This document shows positions 1 through 50,027 of a DNA stretch of 50,027 bases, piece after piece. The position numbers were made by a program, and so were the translations under genes. The notes beneath the pieces were generated by a model. The model was given only the letters and a program-made list of their open reading frames with translations. It searched no databases and had not been told where the DNA came from. Within the stretch, counting starts at the first letter, position 1. Every line of letters starts with the position of its first letter. The stretch comes from Porticoccaceae bacterium (GTDB lineage Bacteria; Pseudomonadota; Gammaproteobacteria; Pseudomonadales; Porticoccaceae): the NCBI GenBank assembly GCA_029248755.1, contig JAQWIR010000017.1, positions 1 to 50,027 on the forward strand. Reading direction: 5' to 3'.

Positions 1-58
1 GGGAGCAACGGTAGTAGTTATTCTGTGTGCCGAGGTGTGGCTATTGGGGGTCATCGCC
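1..58 (+). ncRNA. ffs: Signal recognition particle RNA (4.5S), 3' part only
   Basis: The window opens inside what looks like the 3' half of the bacterial SRP RNA. The segment GGGAGCAAC (1-9) resembles the 3' side of the conserved apical loop. GTGTGCCGAGGTGTGGCT (27-44) matches the conserved E. coli GTGTGCCGGGATGTAGCT element except at a few positions. The 5' half lies outside the window. The position directly upstream of dnaX in the same orientation is typical for Pseudomonas-like gammaproteobacteria, which supports the call. The RNA scaffolds Ffh for co-translational membrane targeting. The exact 3' end is a guess. Confidence 0.65.
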
Positions 59-67
59 ATTCTTCCT

Positions 68-95
68 TTGCGGTCGTCGAATATATACCTATAAT
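68..95 (+). promoter_or_regulatory. Possible sigma-70 promoter for dnaX
   Basis: A perfect -10 box TATAAT lies at 90-95, with TTGCGG at 68-73 as a possible -35 box and a 16-nt spacer. It sits between the SRP RNA and the dnaX ATG at 125. It was identified by eye only. Confidence 0.4.
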
Positions 96-124
96 GGTGT
101 TTTGATTATCACTGAGTAACCCCT

Positions 125-1855
125 ATGAGCTATCAGGTTCTTGCCCGAAAATGGCGCCCCAACAACTTTTCTGAAATGGTTGGGCAAGAGCATGTGTTGC
201 AGGCATTAATTAATGCCCTCGACAATGATCGCTTGCATCACGCCTATTTGTTTACGGGTACTCGTGGTGTAGGTAAAACCACTATTGCGCGAATTTTGGC
301 AAAGTGCTTGAACTGTGAAGAAGGCGTTAGTTCAAAACCCTGCGGTGTTTGCAGTAGCTGTAAAGAAATTGCATCAGGTCGCTTTATCGATTTAATGGAA
401 GTTGATGCTGCATCCCGCACCGGTGTGGATGATATGCGAGACCTTCTTGATAATGTGCAGTATGCGCCCGCTCGAGGTCGCTACAAGGTCTATCTGATCG
501 ATGAGGTGCATATGCTGTCTAAGCAAAGTTTTGCCGCTTTGCTTAAAACCCTAGAAGAGCCACCTGAGCATGTAAAATTCCTATTTGCTACTACTGATCC
601 GCAAAAACTACCAATCACAGTACTGTCTAGATGCTTGCAGTTTAATCTTAAAAACCTCAGTACAGATAAAATTTCTCAGCATCTCAATTATGTTCTAAAT
701 GAAGAAAAATTACCGTCAGAGGCGTTGGGTACATTGGCATTGGCGCGAGCTGCAGATGGTAGCATGCGTGACGCACTTAGTCTTACAGATCAGGCGATTG
801 GCCACGGTGGTGGCAAAATCACTGAGTCTGATGTCAACGCAATGCTGGGGACTATTGACCGTAGTTTTGCTATCGGTATCTGTAATGCCTTAATAGCAGG
901 TGAGGGAACTCAACTGTTAGCAGAAGTCGCTAAAATAGCCGAACTCAGTCCGGATTATGAAATGGTTTTGGCGGATCTATTATCTATTTGGCATCAGGTT
1001 GCAATAATGCAAACAGTGCCAGAATCTATTGATAAAACACTGTCTCACTATGCTGAAATTTGTGAAATTGCCAACACAGTCTCTCGAGAAGATGTTCAGC
1101 TTTATTACCAGATTTGCCTGCTTGGCAGAAAAGATTTGGACCTAGCGCCAGATTTGAAATCTGGTTTTGAAATGGTATTACTCAGAGCATTAGCCTTTCG
1201 TCCCGGACGTGCTCCCGGCGCTAAAAAATCAGCGGAAACTAAATCGGAAACGGGGGCGGAAAGTAGCCTAAAAAAGCCTCAAGCTGAAGTGAATTCTGTG
1301 CCACAGGCACAGCAAAAAGTCATCCCAAAAGTCAAATTAGCTGAGGATCATAAGCCCGCTTTAACTGAACAGTCAAAGCCCGAGGTTAGTTCAATTAAAG
1401 AGAAGTCGGTAGCTGAAGATAAAGCCCTTGCACCAAAAGAGACCCATACTAAGATTGATCTTAAACGCTTAACACAAAATAACTGGGTAGAGGTTCATAG
1501 CCAGTTAAACCTCGGTGCATCATTGGGTGAAATTGTAAGTCATTGCCTCTTTGATAAAATGAATGAAAAGCAGCTTTTCTTTATCATAGATCAAGAGCAA
1601 ACTAGTTTGTATGATTCTGCCCATCAGCAGAGTTTGGCAGAGGCCCTGAGTGATTATTTTGGCGTTCAGTTAAGCGTAGAAATCTCTTTTGGGAAGACGG
1701 AAAAAGAAACACCGCGAGCAGCCAATATAAGGGCTAAAGAAGAGCGATTAGCCGCGGCCATTGAGGTATTAAATCACGACCCTGATTTACAAGAATTTAA
1801 GCAGAAGTTTGGTGCAAATCTAGATACAAAAACTGTTCGTCCAATTGACCAATAA
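125..1855 (+). CDS. dnaX: DNA polymerase III subunits tau and gamma
   Basis: Clamp-loader ATPase subunit that couples the replicative polymerase to the sliding-clamp loader. The 576 residues contain a Walker A motif GTRGVGKT (about 45-52), four zinc-binding cysteines at 64, 73, 76 and 79, a Walker B motif LIDEVHML and the sensor motif LSRC. An acidic/lysine-rich linker (about 365-440) precedes a C-terminal tau domain. It is shorter than the 643-residue E. coli tau, mostly in the linker. The linker carries an in-frame slippery heptamer (separate entry), so a truncated gamma of about 387 residues is expected. It is first in a dnaX-ybaB-recR-rnd cluster. The ATG at 125 gives the canonical SYQVLARKWRP start. 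Confidence 0.98.
   Translation: MSYQVLARKWRPNNFSEMVGQEHVLQALINALDNDRLHHAYLFTGTRGVGKTTIARILAKCLNCEEGVSSKPCGVCSSCKEIASGRFIDLMEVDAASRTGVDDMRDLLDNVQYAPARGRYKVYLIDEVHMLSKQSFAALLKTLEEPPEHVKFLFATTDPQKLPITVLSRCLQFNLKNLSTDKISQHLNYVLNEEKLPSEALGTLALARAADGSMRDALSLTDQAIGHGGGKITESDVNAMLGTIDRSFAIGICNALIAGEGTQLLAEVAKIAELSPDYEMVLADLLSIWHQVAIMQTVPESIDKTLSHYAEICEIANTVSREDVQLYYQICLLGRKDLDLAPDLKSGFEMVLLRALAFRPGRAPGAKKSAETKSETGAESSLKKPQAEVNSVPQAQQKVIPKVKLAEDHKPALTEQSKPEVSSIKEKSVAEDKALAPKETHTKIDLKRLTQNNWVEVHSQLNLGASLGEIVSHCLFDKMNEKQLFFIIDQEQTSLYDSAHQQSLAEALSDYFGVQLSVEISFGKTEKETPRAANIRAKEERLAAAIEVLNHDPDLQEFKQKFGANLDTKTVRPIDQ
1270..1312 (+). promoter_or_regulatory. Predicted programmed -1 frameshift signal in dnaX
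   Basis: The heptamer A AAA AAG (1270-1276) lies in the reading frame as CTA AAA AAG, the same heptamer used by E. coli dnaX. Slipping back one base gives Ala-Ser-Ser and then TGA at 1285-1287, which would produce a gamma-like product of about 387 residues. Downstream is a perfect 7-bp hairpin, CTGTGCC at 1296-1302 and GGCACAG at 1306-1312 with an ACA loop, and upstream is a purine-rich GGGGGCGGAAAG stretch. The 19-nt spacing from heptamer to hairpin is longer than in E. coli, so the stimulator is less certain than the slippery site. Confidence 0.65.
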
Positions 1856-1870
1856 TAAAGTAGATAGTTC

Positions 1871-2188
1871 ATGGATATTGATAAATTAATGAAACAAGCC
1901 TCAAAAATGCAGGAAAAAATGCAATCCATGCAGGACGAAGCGGCTAATGCAGAGGTTACCGGTGAGGCCGGTGCAGGCTTAGTCAAGGTAGTGATGACCG
2001 GTCGGCATGATGTTCGAAGTGTTACTATAGATCCATCTTTATTGGATGAGAGTAAAGAATTCTTAGAAGATCTATTAGCGGCGGCAGTTAATGATGCCGT
2101 ACGCAAAGTAGAGGCTAAAAATAAGGATGCAATGGGTTCATTAGCAGGAGGCATTAACCTACCTCCAGGATTCAAGCTTCCATTTTAA
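1871..2188 (+). CDS. ybaB: YbaB/EbfC family nucleoid-associated protein
   Basis: Small DNA-binding protein of 105 residues, the usual length for the family. An N-terminal helix rich in Met, Lys and Gln (about 1-25) is followed by [30 protein letters not shown], the conserved beta-strand core, and a C-terminal LPPGFKLPF motif typical of YbaB. It lies 15 nt after dnaX and 22 nt before recR, the classic dnaX-ybaB-recR operon, suggesting a replication or repair-linked role. The biochemical role of the family is only partly understood. Confidence 0.95.
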
Positions 2189-2210
2189 TGTAGTTTTTTG
2201 AGGTATTTCC

Positions 2211-2804
2211 TTGTACGGAAAAACAATAGATCAATTAATTGATGCATTGCGCGTCTTACCGGGTGTTGGTGTTAAATCAGCACAGCGTATGGCGCTCCAG
2301 CTTTTAGAAAAAGATAGAGCATCGGCCATCAAGCTTTCTGACGCTATTCAAGAGGCTGCGACAAAAGTTGGCAATTGTGCCCAGTGCAGAACACTAACCG
2401 AGCATGATCTTTGTGATATTTGTAGCAATCCTAGTCGGTCGGATGCTCAGTTGTGTGTGGTAGAAAGCCCCGCTGATTTATTCGCCATTGAGAATGCCGG
2501 TGGCTACCGTGGAAAATACTTCGTGCTTCATGGCCATCTTTCGCCTATAGACGGTATAGGCCCAGAACAGTTGGGCATTGATAAGCTAATAGAGAGACTT
2601 CAATCCAAGTTGGTCAATGAGTTAATTCTAGCGACTAACCTCACAGTAGAGGGTGAGGCTACAGCCCATTTTATTGCCGAAAAAGCTAAATCTTTTGGTG
2701 TCCAAGTAAGTCGTATTGCCTACGGTGTCCCCATGGGGGGTGAGTTGGAATATGTCGATGGTGGCACCCTTAATATGGCGCTCCAAAGCAGAAAGATAAT
2801 CTAA
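2211..2804 (+). CDS. recR: Recombination mediator protein RecR
   Basis: RecR works with RecF and RecO to load RecA on gapped DNA. The 197 residues show an N-terminal helix-hairpin-helix ([13 protein letters not shown]), a zinc finger CAQC...CDIC (about 56-71) and a Toprim domain starting [12 protein letters not shown]. The C terminus has the conserved [16 protein letters not shown] motif. The start is a TTG at 2211, because [10 protein letters not shown] is the family N terminus and no nearby ATG exists. A GAGG Shine-Dalgarno sits about 8 nt upstream. It is immediately followed by rnd with no spacer. Confidence 0.97.
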
Positions 2805-3914
2805 ATGAGTCTATGGATTAATAACAATAATCAACTTTCAAGTCTTTGTAATCAGCTATCGGATTGTGAGCTTATTGCGCTGGATACAGAATTTATTCGC
2901 ACCGATACTTTTTATCCCAAAATTGCCTTAATTCAGCTCTCCGATGGAGAGAGTATTTGGCTGATCGACGTTTTAGCTATTGATGATTTTTTACCCCTTA
3001 AAAATTTGCTGGAATCACCAGATACCACTCTTATCTTTCATGCCTGTGCTGAAGATCTCGAAGTCTTAGATTACAGCATCAATATACAGCCAACACATAT
3101 CTTTGATACTCAAATAGCCGCAGGTATTGTCAACATTGGCTATTCTATGGGTTATGCTAGATTAGTAGATAGCCTATTAGATATTCAACTTGATAAGCAG
3201 GAAACACGATCAAATTGGTTAGCTCGTCCGCTTACACAAAGGCAGATAGACTATGCAGAGGTCGATGTGCTTCACCTGCATAAATTACATAGCCTGTTAG
3301 TAAAAATGCTTGATAAGCAGAATCGCGTTCAATGGTTCAATGAAGAGACAAAAGGGCTTTTCAAGGTCGTCGATCAGCGCAAGAATAACCAAAATTACTA
3401 TACTCGAATTAAGGGAGCTTGGCGTCTTGACGCACAGTCTTTGACGGCACTTCGACATCTTTGCCAATGGAGAGATAGTCATGCGCGTGACAAAGATATT
3501 CCTAAATCACGAATTGCCAAAGACAATGTTTTGTTAGAAATTGCAGAGCAGATGCCACAGAATAGGCATCAACTACACTCGATTAGAGATTGGCACCCAG
3601 TCAGTATAAGGCGCTATGGTGAGATTATTTTAAAACAGATAATGTTGTCTCAAAACCAGACTCAGGATGCTTGGGTTCCGCGGCCGATATCAAGTAGTTT
3701 GAATGATACGTTTAAAAAAATTAGAAAATCATTGGTAAAAATTGCCGAAGAGCAAAAAATTCCTCAAGAATTCCTTACTAATAAGCGAGAATTAGAAGAT
3801 ATATTGCGAAGTGTTGAGCAGGGTAACTATCAACTACCTGATCGAATTAAGCAGGGATGGCGACAGCAGTGGGTTCAATCGGCAATTGAATCTGAGATTA
3901 GTAAATTAAACTAA
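2805..3914 (+). CDS. rnd: Ribonuclease D
   Basis: 3'-to-5' exoribonuclease of the DEDDy family involved in 3' maturation of tRNA and other stable RNAs. The Exo I motif is LDTEF (Asp27, Glu29), Exo II lies in FHACAEDLEVL, and Exo III is YAEVDVLHLH with the Tyr and Asp. An HRDC domain follows at about residues 205-290. The 369-residue length is normal. The ATG at 2805 directly abuts the recR stop, so the two are translationally coupled. Confidence 0.96.
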   Translation: MSLWINNNNQLSSLCNQLSDCELIALDTEFIRTDTFYPKIALIQLSDGESIWLIDVLAIDDFLPLKNLLESPDTTLIFHACAEDLEVLDYSINIQPTHIFDTQIAAGIVNIGYSMGYARLVDSLLDIQLDKQETRSNWLARPLTQRQIDYAEVDVLHLHKLHSLLVKMLDKQNRVQWFNEETKGLFKVVDQRKNNQNYYTRIKGAWRLDAQSLTALRHLCQWRDSHARDKDIPKSRIAKDNVLLEIAEQMPQNRHQLHSIRDWHPVSIRRYGEIILKQIMLSQNQTQDAWVPRPISSSLNDTFKKIRKSLVKIAEEQKIPQEFLTNKRELEDILRSVEQGNYQLPDRIKQGWRQQWVQSAIESEISKLN

Positions 3915-3928
3915 ATTTTTGAGCTATT

Positions 3929-4195
3929 ATGATACTGTGTGATATTTACAAAGGTGATAAAAAATCAGAAATGTACCTTTATGTACCATCGGATAAAGGC
4001 ATAAAAGATGTGCCTGAGGCATTACTGGAGAGCTTTGGCCTATTAGAATTAGTAATGAAGCTGAAGTTAACCAAGACAAGAAAATTAGCCAGAGTGGACG
4101 TGGTAAAAGTACTTGAGGATATTCAACAAAACGGATTTTACCTGCAAGTGCCGCCGTCCACATGGCAAGATGCTAAAAGTCAAAGCAAGGAATAA
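3929..4195 (+). CDS. ycgL: YcgL domain-containing protein
   Basis: An 88-residue protein of the YcgL family (DUF709). The MILCDIYKGDKKSEMYLYVP start and the KLARVDVVKVLEDIQQNGFYLQVPP segment match the family as I know it. It lies 15 nt after rnd and 14 nt before ycgN. The rnd-ycgL-ycgN order recurs in gammaproteobacteria and hints at an RNA-related role, but no activity is established. Confidence 0.92.
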   Translation: MILCDIYKGDKKSEMYLYVPSDKGIKDVPEALLESFGLLELVMKLKLTKTRKLARVDVVKVLEDIQQNGFYLQVPPSTWQDAKSQSKE

Positions 4196-4208
4196 TAATA
4201 ATTGAGAT

Positions 4209-4646
4209 ATGAGTGAATTTTGGCAAACCAAAAAATTGCATCAAATGACATCGGCAGAATGGGAATCATTGTGTGATGGATGTGGGAAATGTTGCCTAGT
4301 AAAACTAGAAGATTTTGATACTGCTGAAATATACCACACCGATCTTGCCTGCAAGTTATTAAATATAAATGCCTGTCGTTGCTCAGATTACAAAAATCGA
4401 CAAAAACAGGTTGATGATTGCGTTAAGCTTGATCCAAAAAATTTAGAGTCCATACAATGGCTTCCAGACACATGCTCTTATAAATTGATAGAACAGGGCA
4501 AACCTCTTCCGGATTGGCATCATTTGAGAACAGGTAACCGTGATGCAGTGCATCAAGTGCTGGGTTCGGTTAGACACTTTGCAACTTCTGAAGTAGGTGT
4601 CAAAGAGCATGATCTTGAACAGCATATTATCCAATGGGTTGATTAA
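4209..4646 (+). CDS. ycgN: YcgN/YkgJ-family cysteine-cluster protein (UPF0260)
   Basis: A 145-residue protein with a conserved set of cysteines, CDGCGKCC near residue 23-30, CRCSDY near 56 and further Cys near 71 and 94. These resemble an Fe-S or zinc-binding cluster, which is the basis of the family annotation. No catalytic function is known. The stop is followed after 2 nt by the next gene, so the rnd-ycgL-ycgN-membrane protein run is probably one transcript. Confidence 0.9.
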   Translation: MSEFWQTKKLHQMTSAEWESLCDGCGKCCLVKLEDFDTAEIYHTDLACKLLNINACRCSDYKNRQKQVDDCVKLDPKNLESIQWLPDTCSYKLIEQGKPLPDWHHLRTGNRDAVHQVLGSVRHFATSEVGVKEHDLEQHIIQWVD

Positions 4647-4648
4647 TT

Positions 4649-5002
4649 ATGTACAGTACAGAGAGTTATATTTGGGGCTGGATTGCTTACTCAGCAGGGG
4701 TAATATGCCTGCTAGGTATTTTTTGGTTATTAATTAGAAAAATTTCATCGCGCTGGATAAGGCACATGTTGCTTATTCTCTTTCTAGTCACTTTCTTTAC
4801 ACCTGTCACTGCCTATCCAGATAATCCTTATTTGGCACCCGCTTTTTTTGTCAGTCTCTATGAAGGTATTTTGTTAAGCCATAAAGATATGGGTTTTCAG
4901 CGTGGACTAGCCCCGATTCTGGCAGTGAGCTTTATTTCGATCATTTTTTACAGTTTAATATCACCCATTTTAGGGCGTCGAAAAAAATCCCTGTCTAGCT
5001 AA
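4649..5002 (+). CDS. Uncharacterised small inner-membrane protein
   Basis: A 117-residue protein that I do not recognise by name. It shows three hydrophobic stretches, at about residues 9-27 (WGWIAYSAGVICLLGIFWLL), 39-55 and 92-108. A proline-rich segment PVTAYPDNPYLAPAFFVSLYE lies between the second and third, and the C terminus is basic (GRRKK). Its position 2 nt after ycgN suggests co-transcription. I infer a membrane protein and no more. Confidence 0.75.
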   Translation: MYSTESYIWGWIAYSAGVICLLGIFWLLIRKISSRWIRHMLLILFLVTFFTPVTAYPDNPYLAPAFFVSLYEGILLSHKDMGFQRGLAPILAVSFISIIFYSLISPILGRRKKSLSS

Positions 5003-5026
5003 ACAGACATAAGTAATTTTTGGGGT

Positions 5027-5046
5027 AAATGATTTATAAATCATTT
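5027..5046. promoter_or_regulatory. Perfect 20-bp palindrome upstream of the acyl-CoA ligase
   Basis: The half site AAATGATTTA is followed directly by its exact reverse complement with no spacer. It lies about 70 bp before the start of the fadD-like gene and 25 bp after the preceding stop. A palindrome of this length in an intergenic region is most simply an operator for a dimeric regulator. It does not match the E. coli FadR or Pseudomonas PsrA consensus as I remember them. Confidence 0.5.
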
Positions 5047-5115
5047 AAAATGTTTTAAAGAAAAACGAAAGAAAGTTGTACTAAAATAATAATATAAAAA
5101 AGTATTGGGTCTTTG

Positions 5116-6783
5116 ATGTTACTAGAGAAAGCTGTAAAAGAAGGGCGCGAGCGAGTTGGGTTAACCAGCGATCAGCCTAAACTTCTAGCAGAATCTTTAA
5201 TTAGATTTTGGTCTAATACTGTATTGGAATGCCCGGATAAACCAGCTTTTAGTTGCTTAGGTCAAACTCTTAGCTATGGCGAGGTAGACCAAATATCCAG
5301 AAGAATCGCCAGTTACCTGCAAAAAGAATTGGGCTTAAAAGCGGGCGACAGAATCGCTATTCAGCTGCCAAACCTAATTCAATATCCCGCGATTGCATTG
5401 GCAGCTTGGCATGTTGGCTTGGTGGTGGTGAATACGAATCCCATGTATTCATCCAGAGAGTTAATTCACCAGTTTAATGATGCCGGCGTCAAAGCAGTTT
5501 TTGTATTGGATAAATTTTATAGCACCGTTCTTGAGGCACTTCCCAATACCCCAATTGAGCATGTAATCCTAGTCAGAGCTCTCGATTTGCTTCCTGCCCC
5601 CAAAAGAATGCTAGGTGGTCTATTAATGAGGCTGACCGGTCGCTGGACTAAAGTAAAATCAGGCGATTGGATTGCATTTTCTGATTTGCTAAATTTTGGC
5701 TGTACCTTTCAAGCCTACTCAGCCAAATTAAACGATATCTGCACGCTTCAATATACAGGCGGTACCACGGGTGCATCTAAGGGTGTAATGCTGACTAATA
5801 AATCGGTGTTGTCAAATATTTCCCAGTGCCTTTCGGTGTTATCTAGCCGTGAAAAATCCCTTGAAGGTGCCTGTACTATTGCACCACTACCCATGTATCA
5901 CATCTATTCTTATGCGCTTTGTTTAGGAATTATTCCGGCTATAAGAGGCCATAGTGTTTTGATTCCAGATCCACGGAATATTTCAGCTTTTATTAGTACA
6001 ATAAATAAATATAAATTTGAAATTTTTACTGGTCTAAATTCACTGTTTGTCGCATTAATAGAGCACCCCAAATTTAGCCGTATAGATTTTTCTAAATTGC
6101 GCATAACCCTTTCTGGCGGTATGGCATTGATGGAATCGGTGGCGGAGAATTGGCAAAAAGTAACGGGCTGTGTTGTTAGTGAAGGCTATGGAATGACTGA
6201 GGCATCACCAGTGGTGTCTATGAACCCTTTAGGGTATCAAAAGATTGGTAGTGCTGGCATACCTATTCCAGGTACTGAGATTAAAATTGTCAATGAACAG
6301 GGCGAAGAGCAAGAAGTTGGTGGTGAAGGCGAGCTCTGTGTGCGTGGCGATCAAGTTATGGAAGGCTACTGGAACTGCTCGGAAAAAACAGCTGAAACTA
6401 TTGTCGATGGATGGTTGCATACTGGCGATATAGTCAAACTTGATGAGCAGGGGTTTATTAAGGTTGTGGATCGACTAAAAGACATGATTATTGTTTCTGG
6501 TTTTAATGTCTATCCCAACGAATTAGAACAAGCCTTAACTGTTCATCCAGATATTTCTCAGTGTGCTGCTATTGGTGTACCAGATCCCAAGGCAGGCGAG
6601 GTAGTAAAGATGTTTGTGGTGAGCGCCAATCCAAAACTGACAGAAGCTCAGGTAATAGAGTTTTGCAAGCAGACAATGGCTGGCTATAAAGTACCAAAAT
6701 ATATTGAGTTTAGAGACCAGTTACCCATGTCTAACGTAGGTAAGGTATTGCGAAAAGATTTAAGGGCTGAGGAAATTAGTTAA
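5116..6783 (+). CDS. fadD: Long-chain fatty acid-CoA ligase (FadD-like)
   Basis: ATP-dependent activation of fatty acids to acyl-CoA, probably peripheral to the inner membrane. The 555 residues contain the AMP-binding motif YTGGTTGASKGV (about 212-223), the GYGMTEASP motif, DGWLHTGDI and the linker DRLKDMIIVSGFNVYPNELE, and the C-terminal catalytic lysine region SNVGKVLRKDLR. I take ATG 5116, because TTG 5113 just upstream would add only one residue. The gene stands alone behind a 20-bp palindrome and may be individually regulated. Medium- versus long-chain preference cannot be read from sequence. Confidence 0.88.
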   Translation: MLLEKAVKEGRERVGLTSDQPKLLAESLIRFWSNTVLECPDKPAFSCLGQTLSYGEVDQISRRIASYLQKELGLKAGDRIAIQLPNLIQYPAIALAAWHVGLVVVNTNPMYSSRELIHQFNDAGVKAVFVLDKFYSTVLEALPNTPIEHVILVRALDLLPAPKRMLGGLLMRLTGRWTKVKSGDWIAFSDLLNFGCTFQAYSAKLNDICTLQYTGGTTGASKGVMLTNKSVLSNISQCLSVLSSREKSLEGACTIAPLPMYHIYSYALCLGIIPAIRGHSVLIPDPRNISAFISTINKYKFEIFTGLNSLFVALIEHPKFSRIDFSKLRITLSGGMALMESVAENWQKVTGCVVSEGYGMTEASPVVSMNPLGYQKIGSAGIPIPGTEIKIVNEQGEEQEVGGEGELCVRGDQVMEGYWNCSEKTAETIVDGWLHTGDIVKLDEQGFIKVVDRLKDMIIVSGFNVYPNELEQALTVHPDISQCAAIGVPDPKAGEVVKMFVVSANPKLTEAQVIEFCKQTMAGYKVPKYIEFRDQLPMSNVGKVLRKDLRAEEIS

Positions 6784-6860
6784 TCTTTTGAAATGTCTCT
6801 CAACCTGTTACCCTAAAAATCTCAATTAAAATTAATAAAGCTGTTTAGAGGTAAATAGTT

Positions 6861-7427
6861 GTGAAGCGACTTATTGTCGGTATATCAGGCTCAAGTGCAG
6901 TAATCTATGGCATAAGGCTACTAGAAAGACTCTCCAAACGTGAGGATGTCGAAGTGCACTTGGTGATTAGTCAGGCGGCTAAAATGACCATAGGCATAGA
7001 AACTGAATACACTGCAGAGCAAGTCGAGGCCTTGGCTGATGTGGTACATAACAGCAAAAATATTGGCGCCAGTATTGCCAGTGGTTCTTTTAAAACCGCG
7101 GGTATGGTAGTAGTGCCATGCTCTATGAAAACACTTTCTGCAATCGCAAATTCCTATGCTGATAATCTTATTGTGCGGGCAGCTGATGTGGTGCTTAAAG
7201 AGCGTCGCCGGCTAGTAATAGTCCCCCGAGAAACGCCGCTACATATCGGCCATTGTGAACTAATGCTAAAAGTAAGTCAGATGGGTGCTATTCTTTGTCC
7301 GCCGGCACCCGCATTTTATACCCAGCCTAAAACAGTCGACGATATTATTGATCATTCTGTAGCAAGAATTTTAGATCTATTTGATCTGGAAGATGCTGAT
7401 ACTGAACGCTGGGCAGGCAATGTCTAG
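6861..7427 (+). CDS. ubiX: Flavin prenyltransferase UbiX
   Basis: Makes prenylated FMN, the cofactor of the UbiD decarboxylase in ubiquinone synthesis. The 188 residues carry the N-terminal FMN-binding GISGSSAVIYGIRLLERL, the VVPCSMKTLSAIANSYADNL core and the ERRRLVIVPRETPLH motif typical of UbiX. The start is GTG 6861 with a GAGGT Shine-Dalgarno about 8 nt upstream. The end overlaps the next gene by 8 nt. Confidence 0.95.
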   Translation: MKRLIVGISGSSAVIYGIRLLERLSKREDVEVHLVISQAAKMTIGIETEYTAEQVEALADVVHNSKNIGASIASGSFKTAGMVVVPCSMKTLSAIANSYADNLIVRAADVVLKERRRLVIVPRETPLHIGHCELMLKVSQMGAILCPPAPAFYTQPKTVDDIIDHSVARILDLFDLEDADTERWAGNV

Positions 7428-7905
7428 TGACCTGCCATTCTGGCAACTGCTTCAGTCAGAGTCTGTTTTAACGCTCGCAACGGCTGATACCATTGGTAGC
7501 TGGTCAGCACCAGTGCTCTATGCCAGCTGTCATATTGAAGAAAAACCAGTGTTGTATTTTTTATCGTCCCACAGTAGCCGGCATATTAAAAATTTACCTG
7601 CTAATGGCGTCGCGGCGGCTTCTGTGTATGCCAGCTATAAGGGAGATTGGCAAGCCATTAAAGGGCTGCAAATGCAAGGTGTAATTAGTGAGATTGACCA
7701 GAGTCAAACCCACAACTGGCAATCAATTTACTTTGCGCGATTTCCTGAAGTTGCCGAAATGATCAATAACCCAGCCACTGAGCAACAGCAAAAAATTGCA
7801 TCTGCTTTTGAGCGCAGTGGTAAGTTTAGTTTTGTCCCTTCATTGATAAAATTGACGGATAATTCAGGGCGGTTTGCTGAGCGCAATCAGTGGATTTTTG
7901 ATTAG
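7420..7905 (+). CDS. Pyridoxamine 5'-phosphate oxidase-like flavoprotein (YhbP type)
   Basis: A 161-residue protein with the split-barrel flavin-binding pattern. SVLTLATADTIGSWSAPVLYA is followed by LYFLSSHSSRHIKNL and a strand AAASVY, and then by the family hallmark KGLQMQGVI. It resembles YhbP/UPF0306-like proteins, with no known substrate. ATG 7420 is chosen over the longer TTG 7381 start because MSSDLPFWQLLQ fits the family N terminus. The ATG overlaps the ubiX stop by 8 nt, implying translational coupling with flavin prenyltransferase. Confidence 0.75.
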   Translation: MSSDLPFWQLLQSESVLTLATADTIGSWSAPVLYASCHIEEKPVLYFLSSHSSRHIKNLPANGVAAASVYASYKGDWQAIKGLQMQGVISEIDQSQTHNWQSIYFARFPEVAEMINNPATEQQQKIASAFERSGKFSFVPSLIKLTDNSGRFAERNQWIFD

Positions 7906-7913
7906 ACTTTATT

Positions 7914-9008
7914 TTAGTCTTGATAAACTCTAGGTACCCTTGATGGCATTCGAGTTAGCAGTTCATAGCCAATAGTGCCGCAGTACTTAGCAACTTCGTT
8001 GACCCCTAGATCTGGACCCCATAACGTAACTTTTTCACCAATATCGATAGGCCGTGGAAGATCGGTAATATCGACGCTAATCATATCCATGGATACATTT
8101 CCCACCAAAGGACATTTAATCCCGCCAATAAGCACAGGTGTACCGTTTGGCGCATGCCGAGGATAGCCGTCACCATAGCCCACAGCAATAGTGGCTATTA
8201 CCGATGGACGTTCAGCCGTCCAATTAGCGGTATAGCCTACAGATTCACCACAGGCAATTGAGCGAATTGATATGACAGCAGACTGAAAGTGCATTACCGG
8301 TTTCAACTGATCAGCATTTTCTTGCGGCTTAGCGAACGGCGAGGCACCGTAAAGCATATAACCGGGACGCTGCCAATTATCTTGGATAGAGGGCCAGCCA
8401 AGTATAGCGGCTGAATTTGTCAGGCTAATTAGATTAGGCTTAGTATCAAGGCTATCAATTGCAGATTCAAAACGTTGCAATTGCTGATTCGTAAAATTAC
8501 TGTCGAGATTATCGGCACAGGCAAAATGGGTGGCTAGAACAATATCATCTGCCACATTTGAGCTGTCAGAAACTTGCTTATAAATAGATTTTAAATCTTC
8601 AGGTTGAAAACCAAGGCGGTGCATTCCAGTATCTAGTTTAAGCCAGATGGTGATCGCTGTAGTTAATTGAGCACTTAATACTGCTTGAAGCTGATTATAA
8701 TTTTCAAGCATTAGCCAAAATCCATGCTGCTCTGCTATTACAACTTCATCTGCACTATGGGGTCCTTCAAGTAGGAGTATAGGTTGTTTGATATTTGCTT
8801 GACGCAACTCAAGAGCTTCTTCAATACAGGCAACTCCAAATGCCGGTGCCATATCAGCCAATGTTTGGGCGACATTAACCATGCCATGCCCATAGGCATT
8901 AGCTTTAACCATGGGCATACTTTTAGCCTTGGGAGCTAACCGTTGGGCCAAGGCGAAATTGGCTCGCAATGCCGAAGTATCAATAATCGCTACAGTGGGT
9001 CTAGTCAT
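7914..9008 (-). CDS. alr: Alanine racemase
   Basis: PLP enzyme that interconverts L- and D-alanine for peptidoglycan. The 364 residues contain the PLP lysine in MVKANAYGHG (about 31-40), the MLYGASP motif and the region GESVGYTANWTAERPSVIATIAVGYGDGYPR around the second catalytic tyrosine. The length is normal. It ends 8 nt from the convergent flavoprotein gene and follows a D-amino-acid transaminase, suggesting a D-Ala/D-Glu module. Alr and DadX cannot be told apart from sequence here. Confidence 0.95.
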   Translation of the reverse strand: MTRPTVAIIDTSALRANFALAQRLAPKAKSMPMVKANAYGHGMVNVAQTLADMAPAFGVACIEEALELRQANIKQPILLLEGPHSADEVVIAEQHGFWLMLENYNQLQAVLSAQLTTAITIWLKLDTGMHRLGFQPEDLKSIYKQVSDSSNVADDIVLATHFACADNLDSNFTNQQLQRFESAIDSLDTKPNLISLTNSAAILGWPSIQDNWQRPGYMLYGASPFAKPQENADQLKPVMHFQSAVISIRSIACGESVGYTANWTAERPSVIATIAVGYGDGYPRHAPNGTPVLIGGIKCPLVGNVSMDMISVDITDLPRPIDIGEKVTLWGPDLGVNEVAKYCGTIGYELLTRMPSRVPRVYQD

Positions 9009-9020
9009 GGTTATAAGCCA

Positions 9021-9878
9021 TTAGTAATTAAATCGATTAGCGCTAAAAAGCGATTGCGCCGCTAGCCATATATCACCCACTTGGCCATCACCCACTGGCA
9101 CAGAGTCAACGGCAATGACCGGCGCAATTTCTCTCGATGAGCTTGTGATCCATACTTCGTCTGCATCGGCCACTTCTTGCATGCTAACCACACGCTCCTC
9201 AATGGCAATCTTGCCGTCATTGCGTAAAATATCGATTAGAATTTGACGAGTAATCCCCGGTAATTTTTGATGGTCCAAAGGCGGGGTTATAACTACGCCA
9301 TTTTTAACAATAAAAGCATTACATGAGCTCGCTTCAGTAAGCTCATTTTTGTCATTATAAAGCAGTGTTTCCTGATTACCCTGTTCAACACCCTGTTGAT
9401 AGTGCAATACATTGCCCAATAGAGAAGTCGATTTAATATCTCGTCGATCCCAGCGTATATCCCGAGCAGTAGACACAGTGTATGTCTTTGCAAGGGACTT
9501 ATCCGCTACAGGGGCAGGGGGAATTTCAAAACAAAAGGCAAAAATAGTTGGAGTTATCTTATCGGGAAAACGATGAGCTCTTGTTTCATAGGCGCCACGG
9601 CTAATTTGAAGGTAAATACCTAAGTTTCCAGCGCCATTTTCTTGAATCAGTTTTAAGCATAGCTCTAGCCATTGCTTTTCCGACCAGCCAGTGGCAATTC
9701 CAATATCCTCAAGCCCCTGATTCATACGTTTTAAATGAGGTAAAAAACCGACTAATTTTCCGCCATAGGAGGGCACTACCTCATAGACCCCATCGCCAAA
9801 TAAAAAACCTCTATCAAGCGGTGAAATTTTAGCCTGTTCAATTGGCAGATACTGACCATTGAGGAATGCAATATTCAT
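9021..9878 (-). CDS. dat: D-amino-acid (D-alanine) transaminase
   Basis: Fold-type IV PLP aminotransferase. The 285 residues start with FLNGQYLPIEQAKISPLDRGFLFGDGVYEVV, and the PLP lysine lies in RRDIKSTSLLGNVL. This DIKS-LL-NVL pattern fits D-amino-acid transaminases better than IlvE. The motif ELTEASSCNAFIV binds the cofactor phosphate. It lies 12 nt upstream of alr on the same strand, so it may make D-Glu from the D-Ala that alr supplies. Aminodeoxychorismate lyase is the main alternative and is less likely. Confidence 0.85.
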   Translation of the reverse strand: MNIAFLNGQYLPIEQAKISPLDRGFLFGDGVYEVVPSYGGKLVGFLPHLKRMNQGLEDIGIATGWSEKQWLELCLKLIQENGAGNLGIYLQISRGAYETRAHRFPDKITPTIFAFCFEIPPAPVADKSLAKTYTVSTARDIRWDRRDIKSTSLLGNVLHYQQGVEQGNQETLLYNDKNELTEASSCNAFIVKNGVVITPPLDHQKLPGITRQILIDILRNDGKIAIEERVVSMQEVADADEVWITSSSREIAPVIAVDSVPVGDGQVGDIWLAAQSLFSANRFNY

Positions 9879-9944
9879 TAAGCTTCTCTTTCTATATATC
9901 TGAAAATGTTATCAGTGAGACAGTCTATACGCAAAGTAAATTAA

Positions 9945-10859
9945 TTATTGCTTCGACTGTAGCAACAGATTTTGTGCCTGTTCTATGCCCATGGCCTTAA
10001 AGCGTATTTTTCTTCCCGGCATAAGCTGGGCTAGTTTAACGATATCCGGCGAAAAAACCGACCCTATTTTTGGGTACCCACCTATGGTTTGACGATCACA
10101 TAAAAGGATTATTGGTTGTCCATCCGCTGGAATCTGAATAGCGCCAAGGCATATACCCTCTGAAAGCATCGGCTTATTTGAACAAGTAATAGTAGGCCCC
10201 TCAAGTCTATATCCCATGCGATCACTCAGTTGGGAAATAGTATATTCAGCATTAAAAAACTGATCTAGCTGTGCTGTTTGAAATTCATGCTGTTGATAGC
10301 CTAGTAACATTCGAATCTCTGTTACCTCATTATCAAAAGTTGGTTTGTACTGCTCAGGCACTCTATGAATCGCAATCGACGCTGTGGGTTCGCAGGGAAG
10401 AATATCTTCAGCTTTAAGTGGTTGACCTTTTTTATCTAACCCTCCAAGCCCCTCTCTAACCACTGTAGACGCACTGCCAAAAATTAAAGGGCATTGAATG
10501 CCTCCAGCTACAGCCAAATAGGCACGACAACCCCCAGTGGCATAGCCGATATTTATTCGGTCCCCCGGCACTAGATTATGTGTGCGCCACCCATCCACTG
10601 TAGTCTCATTGATTTTTATCGGCACATTGGCGCCGGTAATAGCCACTTGAGTAGTGATATTTGACTCCAATACTAGCCCGCCAACTAATATTTCTAAGCA
10701 AGCTGCGGTATCTATATTTTCACAGAGTTTATTAGCCCAATTAAAAGAATATTTATCAAATGCACCGCCGGTTGTAATTCCAGCCCTGTGAAAGCCATAT
10801 CTGCCAGCATCTTGAATTAGGCTTAGCATGCCCGGATTAATCACCTTGAGGCCGCTCAT
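9945..10859 (-). CDS. pxpC: 5-oxoprolinase subunit C (KipA-like)
   Basis: Large subunit of the prokaryotic ATP-dependent 5-oxoprolinase, which opens pyroglutamate to glutamate. The 304 residues include the family features MLSLIQDAGRYGFHRAGITTGGAFD (about 11-35), the LEILVGGL segment and ILLCDRQTIGGYPKIGSVFSPD near the C terminus. Older annotations call it an allophanate hydrolase subunit 2 or biotin-dependent carboxyltransferase family protein. Its start overlaps pxpB by 4 nt (ATGA). Confidence 0.92.
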   Translation of the reverse strand: MSGLKVINPGMLSLIQDAGRYGFHRAGITTGGAFDKYSFNWANKLCENIDTAACLEILVGGLVLESNITTQVAITGANVPIKINETTVDGWRTHNLVPGDRINIGYATGGCRAYLAVAGGIQCPLIFGSASTVVREGLGGLDKKGQPLKAEDILPCEPTASIAIHRVPEQYKPTFDNEVTEIRMLLGYQQHEFQTAQLDQFFNAEYTISQLSDRMGYRLEGPTITCSNKPMLSEGICLGAIQIPADGQPIILLCDRQTIGGYPKIGSVFSPDIVKLAQLMPGRKIRFKAMGIEQAQNLLLQSKQ

Positions 10860-11572
10860 TGTTCAATGCTCGATATTGATTCGACTAATCCACCACGTTG
10901 TAAAAATTCGTTTCGGTCAATTCCTTTGAAACTGACTTTATCACCCACATTAAATAGAGTGCTAGGGTGCTGACTAGGGTCAAACATTGGGCTCGGGCAA
11001 CGTCCAATTAAGTTCCAACCACCGGGGGATTGAGATGGATAGACCGCGGTTTGACGATCGGCAATGGCCACAGCACCTTTAGGTACATTGGTTCTGGGAG
11101 TGCTTAATCTTGGCATGGCAATTCGCGAATCGATTTCTCCAAGATAGGCAAATCCAGGAGCAAAGCCAATAGCATAAACGGTATATTCAGTCTGCTGATG
11201 AAGCGCAATGACTTGATCGATGGTTAGATTGGCATGATCTGCCAGTCGCTGTAAATCTGGACCTGATTCTTGACTGTAATAAACCGGTAGTTCAATACTT
11301 TTGCCAACGCTTAAGGCTTTGTTGGGTATTTCAGCGGCTATGCTATAAATTTCATTCTTAATGGTTAGATAATTTATTTCTAAAGGGTTGTAAACCACTA
11401 AAAGTGAATGATATGAGGGGACTAAATCAATTAATTTATGAGATAGTTTATTTTTCAGCTGTTCTGATGTGTTCGCAATAAGACGTGATGTTTTAGCGCA
11501 GGGTCGCTCTGAAAAATACACAATAACGCTATTCTCACTGGCTAAATTTACTCTGGGAAAGCCCTTATTCAT
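10856..11572 (-). CDS. pxpB: 5-oxoprolinase subunit B (KipI-like)
   Basis: Small partner of PxpC in 5-oxoprolinase. The 238 residues contain the signature YAIGFAPGFAYLG (about 131-143), LSTPRTNVPKGAVAIADRQTAVYP and SPGGWNLIGRCP, all typical of KipI/allophanate hydrolase subunit 1 proteins. It overlaps pxpA and pxpC by 4 nt on each side, so all three are translationally coupled and presumably made in fixed ratio. Confidence 0.93.
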   Translation of the reverse strand: MNKGFPRVNLASENSVIVYFSERPCAKTSRLIANTSEQLKNKLSHKLIDLVPSYHSLLVVYNPLEINYLTIKNEIYSIAAEIPNKALSVGKSIELPVYYSQESGPDLQRLADHANLTIDQVIALHQQTEYTVYAIGFAPGFAYLGEIDSRIAMPRLSTPRTNVPKGAVAIADRQTAVYPSQSPGGWNLIGRCPSPMFDPSQHPSTLFNVGDKVSFKGIDRNEFLQRGGLVESISSIEQ

Positions 11573-12303
11573 GGTGTCAAAATAGCTTTAATTTGGCATA
11601 TTTGTGCAACGGCCTCAGGGTTATCGCCATGGACGCAAAGGGTGTTTGCATTAAGTGATAGTCGATTGCCATTAATAGTTGTTACAGAGCCATCCTGTTT
11701 TAGCTGTTCCACCTGAGCGAGCATACCCTTACTGTTAAGCATAGCACCTGACTGATGACGAGGAACAAGCGTGCCATTATCTTGATAGGCGCGGTCAGCA
11801 AATACCTCTAAGTAGAGGCTAAGTCCAAAAGCATTGGCTTCTTGTTGATGGATATCAGCATCTGCAGTAGCTTGTAGCATGAGGGTAGAGCAAGCTTTAG
11901 AATCGGCAATAGCTGCCATAACTGCACTGCGAAGATGACCATTCATCATCATGTCGTTATACAGTGCCCCATGAGGTTTTACATAGCTGATACAGACATC
12001 ATTGTTGCTCGCCACTTTTTCTAGCGACCCTATTTGATACTTTAGACAGGCCATTAAATCCGTTGCCGACATTGTCATAGATTGTCGACCAAAATTAAAT
12101 TTATCAGGGTAGCTAGGGTGGGCACCAACTGCGACCATAGACTTTTTGGCGAGTAGCAAGGTTTTATTCATCAAGCTAAGATCGCCAGCATGAAAGCCAC
12201 AGGCAATATTAGCCAAATCTATATGGGGCATGACCTGTGATTCAATAGTCAGGTTATCACTATTGGGTACTTCGCCTAAATCACAATTCAGTAATAGGTC
12301 CAT
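11569..12303 (-). CDS. pxpA: 5-oxoprolinase subunit A (LamB/YcsF family)
   Basis: Hydrolase-type subunit of 5-oxoprolinase. The 244 residues begin LLLNCDLGE and carry the family motif IACGFHAGD (about 33-41), VGAHPSYPDKFNFGR and VKPHGALYN. The length is normal. It is the first gene of the pxpA-pxpB-pxpC run and lies 24 nt after proS on the same strand, so proS read-through may express it. Confidence 0.94.
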   Translation of the reverse strand: MDLLLNCDLGEVPNSDNLTIESQVMPHIDLANIACGFHAGDLSLMNKTLLLAKKSMVAVGAHPSYPDKFNFGRQSMTMSATDLMACLKYQIGSLEKVASNNDVCISYVKPHGALYNDMMMNGHLRSAVMAAIADSKACSTLMLQATADADIHQQEANAFGLSLYLEVFADRAYQDNGTLVPRHQSGAMLNSKGMLAQVEQLKQDGSVTTINGNRLSLNANTLCVHGDNPEAVAQICQIKAILTP

Positions 12304-12327
12304 TACAAATCACACCCGCTTTTATTG

Positions 12328-14052
12328 TTATACCCCTAACTTCTCGTTAATAAACGCCATCAGTTGGTCAGCTTCAATAGGTTGGTTCTCGCTTTGAGTG
12401 CGGTCTCGGTATTCAATTTTACCGTCCTCTAGGCCGCGATCACCGACAACCAAACGATGGGGAATACCTATGAGTTCAATATCCGCAAGCATAGAGCCCA
12501 GGCGAGCCTTTTTCTCATCCATAAATAACACATCATAGCCGGCTGAAGTTAATTCTGAATACAGATCCTCACAGGCCTGCTTAACGGCATCTGATTTGTG
12601 CATATTAATTGGCACTAAAGCAATCTGAAAAGGCGCAATGGCCGCTGGCCAAATAATGCCATTTTCATCGTGATTTTGTTCAATAGCAGCAGCGACAATG
12701 CGACTGACACCAATACCATAACAGCCCATAGTCATAGCCTGCTGTTTGCCCTGTTCATTAAGAATAGTGGCGTTCATAGCTTCACTGTATTTAGTGCCCA
12801 ACTGGAATATATGGCCCACTTCAATTCCACGTTTGATTTCCAAAACGCCTTTACCATCTGGGCTGGGGTCGCCAGCCACTACATTGCGAATATCAGCCTG
12901 TGTTTCAATGGTGCAATCAGTTCCCCAGTTGACACCAGTGAAGTGGTAACCATCGCGATTGGCACCACAGACAAAGTCAGTAAGAGCGGCTGCGCTATGA
13001 TCCACAATCAGCGGAATATTAAGATCGACCGGTCCCAAAGAGCCCACTGGGCACTTCAGTTGATCTAAAATTTGTTGCTCAGTGGCAAAGCATAGCTCGG
13101 TGTCTAAACCCAAGGCATTTTGTGCCTTGATCTCATTAAGGTCATGGTCACCGCGAACAACCAAACCCTGCAATGTTTGATTGCCCTCATCGTCTTCGAT
13201 ACTAATGATCAGTGTTTTTACCGTTTGTGTTGGCTCAATAGACAAGAATTTGCATACCTCATCAATGCTATGTGCATGGGGTGTTGCAACTTCCTGCTTT
13301 TGTTTGCTGGCCTTGCTACCTGTTTTGTCAGGCATTATTGCTTCAGCTTTTTCAATATTGGCGGCAAAATCGCTCTTAGTAGAAAAAACGATAGCGTCTT
13401 CACCAGAATCAGCTAAAACATGAAACTCATGGGAATGACTGCCACCTATGCTTCCCGTGTCGGCTAATACAGCGCGAAATACCAAACCAGTGCGCTCAAA
13501 GATAGCGCTGTAGGTTTGGTACATCAGATCATAGGTTTGTTGCAGGCATTCACTACTGCTATGAAAGGAATAGGCATCTTTCATACAGAATTCACGAGTA
13601 CGCATCACACCAAACCGAGGACGGCGCTCATCGCGAAATTTAGTTTGTATTTGGTAGAAGTTAGCAGGAAGCTGTTTGTAACTGCTAATTTCATTGCGCA
13701 CTAAATGGGTAATCACTTCCTCATGAGTGGGTCCCAAGCAGAATTCACGATCATGTCTATCGTGGATTCTAAGCAGTTCAGGGCCAAATTGTCCCCAGCG
13801 ACCAGACTCTTGCCAAAGATCGGCCGGCTGAACCACAGGCATTAACAACTCCATAGCGCCTGCTTTATCCATTTCTTGGCGAACAATATTTTCAACTTTA
13901 CGAAAAACACGCAAACCCAGAGGTAACCATGAATAAAGTCCAGAGGCGACCTTGCGGACCATTCCCGCTCGCAACATTAGCTGATGGCTTATAATCTCTG
14001 CATCTGCAGGCGATTCTTTTTGTGTGGCAATCAAATATTGGCTAGCGCGCAT
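12328..14052 (-). CDS. proS: Prolyl-tRNA synthetase
   Basis: Class II synthetase charging tRNA-Pro. The 574 residues show motif 1 ([46 protein letters not shown]), motif 2 ([26 protein letters not shown]) and motif 3 ([10 protein letters not shown]). Between motifs 2 and 3, about residues 230-395, lies the YbaK-like editing insertion that removes Ala-tRNA-Pro. This is the long bacterial type. The anticodon-binding domain occupies the C-terminal 110 residues. Confidence 0.97.
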
Positions 14053-14157
14053 AGTTCTTTTACACTTTAGTAGATTAAAACTTCAAGTAGGTTATTCTAC
14101 GATGCTGAGCTGTTGTGGTACAGACCTAAGACATAATAAGGGGGCATTGGGTTTAAA

Positions 14158-14574
14158 ATGTTTAAATTACATGAAAGGTTAGATAAAGATTGCCTATTAG
14201 TAGGGCAGTTTGAGCTTTGTTTGTTGTTAATTAGTCGCGACGCAAACTATCCCTGGTTGATTTTGGTGCCAAAGCGCGAGGATATAACAGAAATCTATCA
14301 ATTAAACGATGCTGATAGACAACAACTACTGCATGAATCATGTGTGTTATCTGAAGCCATGAACGAGTTATTTGCGCCGGATAAGCTCAATATTGCTGCC
14401 CTAGGTAATGTGGTGCCCCAGCTGCATATACATCATATTGCTCGTTATGAATCGGATCCGGCTTGGCCTAAACCCATATGGGGAGTGGTTGCCGCTGATG
14501 AGTATGATCCCGATATGCTCAGCGCGCGCTGTGAAAATCTCCGTCAGCGCCTAAAAGGCCGTGGATTGAGATAA
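14158..14574 (+). CDS. HIT-family protein
   Basis: A 138-residue histidine-triad protein. The core is LNIAALGNVVPQLHIHHIARY, where QLHIHHI is the histidine triad. WLILVPKRE and the DPAWPKPIWG tail mark the subgroup common in gammaproteobacteria. Such proteins hydrolyse nucleotide phosphoramidates or dinucleotides, but the substrate here is unknown. It is a single gene between divergent proS and aspS. Confidence 0.88.
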   Translation: MFKLHERLDKDCLLVGQFELCLLLISRDANYPWLILVPKREDITEIYQLNDADRQQLLHESCVLSEAMNELFAPDKLNIAALGNVVPQLHIHHIARYESDPAWPKPIWGVVAADEYDPDMLSARCENLRQRLKGRGLR

Positions 14575-14774
14575 AAAAAGAATTTTTTTATAACTACCAT
14601 CTAATATAATTTTTGGCATAGTTACCCACTATTTCAGCACAAACTACCAGTCTAGATACTCGCCAGATAGCGTAGCTAGTGTATAATGCAACGCTTTTTT
14701 ATTGTACACAATTAAAATTAAACTCTGGCGGGCTTAAACAAAGCACCCAAATTGATAATAAGGATTAAACACAA

Positions 14775-16553
14775 ATGCAACGAACAACCTATTGCGGGCT
14801 AGTGACAACAGCTCATCTCGAACAGGAGATTACCCTCTATGGCTGGGTCGATCGCCGTCGTGATCATGGTGGTGTAATTTTCCTCGATCTTCGTGATCGA
14901 GAGGGTATTGTTCAAGTGGTATTTGATCCCGATGCCGGTGATTTTTTTCAGCAAGCTGACCGCGTTAGATCTGAATATGTATTGCAAGTTACTGGAAAGG
15001 TAAGGGCGCGCAGTGAGGCTACAGTAAATGCCAATATGGCCACTGGCGAAATTGAAGTCTATGGCACACAGCTAGAAATTTTAAATAGTGCCGTTACCCC
15101 GCCTTTCCAAATGGATGAGCACATTACTGTGGGAGAAGACGTTCGCCTCAAGCACAGATATATGGATCTGCGTCGCACAGAAATGCAAAATAGCTTGCGC
15201 TTTCGCTCTAAGATTACCAATTCAATTCGCAACTATCTTGATGAGAATGGTTTTTTAGATATAGAAACACCCATAATGACCCGAGCCACCCCAGAAGGCG
15301 CTCGAGATTATCTAATTCCATCGCGAACCCATCCGGGGCAGTTCTTTGCCATGCCCCAATCGCCACAACTATTTAAGCAATTGTTAATGGTGGCTGGGTT
15401 TGATCGGTATTATCAAATAGCTAAGTGCTTCCGTGATGAAGACTTGCGCGCAGATCGTCAGCCAGAATTCACCCAGATTGATATCGAAGCATCATTTATT
15501 GATGAAGAAGAAATTATGTCGATCACAGAAACTATGATCAGTAATATTTTTGCTGAGCATAAAGGTGTGAAGTTCGATCAATTTCCACGCATGACCTATG
15601 CCGAAGCCATGGATCGCTACGGCTCCGATAAACCTGATCTTAGAATTCCTCTTGAGTTAGTCGAAATTAAAGACCTACTTAAAGATATCGAATTTAAAGT
15701 ATTTGCTGGTCCAGCCAATGATCCTACTTGTCGCGTTACAGCACTCAAAGTACCCGGCGGTTCAGAAATATCACGCAAAAAAATTGATGACTACACTAAA
15801 TTTGTGAGCATTTATGGTGCCAAAGGGTTGGCTTGGATAAAGGTCAATGCCATTGAAAATGGTATTGAAGGCCTACAATCGCCAATTATTAAGTTCCTAG
15901 GCGATGAAGTCACCATGAATATTATGCAGCGCCTGGAGGCCAAAAACGGTGATATTGTGTTCTTTGGTGCCGATAAGTCTTCTGTAGTTTCTGAAGCCCT
16001 AGGTGCATTGCGCTGTAAAGTGGGTAATGATTTAGATCTCTACACTTGTGACTGGGCGCCCATGTGGGTAGTCGATTTTCCCATGTTTGAAACCACTGAT
16101 AGTGGCGCACTAACACCACTTCACCATCCATTTACTGCGCCTTCTTGTGATGCGCAAGCGCTTAAAGATAATCCTGCAGCAGCCTTATCTAAGGCCTATG
16201 ATATGGTGCTAAATGGCGTAGAGCTTGGCGGTGGATCTATTCGTATCCATGATCAAAAGATGCAAGAAGTAGTGTTTGATGTGCTTGGTATCGATGAAGC
16301 CGAGCAACAGGAAAAATTTGGCTTCCTACTTGATGCCCTTCAGCATGGTGCTCCACCTCATGGTGGTTTAGCCTTTGGTTTAGATCGATTGATTATGTTA
16401 ATGGTAGGTGCGGAATCTATTCGCGATGTAATTGCTTTCCCCAAAACTCAATCGGCAGCCTGTTTGATGACTGATGCCCCGGGTAAAGTGGAAGCGGCAC
16501 AGCTTCGAGATTTAAATATCAAATTGCGCAACAAAGAAAAGCAAGAAAGCTAG
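14775..16553 (+). CDS. aspS: Aspartyl-tRNA synthetase, probably non-discriminating (Asp/Asn)
   Basis: Class IIb synthetase of 592 residues, bacterial type. An N-terminal OB fold for the anticodon is followed by motif 2 ([19 protein letters not shown]), the GAD insertion domain and motif 3 ([15 protein letters not shown]). In the OB fold the motif is [10 protein letters not shown] with His31. E. coli, a discriminating enzyme, has Leu there, whereas the non-discriminating P. aeruginosa enzyme has His31, as I recall. I therefore infer that it also charges tRNA-Asn, which would require GatCAB. A possible TATAAT -10 box lies at 14682-14687, but I see no good -35 box. Confidence 0.96.
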
Positions 16554-16572
16554 AATTTTTTGGAGATAGCAT

Positions 16573-17319
16573 ATGGCAGGTCATAGTAAATGGGCCAATA
16601 TAAAACACCGAAAAGCAGCACAGGATGCCAAGCGCGGTAAAGTATTTACCAAAATAATTCGAGAATTAGTGGTAGCTGCCAAAGCGGGCGGACCAAATCC
16701 CGAGGACAATCCTCGACTTAGAGCCGCGGTTGATAAAGCGCTGGGTTCTAATATGAAGCGCGATACTATCGATAAAGCAATCGCGCGCGGAGCAGGTGCT
16801 GGCGAAGGCGAAAACTATGACGAGATTACCTATGAGGGCTATGCCTCAGGCGGTATTGCAGTGCTTGTTGAGTGCATGACGGATAACCGTAATAGGACTG
16901 TAGGTGAAGTGAGGCACGCATTTGATAAGCGTGGTGGAAATTTAGGAACCGATGGTTCTGTGGCCTACCTATTTAATCGCGTAGGCCAAATAAGCTATGG
17001 TCCCGATGTAGATGAAGACGCTTTAATGGATGCAGCACTTGAGTCTGGCGCAGAAGATATCAAGAGCCATGATGATGGTTCACTGGATGTAGAAACAATC
17101 TATGAAGACTTTTTACAGGTAAAAGATGGGCTTGTTGCAGCGGGATTTGAGCCGGCACATGCCGAGGTTACAATGATTGCTGATATTACTGTCCCATTAG
17201 ATAAGGACTCTGCGGAAAAGTTACTAGGTATGATTGATAGCCTAGAAGATTTAGATGATGTACAAAATGTGTATACCAATGCAGATATATCCGACGATAT
17301 AATGGACCAGCTTTCTTAG
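16573..17319 (+). CDS. yebC: YebC/PmpR family protein
   Basis: A 248-residue member of the YebC family. The N terminus [23 protein letters not shown] is invariant in the family, followed by the two alpha/beta domains with [27 protein letters not shown]. It has long been annotated as a transcriptional regulator. More recent work links the family to relief of ribosome stalling at polyproline. It lies 19 nt after aspS. The gene two positions upstream of ruvC is a common location for yebC. Confidence 0.97.
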
Positions 17320-17386
17320 TTGCCAAATTATCAATACAATAAAAAAACATAAAACTTAAACGAGTAATCAAAAAAGGGGTTAAAAG

Positions 17387-17800
17387 ATGAAAGTTATTAA
17401 AAAAACCAAAGACTATGTGATTTACCAAAAAAGTTCAGGTCGTTATGCCATCAAAGATGCAAATAAAAGCTGGGTAAATGCCGACGAAAAGATAAAAATC
17501 TTACTAGCAGAAAAGCTAATCAAGACTGTGGCTCCTGCTCCAGCGCCAAAAAAGGTTGAAGAGGCGCCAGCACAAGAAGCTCCAGTAGCAGAAGCTCCAG
17601 CAGAAGAAGTGCCAGCAGAAGAGGCTCCAGCAGAAGAGGCTCCAGCTGAAGAAGCGCCAGCAGAAGAAGCGCCAGTAGTAGAAGCTCCAGCTGAAGAAGC
17701 ACCTGCAGAAGAAGCACCTGCAGAAGAGGCTCCAGCAGAAAAGCCCAAGGCAAAAGCAAAGCCCAAAGCCAAAGCTAAGGCAGAGCCTAAAGAAGATTGA
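17387..17800 (+). CDS. Low-complexity protein with EAPAE pentapeptide repeats
   Basis: A 137-residue protein with three parts. Residues 1-45 form a small, probably folded basic domain (KKTKDYVIYQKSSGRYAIKD...KSWVNADEKIKILLAEKLI). Residues 59-118 are twelve consecutive acidic pentapeptides of EAPAE type. The last 19 residues are a basic KPKAKAKPKAKAK tail. The charge-segregated design recalls histone H1-like or ribosome-associated proteins, but I do not know its function. A good Shine-Dalgarno (AAAAGGGGT) precedes ATG 17387, and a strong terminator follows. It sits between yebC and ruvC as its own unit. Confidence 0.85.
   Translation: MKVIKKTKDYVIYQKSSGRYAIKDANKSWVNADEKIKILLAEKLIKTVAPAPAPKKVEEAPAQEAPVAEAPAEEVPAEEAPAEEAPAEEAPAEEAPVVEAPAEEAPAEEAPAEEAPAEKPKAKAKPKAKAKAEPKED
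17561..17740 (+). repeat. Twelve tandem 15-bp repeats coding for EAPAE
   Basis: Twelve head-to-tail 15-bp units of the form GARGCNCCAGCAGAA code for Glu-Ala-Pro-x-x. Two units deviate at positions 4-5 (VA in the second and VV in the eighth), the first ends in AQ, and the fourth has Val in place of Ala. Synonymous differences between units show that the array is not freshly duplicated throughout, but near-identical neighbours (units 10 and 11) suggest that copy number can change. Confidence 0.9.
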
Positions 17801-17830
17801 TTTGTTGATTAAGTCATTCTGACGAATCAA

Positions 17831-17861
17831 AAAGCCTCCAGTTATGCTGGGGGCTTTTTTT
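17831..17861 (+). terminator. Rho-independent terminator after the EAPAE-repeat gene
   Basis: AAAGCCTCCAG (17831-17841) pairs with CTGGGGGCTTT (17847-17857) with one G-T pair and a 5-nt loop, and runs into seven T. It separates the repeat gene from ruvC. Confidence 0.9.
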
Positions 17862-17918
17862 GTGTTGACTCAATCCACTTTGATTGCAACACTTATGAAT
17901 TAAATATCAAGGCATCCG

Positions 17919-18443
17919 ATGATTAGAATAATAGGAATAGATCCAGGGTCGCGACGCACCGGTTACGGTATTGTCGATATGTCTGGCGCTACGATAAACT
18001 ACGTTACTAGTGGAATTATTCGCCTGCCAGAAGGAACATTGCCAGAGCGACTTCAATTAATCTTTGATGGCCTTAGCCAGTTAATTGAAGAATATAAACC
18101 TGTGGTCATGGGCATTGAAGATGTATTTTTTGCTCGAGACCCAAGGGCGGCGCTAAAATTAGGTCAGGCTCGCGGAGCGGCTATTTTGGCCGGCACCAAT
18201 GCCAAGTTAGCGGTATCAGAATACTCACCTCGAAGCGTGAAGCAGGCGGTAGTGGGAACCGGCGCGGCAGACAAAAAGCAGGTTCAAATGATGGTTACCT
18301 CATTACTCAAGCTTCCCGGTGAGCCCTCTGAGGATGCGGCCGACGGGCTAGCAGTGGCAATCTGCCATGGACACAGTATGCGAAGCCAAAAGATAATGTC
18401 CCAAGCAGGAGTAAAAGGTTTTGCTCGTGGGCGAATGAAATAA
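17919..18443 (+). CDS. ruvC: Holliday junction endonuclease RuvC
   Basis: Resolves Holliday junctions after RuvAB branch migration. The 174 residues begin IIGIDPGSRRTGYGIVD with the first catalytic Asp. The second acidic residue lies in GIEDVFFARDPRAALKLGQARG, and the C-terminal acidic pair in EPSEDAADGLAVAICH. The length is normal. It is followed by ruvA after 28 nt. Confidence 0.97.
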   Translation: MIRIIGIDPGSRRTGYGIVDMSGATINYVTSGIIRLPEGTLPERLQLIFDGLSQLIEEYKPVVMGIEDVFFARDPRAALKLGQARGAAILAGTNAKLAVSEYSPRSVKQAVVGTGAADKKQVQMMVTSLLKLPGEPSEDAADGLAVAICHGHSMRSQKIMSQAGVKGFARGRMK

Positions 18444-18471
18444 ATTAAAATAGAGTGAAAATTAGACGACT

Positions 18472-19062
18472 ATGATTGGAAGACTTCAGGGTAAAGTTCT
18501 CAGCAAGCAAGCGCCAGATTTATTATTGGATGTTCAGGGGGTGGGCTATGAATTACTCGTGCCTTTAAATACATTTTTTGATATACCTGAAATAGGCGAA
18601 ACAGTAACGCTTCATACTCATTTTGTGGTTCGTGAAGATGCCCAGCAGCTTTATGGTTTTAGCCAGTTGGAAGAGCGGTTATTATTTAGGCACCTAATTA
18701 AAGTTAACGGTGTAGGGCCAAAGATGGCCTTGGCAATCCTGTCAGGTATGTCGGCAAAAGAGTTTTCCCGCTGTGTTCAAAAAGATGAAGTAACAACCCT
18801 TGTGAAAATACCGGGTGTAGGTAAAAAAACCGCTGAAAGATTACTAATAGAAATGCGCGATAAAATCACCAAAATTGTCGGTGAAAGTTCAGAAGATATA
18901 GTAGAGCAGGTAACCCAAGATATTAATCTAGAAGCAGAAAGCGCATTGACTGCCCTAGGCTATAAACCGCAGGATGCAGCAAAGATGGTCAGTCGGGTTG
19001 CTGGAGAGCATATCACTAATGCCGAACAGTTAATTCGAGCGGCTTTAAAGTCCATGGTATAA
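18472..19062 (+). CDS. ruvA: Holliday junction branch migration protein RuvA
   Basis: Tetrameric DNA-binding subunit of the RuvAB motor. The 196 residues contain an N-terminal OB fold (MIGRLQGKVLSKQAPDLLLDVQGVGYELLVP), two helix-hairpin-helix motifs (KVNGVGPKMALAILSG and KIPGVGKKTAERLLIEM) and the C-terminal RuvB-binding domain from about residue 150. The domain order and length match the family. Confidence 0.97.
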   Translation: MIGRLQGKVLSKQAPDLLLDVQGVGYELLVPLNTFFDIPEIGETVTLHTHFVVREDAQQLYGFSQLEERLLFRHLIKVNGVGPKMALAILSGMSAKEFSRCVQKDEVTTLVKIPGVGKKTAERLLIEMRDKITKIVGESSEDIVEQVTQDINLEAESALTALGYKPQDAAKMVSRVAGEHITNAEQLIRAALKSMV

Positions 19063-19156
19063 AAAATAGTATAAAAAGCCTGATCTACAGTCATTTCACT
19101 AGTGTAAATTAACCCTCAGGCATGTATCCTTAACCATAGACTTGAGACAGTGACCC

Positions 19157-20194
19157 ATGATTGAACCAGATCGACTAATTTCAGCTGCAGGATCTCCCAC
19201 AGAGGAGCGTTTTGACCGCGCCCTAAGGCCCGTCACGCTAGTCGACTATGTGGGTCAACCTGTAGTTAAAGAGCAATTACAAATTTTCATTGAAGCTGCA
19301 CGCAAGCGCAATGAACCTCTCGATCACTGTTTGGTTTTTGGCCCGCCAGGCCTTGGTAAAACAACTCTTGCGCACATTATTGCCAACGAGATGGAGGTAG
19401 ATCTTAAAACTACCTCAGGGCCAGTGCTTGAAAAAGCTGGTGATCTTGCCGCATTGCTGACCAATCTAGAAGAAGGCGATGTATTGTTTATTGATGAAAT
19501 TCATCGGTTAAGCGCAGTGGTAGAAGAAATACTTTATCCGGCTCTTGAAGATTACCAGCTAGATATTGTGATAGGTGAGGGTCCTGCAGCAAGATCAATC
19601 AAACTAGATTTGCCGCCTTTCACTCTGGTTGGCGCAACCACCAGAGCCGGACTATTAACCTCGCCGCTAAGAGATAGGTTTGGTATTGTCCAGCGTCTAG
19701 AGTTCTATTCTGTTGATGATTTGGCAAAAATTGTAGCTCGCGCAGGGGCTATATTAGATGTGCCAATTGATGCAGCTGGCGCCAAAGAAATAGCTTGTCG
19801 TTCAAGAGGCACGCCTCGAATTGCCAATCGGCTATTGAGGCGCGTAAGAGACTATGCCGAAGTAAAGGCAGATGGCAAAGTAACCATTGAAATAGCCGAT
19901 GCTGCACTCAATATGCTCAACGTGGATAAAAATGGTTTCGATCATTTAGATCGCCGTCTTCTTTTGACCCTAATGGAAAAATTTGATGGTGGTCCAGCCG
20001 GAGTGGATAGCCTAGCCGCAGCTATAAGTGAAGAGCGTGGAACCATCGAGGATGTTCTGGAACCTTACCTTATTCAACAGGGTTTTTTAATGCGTACCTC
20101 AAGAGGTCGCATAGCAACTCGAATGGCCTATGAACATTTTGGTCTAGCTAGCCCAAAACATCTTCAAGAACAGCTGGATGGTCTTGGTGACTAA
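19157..20194 (+). CDS. ruvB: Holliday junction helicase RuvB
   Basis: AAA+ ATPase that drives branch migration. The 345 residues show Walker [10 protein letters not shown] (about 63-71), Walker [10 protein letters not shown], sensor 1 GATTRAGLL, the arginine finger region LRDRFGI and a C-terminal winged helix ([12 protein letters not shown]). A 94-nt gap separates it from ruvA. Its end overlaps ybgC by 17 nt. Confidence 0.98.
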
Positions 20195-20600
20195 AAACAC
20201 CCAAGTATTTAGTCATCAAGCCAGAGTCTATATTGAAGATACGGATGCAGGTGGCATTGTGTTTTATGCCAACTATCTCAAATATATGGAGCGGGCACGA
20301 ACCGAATTTTTACGCAGTCTCGGTTACCATAAGCCCGCATTATTTGACGGCATGCAGTTTGTAGTGCGCAGTGTCGAACTGCTTTATCAAAAGCCTGCTG
20401 TTTTGGATGATATTCTCGACATTTCTGCCAATTTAACTAAATTATCCAAGGTAAGTTTTGAAATGCAGCAAAATATTTTCAGAGATGGGGATCTTTTGGT
20501 GGAAGCGAAGGTCAAAATTGCCTGTATAAGTAATGATGTTAGGCGGCCACTGGCTATGCCAGCAGAAATTCATCAAACTTTAAAAAAATATGTTTGCTAA
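20178..20600 (+). CDS. ybgC: Tol-Pal-associated acyl-CoA thioesterase YbgC
   Basis: Hotdog-fold thioesterase of 140 residues, first gene of the tol-pal cluster. The signature [31 protein letters not shown] contains the catalytic Asp. The family hydrolyses acyl-CoA and interacts with phospholipid-synthesis proteins at the membrane. ATG 20178 overlaps the ruvB end by 17 nt, and GTG 20187 is an alternative start. Its fixed place before tolQ supports the name. Confidence 0.95.
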
Positions 20601-20614
20601 ACCGGAGCTAAATA

Positions 20615-21304
20615 GTGAGTGAAGAAAATCTATCAATCGTGTCTTTAATCCTTAATGCCAGCCTTTTGGTGCAATTGGTTATGGCTATACTGTTAATTGC
20701 CTCAGTAATTTCATGGGTTATGATTGTTCAGCGTGGCATTTACTTACGCAATGCTGAAAGCGACTATAAAAACTTCGAAGATACCTTTTGGTCAGGAGTT
20801 GATCTTAATAATCTCTATAGAGAACTTTCCCAGCAAGCGCAAGAAAACGGCGGTGGACAGGGTATTGAAAATGTTTTTCGTGCGGGTTTTCGAGAATTTA
20901 CTCGCCTGACTCAAGGTGATGGCACAGATCCAGATGCGGTTATGGAAGGAACGGATCGAGCTATGCGCGTTGCACTTTCAAGAGAAGAAGAAAAGCTAAG
21001 TGCTAATCTACCCTTTTTAGCCAGTGTTGCATCAGTTAGTCCCTACATAGGCCTATTTGGTACCGTATGGGGGATTATGAATTCATTTCGTGGGCTTGCC
21101 ATGGTTCAGCAAGCTACATTGGCCACAGTAGCTCCGGGCATATCAGAAGCACTTATTGCCACGGCGATGGGTTTATTTGCTGCTATACCAGCGGTAATAG
21201 CTTACAACCGATATGCCGCAAAAGTTGAAACAATAAATGCCAGCTATGAAACTTTTGCTGAAGAATTTTCTAGTATTTTGCACCGACAGGTGCATTCAAA
21301 CTAA
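20615..21304 (+). CDS. tolQ: Tol-Pal system protein TolQ
   Basis: Inner-membrane proton-channel subunit that energises TolA during cell division and outer-membrane constriction. The 229 residues have a first membrane helix at about 15-37 (LLVQLVMAILLIASVISWVMI). A large cytoplasmic region with EEEKLSANLPFLASVASVSPYIGLFGTVWGIM follows, then two further helices near residues 132-155 and 170-195. The start is GTG 20615 after AACCGGAG. Confidence 0.97.
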   Translation: MSEENLSIVSLILNASLLVQLVMAILLIASVISWVMIVQRGIYLRNAESDYKNFEDTFWSGVDLNNLYRELSQQAQENGGGQGIENVFRAGFREFTRLTQGDGTDPDAVMEGTDRAMRVALSREEEKLSANLPFLASVASVSPYIGLFGTVWGIMNSFRGLAMVQQATLATVAPGISEALIATAMGLFAAIPAVIAYNRYAAKVETINASYETFAEEFSSILHRQVHSN

Positions 21305-21307
21305 GAG

Positions 21308-21751
21308 TTGAGAGAAAAGCTTAGAGTGAAAAATAAACGAATCAAACGCAAATTAGTCGCTGAAATCAATGTAGTTCCCTACATTGATGTCACGTTGGTT
21401 TTGCTTGTAGTGTTTATGATTACGGCACCCCTTTTAATGCAGGGAGTTAAGGTTGATTTGCCAGTGGCTAATTCCGCTCCAATGGATCAACAAAAACAAG
21501 AACCCCTTATCGTATCGATAAAATCAGATGGAACCTATTGGATCGATGAGAATGGCACCAACATAGCCAATAGTCTGTCATTTATAAAAGATAGAGTTGC
21601 CAAGGTTTTAAGGCAAAAACCTAATACTCCCGTTTTGGTTTGGGGGGATGCTAAGGTTGATTACGGTTCAGTTGTTGATTTGATGAGCCAGCTGCAGCTT
21701 GCAGGAGCGCCCTCAGTTGGTTTGGTCACCGAGCCTCAAAAATCCAAATGA
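21308..21751 (+). CDS. tolR: Tol-Pal system protein TolR
   Basis: ExbD-like partner of TolQ. The 147 residues contain the membrane helix AEINVVPYIDVTLVLLVVFMIT with the proton-conducting aspartate (YIDV) and a periplasmic domain ending SQLQLAGAPSVGLVTEP. The upstream TTG 21308 is the longest start. GTG 21326 is an alternative giving an 11-residue cytoplasmic tail. I cannot decide between them from the weak Shine-Dalgarno. The stop overlaps the tolA ATG. Confidence 0.95.
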   Translation: MREKLRVKNKRIKRKLVAEINVVPYIDVTLVLLVVFMITAPLLMQGVKVDLPVANSAPMDQQKQEPLIVSIKSDGTYWIDENGTNIANSLSFIKDRVAKVLRQKPNTPVLVWGDAKVDYGSVVDLMSQLQLAGAPSVGLVTEPQKSK

Positions 21752-22491
21752 TGGGCACAAAAAGTAGTTACTTTGTGGCAGTAATTTTAAGTATTGGTAT
21801 TCATGCCATGGTTGTTTTAGCGGTACTTGCCAATTGGGAGCCAGAGAGTAAAAAAACAATAGTGCAACCTCAATATATCCAGGCTGAATTAATTCAGCTT
21901 GCGCCAAAGAAGACCGCGGTTAAAAAGCCAACCACTAAACCTTCAATTGATCAGGCTGCAAAGAAACGTGAAGCCGATAAGCGAAGAGCAAAAGAAAAGA
22001 AAATTGCTCAACAGAAATTAGAGGCACAGCGCAAAGCTCAACGTATAAAAAATCAGCAAGAAGCGGAGAAATTACGTCGTGCTAGAGAGGAAAAGCAGCG
22101 CAAAGCAGAACAGGAAAGAGCGAGACTGCAAGCAGAGAAAGCTGAGCAACAGCGAAAACAACAGACTTTGATAGTCGCTAAAGAAGATAAGCAAGCGGCA
22201 AACAGTTATTTACAGTTGATTCGGGCTCAGTTATCCCAACAATGGAATCGACCAAAGAGCGCAAGACGCGGAATGGAAACTTTAATTGAACTAAGACTAG
22301 TCCCTACGGGTCGAATAGTAGGAGTGAAGATTTTAGAGTCCAGTGGTGATATGGCATTTGACCGGTCCGTTGAACAGGCGGCATACAAAGCTGAACCCTT
22401 TTCAGAGTTGCAGAAAATGGAACCCAGAATTTTTGAACAGTATTTTCGCAGTGTGAAAATAGTATTTAACCCCAAAGACTTAAGGCTTTAA
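21748..22491 (+). CDS. tolA: Tol-Pal system protein TolA
   Basis: Periplasm-spanning linker between the TolQR motor and Pal/TolB. The 247 residues have one N-terminal membrane helix (about 9-30, YFVAVILSIGIHAMVVLAVL), a long Lys/Glu/Ala/Gln helix (about 55-150) and the C-terminal TolA domain (NSYLQLIRAQLSQQWNRP...LRLVPTGRIVGVKILESSG). The helix is short compared with E. coli TolA (421 residues). The start codon overlaps the tolR stop as ATGA. Confidence 0.93.
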   Translation: MMGTKSSYFVAVILSIGIHAMVVLAVLANWEPESKKTIVQPQYIQAELIQLAPKKTAVKKPTTKPSIDQAAKKREADKRRAKEKKIAQQKLEAQRKAQRIKNQQEAEKLRRAREEKQRKAEQERARLQAEKAEQQRKQQTLIVAKEDKQAANSYLQLIRAQLSQQWNRPKSARRGMETLIELRLVPTGRIVGVKILESSGDMAFDRSVEQAAYKAEPFSELQKMEPRIFEQYFRSVKIVFNPKDLRL

Positions 22492-22500
22492 AAAAGCCTT

Positions 22501-23808
22501 ATGGAGACAAAGAGAGTGACTAATATTAGGCAGTTTTCAATTTTACTGGTGGCGCTATTCATCGCAAACAGTGCCTATGGTGAATTGGTGATTAGAGTGA
22601 CCGAGGGCAATGACCAGCCCACGATAATAGCGATGTCCCCGTTTGATCTAAAAGGCTTAAAAATTGATGAAGATATCACTGATATTGTCCAGTCTGATCT
22701 ACTGCGAAGCGGTTTGTTTAAATTAATACCTCGCAGTGACATGTTAGCCTTCCCTTCAAATTCGTCTGATGTTTACTATCGAGATTGGCGCCTTTTAGGG
22801 GCTGAATATTTGGTGGTAGGCTCCATGTCAGTTCTACCCGACAAGCGTTATGAATTGGAATTTAGTCTACTGAGCATTAATTCTCAAAAAATACAGTTTA
22901 CTCATAAGGTTCGTACATCATCTTCCAAGATTCGCGATCTCGCCCACTCGGTAAGCGATAAAATATATAAGTCCATCACCGGTATTAGGGGAGCATTTTC
23001 CACGCGGCTTGCCTATGTTTCTGTTATCCGAGAAGGGGATGACTTCACTTATAGACTAAAAGTGGCCGATGCGGACGGTGCCCGCGAAAGTTTGATGCTT
23101 GAATCTAAACAGCCAATTATGTCACCCAATTGGTCACCGGATGGGAAAGAGCTAGCTTATGTCTCTTTTGAAACCGGAAGACCGGCGATTTTCAGACAAA
23201 ATTTAGCTACAGCCGTGCGTCAGCAATTAACTGATTTTAAAGGCCTTAATGGAGCACCATCATGGTCGCCTGACGGTTCAACTCTAGCTTTAGTGCTGTC
23301 GAAAGACGGCAATCCAGAAATTTATAGCCTCAACCTAAAAACAGATAAATTGACCCGTCTCACGCGACATTTTGCAATTGATACCGAGCCAACATGGATG
23401 CCTGATGGAAAACATATATTATTCACCTCCGATCGAGGTGGAACACCGCAGATATACAAACTTAGGCTTGCCGATAAATCCGTACAACGTATCACCTTTA
23501 AAGGTAACTACAATGCTCGGGCCAGTATAGCCCCAGATGGTCGCACTATGGCAATGGTTCATCGCTCATCTAGTGTCTTCCATATTGCCGCATTGGACCT
23601 CAAGACAAAGCGGCTGATAGAATTAACTGAAACTACATTGGATGAGTCTCCCTCTATAGCGCCTAATGGTGCTATGCTGATGTATGCCACCAAGTATAAT
23701 GATAGAGGGATTCTTGCTGCAGTTTCGGTTGATGCTGGTGTAAAATACAATCTACCAGCAAAAATTGGTGATGTTAGGGAGCCTGCATGGTCACCTTTCT
23801 TGCGTTAA
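22501..23808 (+). CDS. tolB: Tol-Pal system protein TolB
   Basis: Periplasmic beta-propeller protein that binds Pal and TolA. The 435 residues begin with a signal peptide ending about ANSAYGE (residue 28). An N-terminal domain (TEGNDQPTIIAMSPFDLKG) is followed by five to six WSPDGK-type propeller repeats (SPNWSPDGKELAYVS, APSWSPDGSTLALVL, EPTWMPDGKHILFTSDRGG). The stop is 56 nt before pal. Confidence 0.97.
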   Translation: METKRVTNIRQFSILLVALFIANSAYGELVIRVTEGNDQPTIIAMSPFDLKGLKIDEDITDIVQSDLLRSGLFKLIPRSDMLAFPSNSSDVYYRDWRLLGAEYLVVGSMSVLPDKRYELEFSLLSINSQKIQFTHKVRTSSSKIRDLAHSVSDKIYKSITGIRGAFSTRLAYVSVIREGDDFTYRLKVADADGARESLMLESKQPIMSPNWSPDGKELAYVSFETGRPAIFRQNLATAVRQQLTDFKGLNGAPSWSPDGSTLALVLSKDGNPEIYSLNLKTDKLTRLTRHFAIDTEPTWMPDGKHILFTSDRGGTPQIYKLRLADKSVQRITFKGNYNARASIAPDGRTMAMVHRSSSVFHIAALDLKTKRLIELTETTLDESPSIAPNGAMLMYATKYNDRGILAAVSVDAGVKYNLPAKIGDVREPAWSPFLR

Positions 23809-23864
23809 ACTATTTAAAAATCTTTTCTATAAACTAAAAGCGTTACTCAAAGGAGTTAACAATC

Positions 23865-24356
23865 ATGAAAACCCGCATACATTTATATGCATCTATACTT
23901 GCCCTCACAGTTCTGGTTGGCTGTAGTTCATCTCCCGTATATGACTCAGAGCCAACAACGACTGAAATTGACAATGCAGCCGTTAAAACTGCTGAAGTTG
24001 AATCAGCTGAAATAGAAGTTGTACCAGTAGTACCCGATACAGCTACTGTATTTTATTTCGACTTTGACAAGGCATTATTGACTGCCGAATCACGGGCAGA
24101 TCTTCTTGAGAATGCAGTTATACTCGCCGGCAACACACGTTCAGTTCGCCTAGAAGGCCATGCTGATGAGCGTGGAACGCGTGAATATAATATGGCACTT
24201 GGCGAGCGTCGTGCTACTTCAGTAAAAGAATTCTTAGTATTACAAGGTGTAGCAGGCGATAGAATTGAAGTGATTAGCTTCGGTGAAGAGCGAGCTGCAG
24301 CCTATGGTAGTGACGACGAAGCATGGCGATTAAATCGTCGTGTAGAGCTTAAATAG
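23865..24356 (+). CDS. pal: Peptidoglycan-associated lipoprotein Pal
   Basis: Outer-membrane lipoprotein that binds peptidoglycan. The 163 residues have a lipobox LVGC with the lipidated Cys20, a disordered linker of about 45 residues, and an OmpA-like domain FYFDFDKALLTAESRADL...LEGHADERGTREYNMALGERRA, including the Asp and Arg that bind diaminopimelate. A good AAGGAG Shine-Dalgarno precedes ATG 23865. Confidence 0.97.
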   Translation: MKTRIHLYASILALTVLVGCSSSPVYDSEPTTTEIDNAAVKTAEVESAEIEVVPVVPDTATVFYFDFDKALLTAESRADLLENAVILAGNTRSVRLEGHADERGTREYNMALGERRATSVKEFLVLQGVAGDRIEVISFGEERAAAYGSDDEAWRLNRRVELK

Positions 24357-24392
24357 GCTCAATAACAGTCCCAACCATAAAAAGCTTGAAAG

Positions 24393-24415
24393 GAGGGTGA
24401 GTAATACTCACCCTC
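24393..24415 (+). repeat. Strong hairpin between pal and cpoB
   Basis: GAGGGTGAGT (24393-24402) pairs perfectly with ACTCACCCTC (24406-24415) around an AAT loop. There is no T run after it, so it is more likely an mRNA-stabilising or attenuating element that keeps pal more abundant than cpoB than a full terminator. Confidence 0.7.
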
Positions 24416-24440
24416 TAAATCTGTTTGAGTGCAGTGAAAT

Positions 24441-25223
24441 ATGAAAAAACAATGTTTATTGCTTGCTACATTGCTGTCTTCCCAGCTTATGGCACAGCCA
24501 TTTTCGCCTGTTGTTGAGCTTAATAGCTCAGGGTATTCCGATACCAAGAAAAAGCCCAGCGCCAGTGATATTCAACGTGCTGAACAGTTCTATCAGATGC
24601 AGGTGTTAAAGGACGAAGTTAAAATGCTTCGCGGCAAGGTTGAAGAGCTGTCTTATCAGTTACAGCAACTTAAACAGCTACAAATGGACGATTACTTAGA
24701 TATTGATCGTCGCTTAACGGCTATCAGCGCATCTAAAGCGACATTAATTCCCACAAATAATACTATCGATAGTATTTTTATTGCTCCAGACTCGCAATTA
24801 ACAGCCCAGACTCTTCAGCCTGAAGTCTCGGCGCCGATAATAGTAACGCCAGAAGATATTGAAGAGGATTATTTAGCCTCTAGTAAACTTCTTAAAGAAA
24901 GAGATTTTGAGGGTGCAATTGCAGCCTTTAAAAATCATATCCTTAACTTTGAGCAAAGTCCCTATTCAGCCAATGCCCATTATTGGTTGGGCGAAATCTA
25001 TGAATTTAGAGGTGAGGCAGAGCTTGCCATGGCGTCTTTTGAGGTTGTAATAAATAGTTATAGTGCCCATAACAAAGCCATGGACGCACGATATAAGCTT
25101 GGTAAGTTGTATCACAAACAAGGTGATAGCAAGCGTGCCATTGAGCTCTTAAAAGAAGCCGCACAAACTAACGGTGGCGCTGGCGCTAAAGCTAAGGCTT
25201 ATCTGAAGGCCAAAGGACTTTAA
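24441..25223 (+). CDS. cpoB: Cell division coordinator CpoB (YbgF)
   Basis: Periplasmic TolA-binding protein that links PBP1B activity to Tol-driven constriction. The 260 residues start with a signal peptide (MKKQCLLLATLLSSQLMAQPFS). A coiled coil at about 45-90 (YQMQVLKDEVKMLRGKVEELSYQLQQLKQL) serves for trimerisation, and the C-terminal half from about 145 contains TPR repeats (YWLGEIYEFRGEAELAMASFEVVI, DARYKLGKLYHKQGDSKRAIELL). The place after pal fixes the name. Confidence 0.94.
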   Translation: MKKQCLLLATLLSSQLMAQPFSPVVELNSSGYSDTKKKPSASDIQRAEQFYQMQVLKDEVKMLRGKVEELSYQLQQLKQLQMDDYLDIDRRLTAISASKATLIPTNNTIDSIFIAPDSQLTAQTLQPEVSAPIIVTPEDIEEDYLASSKLLKERDFEGAIAAFKNHILNFEQSPYSANAHYWLGEIYEFRGEAELAMASFEVVINSYSAHNKAMDARYKLGKLYHKQGDSKRAIELLKEAAQTNGGAGAKAKAYLKAKGL

Positions 25224-25226
25224 AGG

Positions 25227-25253
25227 CTTAATCCTAATCGATTAAGTTTATTT
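25227..25253 (+). terminator. Possible weak terminator or attenuator between cpoB and queE
   Basis: CTTAATC (25227-25233) pairs with GATTAAG (25240-25246) around a 6-nt loop and is followed by TTTATTT. The stem is short and AT-rich, so termination would be partial. Confidence 0.35.
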
Positions 25254-25255
25254 CT

Positions 25256-25906
25256 ATGAATAACCATTCATTACGAATTACTGAAATATTTCATTCTCTA
25301 CAGGGTGAAACTACCACGACCGGCTTGCCGACAGTTTTTGTACGCCTAACGGGTTGCCCACTGCGCTGTGTTTACTGTGATACCGCCTATGCTTTTGAAG
25401 GTGGCGAAAAAATGGCAATCAAAAATATCATCGATACGGTTGCCGATTATCAAACTGATTTCGTCACTGTTACTGGTGGAGAACCATTGGCACAGCCACA
25501 ATGTTTAGAGCTTCTCAAGCAGCTCTGTGATCTTGGCTATCGAGTGTCATTAGAAACCAGTGGTGCAATGACCACAGAGGACGTTGATCCGCGGGTGATT
25601 AAAATCGTCGATCTTAAAACACCGGGATCCGGTGAGGTCAGTCGCAATCTGTATGAGAATGTAAATTACCTCCAGCCAGAGGATGAAGTAAAATTTGTTA
25701 TCTGTGATCGCAAGGATTATGACTGGAGTTGCATGCAGATTGATCAGTTGCGTTTGCGTGATACGGGTTCAGAAATTTTATTTTCACCCAGTCAGGGTCA
25801 ATTAGCACCCAGTCTTTTGGCGCAGTGGATTTTGGAGGATAAGTTAAAGGTACGCATGCAGCTGCAAACTCACAAGGTAATTTGGGGCGACGAGCAGGGA
25901 CGTTAA
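25256..25906 (+). CDS. queE: 7-carboxy-7-deazaguanine synthase
   Basis: Radical SAM enzyme making 7-carboxy-7-deazaguanine in the queuosine pathway. The 216 residues have the cluster motif CPLRCVYC (CxxxCxxC, about 33-41), the TVTGGEPLAQ glycine motif and ETSGA for SAM binding. It is 3 nt before queC, so the two pathway enzymes are coupled. No queD is seen nearby. Confidence 0.95.
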   Translation: MNNHSLRITEIFHSLQGETTTTGLPTVFVRLTGCPLRCVYCDTAYAFEGGEKMAIKNIIDTVADYQTDFVTVTGGEPLAQPQCLELLKQLCDLGYRVSLETSGAMTTEDVDPRVIKIVDLKTPGSGEVSRNLYENVNYLQPEDEVKFVICDRKDYDWSCMQIDQLRLRDTGSEILFSPSQGQLAPSLLAQWILEDKLKVRMQLQTHKVIWGDEQGR

Positions 25907-25909
25907 AGT

Positions 25910-26590
25910 ATGGCAAAAAAAGCAGTTGTATTAGTGTCTGGCGGATTGGACTCATCTACCGTTCTTGCTATAGCCAATCAGCAGGGGTTTGAATGCTACA
26001 CCCTAAGTTTCGACTATGGTCAACGGCATAGATCTGAGCTGGTTGCCGCGCAAACTATTTCTGATGCGATGAGGGTCAAACAACACAAAGTTGTGTCCCT
26101 AGATCTGGCCACTATCGGCGGTTCTGCTCTTACTGATACCAATATAAAAGTTCCAGAGCATGAAACTTCTGGAATTCCGATTACCTATGTTCCCGCGCGA
26201 AACACAGTGTTTTTGTCTATAGCATTGGGTTGGGCAGAAGTCTTAGGCGCCGATGATATTTTTGTGGGTGTTAATGCAGTGGACTACTCGGGTTACCCGG
26301 ATTGCCGTCCAGATTATATAGCCGCTTTTGAGCAGATGGCCAACCTCGCTACCAAGGCTGGAGTTGAGGGTAATAAGTTAACTATTCATGCGCCATTAAT
26401 CAAAATGACAAAGGGACAAATTATAAGACTTGGCATTGAATATGGCGTTGATTATAGCGCCACTGTTTCCTGTTATCAGGCAGCTGCAGATGGCACTGCT
26501 TGTGGTGTTTGTGATAGCTGTAGACTTCGCAAGCAGGGTTTTTTAGAGGCTGGTGTAAAAGACCCCACAAGATATCAAAATAGTACTTGA
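25910..26590 (+). CDS. queC: 7-cyano-7-deazaguanine synthase
   Basis: ATP-dependent amidation and dehydration of CDG to preQ0 in queuosine synthesis. The 226 residues contain the PP-loop SGGLDSST (about 9-16), the [18 protein letters not shown] core and a zinc site in [20 protein letters not shown] near the C terminus. The length is normal. It is followed by tRNA-Lys, as in Pseudomonas-like genomes. Confidence 0.97.
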
Positions 26591-26614
26591 ATTTATCTTG
26601 CTGGTGAGTATGAT
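26587..26614 (+). promoter_or_regulatory. Promoter for tRNA-Lys
   Basis: TTGAAT (26587-26592) and TATGAT (26609-26614) are 16 nt apart. The tRNA begins 17 nt after the -10 box, a suitable distance. The -35 box overlaps the queC stop codon. Confidence 0.55.
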
Positions 26615-26630
26615 ACGCACCTCATTTAGG

Positions 26631-26706
26631 GGGCCGTTAGCTCAGTTGGTAGAGCAGTTGGCTTTTAACCAATTGGTCCCGCGTTCGAGTCGCGGACGGC
26701 CCACCA
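26631..26706 (+). tRNA. tRNA-Lys (anticodon UUU)
   Basis: Seventy-six nucleotides with encoded CCA. The acceptor stem GGGCCGT pairs with ACGGCCC. The D-loop region TAGCTCAGTTGGTAGAGC is standard, the anticodon loop CTTTTAA gives UUU, and GTTCGAGTC is the T loop. Confidence 0.97.
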
Positions 26707-26915
26707 TTTCTCCTAATGTGCAGCTTAAGTTTCATTTCATTTAGTACACGCGTTCATACCCAAAAAAATTTTATCCTTTTTGCCTTAGCTATGAAGTTGA
26801 AGCAAATTTTGCAGTGCCTACGCAGTTGATGGATAATAAGCACATAAGTTGAAAATTGTAGAATATCTTATTCTATTTATTAATCATCTAAAGTAACTAA
26901 ACAGAGCATAATGTG

Positions 26916-27785
26916 ATGAGCGAAACAGATAATCATACATACAGACTGATTATTCATTGCCCCGATAAAGTGGGTATTGTTGCGGCAGTAAGTCAGTTTA
27001 TTGCTGACCATAACGGCTGGTTGCTAGAGTCTAATTATCATGCTGACCCAGACAGTGATTGGTTTTTTATGCGCAACGAGCTAAAGGCCAGTTCGCTATC
27101 GATCAGTTTGGATGATTTTCGTGAAAAATTTTCAGCGCTTGCTGCAAGTTATGATATGCGCTGGGAGATTTACGACTCCAAAAAACCGCAAAAAGTAGTG
27201 CTTTTAGCCAGCCATGCGTCCCACTGCTTAGCTGATTTACTTCATCGCTGGCATAGCGGTGAACTTGATTGTGACATCAGCTGCGTTATTTCAAATCACG
27301 AAAATTTGCGATCAATGGTCGAGTGGCACAACATACCCTTTAAATACGTGCCTGTAGACAGCAAAAATAAAGCGCCAGCCTTTGCAGAAATGGAAACAAT
27401 TATTGATTCTTATAATGCAGATACAGTGGTTCTAGCACGCTATATGCAAATTATACCACCCAATATGTGTACCAAATATAAAGGCCGTATGATTAATATC
27501 CACCACAGCTTCCTTCCCTCATTTATTGGTGCTAATCCTTATTCAAAAGCCTATGAAAGGGGCGTTAAATTGGTGGGTGCAACCAGTCATTATGTGACTG
27601 AAGATCTAGATGAAGGTCCAATTATCGATCAGGATGTAGTTCGTGTTGGCCATAGTCACAGTGAGGCTGATTTAGTTCGTTTGGGAAGGGATGTTGAAAC
27701 CTTAGTTTTGGCTAGAGCGTTGCGCAATCATCTTGAGAATAGAGTGATTGTTCATGGACATAAGACGGTTGTTTTTGAGCAGTAA
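26916..27785 (+). CDS. purU: Formyltetrahydrofolate deformylase
   Basis: Hydrolyses 10-formyl-THF to THF and formate, balancing one-carbon pools. The protein has an N-terminal ACT domain (RLIIHCPDKVGIVAAVSQFIADHNG) and a formyltransferase-like domain. The catalytic segment is INIHHSFLPSFIGANPYSKAYERGVKLVGATSHYVTEDLDEGPIIDQ, with Asn, His and Asp in place. ATG 26916 is preferred over GTG 26913, giving 289 residues. Confidence 0.96.
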   Translation: MSETDNHTYRLIIHCPDKVGIVAAVSQFIADHNGWLLESNYHADPDSDWFFMRNELKASSLSISLDDFREKFSALAASYDMRWEIYDSKKPQKVVLLASHASHCLADLLHRWHSGELDCDISCVISNHENLRSMVEWHNIPFKYVPVDSKNKAPAFAEMETIIDSYNADTVVLARYMQIIPPNMCTKYKGRMINIHHSFLPSFIGANPYSKAYERGVKLVGATSHYVTEDLDEGPIIDQDVVRVGHSHSEADLVRLGRDVETLVLARALRNHLENRVIVHGHKTVVFEQ

Positions 27786-27794
27786 ATTTAAAGT

Positions 27795-27820
27795 ACAGAC
27801 TGGGTATGATCCCAGTCTGT
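27795..27820. terminator. Hairpin between convergent purU and usp genes
   Basis: ACAGACTGGG (27795-27804) pairs perfectly with CCCAGTCTGT (27811-27820) around a 6-nt loop. It lies 10 nt past the purU stop and 12 nt from the usp stop. Neither side has a proper T run after the stem, so its efficiency as a terminator is uncertain. Confidence 0.5.
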
Positions 27821-27831
27821 AAAAATCATTA

Positions 27832-28653
27832 CTAATATTCTGAATTAACCACTACCACATCCACATCTAATGCAGATATAACTCGCTCAGCAGTATTGCC
27901 TCGGCGTGTCTTGGTTAAACCTGTTTGGCCGAGGGTGCCAATAATCACCACATCTGCATCTATCTTTTTGGCGACCCTTGAAATTACTTCATCGGTATAA
28001 CCCTGTTCTACATGAGTATTGCTTTGACTCAGACCTGTATGCTTGGCCAATCTGCCGCGATCAGGGTAGAGAAGAGAGTCAATGTAGGCATTTACAACAT
28101 GAAAATCTGCACCATAACTTTTTGCTAAGTTCATGCCTCTCTCTAATATATTCTTATTAAGAGTCTCTTGGTTAATTCTAGAAGCTTGGAAGTTGACGGC
28201 CGCCAAAATCACCTTGCGCTGAGGTTTTGCTTCATCGCGAACCAATATAACGGGGCATACAGCTTCTTTAAGTAGCTCCCATTTAGACTCTGCAAAAATA
28301 AAGCGTTTGCTTTTAATCGGCTTGCCCGCTCGAATCATAATTCGAGTGGCGCCAAAATGTTTAGCTGAGGCCATGATTGATCCTTGCCAATCATTTGACC
28401 ATGAAATTTCAATTCTGTAATTAAGGCCTGCTTGTTTAAGAGGTCGATGAATTTGCTGTTCAAACCAATCGGTATCACGGTATATATTGGGATTTCTGGC
28501 ATCCAAGTTAACCGTATTGCTATCAACCGCAACAAACACACAGACCTCGGGTTTAGGTGTCATTAATTGTGAGGTAATAAGTGCGCGCTCAAGAGCTACT
28601 TGTTTGTCTAAAGTAGGGTTAACAACAACAAATATTTTTTCTTGATTGGGCAT
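27832..28653 (-). CDS. Tandem universal stress protein (UspE-like)
   Basis: A 273-residue protein with two Usp domains, roughly 1-140 and 148-273. The second has the ATP-binding signature GTLGQTGLTKTRRGNTAERVI (G-2x-G-9x-G pattern) followed by DVDVVVV. The first domain lacks a clear version of that motif. UspE-like proteins act in stress survival, but no specific role can be read. A strong AAGGAG site lies 7 nt before the ATG. It is a single gene, convergent with purU. Confidence 0.85.
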   Translation of the reverse strand: MPNQEKIFVVVNPTLDKQVALERALITSQLMTPKPEVCVFVAVDSNTVNLDARNPNIYRDTDWFEQQIHRPLKQAGLNYRIEISWSNDWQGSIMASAKHFGATRIMIRAGKPIKSKRFIFAESKWELLKEAVCPVILVRDEAKPQRKVILAAVNFQASRINQETLNKNILERGMNLAKSYGADFHVVNAYIDSLLYPDRGRLAKHTGLSQSNTHVEQGYTDEVISRVAKKIDADVVIIGTLGQTGLTKTRRGNTAERVISALDVDVVVVNSEY

Positions 28654-28761
28654 AAATTTCTCCTTTTGCCGCCTGTTTGATATGCGTGATAGTTATGTTA
28701 TTAAAAAACATTATGAATCGTGCGCATGATACGAGAAATTGCACTAAAAAGGGTCATATTT

Positions 28762-28828
28762 GGTTATGGTTTTTATCTATAACCTCTATACCATTTTGGT
28801 TATTACGCTTATTAATTAATCAGTAACC
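28762..28828. repeat. Cluster of GGTTAT motifs between usp and gltX
   Basis: GGTTAT at 28762-28767 and 28798-28803, with inverted copies ATAACC at 28779-28784 and GTAACC at 28823-28828. The spacing is not strictly regular. They could be operator half-sites in this divergent promoter region, or chance in AT-rich DNA. Confidence 0.3.
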
Positions 28829-28932
28829 ATTTAAAATTAAAATTTGTAGTAACAGAACAAAGACAGAAAACGTATAATCAATTTTTGGAGCATATTTAAT
28901 TTGCTTTAATGAGTAAAACCATTGGAAAAAAA

Positions 28933-30414
28933 ATGACGATCAGAACAAGAATTGCGCCATCTCCAACAGGAGACCCCCATGTGGGTACGGCCTATGTGGC
29001 ACTGTTTAATATGGTATTCGCCCGTAGCCAGGGTGGACAGTTTTTACTTCGTATAGAGGATACCGACCAGACTCGATCTACACCTGAGTCCGAGCAGGCT
29101 ATTTTAGATGCACTTTCATGGCTCGGGCTAGACTGGGATGAGGGTCCAAATGTAGGTGGCGATAAGGGCCCCTATCGTCAAAGTGAGCGATCAGATATTT
29201 ATCGCAAATATGCTGAGGAGCTAATAGAAAAAGGCTATGCCTTTCGTTGTTTTTGCACGCCACAAAGATTGGATGAATTACGCGCCACTCAGATGCAAGA
29301 AAAACAGCCGCTGGGCTACGATGGTCACTGCGAAAACCTATCTGAAGAAGAAATTGCCAAGCGCCTTGGGAATAATGAGCCCTATGTAGTACGAATGAAA
29401 GTGCCCAGAGAAGGACAGTGCACCTTTAACGATATGCTGCGCGGTGAAATTAGTATTGATTGGGCGCAAATTGATATGCAAATTCTGCTGAAAGCAGACG
29501 GTATGCCTACCTATCACTTAGCGAATGTGGTGGATGATCATCTTATGCAGATTAGCCATGTAATCCGTGGCGAAGAGTGGATTAACTCTGCACCTAAGCA
29601 TATTTTGCTTTATCAGTATTTTGGCTGGGATATACCGGTTTTTTGCCATCTCCCTCTATTGCGCAATGTGGATAAAAGTAAGCTTTCAAAGCGAAAAAAT
29701 CCCACCAGTATTTTGTATTATCAGCGCATGGGTTATCTGCCCGAGGCGCTACTTAATTATTTGGGTCGAATGGGCTGGTCAATGCCCGATGAGCGTGAGA
29801 AATTCACCCTAGATGACATGCTTAACGAATTTGACATCCAAAGAGTATCCCTAGGCGGCCCTGTATTTGATGTGGAAAAACTCAGCTGGCTAAATGGCAT
29901 GTGGATTCGCGAAGAATTAACCGACGAGCAACTGGCTGACCGACTTCAACAGTGGGCACTCAATCGAGATAACCTGATGGCATTTTTACCCTTCGCCAAA
30001 CAGCGAATGGAGACCCTATCGGATATAGCGCCACTGGGTAGTTATCTAGTTTCGGGCATGTTGCCTATTTCAGCAGAAGATTTGCACTCTGCAGGAATGG
30101 AGCAAGATCAGTTGCTAGAGGTATTGCAGTTCTCTCTCTGGCGGTTGGAATCTATTCAACAATGGCAGCGGGATAATATCTTCAATGCATTGAAGGCGGT
30201 TGCCGATGCTATGGATATCAAAATGAAGCCCTTTTTGGCGCCCTTATTTATTGCTATTGCCGGCAGTAGCTCTTCAATTTCGGTGATGGACTCTATGGCA
30301 CTTTTGGGTGCTGATATGTCTCGAGCAAGATTGCGCCATGCCATTGAACTGCTGGGTGGTGTAGGCAAGAAAAAGCTCAAAAAAATGGAAAAGGCCTATC
30401 AACAGCTTGGATAG
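28933..30414 (+). CDS. gltX: Glutamyl-tRNA synthetase
   Basis: Class I synthetase charging tRNA-Glu. The protein begins [22 protein letters not shown] (HIGH-type motif). It has a zinc site CFC...C in the region of residues 95-125 and the KMSKS-type motif KLSKRKN. I choose ATG 28933 over ATG 28909 because [16 protein letters not shown] is the normal N terminus and a GGA precedes it at suitable distance. This gives 493 residues, the usual length for Pseudomonas-type GltX. A TATAAT sits at 28873-28878 with no good -35 box. Confidence 0.96.
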
Positions 30415-30436
30415 GTTCAATTAGTCATTAGCAAGC

Positions 30437-30465
30437 TTGACTTGCTGTCACCTGATCCCTATTAT
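30437..30465 (+). promoter_or_regulatory. Promoter for tRNA-Ala
   Basis: TTGACT (30437-30442) and TATTAT (30460-30465) are separated by exactly 17 nt. The tRNA begins 16 nt after the -10 box. Confidence 0.65.
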
Positions 30466-30480
30466 TCGACCTCCAAATTT

Positions 30481-30556
30481 GGGGCTATAGCTCAGCTGGG
30501 AGAGCGCAACACTGGCAGTGTTGAGGTCAGCGGTTCGATCCCGCTTAGCTCCACCA
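30481..30556 (+). tRNA. tRNA-Ala (anticodon GGC)
   Basis: Seventy-six nucleotides with encoded CCA. The acceptor stem GGGGCTA pairs with TAGCTCC with one G-U pair. The anticodon loop CTGGCAG gives GGC, and GGTTCGATCC forms the T arm. Confidence 0.96.
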
Positions 30557-30565
30557 AATCTTAAT

Positions 30566-30596
30566 CCCCCACATCCTAATATATGTGGGGGTTTTT
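30566..30596 (+). terminator. Terminator after tRNA-Ala
   Basis: CCCCCACAT (30566-30574) pairs with ATGTGGGGG (30583-30591) and is followed by five T. It sits 10 nt after the tRNA. Confidence 0.9.
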
Positions 30597-30659
30597 GGTT
30601 AGACATTCAGCAAATTATGACCATCTAATACTTTTAGTAAGTAGCAAAGGAGAACAGCA

Positions 30660-31847
30660 TTGATTAAGCCCCATGGCTCAGACAGTCTAAACCCACGCCT
30701 TGTAAGTGCAGACAGAGCACAGCAGTTATTAGTAGAAGCCGAGACTCTGCCAAGTTTGCTAGTTAATTCAGCGGCCGCCGCCAATGCAGTCATGTTAGGG
30801 GCAGGGTATTTTAATCCCTTAAAGGGCTTTATGAATTTAGCTGATGCCTTGAGTGTTTCAGCTAATTTGCACACAGAAGAGGGTTTGTTCTGGCCAGTGC
30901 CTGTGCTTAATCTTGTGGAAGATATTTCCTCAATTGAGGGTGCCAGCAGAATTGCATTGCGCGACCCCAATACCGAGGGCAACCCAGTTATGGCGGTGAT
31001 GGATGTTGCCGCAATTGAATCGGTTAGCGATGAGCAGATAGCCACCATGGCTCAAGAGATTTTTGGTACCACAGACCCAGAGCATCCGGGTGTTGCAACC
31101 TTTACTAATTTGGGGCGTTTTGTGGTCTCTGGTGATGTTGAGGTGTTGAGCCTAAGTTACTTCCAAGCCGATTTTCCCGATACGTTTAGAACAGCCACAG
31201 AAATTCGCGATGAAATTGCTGAGCGCGGCTGGAATAAGGTTGTGGCATTTCAGACCCGCAATCCTATGCACCGAGCCCACGAAGAGCTTTGTCGCATGGC
31301 CATGGAGCGTTTAGATGCCGATGGTGTGGTGATTCATATGCTATTGGGTAAGCTAAAGCCAGGAGATATCCCTGCGTCTGTTAGAGATAACTGTATCCGA
31401 AAGATGGTAGATTTGTATTTCCCCGAGAATTCAGTGATGGTTACCGGCTACGGCTTCGATATGCTGTATGCAGGGCCAAGAGAAGCGGTATTACACGCTG
31501 TATTCCGCCAAAATATGGGTGCTACCCATCTAATTGTGGGTCGAGATCATGCCGGTGTGGGTGACTATTATGGGGCTTTCGATGCGCAGACGATTTTTGC
31601 CGATAAAGTGCCAGAGGGTTCTCTAGAAATAGAGATCTTTAACGCCGATCACACCGCGTTTTCCAAGAAACTTAAGCGCGTTGTGATGATGAATGAAGCT
31701 GAAGACCATTCCAAAGACGATTTCATCTTATTATCAGGTACCAAGGTGCGCCAGATGCTAGGCGAGGGCATTGCACCACCACCGGAGTTCTCACGCCCAG
31801 AAGTGGCTCAGATTTTGATGGATTATTATCAAATTCAGAATAGCTAA
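30660..31847 (+). CDS. sat: Sulfate adenylyltransferase (homomeric ATP sulfurylase)
   Basis: Makes APS from ATP and sulfate, or the reverse in sulfur oxidation. The 395 residues start MIKPHGSDSLNPRLV. They contain an N-terminal PUA-like domain, the QTRNPMHRAHEEL catalytic motif (about 198-210) and VGRDHAGVGDYYGAFDAQ. It is the Sat type, not the CysD/CysN heterodimer. The start is TTG 30660 with AAGGAGA about 8 nt upstream; there is no alternative nearby ATG. It stands alone, so sequence does not show whether it serves assimilation or sulfite oxidation. Confidence 0.94.
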   Translation: MIKPHGSDSLNPRLVSADRAQQLLVEAETLPSLLVNSAAAANAVMLGAGYFNPLKGFMNLADALSVSANLHTEEGLFWPVPVLNLVEDISSIEGASRIALRDPNTEGNPVMAVMDVAAIESVSDEQIATMAQEIFGTTDPEHPGVATFTNLGRFVVSGDVEVLSLSYFQADFPDTFRTATEIRDEIAERGWNKVVAFQTRNPMHRAHEELCRMAMERLDADGVVIHMLLGKLKPGDIPASVRDNCIRKMVDLYFPENSVMVTGYGFDMLYAGPREAVLHAVFRQNMGATHLIVGRDHAGVGDYYGAFDAQTIFADKVPEGSLEIEIFNADHTAFSKKLKRVVMMNEAEDHSKDDFILLSGTKVRQMLGEGIAPPPEFSRPEVAQILMDYYQIQNS

Positions 31848-31933
31848 TCTTCACCAAGCAACAAATAATACAGGGTGGTCTTTATTAAATTAAGGCTGCC
31901 CTTTTTTATTGGGCTATTTCTGAAATTTAACGA

Positions 31934-31960
31934 TATATAAGCTGTTTTAAAGCTTATATA
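31934..31960. repeat. Perfect 10-bp inverted repeat upstream of rhlE
   Basis: TATATAAGCT (31934-31943) and AGCTTATATA (31951-31960) flank a 7-nt loop. It lies about 120 bp before the rhlE start and about 85 bp after sat. There is no T run, so an operator or a leader-RNA structure is more likely than a terminator. Confidence 0.5.
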
Positions 31961-32082
31961 GCCGTTTAGAGTGCAATTTGCCGACTAAACCTGTAAGATT
32001 CGCGCCCTAAGAATGAGCACTACATTCTATTCAACTCGCCAAAATTGTCGAACATCGACACTAACTCTAAAGTAACTATTTT

Positions 32083-33591
32083 ATGACCTTTAAAGAACTG
32101 GGTTTATCCGCGCCTATTTTAAAAGCTGTAACCGCTCAAGGTTATACTGAACCATCACCTATTCAAGCAAAAGCAATCCCTGCTGTGCTCGAGGGTCATG
32201 ATTTAATGGCTGCCGCCCAAACGGGCACAGGTAAAACAGCTGGTTTTACGTTGCCCATTTTGGAGCGTCTTAGTGGTGGACGCAGAGCAGGCTCAAATCA
32301 GGCGCGTTGTCTAATCTTAACGCCTACCAGAGAGTTAGCGGCCCAAGTTGGCGAAAGCGTAGCAACTTACTCTAAACACCTGTCGTTGACCTCTGCCGTG
32401 GTATTTGGCGGAGTAAAGATTAATCCTCAAATGATCAAACTTAGACGCGGTGTTGATATTTTAGTGGCAACACCCGGTCGTTTAATGGATCTTCACAGTC
32501 AAAATGCAGTTAAATTCGATCACTTGCAGGTTTTAGTGCTAGATGAAGCTGACAGAATGCTCGATATGGGCTTTATTCGTGATATAAAGCGCATTATTGA
32601 CCTGCTACCTCGACGCAGACAAAACTTGCTATTTTCAGCGACTTTTTCCGATGATATTCGCAATCTTGCTAGAGGTCTATTACGCAAACCCATAGAAATT
32701 TCTGTGAGCCCGCGCAATGCTACGGCGACGTCTGTTACCCAGCAAATACATCCGGTTGATAAGAAAAAGAAACCACAACTACTGACACGCTTGATTCATG
32801 ATGGTAAGTGGGACCAAGCGCTTGTATTCACTAAAACCAAGCATGGTGCCAATAAACTTACTAAGCATTTGGAATCTGAGGGTATTGTCGCTGCGGCTAT
32901 TCATGGTAATAAAAGTCAGGGTGCGCGAACCAAGGCTTTGGCAGGTTTTAAAGCCGGAGAAATTAGAATTTTAGTGGCCACCGATATTGCCGCCCGTGGA
33001 TTGGATATTGAGCAGCTTCCTCAGGTGGTCAACTTTGATCTTCCCAATGTATCAGAGGACTATGTGCATCGCATTGGACGCACTGGACGCGCCGGTCAAA
33101 CGGGTAAAGCAATCTCATTGGTAAGTGCCGATGAAGTTGATTTACTGTCTGATATCGAACGCCTTATTCAGCAGCTATTACCGCGCGAAGAAGTGGAAGG
33201 CTATGAGCCCAAGCATGCATTGCCGGAAACCACGCTAAGAGCCCCAGTAAAGCCTAAAAAGCCAAGAAAAGCACTAAACCGAGAGACTGGTGCGGGTAAT
33301 AATAGCAGACGAGATAAAAAGTCAGGTGGTGGCAACCGCTCAGGTTATGGTCAAGGTCCAAAGCCTGGAAATAAGAACAAGTCTGGTGGCAGGTCGCAGA
33401 CGGCCAAAGCCAATGATGGAACCAGCAGAGATTCTGGTAAGCCGTCTAATTCTCAAAGAAAATCACCATCCAAAGGAAAACCTGCCTCAGGCTCGGGAAA
33501 ATCGCCCTATGGTGCAGGTGGTGGCAAGCGCAGTGGCGGAAATAACTTTTCCAGTAATCGTTCCGGATCCGATAGACGCGGTAACCGATAA
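32083..33591 (+). CDS. rhlE: DEAD-box RNA helicase RhlE-like
   Basis: ATP-dependent RNA helicase, probably in ribosome assembly or RNA decay. The 502 residues show the Q motif, Walker [10 protein letters not shown] (about 44-52), [18 protein letters not shown] (DEAD), SATF, and [10 protein letters not shown]. From about residue 385 the tail is disordered and basic, rich in Gly, Ser, Lys and Asn, as in the RhlE subfamily. A long AT-rich leader with an inverted repeat precedes it, suggesting cold or RNA-level control. Confidence 0.92.
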
Positions 33592-33660
33592 CTCATTTCA
33601 TCGGCTCATCTAAACGCTAATGAGCTATGTTTAAAACCCTATTTTAGAGAAAACTAATTA

Positions 33661-35226
33661 ATGTTTGAATTTCAATTAAGCAAAGTAGCCACTTTCAAGA
33701 ATGACTTACTTTCTGGTCTTACCGTTGCGTTAGCATTGGTTCCTGAGGCTGTGGCCTTTGCTTTTGTAGCCGGAGTAGAGCCCCTAGTGGGTCTTTATGC
33801 GGCATTTATGGTGGGGCTCATTACCGCAACAATTGGCGGTCGTCCCGGTATGATTAGTGGTGCCACAGGCGCACTTGCTGTAGTTATGGTGTCGCTGGTG
33901 GCTCAACATGGTGTCGAGTACTTATTTATCACCGTAGTCTTAATGGGCATACTTCAAATTGCCGCGGGTATCTTTAAGTTAGGAAAATTTATTCGCATGG
34001 TGCCGCACCCAGTGATGCTTGGGTTTGTGAATGGCTTGGCGATTGTTATTTTTCTGGCACAACTCGGTCAGTTTGGCGAAGCGGGTCAGCCCGGTTGGCT
34101 TGATGGCACCTTTATGCAAGGCTCTATAGTCGATGTAGCCTGGTTGCAGGGCAGTGCTTTAAGCATGTTATTAGGCCTAGTCTTGCTGACTATGCTTATT
34201 ATTTATTTTCTCCCCAAGATCACTAGAGCCATCCCTTCGTCTCTTGCTGCCATTTTAGTGGTTACAGGGCTGGTTTTGGGCTTTGATTTAGATACCAAAG
34301 TAGTCGGTGATGTGGCCTCTATTAGCGGCGGTTTGCCCAGCTTCCATATCCCAATGGTGCCATTTACCTTTGAAACCTTAATGATTATTTTGCCCTATTC
34401 AATTATTTTGGCAGCCATAGGACTGATTGAGTCACTACTAACCTTAAGACTTATCGATGAAATTACTGAAACTCGCGGTCGCGGCAATAAAGAATGCATA
34501 GGTCAGGGTGTTGCTAATACATTGACAGGATTTTTTGGCGGTATGGGTGGTTGTGCCATGATTGGTCAAAGTATGATTAATGTGAACTCCGGTGGTCGTG
34601 GTCGACTATCTGGTATCAGTGCTGCTTTATTCCTATTGCTATTCATACTGGTGGCCTCGCCGTTAATTGAAAAAATTCCATTGGCTGCCCTTATTGGCGT
34701 AATGTTTATTGTGGTTATTGGTACTTTTGAATGGTCAAGCTTTAGAATTATTGGCAAGGTGCCCAGAAGTGATGCGCTTATTTTAGTCCTAGTTTCTGGC
34801 GTTACTGTGGCCACAGATTTGGCCGTAGCCGTAGTGGTTGGGGTGATTGTTTCTGCCCTAGTCTTTGCATGGCAACATGCCAAATATATCCGTATAGATG
34901 CTAGAGAGGATCACAAAGGCTCAACGGTTTATGCGGTAACAGGCCCATTATTTTTTGGCTCAGTTACCTCATTTCTAGAGCGCTTTGACCCCAAACATGA
35001 TAACGATGAAGTAGTGATTGATTTTGCTCGCTCAAGAGTAGCGGATCACTCAGGTCTTGAGGCTATAGATACATTGGCCGAGCGCTATGAAAAGGCGGGC
35101 AAAAATTTGCACCTTGTTCACTTGAGTGAAGAATGTCGCAGGCTGCTTACCAAAGCCGGCAATCTTGTTGAGGTCAATGTAATCGAAGATCCCAAGTACT
35201 TTGTTGCCGATGACAGCTTGGCGTAG
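33661..35226 (+). CDS. SulP-family anion transporter with STAS domain
   Basis: Inner-membrane transporter of the SLC26/SulP family, 521 residues. About a dozen hydrophobic helices span residues 15-405 (for example [34 protein letters not shown]). A STAS domain follows from about 415 with [21 protein letters not shown]. The substrate could be sulfate or bicarbonate, and I cannot tell which from sequence. A sulfate role would suit the ATP sulfurylase two genes upstream, but they are not in one operon. Confidence 0.85.
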
Positions 35227-35264
35227 ACTGCAGTAAAAAATTGTTATTTAACAACTAGCCAATA

Positions 35265-35292
35265 CTTGAAATTTGGTTTTTTGCCCTCATCT
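35265..35292 (+). promoter_or_regulatory. Heat-shock (sigma-32) promoter for htpG
   Basis: CTTGAAA (35265-35271) is a perfect -35 element for sigma-32. CCTCATCT (35285-35292) is close to its CCCCATNT -10 element, with a 13-nt spacer. It lies about 60 nt before the htpG start. The E. coli htpG promoter has the same design. Confidence 0.65.
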
Positions 35293-35350
35293 TGATAACA
35301 CAGGCAGATAATTGCCAAACATAAAGTGTTAATTAGGAGAGATAGCAAAA

Positions 35351-37285
35351 ATGACAGCCAAGTCAAAAAGTAAAGCAGAAACTATGGGGTTCCAAACTGA
35401 AGCAAAGCAATTGCTTCATTTGATGATTCACTCTTTATATTCTAATAAAGAGATATTTTTGCGGGAATTAATATCTAATGCATCGGATGCAACCGATAAG
35501 TTGCGTGTTGAGGCATTAGAAAACAGTGCGCTGTACGAAAGTGATGGCGACCTAAAAATTAGAATAGCAGTAGATGAAGACGCCAAAACTATTGAGATCT
35601 CTGATAATGGTATCGGCATGTCCAAAGATGAGGTTATCGCTAACCTCGGTACTATTGCCAAATCTGGCACCTCTGAATTTCTTAAAAATCTTACCGGTGA
35701 TCAAAAGAAAGATTCACAGTTAATTGGTCAATTTGGTGTGGGTTTTTACTCCTCTTTTATTGTCGCTAAGCAGGTTGTAGTAGAGACTCGCCGTGCAGGT
35801 GCTGCGGCAAATGAAGCCGTGCGATGGACCTGTGAGGGTGAAGCTGACTTTCAAATTGAAGCGATAGAAAAAGCGGATCGCGGAACCAGTATCACCCTTA
35901 TTCTTAAAGATGATGAGCAAGAGTTCGCCAATGACTGGCGTCTGCGCAGTATTATCAAAAAGTATTCTGATCATATTGCCATTCCGGTTGAAATGGAAAA
36001 GATGCAACCACCGACTGAAGAAGGTAAAGAAGCAGATACCGAACAGGCACCCGAGTGGGAAGCTATCAACGATGCTAAAGCGCTTTGGACCAAATCTAGA
36101 AGCGACGTTAGCGATGATGAATATAACGAGTTCTACCGTCATATTTCTCATGATTTTGCCGAGCCACTGGCTTGGAGTCATAACCGAGTAGAGGGCAAGC
36201 ACGAATATACAAGTTTGCTGTATATCCCCGGTATGGCGCCTATGGATCTCTATCAGCGAGAGGCAACTCGCGGTTTAAAACTGTATATAAAGCGCACTTT
36301 TATTATGGATGATGCCGAACAGTTCTTACCCATGTATCTGCGCTTTGTAAAAGGTGTTTTAGATAGTGCAGATTTGCCGCTTAATGTGTCTCGGGAAATA
36401 CTGCAGAGCACACCGATGGTTGATAGCATTCGTTCAGCACTGACCAAGCGTATCCTTGACATACTGACTAAGATGGCGAAAAGCGAGCCCGAAAAATACG
36501 CAACATTCTGGACTCAGTTTGGTGCGGTACTTAAAGAAGGACCAAGTGAAGATAATGGTAATCGGGAAAAAATTGCTAAGTTATTCCGCTTTGCTAGTTC
36601 AACCAGTGAAGGCTCAGAGCCAAGCGTCAGTCTTACTGACTATATTGAGCGCATGAAAGAAGGGCAGGATAAAATCTACTATGTCACCGGCGATAGCCAT
36701 TCAGTGGTAGCCAATAGTCCCTACTTAGAAGTGTTTAAAAAGCATGGTATTGAAGTGCTGTTAATGTCAGATCGCATTGATGAGTGGATGATGGGATATC
36801 TATCAGAATTTGACGGCAAATCATTCCAAGATGTGGCTCGCGGTGACCTTGATCTAAGCGCAATTATTGGCAAAGAAGACAAGGCAGAAAAAGACAGTAA
36901 ATCAAAGGCCAAGAAGAAAGATCAAACCGCAGAAGATACATTGTTTGAGCGTGTTAAAACCCTACTAGAATCGAAGGTTGAAGACGTTAAAAGCACCAAT
37001 CGATTGACGACTTCACCCGCCTGTCTGGTGGTAGGGCAAAATGATATGGGTGAGCAGATGCGTAAAATTATGCAGGCTGCAGGTCAAGCAGTACCCGAGA
37101 CAAAACCAATACTTGAACTGAACATGGAGCATCCGCTGGTGGCCAAGCTGGTTGACGAAAAGGACGATGAAAATGCCGCTCGTCTGGCATCAGTTTTATT
37201 CGATCAAGCCGCATTATCAGCGGGTCGACAGCTTGAGAATCCAGCGCAGTTTGTGCAGGAACTTAACAAGCTAATGTTCCAGTAA
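35351..37285 (+). CDS. htpG: Molecular chaperone HtpG (Hsp90)
   Basis: ATP-dependent chaperone of 644 residues. The N domain carries the conserved [41 protein letters not shown] and [14 protein letters not shown] motifs. The middle domain has [12 protein letters not shown] lysine-rich insertion (about 516-530) precedes the C-terminal dimerisation domain. The start has a GGAGAG Shine-Dalgarno. It stands alone with its own heat-shock-type promoter and a hairpin after the stop. Confidence 0.98.
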
Positions 37286-37301
37286 AACAGCAACAACAGA
37301 A

Positions 37302-37325
37302 AAAGCGCCCTCTATAGGGCGCTTT
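37302..37325 (+). terminator. Terminator after htpG
   Basis: AAAGCGCCC (37302-37310) pairs perfectly with GGGCGCTTT (37317-37325) around a 6-nt loop, followed by ATTAATTTTAA. The T run is short. Confidence 0.75.
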
Positions 37326-37411
37326 ATTAATTTTAATATAGCTGACATCATTGCAATCAGTACCTATAATGCCAATGCATAAAGCCAAGGATTTTGTTGG
37401 AGCGGTCTCAG

Positions 37412-38443
37412 TTGGAAAATACTAATAAGCTAAAGATAGCAGTGTTGGGCGGCGGCAGTTTTGGAACTGCCATTGCTAATATGGTGGCGGAAAATAACTA
37501 CTCAGTCACTCTGTGGATGCGCAGTGAAGTCAGTTTAAAGCAGATTGAAAGCACCGGTGAAAATTCAAATTATCTACCTGGATATCAGCTCAATAAATCA
37601 CTTAATTTAACCACTGATCTAAATCATGCACTACAGCAAGTTGATGTGGTATTTTTTGCGGTTCCAAGTAGTTCCTTCAGAGAGTTAGCGCGCAAGGCGA
37701 AAGATCTTTTATCATCAGATACCTTACTAATAAGCACTGCTAAGGGTATTGAGGCAGATAGCTTTATGCTACCAAGCCAGATACTCGAAGAAGAAATACC
37801 CCAGTGTGAAGTTGGCGTGATGAGCGGTCCTAATTTAGCCGCAGAGATTGCTCAGTTTCAAATTACCGCCACAGTGATAGCCAGTGAATCAGATCCTCTG
37901 TGTGCAAGAGTTCAACAATTATTAGCCTCAAACTATTTTCGGGTTTATGCCAACCATGATCGCTATGGCGTAGAATTAGCCGGGGCACTAAAGAATATTT
38001 ATGCCATTGTCGCCGGTATTGCCGAGTCTATGAATGCTGGGCAAAACACCAAAAGTGTAGTTCTGACAAGAAGCCTAGCGGAAATGAGTCGCTTTGCAGC
38101 CCAGTTAGGAGCAAACCCTCTGACCTTTTTAGGCTTAAGTGGCGTGGGTGATTTATACGTCACCTGTACATCCCCTTTAAGCCGAAACTTTAGAATTGGT
38201 AACGCCTTGGGTCGCGGTGAATCACTGGAGCAAGCCATAGCCTCAGTGGGCCAAATTGCCGAAGGTATTAATACTACAAAGCTGGTAAAACAAAAATCGG
38301 AACAACTTGGTATATATATGCCATTGGCATCCGGTCTATACTCAACCATGTTCGAGGGTCTCTCGATTGTGGAGTCATTAAAAGCCATGATGTTGGCAGA
38401 ACAAAACACAGATGTTGAATTTACGGTGAAAGCAAATGATTAA
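37412..38443 (+). CDS. gpsA: Glycerol-3-phosphate dehydrogenase [NAD(P)+]
   Basis: Makes sn-glycerol-3-phosphate for phospholipids. It shows the Rossmann motif VLGGGSFGTAIANMV and the catalytic lysine in VELAGALKNIYAIVAGI. I prefer TTG 37412 (MENTNKLKIAVLGGG) because GGAG lies 9 nt upstream of it. TTG 37394 would add six residues. Its stop overlaps the next gene. The length of 343 residues fits the family. Confidence 0.95.
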   Translation: MENTNKLKIAVLGGGSFGTAIANMVAENNYSVTLWMRSEVSLKQIESTGENSNYLPGYQLNKSLNLTTDLNHALQQVDVVFFAVPSSSFRELARKAKDLLSSDTLLISTAKGIEADSFMLPSQILEEEIPQCEVGVMSGPNLAAEIAQFQITATVIASESDPLCARVQQLLASNYFRVYANHDRYGVELAGALKNIYAIVAGIAESMNAGQNTKSVVLTRSLAEMSRFAAQLGANPLTFLGLSGVGDLYVTCTSPLSRNFRIGNALGRGESLEQAIASVGQIAEGINTTKLVKQKSEQLGIYMPLASGLYSTMFEGLSIVESLKAMMLAEQNTDVEFTVKAND

Positions 38444-38843
38444 TGGAAATATGTCCCTAACAAATGTAAATACATGGATTAGACTCGCTTATATGGTGCT
38501 TTTTGCACTATTGGTTATGGCGGCTCGCTTATTGGTAAGTATTGTAGTGATTGTGCAATTTGCACTTGTCTTGATTTTTGGCAGAGACAACGAAAATTTG
38601 CGCAATCTAGGTCAGGGTCTTGGTAAGTGGGTGTATCAGGCTATTATGTTTTTAACTTTTAATAGCGATGATAAGCCGTTCCCGTTTGATGAATGGCCCG
38701 CCTTAGAGCCTTCACAAGGTTATTCAGTTGCGGCATCAAAAGCGGCTGAAGAGGTTGGTGCTGAAGTAGATCTAGATGTCAGTGATGAGGATATTCCCTC
38801 ATTCACAGCTGGCGATCGACCTGCAGACAAGGATGCAAGTTAA
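38436..38843 (+). CDS. DUF4389 family membrane protein
   Basis: A 135-residue protein with two adjacent membrane helices at about residues 14-50 (IRLAYMVLFALLVMAARLLVSIVVIVQFALVLIFG). The motif GRDNENLRNLGQGLGKWVYQAIMFLTFNSDDKPFPFDEWP follows, typical of DUF4389, and then an acidic tail. ATG 38436 overlaps the gpsA stop by 8 nt, and ATG 38451 is an alternative. No function is known. Confidence 0.82.
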   Translation: MINGNMSLTNVNTWIRLAYMVLFALLVMAARLLVSIVVIVQFALVLIFGRDNENLRNLGQGLGKWVYQAIMFLTFNSDDKPFPFDEWPALEPSQGYSVAASKAAEEVGAEVDLDVSDEDIPSFTAGDRPADKDAS

Positions 38844-38864
38844 GTAACCTGTCGGGCCAGTAAC

Positions 38865-39317
38865 ATGCAGCTAATACTTTTGCGTCATGGTGATGCCGAA
38901 TTTAGTTCACCTGATAGTGAAAGATGCCTATCAGCTATTGGCCAACAGCAAGTGATTAAAATGGCCAACAGCTATGGCCATAAACTTCCTCCTATTGATC
39001 TAGTTCTAACCAGCCCATTAAAGCGGGCATTGCAAACAACTGAATTGTTTATAGCCAATGCCGCACTAAAGAATAGCTTTCAGGTTGTGGATTTTCTGCT
39101 TCCGGATACAAATATTAAGACAGTGGAACGCCAGCTACAGTTATTTGATAATAAAAAAATACTAATGGTTGGCCATCTGCCATTATTAGATTATTGGATA
39201 GATTATTTAATAGGTAATTCTAGTGTCAGAATGGCCACTGCCAGTTTGGCATCGCTAACTATGGATTGTACGTATAAAGGGATGGCAACATTAAATTGGG
39301 TACATCATGTCGATTAA
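38865..39317 (+). CDS. sixA: Phosphohistidine phosphatase SixA-like
   Basis: A 150-residue histidine phosphatase of the phosphoglycerate-mutase-like fold. The catalytic motif LLRHGDAEF is at residues 4-12, with LTSPLKRALQTTELF, and a second His in MVGHLPLLDYW. In E. coli SixA removes phosphate from His of signalling proteins. It overlaps the next gene by 11 nt. Confidence 0.9.
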   Translation: MQLILLRHGDAEFSSPDSERCLSAIGQQQVIKMANSYGHKLPPIDLVLTSPLKRALQTTELFIANAALKNSFQVVDFLLPDTNIKTVERQLQLFDNKKILMVGHLPLLDYWIDYLIGNSSVRMATASLASLTMDCTYKGMATLNWVHHVD

Positions 39318-40164
39318 ATTTGTAAAGGAACGTCTATTTAAAGCCAACGGGATACAGTTGGCTGCCAAAGAGTGGGGTGATCCTTCGGGTATGCCTGTGA
39401 TTGCACTGCATGGCTGGCTAGATAATGCCAATAGTTTTGATCAGATGTTACCCTATTTAACCGATATGCATGTTATTGCTATAGACATGGCTGGCCACAG
39501 TCAAAGTGGCGACCGATCTGAAGACTCAGGTTATGATATTTGGCAGGATATTGGCGATGTGCTGGCAGTATCTGAGCAAATGAACTGGGATCGCTTTGCT
39601 TTATTAGGGCATTCTCGTGGTGCCATTGTCTCAGCACTGGTTGCGGGCACCTTCCCCAAATTAGTCAGTCATTGCATACTGATTGATAGCTACTTCCCCA
39701 TACCCAATAAGCCCGCTAATGCCGCGGGCCAGCTCGCCAAGGCAATAACCGACAGAAAGCGTTTTCAAACCATTAAGCCCTCGGCCTTTAATTCATTCGA
39801 TGACGCGGTAAAAGCCCGCGTAAATGGCTTCGTTCCATTGCAAAAGCAAGCGGCAACCATACTAGCCGAGCGCGGAGTGGTTGAGGTAGATGGCAAGTTT
39901 TCTTGGCGCAATGATCAGCGTTTAAAATCCTCCTCGATGCTAACCTTCACCAAAGAGCAATGTGAAAGTTTCTTTACCGCCATTAAATGCCCAATTATGC
40001 TGATTCAAGCCGAAAGTGGCTTATTACAAGGGCCTATACAACCTCAGTTAAAGCAATGGGTGCCTCATATTGAAGTGCTTTCTATGGCCGGCTCTCATCA
40101 CCTTCATCTAGAAGGTCAAGCACAGCAGGTAGCAGAAAAGACCCAACAGTTTTTTATGGGTTAA
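39307..40164 (+). CDS. Alpha/beta-hydrolase
   Basis: A 285-residue hydrolase with the fold's standard features. The oxyanion region is HGWLDNANSFDQML (about 34-47), the nucleophile elbow is LLGHSRGAIVS (Ser of GHSRG near residue 101), and the likely catalytic His is in MAGSHHLHLEG. It resembles animal serine hydrolase-like proteins (SERHL/MEST). The substrate is unknown. It is translated from a start within sixA. Confidence 0.85.
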   Translation: MSIKFVKERLFKANGIQLAAKEWGDPSGMPVIALHGWLDNANSFDQMLPYLTDMHVIAIDMAGHSQSGDRSEDSGYDIWQDIGDVLAVSEQMNWDRFALLGHSRGAIVSALVAGTFPKLVSHCILIDSYFPIPNKPANAAGQLAKAITDRKRFQTIKPSAFNSFDDAVKARVNGFVPLQKQAATILAERGVVEVDGKFSWRNDQRLKSSSMLTFTKEQCESFFTAIKCPIMLIQAESGLLQGPIQPQLKQWVPHIEVLSMAGSHHLHLEGQAQQVAEKTQQFFMG

Positions 40165-40254
40165 GGTATAAGTATTAGAGTTTTTTGCTATAGTTAATTG
40201 GATAAATCGTTTGGCTCTTTATATGATTTAGACAATTAAAAAGGTTAAATAACG

Positions 40255-40512
40255 ATGGATATATCAGCTCTAACGCAAAATAACATCATATGCTTCTTAG
40301 GCTGGTGCAGCCTCATCAATATAATTATTCTTTGCGCCACAACATTAGCTATTGTGTGCTTTAAGCAACCGGTGACAGGTTTCTACGCGCGACTTTTAAA
40401 CCTCGAGCCCGACCACATTACAACACTTTTCTTTCGCTTTTTATTGCACTACGAAATAGCCGTACTAATGTTCAATATTGTGCCCTATTTGGCACTAAAA
40501 ATTATCAGTTAG
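40255..40512 (+). CDS. Small membrane protein, DUF6868-like
   Basis: An 85-residue protein with two hydrophobic helices (about 16-36, CSLINIIILCATTLAIVCF, and about 64-82). The arrangement and the FLGWCSLIN start resemble the DUF6868 family of short marine gammaproteobacterial proteins, as far as I can recall. Function is unknown. It has its own 90-bp upstream gap and faces convergent folE. Confidence 0.7.
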   Translation: MDISALTQNNIICFLGWCSLINIIILCATTLAIVCFKQPVTGFYARLLNLEPDHITTLFFRFLLHYEIAVLMFNIVPYLALKIIS

Positions 40513-40524
40513 CTTTTTAATTGG

Positions 40525-41070
40525 CTATTGATTACCTAAAAGCGTCAAAAACTCGGTGCGGGTTGCCTGATCAGTGCGGAAAGATCCCAACATGGCCGAT
40601 GTTTTCATGGAGGAGTTTTGCTTCTCAACACCGCGCATCATCATACACATATGTTTAGCTTCAACAATCACACCCACACCACGAGCGTTGGTTGCTTCTT
40701 GAACCGTCGATGCAATTTGCTGTGCCAGTGCCTCTTGAATTTGTAGACGGCGGGCAAACATATCAACAATGCGAGCCACCTTAGATAGCCCTAGTACTTT
40801 TCCGCTGGGGATATAGGCAACATGACATTTGCCAATAAAGGGTAAAAGGTGATGTTCGCATAGAGAGAATAATTCAATATCTTTAACAATCACCATTTCT
40901 TCAGAATCAGAAGGAAATAATGCATCATTAATCACTTCCTTAAGGTCCATATGATAACCACTGGTAAGGTATGCAAACGCCTTGGCAGCACGATCGGGGG
41001 TGTCCAAAAGGCCGGGGCGTGAAACGTCTTCACCGGTACTTTCAATTATTTTTAGATACTCGTCTCTCAT
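40525..41070 (-). CDS. folE: GTP cyclohydrolase I
   Basis: First step of tetrahydrofolate (and queuosine precursor) synthesis, from GTP to dihydroneopterin triphosphate. The 181 residues include the zinc and catalytic motif [30 protein letters not shown] and the [17 protein letters not shown] segment with its Cys. The length is a little below E. coli FolE and typical for marine types. Confidence 0.97.
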
Positions 41071-41181
41071 TTCTTACCCTCTTTTATTAGATCCTGCAGA
41101 TACATTTTCCATTAAACTAAAGACCATTACTAGTTTGATGGGTAAAATAGACCAATAAATTTAAGCATTTGAGGGAAAAAG

Positions 41182-42084
41182 GTGTCAGTACAAACTAAAA
41201 CCATAGGCGACATGCTTGAAAAGGGTAAAAAATTATTCGAGCAAGGGGATATCTATTTCGGTCATGGAACCGACAATGCTTGGGATGAGGCAGTCTATTT
41301 ACTGTCCCATGTACTCAATTTACCGCCCGATGCCGATCGCGCCTTATTGCAAAATTCAGTCTCAGAACAAGATCAAACAAAAATAGAAGCCCTCTATCAA
41401 AGACGCATCGATGAGCGAGTGCCCGCACCCTATATTACCCAGCAGGCATGGTTTTGCTCTCTGCCGTTTTATGTGGATGAACGAGTGATAGTACCTCGCT
41501 CACCCATAGCCGAGCTTATTTATAACCAATTTCAGCCATGGTGCATGCAGTCGCCAAACAAGATTCTTGATTTGTGTACCGGCAGCGGCTGTATTGGTAT
41601 CGCCTGTGCTTATGCCTTTGAAAAGGCTCAAGTAGTCCTCAGTGATATATCGGCCGATGCTCTCGAAGTGAGTACCCTAAATATAAAACAACATGATTTA
41701 AGCCATCGAGTAAGCGCCATTGAATCCGATTTATTTAATGCCTTTGATAGCAGTGCCAAAAATAGCTTTGATTTAATAGTTAGCAATCCGCCCTATGTAG
41801 ATGCAGACGACTTAGCTAGGATGCCCCATGAGTTTAGTCATGAGCCAGATTTAGCGCTAGCCTCAGGCAATGACGGCCTTGATTTTACACGCCGGCTTTT
41901 AAAACAGGCCGCAGACTATCTTACCGATCAGGGAGTGCTGGTAGTGGAAGTGGGTAACTCCTCAGTAGCCCTTGATCGCGTATTCCCTGAAGTCCCTTTT
42001 ACATGGCTAGAATTTACTCAAGGTGATGGCGGGGTGTTTATGCTCACACGCACCCAATTGCGCCAGTATGCAGACTGTTTTTAA
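41182..42084 (+). CDS. prmB: Ribosomal protein L3 glutamine methyltransferase
   Basis: SAM-dependent N5-glutamine methyltransferase. The 300 residues have the SAM motif ILDLCTGSGCIGIACAYAF (about 132-150) and the catalytic LIVSNPPYVDADD motif. The N-terminal helical domain is of PrmB type. The start is GTG 41182 after GAGGGA. It precedes aroC by 93 bp, the classic prmB-aroC order. Confidence 0.95.
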   Translation: MSVQTKTIGDMLEKGKKLFEQGDIYFGHGTDNAWDEAVYLLSHVLNLPPDADRALLQNSVSEQDQTKIEALYQRRIDERVPAPYITQQAWFCSLPFYVDERVIVPRSPIAELIYNQFQPWCMQSPNKILDLCTGSGCIGIACAYAFEKAQVVLSDISADALEVSTLNIKQHDLSHRVSAIESDLFNAFDSSAKNSFDLIVSNPPYVDADDLARMPHEFSHEPDLALASGNDGLDFTRRLLKQAADYLTDQGVLVVEVGNSSVALDRVFPEVPFTWLEFTQGDGGVFMLTRTQLRQYADCF

Positions 42085-42177
42085 TTATCTTCAGACGAAT
42101 CATAAGCAGGCTATGCACAAGCGCGGTTAATTTGCGTATAATCTGTGCTTTAACCCATTTACTACGCTGAGAATCTT

Positions 42178-43263
42178 ATGGCTGGCAATACTATCGGAAA
42201 ATTATTCACCGTCACTAGCTTTGGCGAAAGCCATGGGCCAGCGATCGGCTGTATTGTTGATGGCTGTCCTCCAGGGCTAGAAATTAGTGCCGCTGATTTA
42301 CAGCCAGATCTCGATCGTCGCAAGCCGGGTCAATCCAGATATACCACCCAGCGCAAAGAAGACGATGAAGTGCAGATTTTGTCCGGTATTTTTGAAGGTA
42401 AAACTACCGGTACCGCCATTGGTATGATCATTAATAACAAAGATCAAAAATCCAAAGACTACGGCAATATTAAAGACTTATTTCGACCCTCCCACGCCGA
42501 CTACACCTACCACCAAAAATACGGTGAGCGTGATTATCGCGGGGGTGGTCGCAGTTCAGCGCGTGAAACCGCCATGCGGGTAGCCGCTGGTGCCATTGCC
42601 AAAAAGTACCTAAAGCAACAGTTGGGTATTGATATCTTTGGTTATGTTTCCCAATTGGGCCCAGTGATTTCGGAAAACTTTGATCGCGATGTGATAGAAA
42701 CCAACCCCTTCTTTTTCCCCGATGCCAACAAGGTTGCTGACTTAGAGACCTATATGCAGGCACTGGGCAAAGAGGGCAACTCGGTGGGCGCAAAAGTCAC
42801 CGTAGAAGCACGCAATATGCCTGTGGGCCTAGGCGAGCCCGTATTTGACCGTCTTGATGCCGATATAGCCTATGCGCTGATGGGAATTAATGCGGTTAAA
42901 GGCGTGGAAATGGGTGCAGGCTTTGATGTGGTGTCGCAAAAGGGCACCGAGCACCGCGATGAAATTTCGCCCGAGGGCTTTTTATCCAATAACTCAGGTG
43001 GCGTACTGGGCGGTATCTCTTCAGGTCAGGATATAGTGGCACACCTAGCCATTAAACCGACCTCAAGTATTCGCCTGCCCGGTCAATCGATCGATAAGCA
43101 CGGTAATGCCGCAGAAGTGGTCACCAAGGGCTGTCATGATCCCTGTGTGGGCATTAGGGCAGTCCCTATTGCTGAAGCAATGTTGGCCATTACCCTGATG
43201 GATCATTACCTGCGCCACCGCGCGCAAAATGCGGATGTGGATTCAGGCCTAAAGCCCATTTAG
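42178..43263 (+). CDS. aroC: Chorismate synthase
   Basis: Last enzyme of the shikimate pathway, requires reduced FMN. The 361 residues contain [19 protein letters not shown], the [23 protein letters not shown] motif and [18 protein letters not shown]. The length is normal. The stop is followed by a converging TerB-like gene. Confidence 0.98.
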
Positions 43264-43289
43264 TCGACTAAAAAAGGCCTTTTTAGAGC

Positions 43290-43736
43290 TTAAAGCGTTT
43301 CTTTAGCGTCTAATTTGCAGCGAATATACTCGCTGTGGCGTATATGCAGTAAATCAGCAACCCGACGAATAATATTCTCTTCGTGCTTGTCCAATTCACC
43401 ATCCGCATAGGCCACTTTCCACATCGAGGTAAGCAATTGAAGCTTACCCTCTAGGTCGTAGTGATCATTAATCTGTTTAGTAAACTGATACAGTGATGTG
43501 GCATCTTCAACTTCAGCTTTAGACAAGCTGATTAGTTCGTCCACCTGATCCTTAGAAAGCGCAAGAATAGCGCAAAGGGTTGTGCTAATAGACTGTAACT
43601 CTTGGTCATCTAGATGGCCGTCAATCACCATCACTTCAATCAATAAGGCCGCCGTTGCCAAATGCTCTTCAGCAACCTTTTCTTGATCTGACTGCGCCTC
43701 TTTTTTAGCAAAAAGTTGCTTGAGCTTACCCAGCAT
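43290..43736 (-). CDS. TerB-like helical protein (COG4103 type)
   Basis: A 148-residue acidic, all-helical protein. Two similar halves carry IEVMVIDGHLDDQELQSI and WKVAYADGELDKHEENIIRRV, the DGxxxxxE signature of TerB-like domains, which resembles a metal-binding loop. The first 15 residues are basic. The ATG overlaps the tal stop by 1 nt. Function unknown, and a link to tellurite is not implied. Confidence 0.8.
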   Translation of the reverse strand: MLGKLKQLFAKKEAQSDQEKVAEEHLATAALLIEVMVIDGHLDDQELQSISTTLCAILALSKDQVDELISLSKAEVEDATSLYQFTKQINDHYDLEGKLQLLTSMWKVAYADGELDKHEENIIRRVADLLHIRHSEYIRCKLDAKETL

Positions 43737-44698
43737 TAAGTAATATCTCGAAGCCAGGTTTCTAATTTAGTTTGATCCTTAACAAAACCACGAATACCCT
43801 CGGCTAACTTCTCAGTGGCCATAGCATCTTCGTTAAGCTCAAATCTGAATTTCTTCTCATCGCCCTGCGTATAATGGATTCTTTTACCCGTATTATTAGG
43901 GTCAAGCTTGCGGGTTAAGGTGCCATAATCCTCGCCCAGCGCCGACAATAACTGCGGGCTAATGGTTAAACGGTCACAGCCCGCCAACTCAGTGATTTCC
44001 TCAATATTTCTAAAGCTAGCACCCATCACAATGGTGTTGTAACCGCTTTGCTTGTAGTAATTATAGATTCGAGTTACCGACTGCACGCCGGGATCATCTT
44101 CCGGTGGGTAATCATTAAGGCCAGTATTAGCCTTATACCAATCCAAAATACGACCCACAAAAGGCGAGATTAAAAAAGCCCCAGCATCAGCGGCGGCCGC
44201 CGCTTGGGAAAAGCTAAATAACAAGGTTAGGTTACAGTTAATACCTTCTTTTTCCAGTTGCTCTGCCGCTTTAATACCTTCCCAAGTCGAAGCCATTTTA
44301 ATCAGCACACGGCTCTTGTCGATACCCGCCTGTTCATAAAGATCAATCAAACGCCGCGCCTTAGTAATCGACGCCTGCGTATCAAAAGAAAGATGAGCAT
44401 CTACTTCTGTAGACACACGCCCCGGAATAGTTTGTAAAATCTTTTCACCAAAGCGAACCGCCAAACGATCCATACAATCATCTACTTGCTCATCAGATGA
44501 TAATTTATCGCTAGTAACCGACTTAATAACGTCTTCCACTAAGCCCCTATAAGCCTGCATTTGCGCCGCCTTAAGCAAAAGAGAAGGGTTAGTAGTAGCA
44601 TCTTCAGGTTCGTACTGGGCAATGGCATCAAAGTCGCCCGTATCCGCAACCACAGTGGTCATTTCCTTAAGCTGGTCTAGTTTGCTTTTATTACTCAT
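43736..44698 (-). CDS. tal: Transaldolase B
   Basis: Pentose-phosphate enzyme moving a dihydroxyacetone unit through a Schiff base. The 320 residues have the catalytic lysine in [12 protein letters not shown] (about 130-141), the [15 protein letters not shown] motif and the class-I TalB-type C terminus. Its start overlaps dusA by 4 nt and its end touches the TerB-like gene, so dusA-tal-terB-like form one minus-strand unit. Confidence 0.97.
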
Positions 44699-45675
44699 AA
44701 ATCAGTCTTTCCTATTGTTTTAGCTAATGCATCCATTAAAACATCAATGGTCGCATTAGGTTTATGGGCATTTTCGCTAATATGACGCCTAAATTGTCGC
44801 GCGCCGGGCATGCCATGAAATAGTCCTAGAATATGCCGAGTCATCGATTGCAGTCGGATATCTTGAGAGAGCTCATTATCCACATATTGGATAAACTCTT
44901 CAGCAATTATTTTGCGATTTCGTATAGTTTTTTCACTGCCATAAATTTGCTGATCAACCTGCGCCAGCAAGTAAGGGTTAGTATAGGCCTCTCTACCAAT
45001 CATTACCCCATCAATATGCTCAAGGTGAGTCTTAGATTGCGCCAAATCAGTAATGCCGCCATTAATCACAATCTCAAGGGCAGGGAAGTCACGTTTTAAC
45101 TGATAAACCCGCTCATAATCAAGCTCTGGTATCTCGCGGTTTTGCTTAGGGCTTAAACCCTTAAGCCACGCCTTGCGTGCATGCACAATAAAAGTATCGC
45201 AACCCGCCGCCGCCACAGAGCCAACAAAATCGCACAGAAACTCATAGGAATCAAAATCATCCACGCCAATACGATGCTTCACCGTAATCGGCAACTCCAC
45301 CGCATCCACCATCGCCTTAACACAGTCCGCCGTAGTCTGGGCATGCTTCATCATAATGGCACCAAACATACCATTCTGCACCCGATCGCTAGGGCAACCG
45401 CAGTTAAGATTAATCTCGTTGTAATGATAATCGCTGGCAATTTTACACGCCTTCGCCAAATCCTCAGGGGTACTGCCACCCAACTGCAACGCCACCGGCT
45501 GTTCCGCCTCATGCATCTGCAGATGACGATGGGCATCGCCATAGATAATCGCACCGGTGGTAATCATCTCGGTATACAGCACCGCATGCGCACTGATAAG
45601 ACGCATAAAATAGCGACAGTGGCGATCGGTCCAGTCCATCATTGGGGCGACGCAGAATTTTCGATTGATTGGCAT
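44695..45675 (-). CDS. dusA: tRNA-dihydrouridine(20/20a) synthase DusA
   Basis: FMN enzyme reducing U20/U20a in tRNA. The 326 residues begin [20 protein letters not shown]. The catalytic Cys lies in [19 protein letters not shown], and [14 protein letters not shown] and VINGGI bind the substrate and FMN. DusA is preferred over DusB or DusC because of the [10 protein letters not shown] start. Confidence 0.96.
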
Positions 45676-46092
45676 ACTTTCTTAAGGCTGATTGTGATTA
45701 AGTGGCTATTTTATCTTAGTTTTGGGGGTTTGGTAGTCAACTACGGTAATTCTTTTGTTCCTTGTTAAGACACTGCAATTAATACCAAGATAAAAATATG
45801 AATTAAAGCCACAATAGTCCTATAAAAAACATGAAATTTATCGTAATTAACTCTTCCTAACTCAATATCATTCAATCCAACAAAAACACTCAATAAATCT
45901 TTGTTAGGCTTAAGGAGTCAGTGTTCTTTTATATCCTTTAGTGTTAATTCAACGTTATTACCCGGCCAAAGGTCATCGTGGCGGTAATTTTAGAATCTGA
46001 AGAAATTTCTGGAGGTTAAAAGAATATCTGCTCTTAAACTTCAGCCCAGTTCTGTGTGGGCGTAACGCAATTATGTTAATAAGGAAATTAAT
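45676..46092. other. AT-rich intergenic region and leader of the methyltransferase gene
   Basis: About 420 bp without a convincing gene. It contains the dusA start region and many in-frame stops. A hairpin at 45957-45988 (ATTACC...GGTAAT outer stem, GCCA...TGGC inner stem, 2-nt bulge and 10-nt loop) and a second small stem GCCCA...TGGGC (about 46035-46052) lie in what would be the leader. A clear AAGGAAA Shine-Dalgarno is found at 46081. I see no strong sigma-70 promoter. Confidence 0.6.
45957..45988 (+). repeat. Hairpin in the methyltransferase gene leader
   Basis: ATTACC (45957-45962) pairs with GGTAAT (45983-45988), and inside it GCCA (45965-45968) pairs with TGGC (45979-45982) around a 10-nt loop. 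TTTTAG follows. It may be a terminator, an attenuator or a regulatory leader structure; sequence alone cannot say. Confidence 0.45.
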
Positions 46093-46242
46093 ATGAATAT
46101 TGAACACGATTTTTCTGAAAAAGAAACCAATCAGCAAGTTAACCTTAACGTTGTCCCTGAAAAAATGACGGATATGTCTTGGTTGTTAAAATTAACCTCA
46201 GAAAGTATTTGGGCAAAGGATAAAAAAAAAGGTTTGATGTAA
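46093..46242 (+). CDS. N-terminal frame of a frameshifted hotdog-methyltransferase gene
   Basis: This 49-codon frame starts at ATG 46093 with AAGGAAA 5 nt upstream, the best translation start in the area. It ends at TAA 46240-46242 just after a run of nine A. The following gene is open only from the A run onward in the -1 frame and has no good start of its own. Joined by a -1 step, the two give a continuous protein of about 496 residues. It is therefore most likely the true N terminus of the downstream protein. Confidence 0.7.
   Translation: MNIEHDFSEKETNQQVNLNVVPEKMTDMSWLLKLTSESIWAKDKKKGLM
46222..46230 (+). other. A9 run, frame-change point between two coding frames
   Basis: Codons AAA AAA AAA in the upstream frame contain the slippery heptamer A AAA AAA (46224-46230). 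A -1 slip continues as AGG TTT GAT GTA ACC and joins the downstream frame without a stop. The downstream frame has a TAA at 46221-46223, so the frames can only join here. Homopolymer sequencing error, phase variation, transcriptional slippage and ribosomal frameshifting are all possible. Confidence 0.7.
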
Positions 46243-46271
46243 CCAACTTCACCAAATTATTTCATGATTCG

Positions 46272-47582
46272 GTGCCAGTGCTTTCTTTTTTAAAGTGGCG
46301 CATTTCTAAGATAGAAAGGGGCTTTACTCAAACGGTACTACCATTAAATGTGGAGTCTTCGAACCAGTATATTACCCAGCAAGCTGCACTCATGCTTTTG
46401 GCGGCGGATTACACGGGCGGTATTGCGCTGTGTACGCTTTTTAATGAAATACCTGTTATGGGCTTTCATCCTATGCAAAGTGACTTTGGGGCCTATATGT
46501 GGGGCGCTAAGGCTAGTATTAAATGGCATCGCCCTAGCGCAGATGATTTAACCTGTGAGGCAGTCATACCTGAAGAGGAATGGGGCAAGGTTGCAAAACG
46601 TTTTTTTGAGGGGCGAGATGTGATTATTACTATACCCGTCATTATGAGAAACGGTGACGATCTAGTGGCCACTGCGGACTTTACCTATTGGGCAAAAAAT
46701 ACACATGCACTTCGAGAAACTGCGCGCGATGAAGAAAAGACACATATTTTATATACCCATCAAATAAAAACCTCGGCACAGCTTATCGCTGGTCTACGTT
46801 CACTTAATGACAACCATACTGACCCCATTGCACAGGATGTCGCGGGAAAACAGGGTTTAATTTTGGCGAAGAAGTTTTGTTTAACCGCGCCACAACTTCA
46901 ACAAATGGTCGAAGCTAGAACAGAGCATTGTGACCGCTCACTATCACTGTTTGCTAAAAAGCATGCTAGCTTTTCTATTGTCAATATTGGTGTTGGTTTG
47001 GATACGCGATTGTGCCGATTCAAACACCTAAACAATATCAATGCAGTTTATGAATTAGATTTGCCTATTATGCTCTCGTTGAGAAGTGAAAAACTACAGG
47101 GTGCTGATAACACTAAGTTCCCCGTGCATCGTATTGCCATCGATCTTAGAGAAAATGTATTAGAAGAGCGTTTATTAGCTGCGGGACTTGACCCTGAGTG
47201 TCCGACATTTTTTATCTGGGAAGGGGGTTCAATGTATTTTTATAAAGAAGAAACTAATCAAACCTTTTCTGCTGTAAGAAAACTAATGCAAAACTCAGAA
47301 AGTTTGTTGTGGCTGGACTACACTAGTAAGAAAGTAGTAGCTGATGAGACTAATATACCCGAGGTGGAGGATTTTATGGCTAATATGCGACGTATGGGGG
47401 AGCCTTTTATTCAGGGGTATGAAACTATCCTATCACCGGAAAACGCTCGTTTATTTGAAATGAAACACCTAACCTCAAGTGATTATTGTGTTGATGAACC
47501 AGACGCAATTTACGGGCATTACAGTTTCTGTATTCTAGCGCCAGCGGGACAGCCTGAAAATAATGTTGCAGTTGCGGCCTAA
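46272..47582 (+). CDS. Hotdog (DUF4442-like) domain fused to LCMT/PPM-type carboxyl methyltransferase
   Basis: This frame encodes 436 residues from GTG 46272, but the real protein probably begins upstream (ATG 46093) through the A9 frame change. Residues about 5-145 look like a DUF4442 hotdog thioesterase-like domain: AALMLLAADYTGGIALCTLF, YMWGAKASIKWHRPSADDL, GRDVIITIPVIMRNGDDLVATADFTYW. Residues about 160-430 look like the leucine carboxyl/PPM methyltransferase family: the SAM motif NIGVGLDTRLCRF (near 240), YELDLP, and FFIWEGGSMYFYKEE. I infer a SAM-dependent methylation of a carboxylic, perhaps acyl, substrate. It overlaps the sensor kinase gene by 20 nt, so the two are coupled. Both the domain pairing and its product are unknown to me. 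Confidence 0.75.
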   Translation: MPVLSFLKWRISKIERGFTQTVLPLNVESSNQYITQQAALMLLAADYTGGIALCTLFNEIPVMGFHPMQSDFGAYMWGAKASIKWHRPSADDLTCEAVIPEEEWGKVAKRFFEGRDVIITIPVIMRNGDDLVATADFTYWAKNTHALRETARDEEKTHILYTHQIKTSAQLIAGLRSLNDNHTDPIAQDVAGKQGLILAKKFCLTAPQLQQMVEARTEHCDRSLSLFAKKHASFSIVNIGVGLDTRLCRFKHLNNINAVYELDLPIMLSLRSEKLQGADNTKFPVHRIAIDLRENVLEERLLAAGLDPECPTFFIWEGGSMYFYKEETNQTFSAVRKLMQNSESLLWLDYTSKKVVADETNIPEVEDFMANMRRMGEPFIQGYETILSPENARLFEMKHLTSSDYCVDEPDAIYGHYSFCILAPAGQPENNVAVAA

Positions 47583-48795
47583 TATAGCGGGTGAATTAAC
47601 CTATTTTTGGGGTGGGTGGCTTGGTTTAGTTGCTCACCCTATTTATTGGGTTATTTGGACTTATTGGTTTCCCCAACCCTTCGAAAGTGCTTGGTTGCGA
47701 TTTCTCTGTAGTGCGTTGTCTATTCCAATTATTTTTAGGCATCATTGGCCTCAAAAAACCAAGCAATTTTTCTCTTATTACTGGTTTGTTTTTTTAATGT
47801 TCCAATTGCCTATCACCTTTTCTTATTTGACATTTAAAAACGATTTTTCAAGCGTATGGCTGATCTGCGCGACTCTTATGGTTATTGTCTTACCGGTTTT
47901 TTATCCCAAACTACAGGTATTTCTGGCTAATTTACTGATTGGCGTTGGTATTGCCTATGGTCTGTATTTCTTTACTGAAGGCCAGTATCTTGTTTTACAG
48001 CAAGAGCATTTTACCTACTTGATACCGCTGCCCATCGGGGTCATTCTTATCATGGTATTTAGCTATACGATCAAGCAAGAGAAGATAAAACAAGAAGAGA
48101 TCAAACAGAAAACCAAAATTTTTAAATCCCTCGCTGGCACCATCGCCCATGAAATGCGCAACCCGCTATCTCAAATCAATGGCACCTTGCATTTACTTTG
48201 GGGTAAAAAAGCCTCCAATAGTCCGGAAACTGAAACTTATTTGGATGGTTTAAAACAGGTGATTAAAAGTAGTTTTCAATTAATTGATATCACTATGGAT
48301 GCGATTAATGAAAAGCCAGTAAGAAAAGATAATTTCCAGCTTATTTCTGCTTTAGATATCTGCAATGAGGCTGTTTCGGATTATGCTTATAAAGAAGCTA
48401 AGTACAGGGACAAAGTTTCTGTTTCTGGGGCAGATTTTCAAATATTAGCTGATCCTGTGTTGGTTAAATATATTCTCTACAATCTGATCGGTAATGCCCT
48501 TTACTATGTACAACATATTCCCAATGCAGCAATCGAAATTTCAACCCTTGCGGCTACTCGGCAAGTTCAGATTCGTGATACGGGGCCGGGTATTCCCTCT
48601 GAAAATATATCCAAGCTATTTGATAGCTTTTTCACTTCGGGTAAAGAGGGCGGTACCGGCTTGGGCTTGTCTTACTGCAAGCGCACTATGAAGGCTTTGG
48701 ATGGCGATATTTATTGTGAATCTGTGTTGGGCGAATATACTGCGTTTAGGCTGTCATTTCCTGATGTGGCGGTTCAAACTAAAAAGATTGCTTGA
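47563..48795 (+). CDS. CqsS-like membrane sensor histidine kinase without receiver domain
   Basis: A 410-residue kinase. Residues about 10-170 form six hydrophobic helices with WGGWLGLVAHPIYWVIWTYWFPQPFES, which strongly resembles the start of Vibrio CqsS (GWMGMLGFPAYYFIWEYWFPQSYEN, from memory). A short charged linker leads to the H box GTIAHEMRNPLSQING with His196. The N box is YNLIGNALYYV, and the G boxes are RDTGPGIPSENISKLFDSFFTSGKEGGTGLGLSYC. Unlike CqsS it stops after the ATPase domain and has no receiver. The ATG at 47563 lies inside the methyltransferase gene. A quorum-sensing receptor role is inferred from the sensor fold and neighbour. Confidence 0.85.
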   Translation: MLQLRPNIAGELTYFWGGWLGLVAHPIYWVIWTYWFPQPFESAWLRFLCSALSIPIIFRHHWPQKTKQFFSYYWFVFLMFQLPITFSYLTFKNDFSSVWLICATLMVIVLPVFYPKLQVFLANLLIGVGIAYGLYFFTEGQYLVLQQEHFTYLIPLPIGVILIMVFSYTIKQEKIKQEEIKQKTKIFKSLAGTIAHEMRNPLSQINGTLHLLWGKKASNSPETETYLDGLKQVIKSSFQLIDITMDAINEKPVRKDNFQLISALDICNEAVSDYAYKEAKYRDKVSVSGADFQILADPVLVKYILYNLIGNALYYVQHIPNAAIEISTLAATRQVQIRDTGPGIPSENISKLFDSFFTSGKEGGTGLGLSYCKRTMKALDGDIYCESVLGEYTAFRLSFPDVAVQTKKIA

Positions 48796-49199
48796 TTCTA
48801 ATGTGGTTAACCCTGTTTTTTACTTTGCCCTAATTTTATCGCTGTTACTTGAAAACACTGATCTCTTCTTTTTTATCCTCTACGCTATTTTTAAAGGGTT
48901 TTACGCGCCCATTAAACAATATTTTCACTTGTATTAACCCTTTTTAAAAACGCACCAACTCAATGCATTAAATTTTTCTGATGCACAAGTAACGCTCGTT
49001 ATAAAAATTCTCTGTTAATTTTTTCAAATAAAATGAAAATTAAATAAACCGAACAAAATCAATAGGATATATTTTTATTTTGTTGGGTTGTTAATTTTTG
49101 GCACGGTTCTAGCGTTGTATATAGGTAAATGCAGTTTTTCTCTAATACAAGTTTTTGGTATTGAGAATACTACCCACAGCAACTTACCGGAAAAATTTA
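48796..49199. other. Intergenic region with a sigma-54 promoter
   Basis: About 400 bp, AT-rich, no convincing gene. Only the sigma-54-type element near 49099-49113 stands out. No response-regulator gene is found after the kinase. Confidence 0.6.
49099..49114 (+). promoter_or_regulatory. Sigma-54-type promoter upstream of the ABC ATPase
   Basis: TTGGCACG begins at 49098, with GG at 49100-49101, and GC of TAGCG lies at 49112-49113. There are exactly 10 nt between GG and GC, as in -24/-12 promoters. The -24 half is perfect, while the -12 half has TAGC in place of TTGC. It sits about 90 bp before the ATG at 49200 and would make the transporter dependent on RpoN and an activator such as NtrC. Confidence 0.55.
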
Positions 49200-50027
49200 A
49201 TGACAACGCAAGAAAGCAAAATTTTAAGTACCGATGATGGCTCATCTACAGGCCCGAAAAAGTTAAATAGGTCCAAAGTGGAATGCGGTCAAATTACTAT
49301 TGATAACGTTAGCGTGGTCTTTGGTAAAGGCGCTGATGCTGTCACAGCAGTTGATAAAGCTGATTTGAAAATTTCTGCGGGTGATTTTGTTTGCATACTT
49401 GGGCCTTCTGGCTGTGGCAAGTCTACTTTGCTTAACAGTATTGCGGGTTATCTAAATCCTTCATCGGGTTCTATTAGGGTGGATGATTCTGAGGTGTTAT
49501 TACCTGGACCGGATCGCGGCATGGTATTTCAGCAATATTCTCTCCTTCCTTGGAAAACAACATTTGAAAATATCGCTCTTGGACCGCGTTTAGCTGGCGA
49601 TGTTGAAGCCAGTAGTACCGCTGAATATTTTCTTGAGATGGTTGGGCTTTCTAAGTATCGCAACCATTATCCCGCTGAATTATCTGGGGGCATGCAACAG
49701 AGAGTTGGTATCGCTAGAGCTTTAGCAACACAACCTAGTGTGCTTTTGATGGATGAGCCTTTTGGTGCACTTGATGCTCAAACGCGCGTTTTTATGCAGG
49801 AAAGTTTACTTGATGTATGGAGTGAGTTTGGCACTACGGTTGTGTTTGTGACTCATGACGTTGATGAGTCTGTTTTTCTTGCGGATAAAATTGTGGTTAT
49901 GGGTTCAAACCCTGGGCGTATTGTCGCTGAGTTTGAAAATAATTTACCCAGGCCTAGAACTCAAGAATTATCAACCACCCCTGAATTTATGGATCTTAAG
50001 AGACAATGTTTAGAGGTTATTCGCGCT
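49200..50027 (+). CDS. ABC transporter ATP-binding protein, TauB/NrtD/SsuB type, 3' end cut off
   Basis: Open frame from ATG 49200 to the window end, 276 codons without a stop. It has Walker A GPSGCGKST, Q loop MVFQQYSLLPWKT, signature LSGGMQQR, Walker B VLLMDEPFGALD and the H loop VTHDVDE, the pattern of nitrate/sulfonate/taurine importers. An N-terminal extension of about 35 residues (rich in Ser, Thr, Lys) precedes the ATPase core, which is unusual. The sigma-54-type promoter suggests a nitrogen source. The substrate is unknown, and the permease and binding protein are presumably outside the window. Confidence 0.88.
   Translation, partial: MTTQESKILSTDDGSSTGPKKLNRSKVECGQITIDNVSVVFGKGADAVTAVDKADLKISAGDFVCILGPSGCGKSTLLNSIAGYLNPSSGSIRVDDSEVLLPGPDRGMVFQQYSLLPWKTTFENIALGPRLAGDVEASSTAEYFLEMVGLSKYRNHYPAELSGGMQQRVGIARALATQPSVLLMDEPFGALDAQTRVFMQESLLDVWSEFGTTVVFVTHDVDESVFLADKIVVMGSNPGRIVAEFENNLPRPRTQELSTTPEFMDLKRQCLEVIRA

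Follow-up and report, generated by a model that had tools for sequence, protein, structure and literature searches.

Near its end, a 50,027-nucleotide stretch of DNA from a Porticoccaceae bacterium (positions 1 to 50,027 of contig JAQWIR010000017.1, assembly GCA_029248755.1; the whole stretch is called the window) carries two genes that overlap in tandem, and the question is whether they encode the maker of a cell signal and its receptor. The sequence-only reading of the locus had proposed a synthase-receptor pair for a methyl ester signal, built of a hotdog domain fused to an LCM-type methyltransferase and a histidine kinase with a CqsS-like sensor. The features discussed here are listed below; L041 denotes the locus that holds the second known copy of the pair.

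46093..46242, + strand: upstream reading frame of 49 codons and a stop, by eye similar to the N-terminus of the intact L041 fusion
46230..46700, + strand: hotdog domain of the DUF4442/PA5026/MadB superfamily (residues 1-157 of the 450-aa reading)
46272..47582, + strand: principal open frame of the fusion (hotdog plus LCM), giving 436 aa when read from the first start listed
46770..47549, + strand: LCM SAM-dependent methyltransferase domain (residues 181-440)
47563..48795, + strand: membrane sensor histidine kinase of the CqsS/LqsS type, 410 aa, no receiver domain found
47605..48078, + strand: sensor domain (residues 15-172), grouping with the L041 sensor and carrying C102 and I158
48040..48111, + strand: apparent ancestry-switch interval (residues 160-183) between the sensor and kinase halves
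48112..48768, + strand: kinase core (residues 184-402), grouping with the reductase-paired kinases of its own genus

The main frame of the fusion is itself open and extends back to 46224, with the start of the fusion lying beyond a frame break in a run of nine A (46222-46230) that separates it from the upstream frame (46093..46242). A second ATG, at 46174, corresponds more closely to where the L041 copy starts. That the GCA_029248755.1 assembly breaks the frame of the fusion counts against our preferred explanation. Of the earlier observation, the hotdog, LCM and kinase domains stood, but the fusion frame proved to be interrupted at the A run.

The methyltransferase domain belongs to PF04072 by family profile, fold and family-invariant residues: R230, G256, D258, D277, G332 and Y336, invariant in a 20-row LCM alignment, are all present. 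With the NCBIfam methyltransferase model TIGR00027, the fusion scored 87.3 bits, slightly short of the cut-off of 93.55; enzymes of the TIGR00027 type act on other or unknown substrates, a point counted against the preferred explanation. For DUF4442 (PF14539), the window protein in its two readings and the L041 fusion scored 20.0, 21.4, and 23.1 bits, below the curated cut-off of 25. Despite these scores, the DUF4442 kinship of the hotdog domain is backed by fold and joint profile. A profile joining it with three DUF4442 proteins matched PA5026 at 1.2e-11, and PA5026 was the solved fold nearest to its model, with MadB, a malonyl-ACP decarboxylase, among those next in line (TM 0.81, normalised to target length). 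The hotdog part had low confidence in the predicted structure of the full fusion and was therefore modelled alone; an alignment forcing DUF4442-only rows beside LCM rows misaligned them and was discarded. Both domain calls of the sequence-only reading were thus borne out by profile and fold, with the PF14539 score below its cut-off.

The MadB, PA5026 and DUF4442 hotdog proteins have their fold in common with the window domain, but the HAG motif of the DUF4442 relatives is changed to QAA, and the Mad loop is missing in the profile alignment; for these reasons the domain may bind only. The catalytic loop of the Mad malonyl-ACP decarboxylases contains Asn43, Asn45, and Phe51 (PMC8666670). These residues were not matched in the window hotdog, which has E42, S44, and Q51 in a profile alignment to 1t82 that is weak in the loop. 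Malonyl-ACP decarboxylase activity was accordingly kept as a rival and not as the main reading, the catalytic Asn loop being absent from the alignment.

Because those LCM relatives whose function is known are carboxyl methyltransferases, a methyl ester is the best guess for the product of the window fusion, which is probably the methyl ester of an acyl carboxylate. The hotdog domain would bind, and perhaps release, an acyl group attached to ACP or CoA as a thioester. Using SAM, the LCM domain would methylate the free carboxyl of the acyl thioester, or of the acid released from it, giving a neutral, membrane-permeable ester, and the six-helix sensor of the adjacent kinase would recognise this ester and then switch the kinase. 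We regard as improbable the variant in which the substrate of the LCM domain is a malonyl-thioester or another dicarboxyl-thioester, the Mad-like hotdog acts as the ACP-facing site, and the signal is a dicarboxylic half-ester or an elongated product. MadB is indeed among the nearest solved folds after PA5026, and BioC methylates a malonyl-type thioester in biotin synthesis; however, LCM and BioC are different methyltransferase families, and the alignment lacks the Mad loop with Asn45 and Asn43.

The product of the second gene has HisKA and HATPase domains and a sensor of the six-helix CqsS/LqsS type that could be aligned throughout with kinases of that type, and the earlier call of a CqsS-like sensor was upheld by an alignment over residues 18-400. 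Full-length plasmid matches (tblastn) to this kinase came from Paraburkholderia (35%), Vibrio (30-32%), and Cupriavidus (27%), those from Vibrio and Cupriavidus adjoining CqsA- and LqsA-like genes. The reference synthases of two loci, L035 and L036, exceed the NCBIfam cut-off for alpha-hydroxyketone autoinducer synthase. Beside the window receptor, the adjacent gene is the hotdog-LCM fusion and not a PLP-dependent CqsA/LqsA synthase. Among 150 genomes from one Burkholderia family group, 29 were hit in a six-frame search with the sensor alone (E <= 0.001; best E-value 1.6e-31); own genome counted, so were 3 of 56 relatives and 17 of 369 class genomes.

A contig scan with the window and Paraburkholderia kinases yielded 16 loci. 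One of them, L041 in a gammaproteobacterial MAG (nzgw590), holds the second copy of the fusion-kinase pair. Its fusion, of 481 aa, is intact and 55% identical to the window fusion over its length, and its kinase, 41% identical to the window kinase, is divergent to the fusion gene. A 390-aa receiver protein (a PhcQ/PhcR-like regulator) is encoded after the fusion, and an enoyl-ACP reductase-like gene adjoins the kinase. The full fusion was not found in 34 same-genus relatives (0/34), in 21 other same-order relatives, or in the rest of the 369 genomes of the class, where partial matches consisted of a methyltransferase or a DUF4442-like protein by itself. Within the order it was found in 2 of 390 genomes, those of the window and of L041 (G423 and G667 are apparently one L041 genome, with identical contig number and coordinates). 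Twelve plasmid records matched the fusion, all in the methyltransferase part, and none of the 12 covered 80% of the query. The counts of 0/34 and 2/390 rule out the fusion as a conserved trait of the genus, and with two copies known the preferred explanation is weakened. The pairing expected in other genomes was therefore encountered, in L041, but it is rare.

Partners of the CqsS-type kinases were assigned by searching each stretch (tblastn) with the enzymes identified up to then, within 1500 bases of the kinase, for 63 kinase ORFs besides the window (L135 repeats L107). CqsA or LqsA was the partner in 30 of the 63 rows and a KASIII-like enzyme in nine; the closest solved relatives of the latter are the 3-oxoacyl-ACP synthase III entries 3row, 3s21, and 3fk5, which we take to be OleA. 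Five rows had an acyl-ACP-reductase-like partner, a weak call: the gene matched TIGR04058 (long-chain acyl-ACP reductase) at 2e-5, far under the cut-off, and in the PDB 6jzu at 4.9e-5 and, more strongly, 9e4x (4.8e-11), annotated solely as an adenylation domain protein. Two rows had a haem-oxygenase-like partner (PF14518), with references taken from the two loci labelled by them, and one, L041, the hotdog-LCM fusion. In 16 rows the fetched stretch had no recognised enzyme within 1500 bases of the kinase; some of these rows lie at contig ends. A PF02390 methyltransferase beside L177 and a radical-SAM gene beside L180 looked housekeeping-like and were not counted as partners. CqsS-type kinases are hence neighboured by at least five enzyme kinds. 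The window genome has a second receptor of its own, L170 on contig C14, whose gene shares 4 bases with that of a reductase-like enzyme; G005, another genome of the genus, has this pair too. Literature searches, with subscription journals mostly outside their scope, found neither a CqsS-type receptor with a synthase other than CqsA/LqsA nor an LCM methyltransferase in quorum sensing, and the available part of a review describing CqsA/CqsS homologues in several families mentions no other synthase (PMC5289986).

According to the accessible portion of a review, the ligand contacts of Vibrio cholerae CqsS are W104 and S107 for the C3 group, F160, F162, and F166 for the head group, and C170 for chain length (PMC3376566). 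This mapping finds support in L050, a Legionella row that has the residues listed in the review for L. pneumophila LqsS at W104, S107, F160, F162, and 170, with V and not A at F166. Of the 58 rows, 53 have W at the W104 position. The S107 position is S in all 28 CqsA/LqsA-paired rows, T in 5/5 reductase-paired rows, A in 6/9 KAS-paired rows (C, G, and W in the rest), S and N in the two haem-oxygenase-like rows, and C in both fusion-paired rows (C102 in the window). F162 is F in 28/28 CqsA/LqsA-paired and 8/8 scored KAS-paired rows, V in 5/5 reductase-paired rows, and I in 2/2 fusion-paired rows (I158 in the window). The window receptor has C and I where the PLP-paired CqsS/LqsS rows have the Ser and Phe typical of CqsA/CqsS systems. 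When mutual information was normalised by residue entropy, F162 came out at the top and S107 next, both among 370 columns (45 labelled rows) and among 372 columns with 25 representatives; raw mutual information put S107 first and F162 35th. No strong association was seen for the other four published positions, W104, F160, F166, and C170 (ranks 94 to 368 of 370). Since descent and enzyme class are partly confounded, the association supports ligand tuning without proving it. The strongest point for tuning is that the window row is in the L041 residue state despite a kinase of another lineage. C102 and I158 would then be tuned to the ester head group.

Kinase phylogeny was based on a first tree of 60 rows including the window and a PhcS-like outgroup, without L037, L053, L135, L174, and L187, and on an alignment of 58 rows including the window, from which L038 was also left out; the dropped loci were truncated, duplicate or long-branched. 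A whole-length test tree (28 chosen rows) and the domain trees (27 rows) covered the CqsS-like clade and some neighbours. One KAS gene has two kinases beside it; the more distant, L045_1162, was omitted from the column statistics and the domain trees. In the whole-length tree, the window kinase was sister to two reductase-paired kinases of its own genus (100/99) and not to the L041 kinase, so that the two fusion-paired kinases did not group (AU p 0.036). The split between sensor and kinase, tested only after the column counts had pointed to it, gave two conflicting histories. The sensor tree (158 columns) joined the window to L041 at 100/99 and rejected its grouping with the own-genus kinases (AU p 7.4e-4), whereas the kinase tree (243 columns) placed it with the own-genus reductase-paired kinases at 100/99 and rejected a grouping with L041 (AU p 2.4e-5). 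The window sensor is 55.1% identical to that of L041 vs 32.5% and 31.8% to the own-genus sensors; for the kinase half the values are 33.2% vs 56.6% and 61.6%. A single ancestry switch at residues 160-183, where sensor and kinase meet, fits 77 of 85 informative columns, a fit equalled by none of 2000 shuffles. The domain-wise trees explain why the whole-length tree misleads as a sole guide, making the fusion pairing look like two events. An assembly chimera with the second kinase of the genome was rejected because the two kinase halves are only 56.6% identical.

The pattern is seen elsewhere: the reductase-paired L097 and the KAS-paired L034 are 71.0% identical in the kinase and 25.3% in the sensor. 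Six KAS-paired sensors (Burkholderiaceae and a Rickettsiaceae MAG) formed one group at 100/99 in the sensor tree, with L052 and L173 outside, and the reductase-paired sensors of both lineages came together with one unlabelled row (84/90). In the kinase tree, the Burkholderiaceae reductase- and KAS-paired kinases fell into one 100/100 group, unsplit by class. Enzyme labels had to change 7 times on the sensor tree and 10 times on the kinase tree (minimum 5; six labels, unlabelled counted as one). Altogether, the window receptor is a mosaic whose sensor appears to have travelled with the putative synthase and whose kinase half matches the host lineage. That fusion and kinase are neighbours by accident, unlinked in function, is consequently hard to believe, even with the fusion in two genomes only and a gene order that changes from tandem overlap in the window to divergence in L041; the adjacency was kept through this rearrangement, and the fusion is followed by the sensor half and not by the kinase half. 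The proposed synthase-receptor unit thus gained support from the recurrence in L041 and from a sensor that follows the fusion while the kinase does not. The evolution of the receptor supports its pairing with the fusion, and the chemistry would follow the route outlined above.

No LqsR-type match was found in the window genome (G000; assembly 88.7% complete) or in G005. A search of G000 with the L041 regulator gave a single match (27% identity), to the receiver encoded by an NtrC-like gene; this gene has genes for a sensor kinase and for a glutamine synthetase-like protein as neighbours (named by eye). Beside the window pair no regulator gene was recognised, the neighbours being judged by eye and the Dus and ABC genes searched. 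From this and from the kinase halves being of one type, we infer that both receptors of the genome feed one output; the host-type kinase half would probably signal to an unlinked regulator also used by the second, reductase-paired receptor. In Vibrio, several receptors converge on one relay, as stated in the available part of PMC13220807. Natural splicing of a sensor onto a kinase is plausible because the V. harveyi CqsS six-helix domain works when joined to adenylate cyclase, a foreign output domain, according to the portion of PMC4821796 at hand.

The explanation that we favour, with moderate confidence, is that the window pair is a self-contained small-molecule signalling unit in the CqsA/CqsS layout, with a different synthase that would make an acyl-carboxylate methyl ester. 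Besides the points already named, several results weigh against it: the altered hotdog active site, the missing LqsR-type match, the low ranks of four published sensor positions and of F162 by raw mutual information, the partial confounding of enzyme class with descent, the whole-length tree, and the testing of the domain split only after the column counts. It is unlikely, though deserving more weight than the dicarboxyl variant, that the fusion alters or degrades a signal made elsewhere or tailors a lipid, the kinase then reporting lipid level and not cell density. Secretion and density dependence of the signal are matters of inference, Mad relatives of known function act in fatty acid synthesis, and an enoyl-ACP reductase-like gene stands next to the L041 kinase; against this, CqsA/LqsA-type synthases hold the equivalent place beside receptors of the same family, and the sensor follows the enzyme. 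Extending the signalling-unit explanation, we tentatively propose, as an idea with somewhat under even chances, that CqsS-type receptors are a plug-in platform. A cassette of acyl-consuming synthase and sensor would be exchanged between genomes and spliced onto the host kinase at the sensor-kinase joint, leaving the output unrewired; the hotdog-LCM fusion would be a new synthase class, and its methyl ester would share no ancestry with those made by PhcB. The data suggest that bacteria can swap signals by exchanging maker and sensor together. To our knowledge, no ligand is known for most membrane histidine kinases; should sensor domains be inherited together with synthases, the neighbouring enzyme would predict the ligand class, and the S107 and F162 positions of CqsS would be testable markers of it. 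CqsS-type signalling would reach beyond alpha-hydroxyketones to several acyl-derived signals, one of them a methyl ester whose synthesis has no kinship with the PhcB route, and the window would show how a bacterium changes its signal yet keeps the output kinase.

Among known systems, PhcB/PhcS/PhcR/PhcQ of Ralstonia and Cupriavidus, which signals with a 3-hydroxy fatty acid methyl ester, resembles the window in having a SAM methyltransferase beside a sensor kinase (the phc operon and its methyltransferase are treated in the part of PMC6989110 available to us). The 390-aa L041 receiver protein also matches the regulator pairs of phcBSRQ-like operons, which were identified from their gene order and domains and not by name: in 4 of 6 other genomes searched, its best matches were the two tandem regulators of such an operon. 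The likeness did not hold up as homology. PhcB-like proteins of L135, L136, and L138 carry Methyltransf_25 without LCM and without DUF4442 (3/3 searched), whereas the window enzyme is LCM plus hotdog; NCBIfam gave no match for the PhcB-like protein, and hhalign of the window fusion against four PhcB-like proteins returned a probability of 2%. In BLAST, about 240 kinase residues of the PhcS-like and window kinases align and the sensors do not. No homology of synthase or sensor was detected between the two pairs by hhalign and BLAST, and membership of the window pair in PhcB/PhcS is ruled out on these grounds; as the kinases were compared by BLAST only, the sensors may still be remote kin. PhcB/PhcS is, for the same reasons, at most a functional or chemical parallel.

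The LCM family (LCMT1, PPM1, TYW4, ML2640) shares fold and sequence with the window methyltransferase domain, which differs from these relatives in its fusion with a hotdog domain and its link with a receptor. The closest systems are CqsA/CqsS of Vibrio and LqsA/LqsS of Legionella and Cupriavidus: their receptors are homologous to the window kinase over residues 18-400 and an enzyme gene adjoins the receptor gene as in the window, but that enzyme is a PLP-dependent synthase and not a hotdog-LCM fusion. CqsS-type kinases with a reductase-, KASIII- or haem-oxygenase-like neighbour likewise share the receptor family and the single-enzyme layout and differ in enzyme type. What is new in the window pair is the hotdog-LCM architecture beside a CqsS-type receptor, together with the evidence for an enzyme and a sensor that move jointly while the kinase stays with the host.

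In the window, the reading frame of the hotdog–methyltransferase fusion gene breaks in the assembly at an A9 run, through either an assembly error or a genuine shift of frame, and no link was visible between the fusion/kinase pair and the neighbouring ABC transporter gene.

Window 46222-46230: A9 run, site of the frame break
Window 49155-50027: ABC transporter ATPase, nitrate/taurine type, running past the window end

Outside the window, the same genome encodes another CqsS-type kinase, whose gene shares an overlap with one for an acyl-ACP-reductase-like enzyme (a weak call), and this pair is also present in G005, a genome of the same genus (locus L171).

L170 4483-6821 (G000:C14): second CqsS-type kinase with the overlapping acyl-ACP-reductase-like gene

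Other enzymes accompany such kinases elsewhere. A KASIII-like gene in a Rickettsiaceae MAG (L045) is flanked by two CqsS-type kinases, a signalling set unexpected for this family; an ORF named by eye as haemagglutinin-like lies downstream. The 1.7-Mb assembly of G036, from the same order, contains four CqsS-type sensor matches (L172, L173, L174), one of these kinases adjoining a KASIII-like gene and an LqsR-type regulator. The haem-oxygenase-like gene (PF14518) found beside two further kinases is a candidate for another synthase type.

L176 3747-5777: CqsS-type kinase, gap of 10 bases to the PF14518 gene
L185 2687-5533: CqsS-type kinase, gap of 19 bases to the PF14518 gene

The genome carrying L041, a locus with a related fusion gene, contains another set.

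L141 3646-7605: 7TM histidine kinase between a gene weakly similar to that of the PhcB-like protein and an L041-type response regulator

The flanking gene, cut by the contig end, gave no Pfam match and its product is weakly similar (25%) to the PhcB-like protein, the methyltransferase of phcBSRQ-like operons. The kinase cores of L141 and L041 are 37% identical. The L141 set is possibly a second ester system alongside L041.
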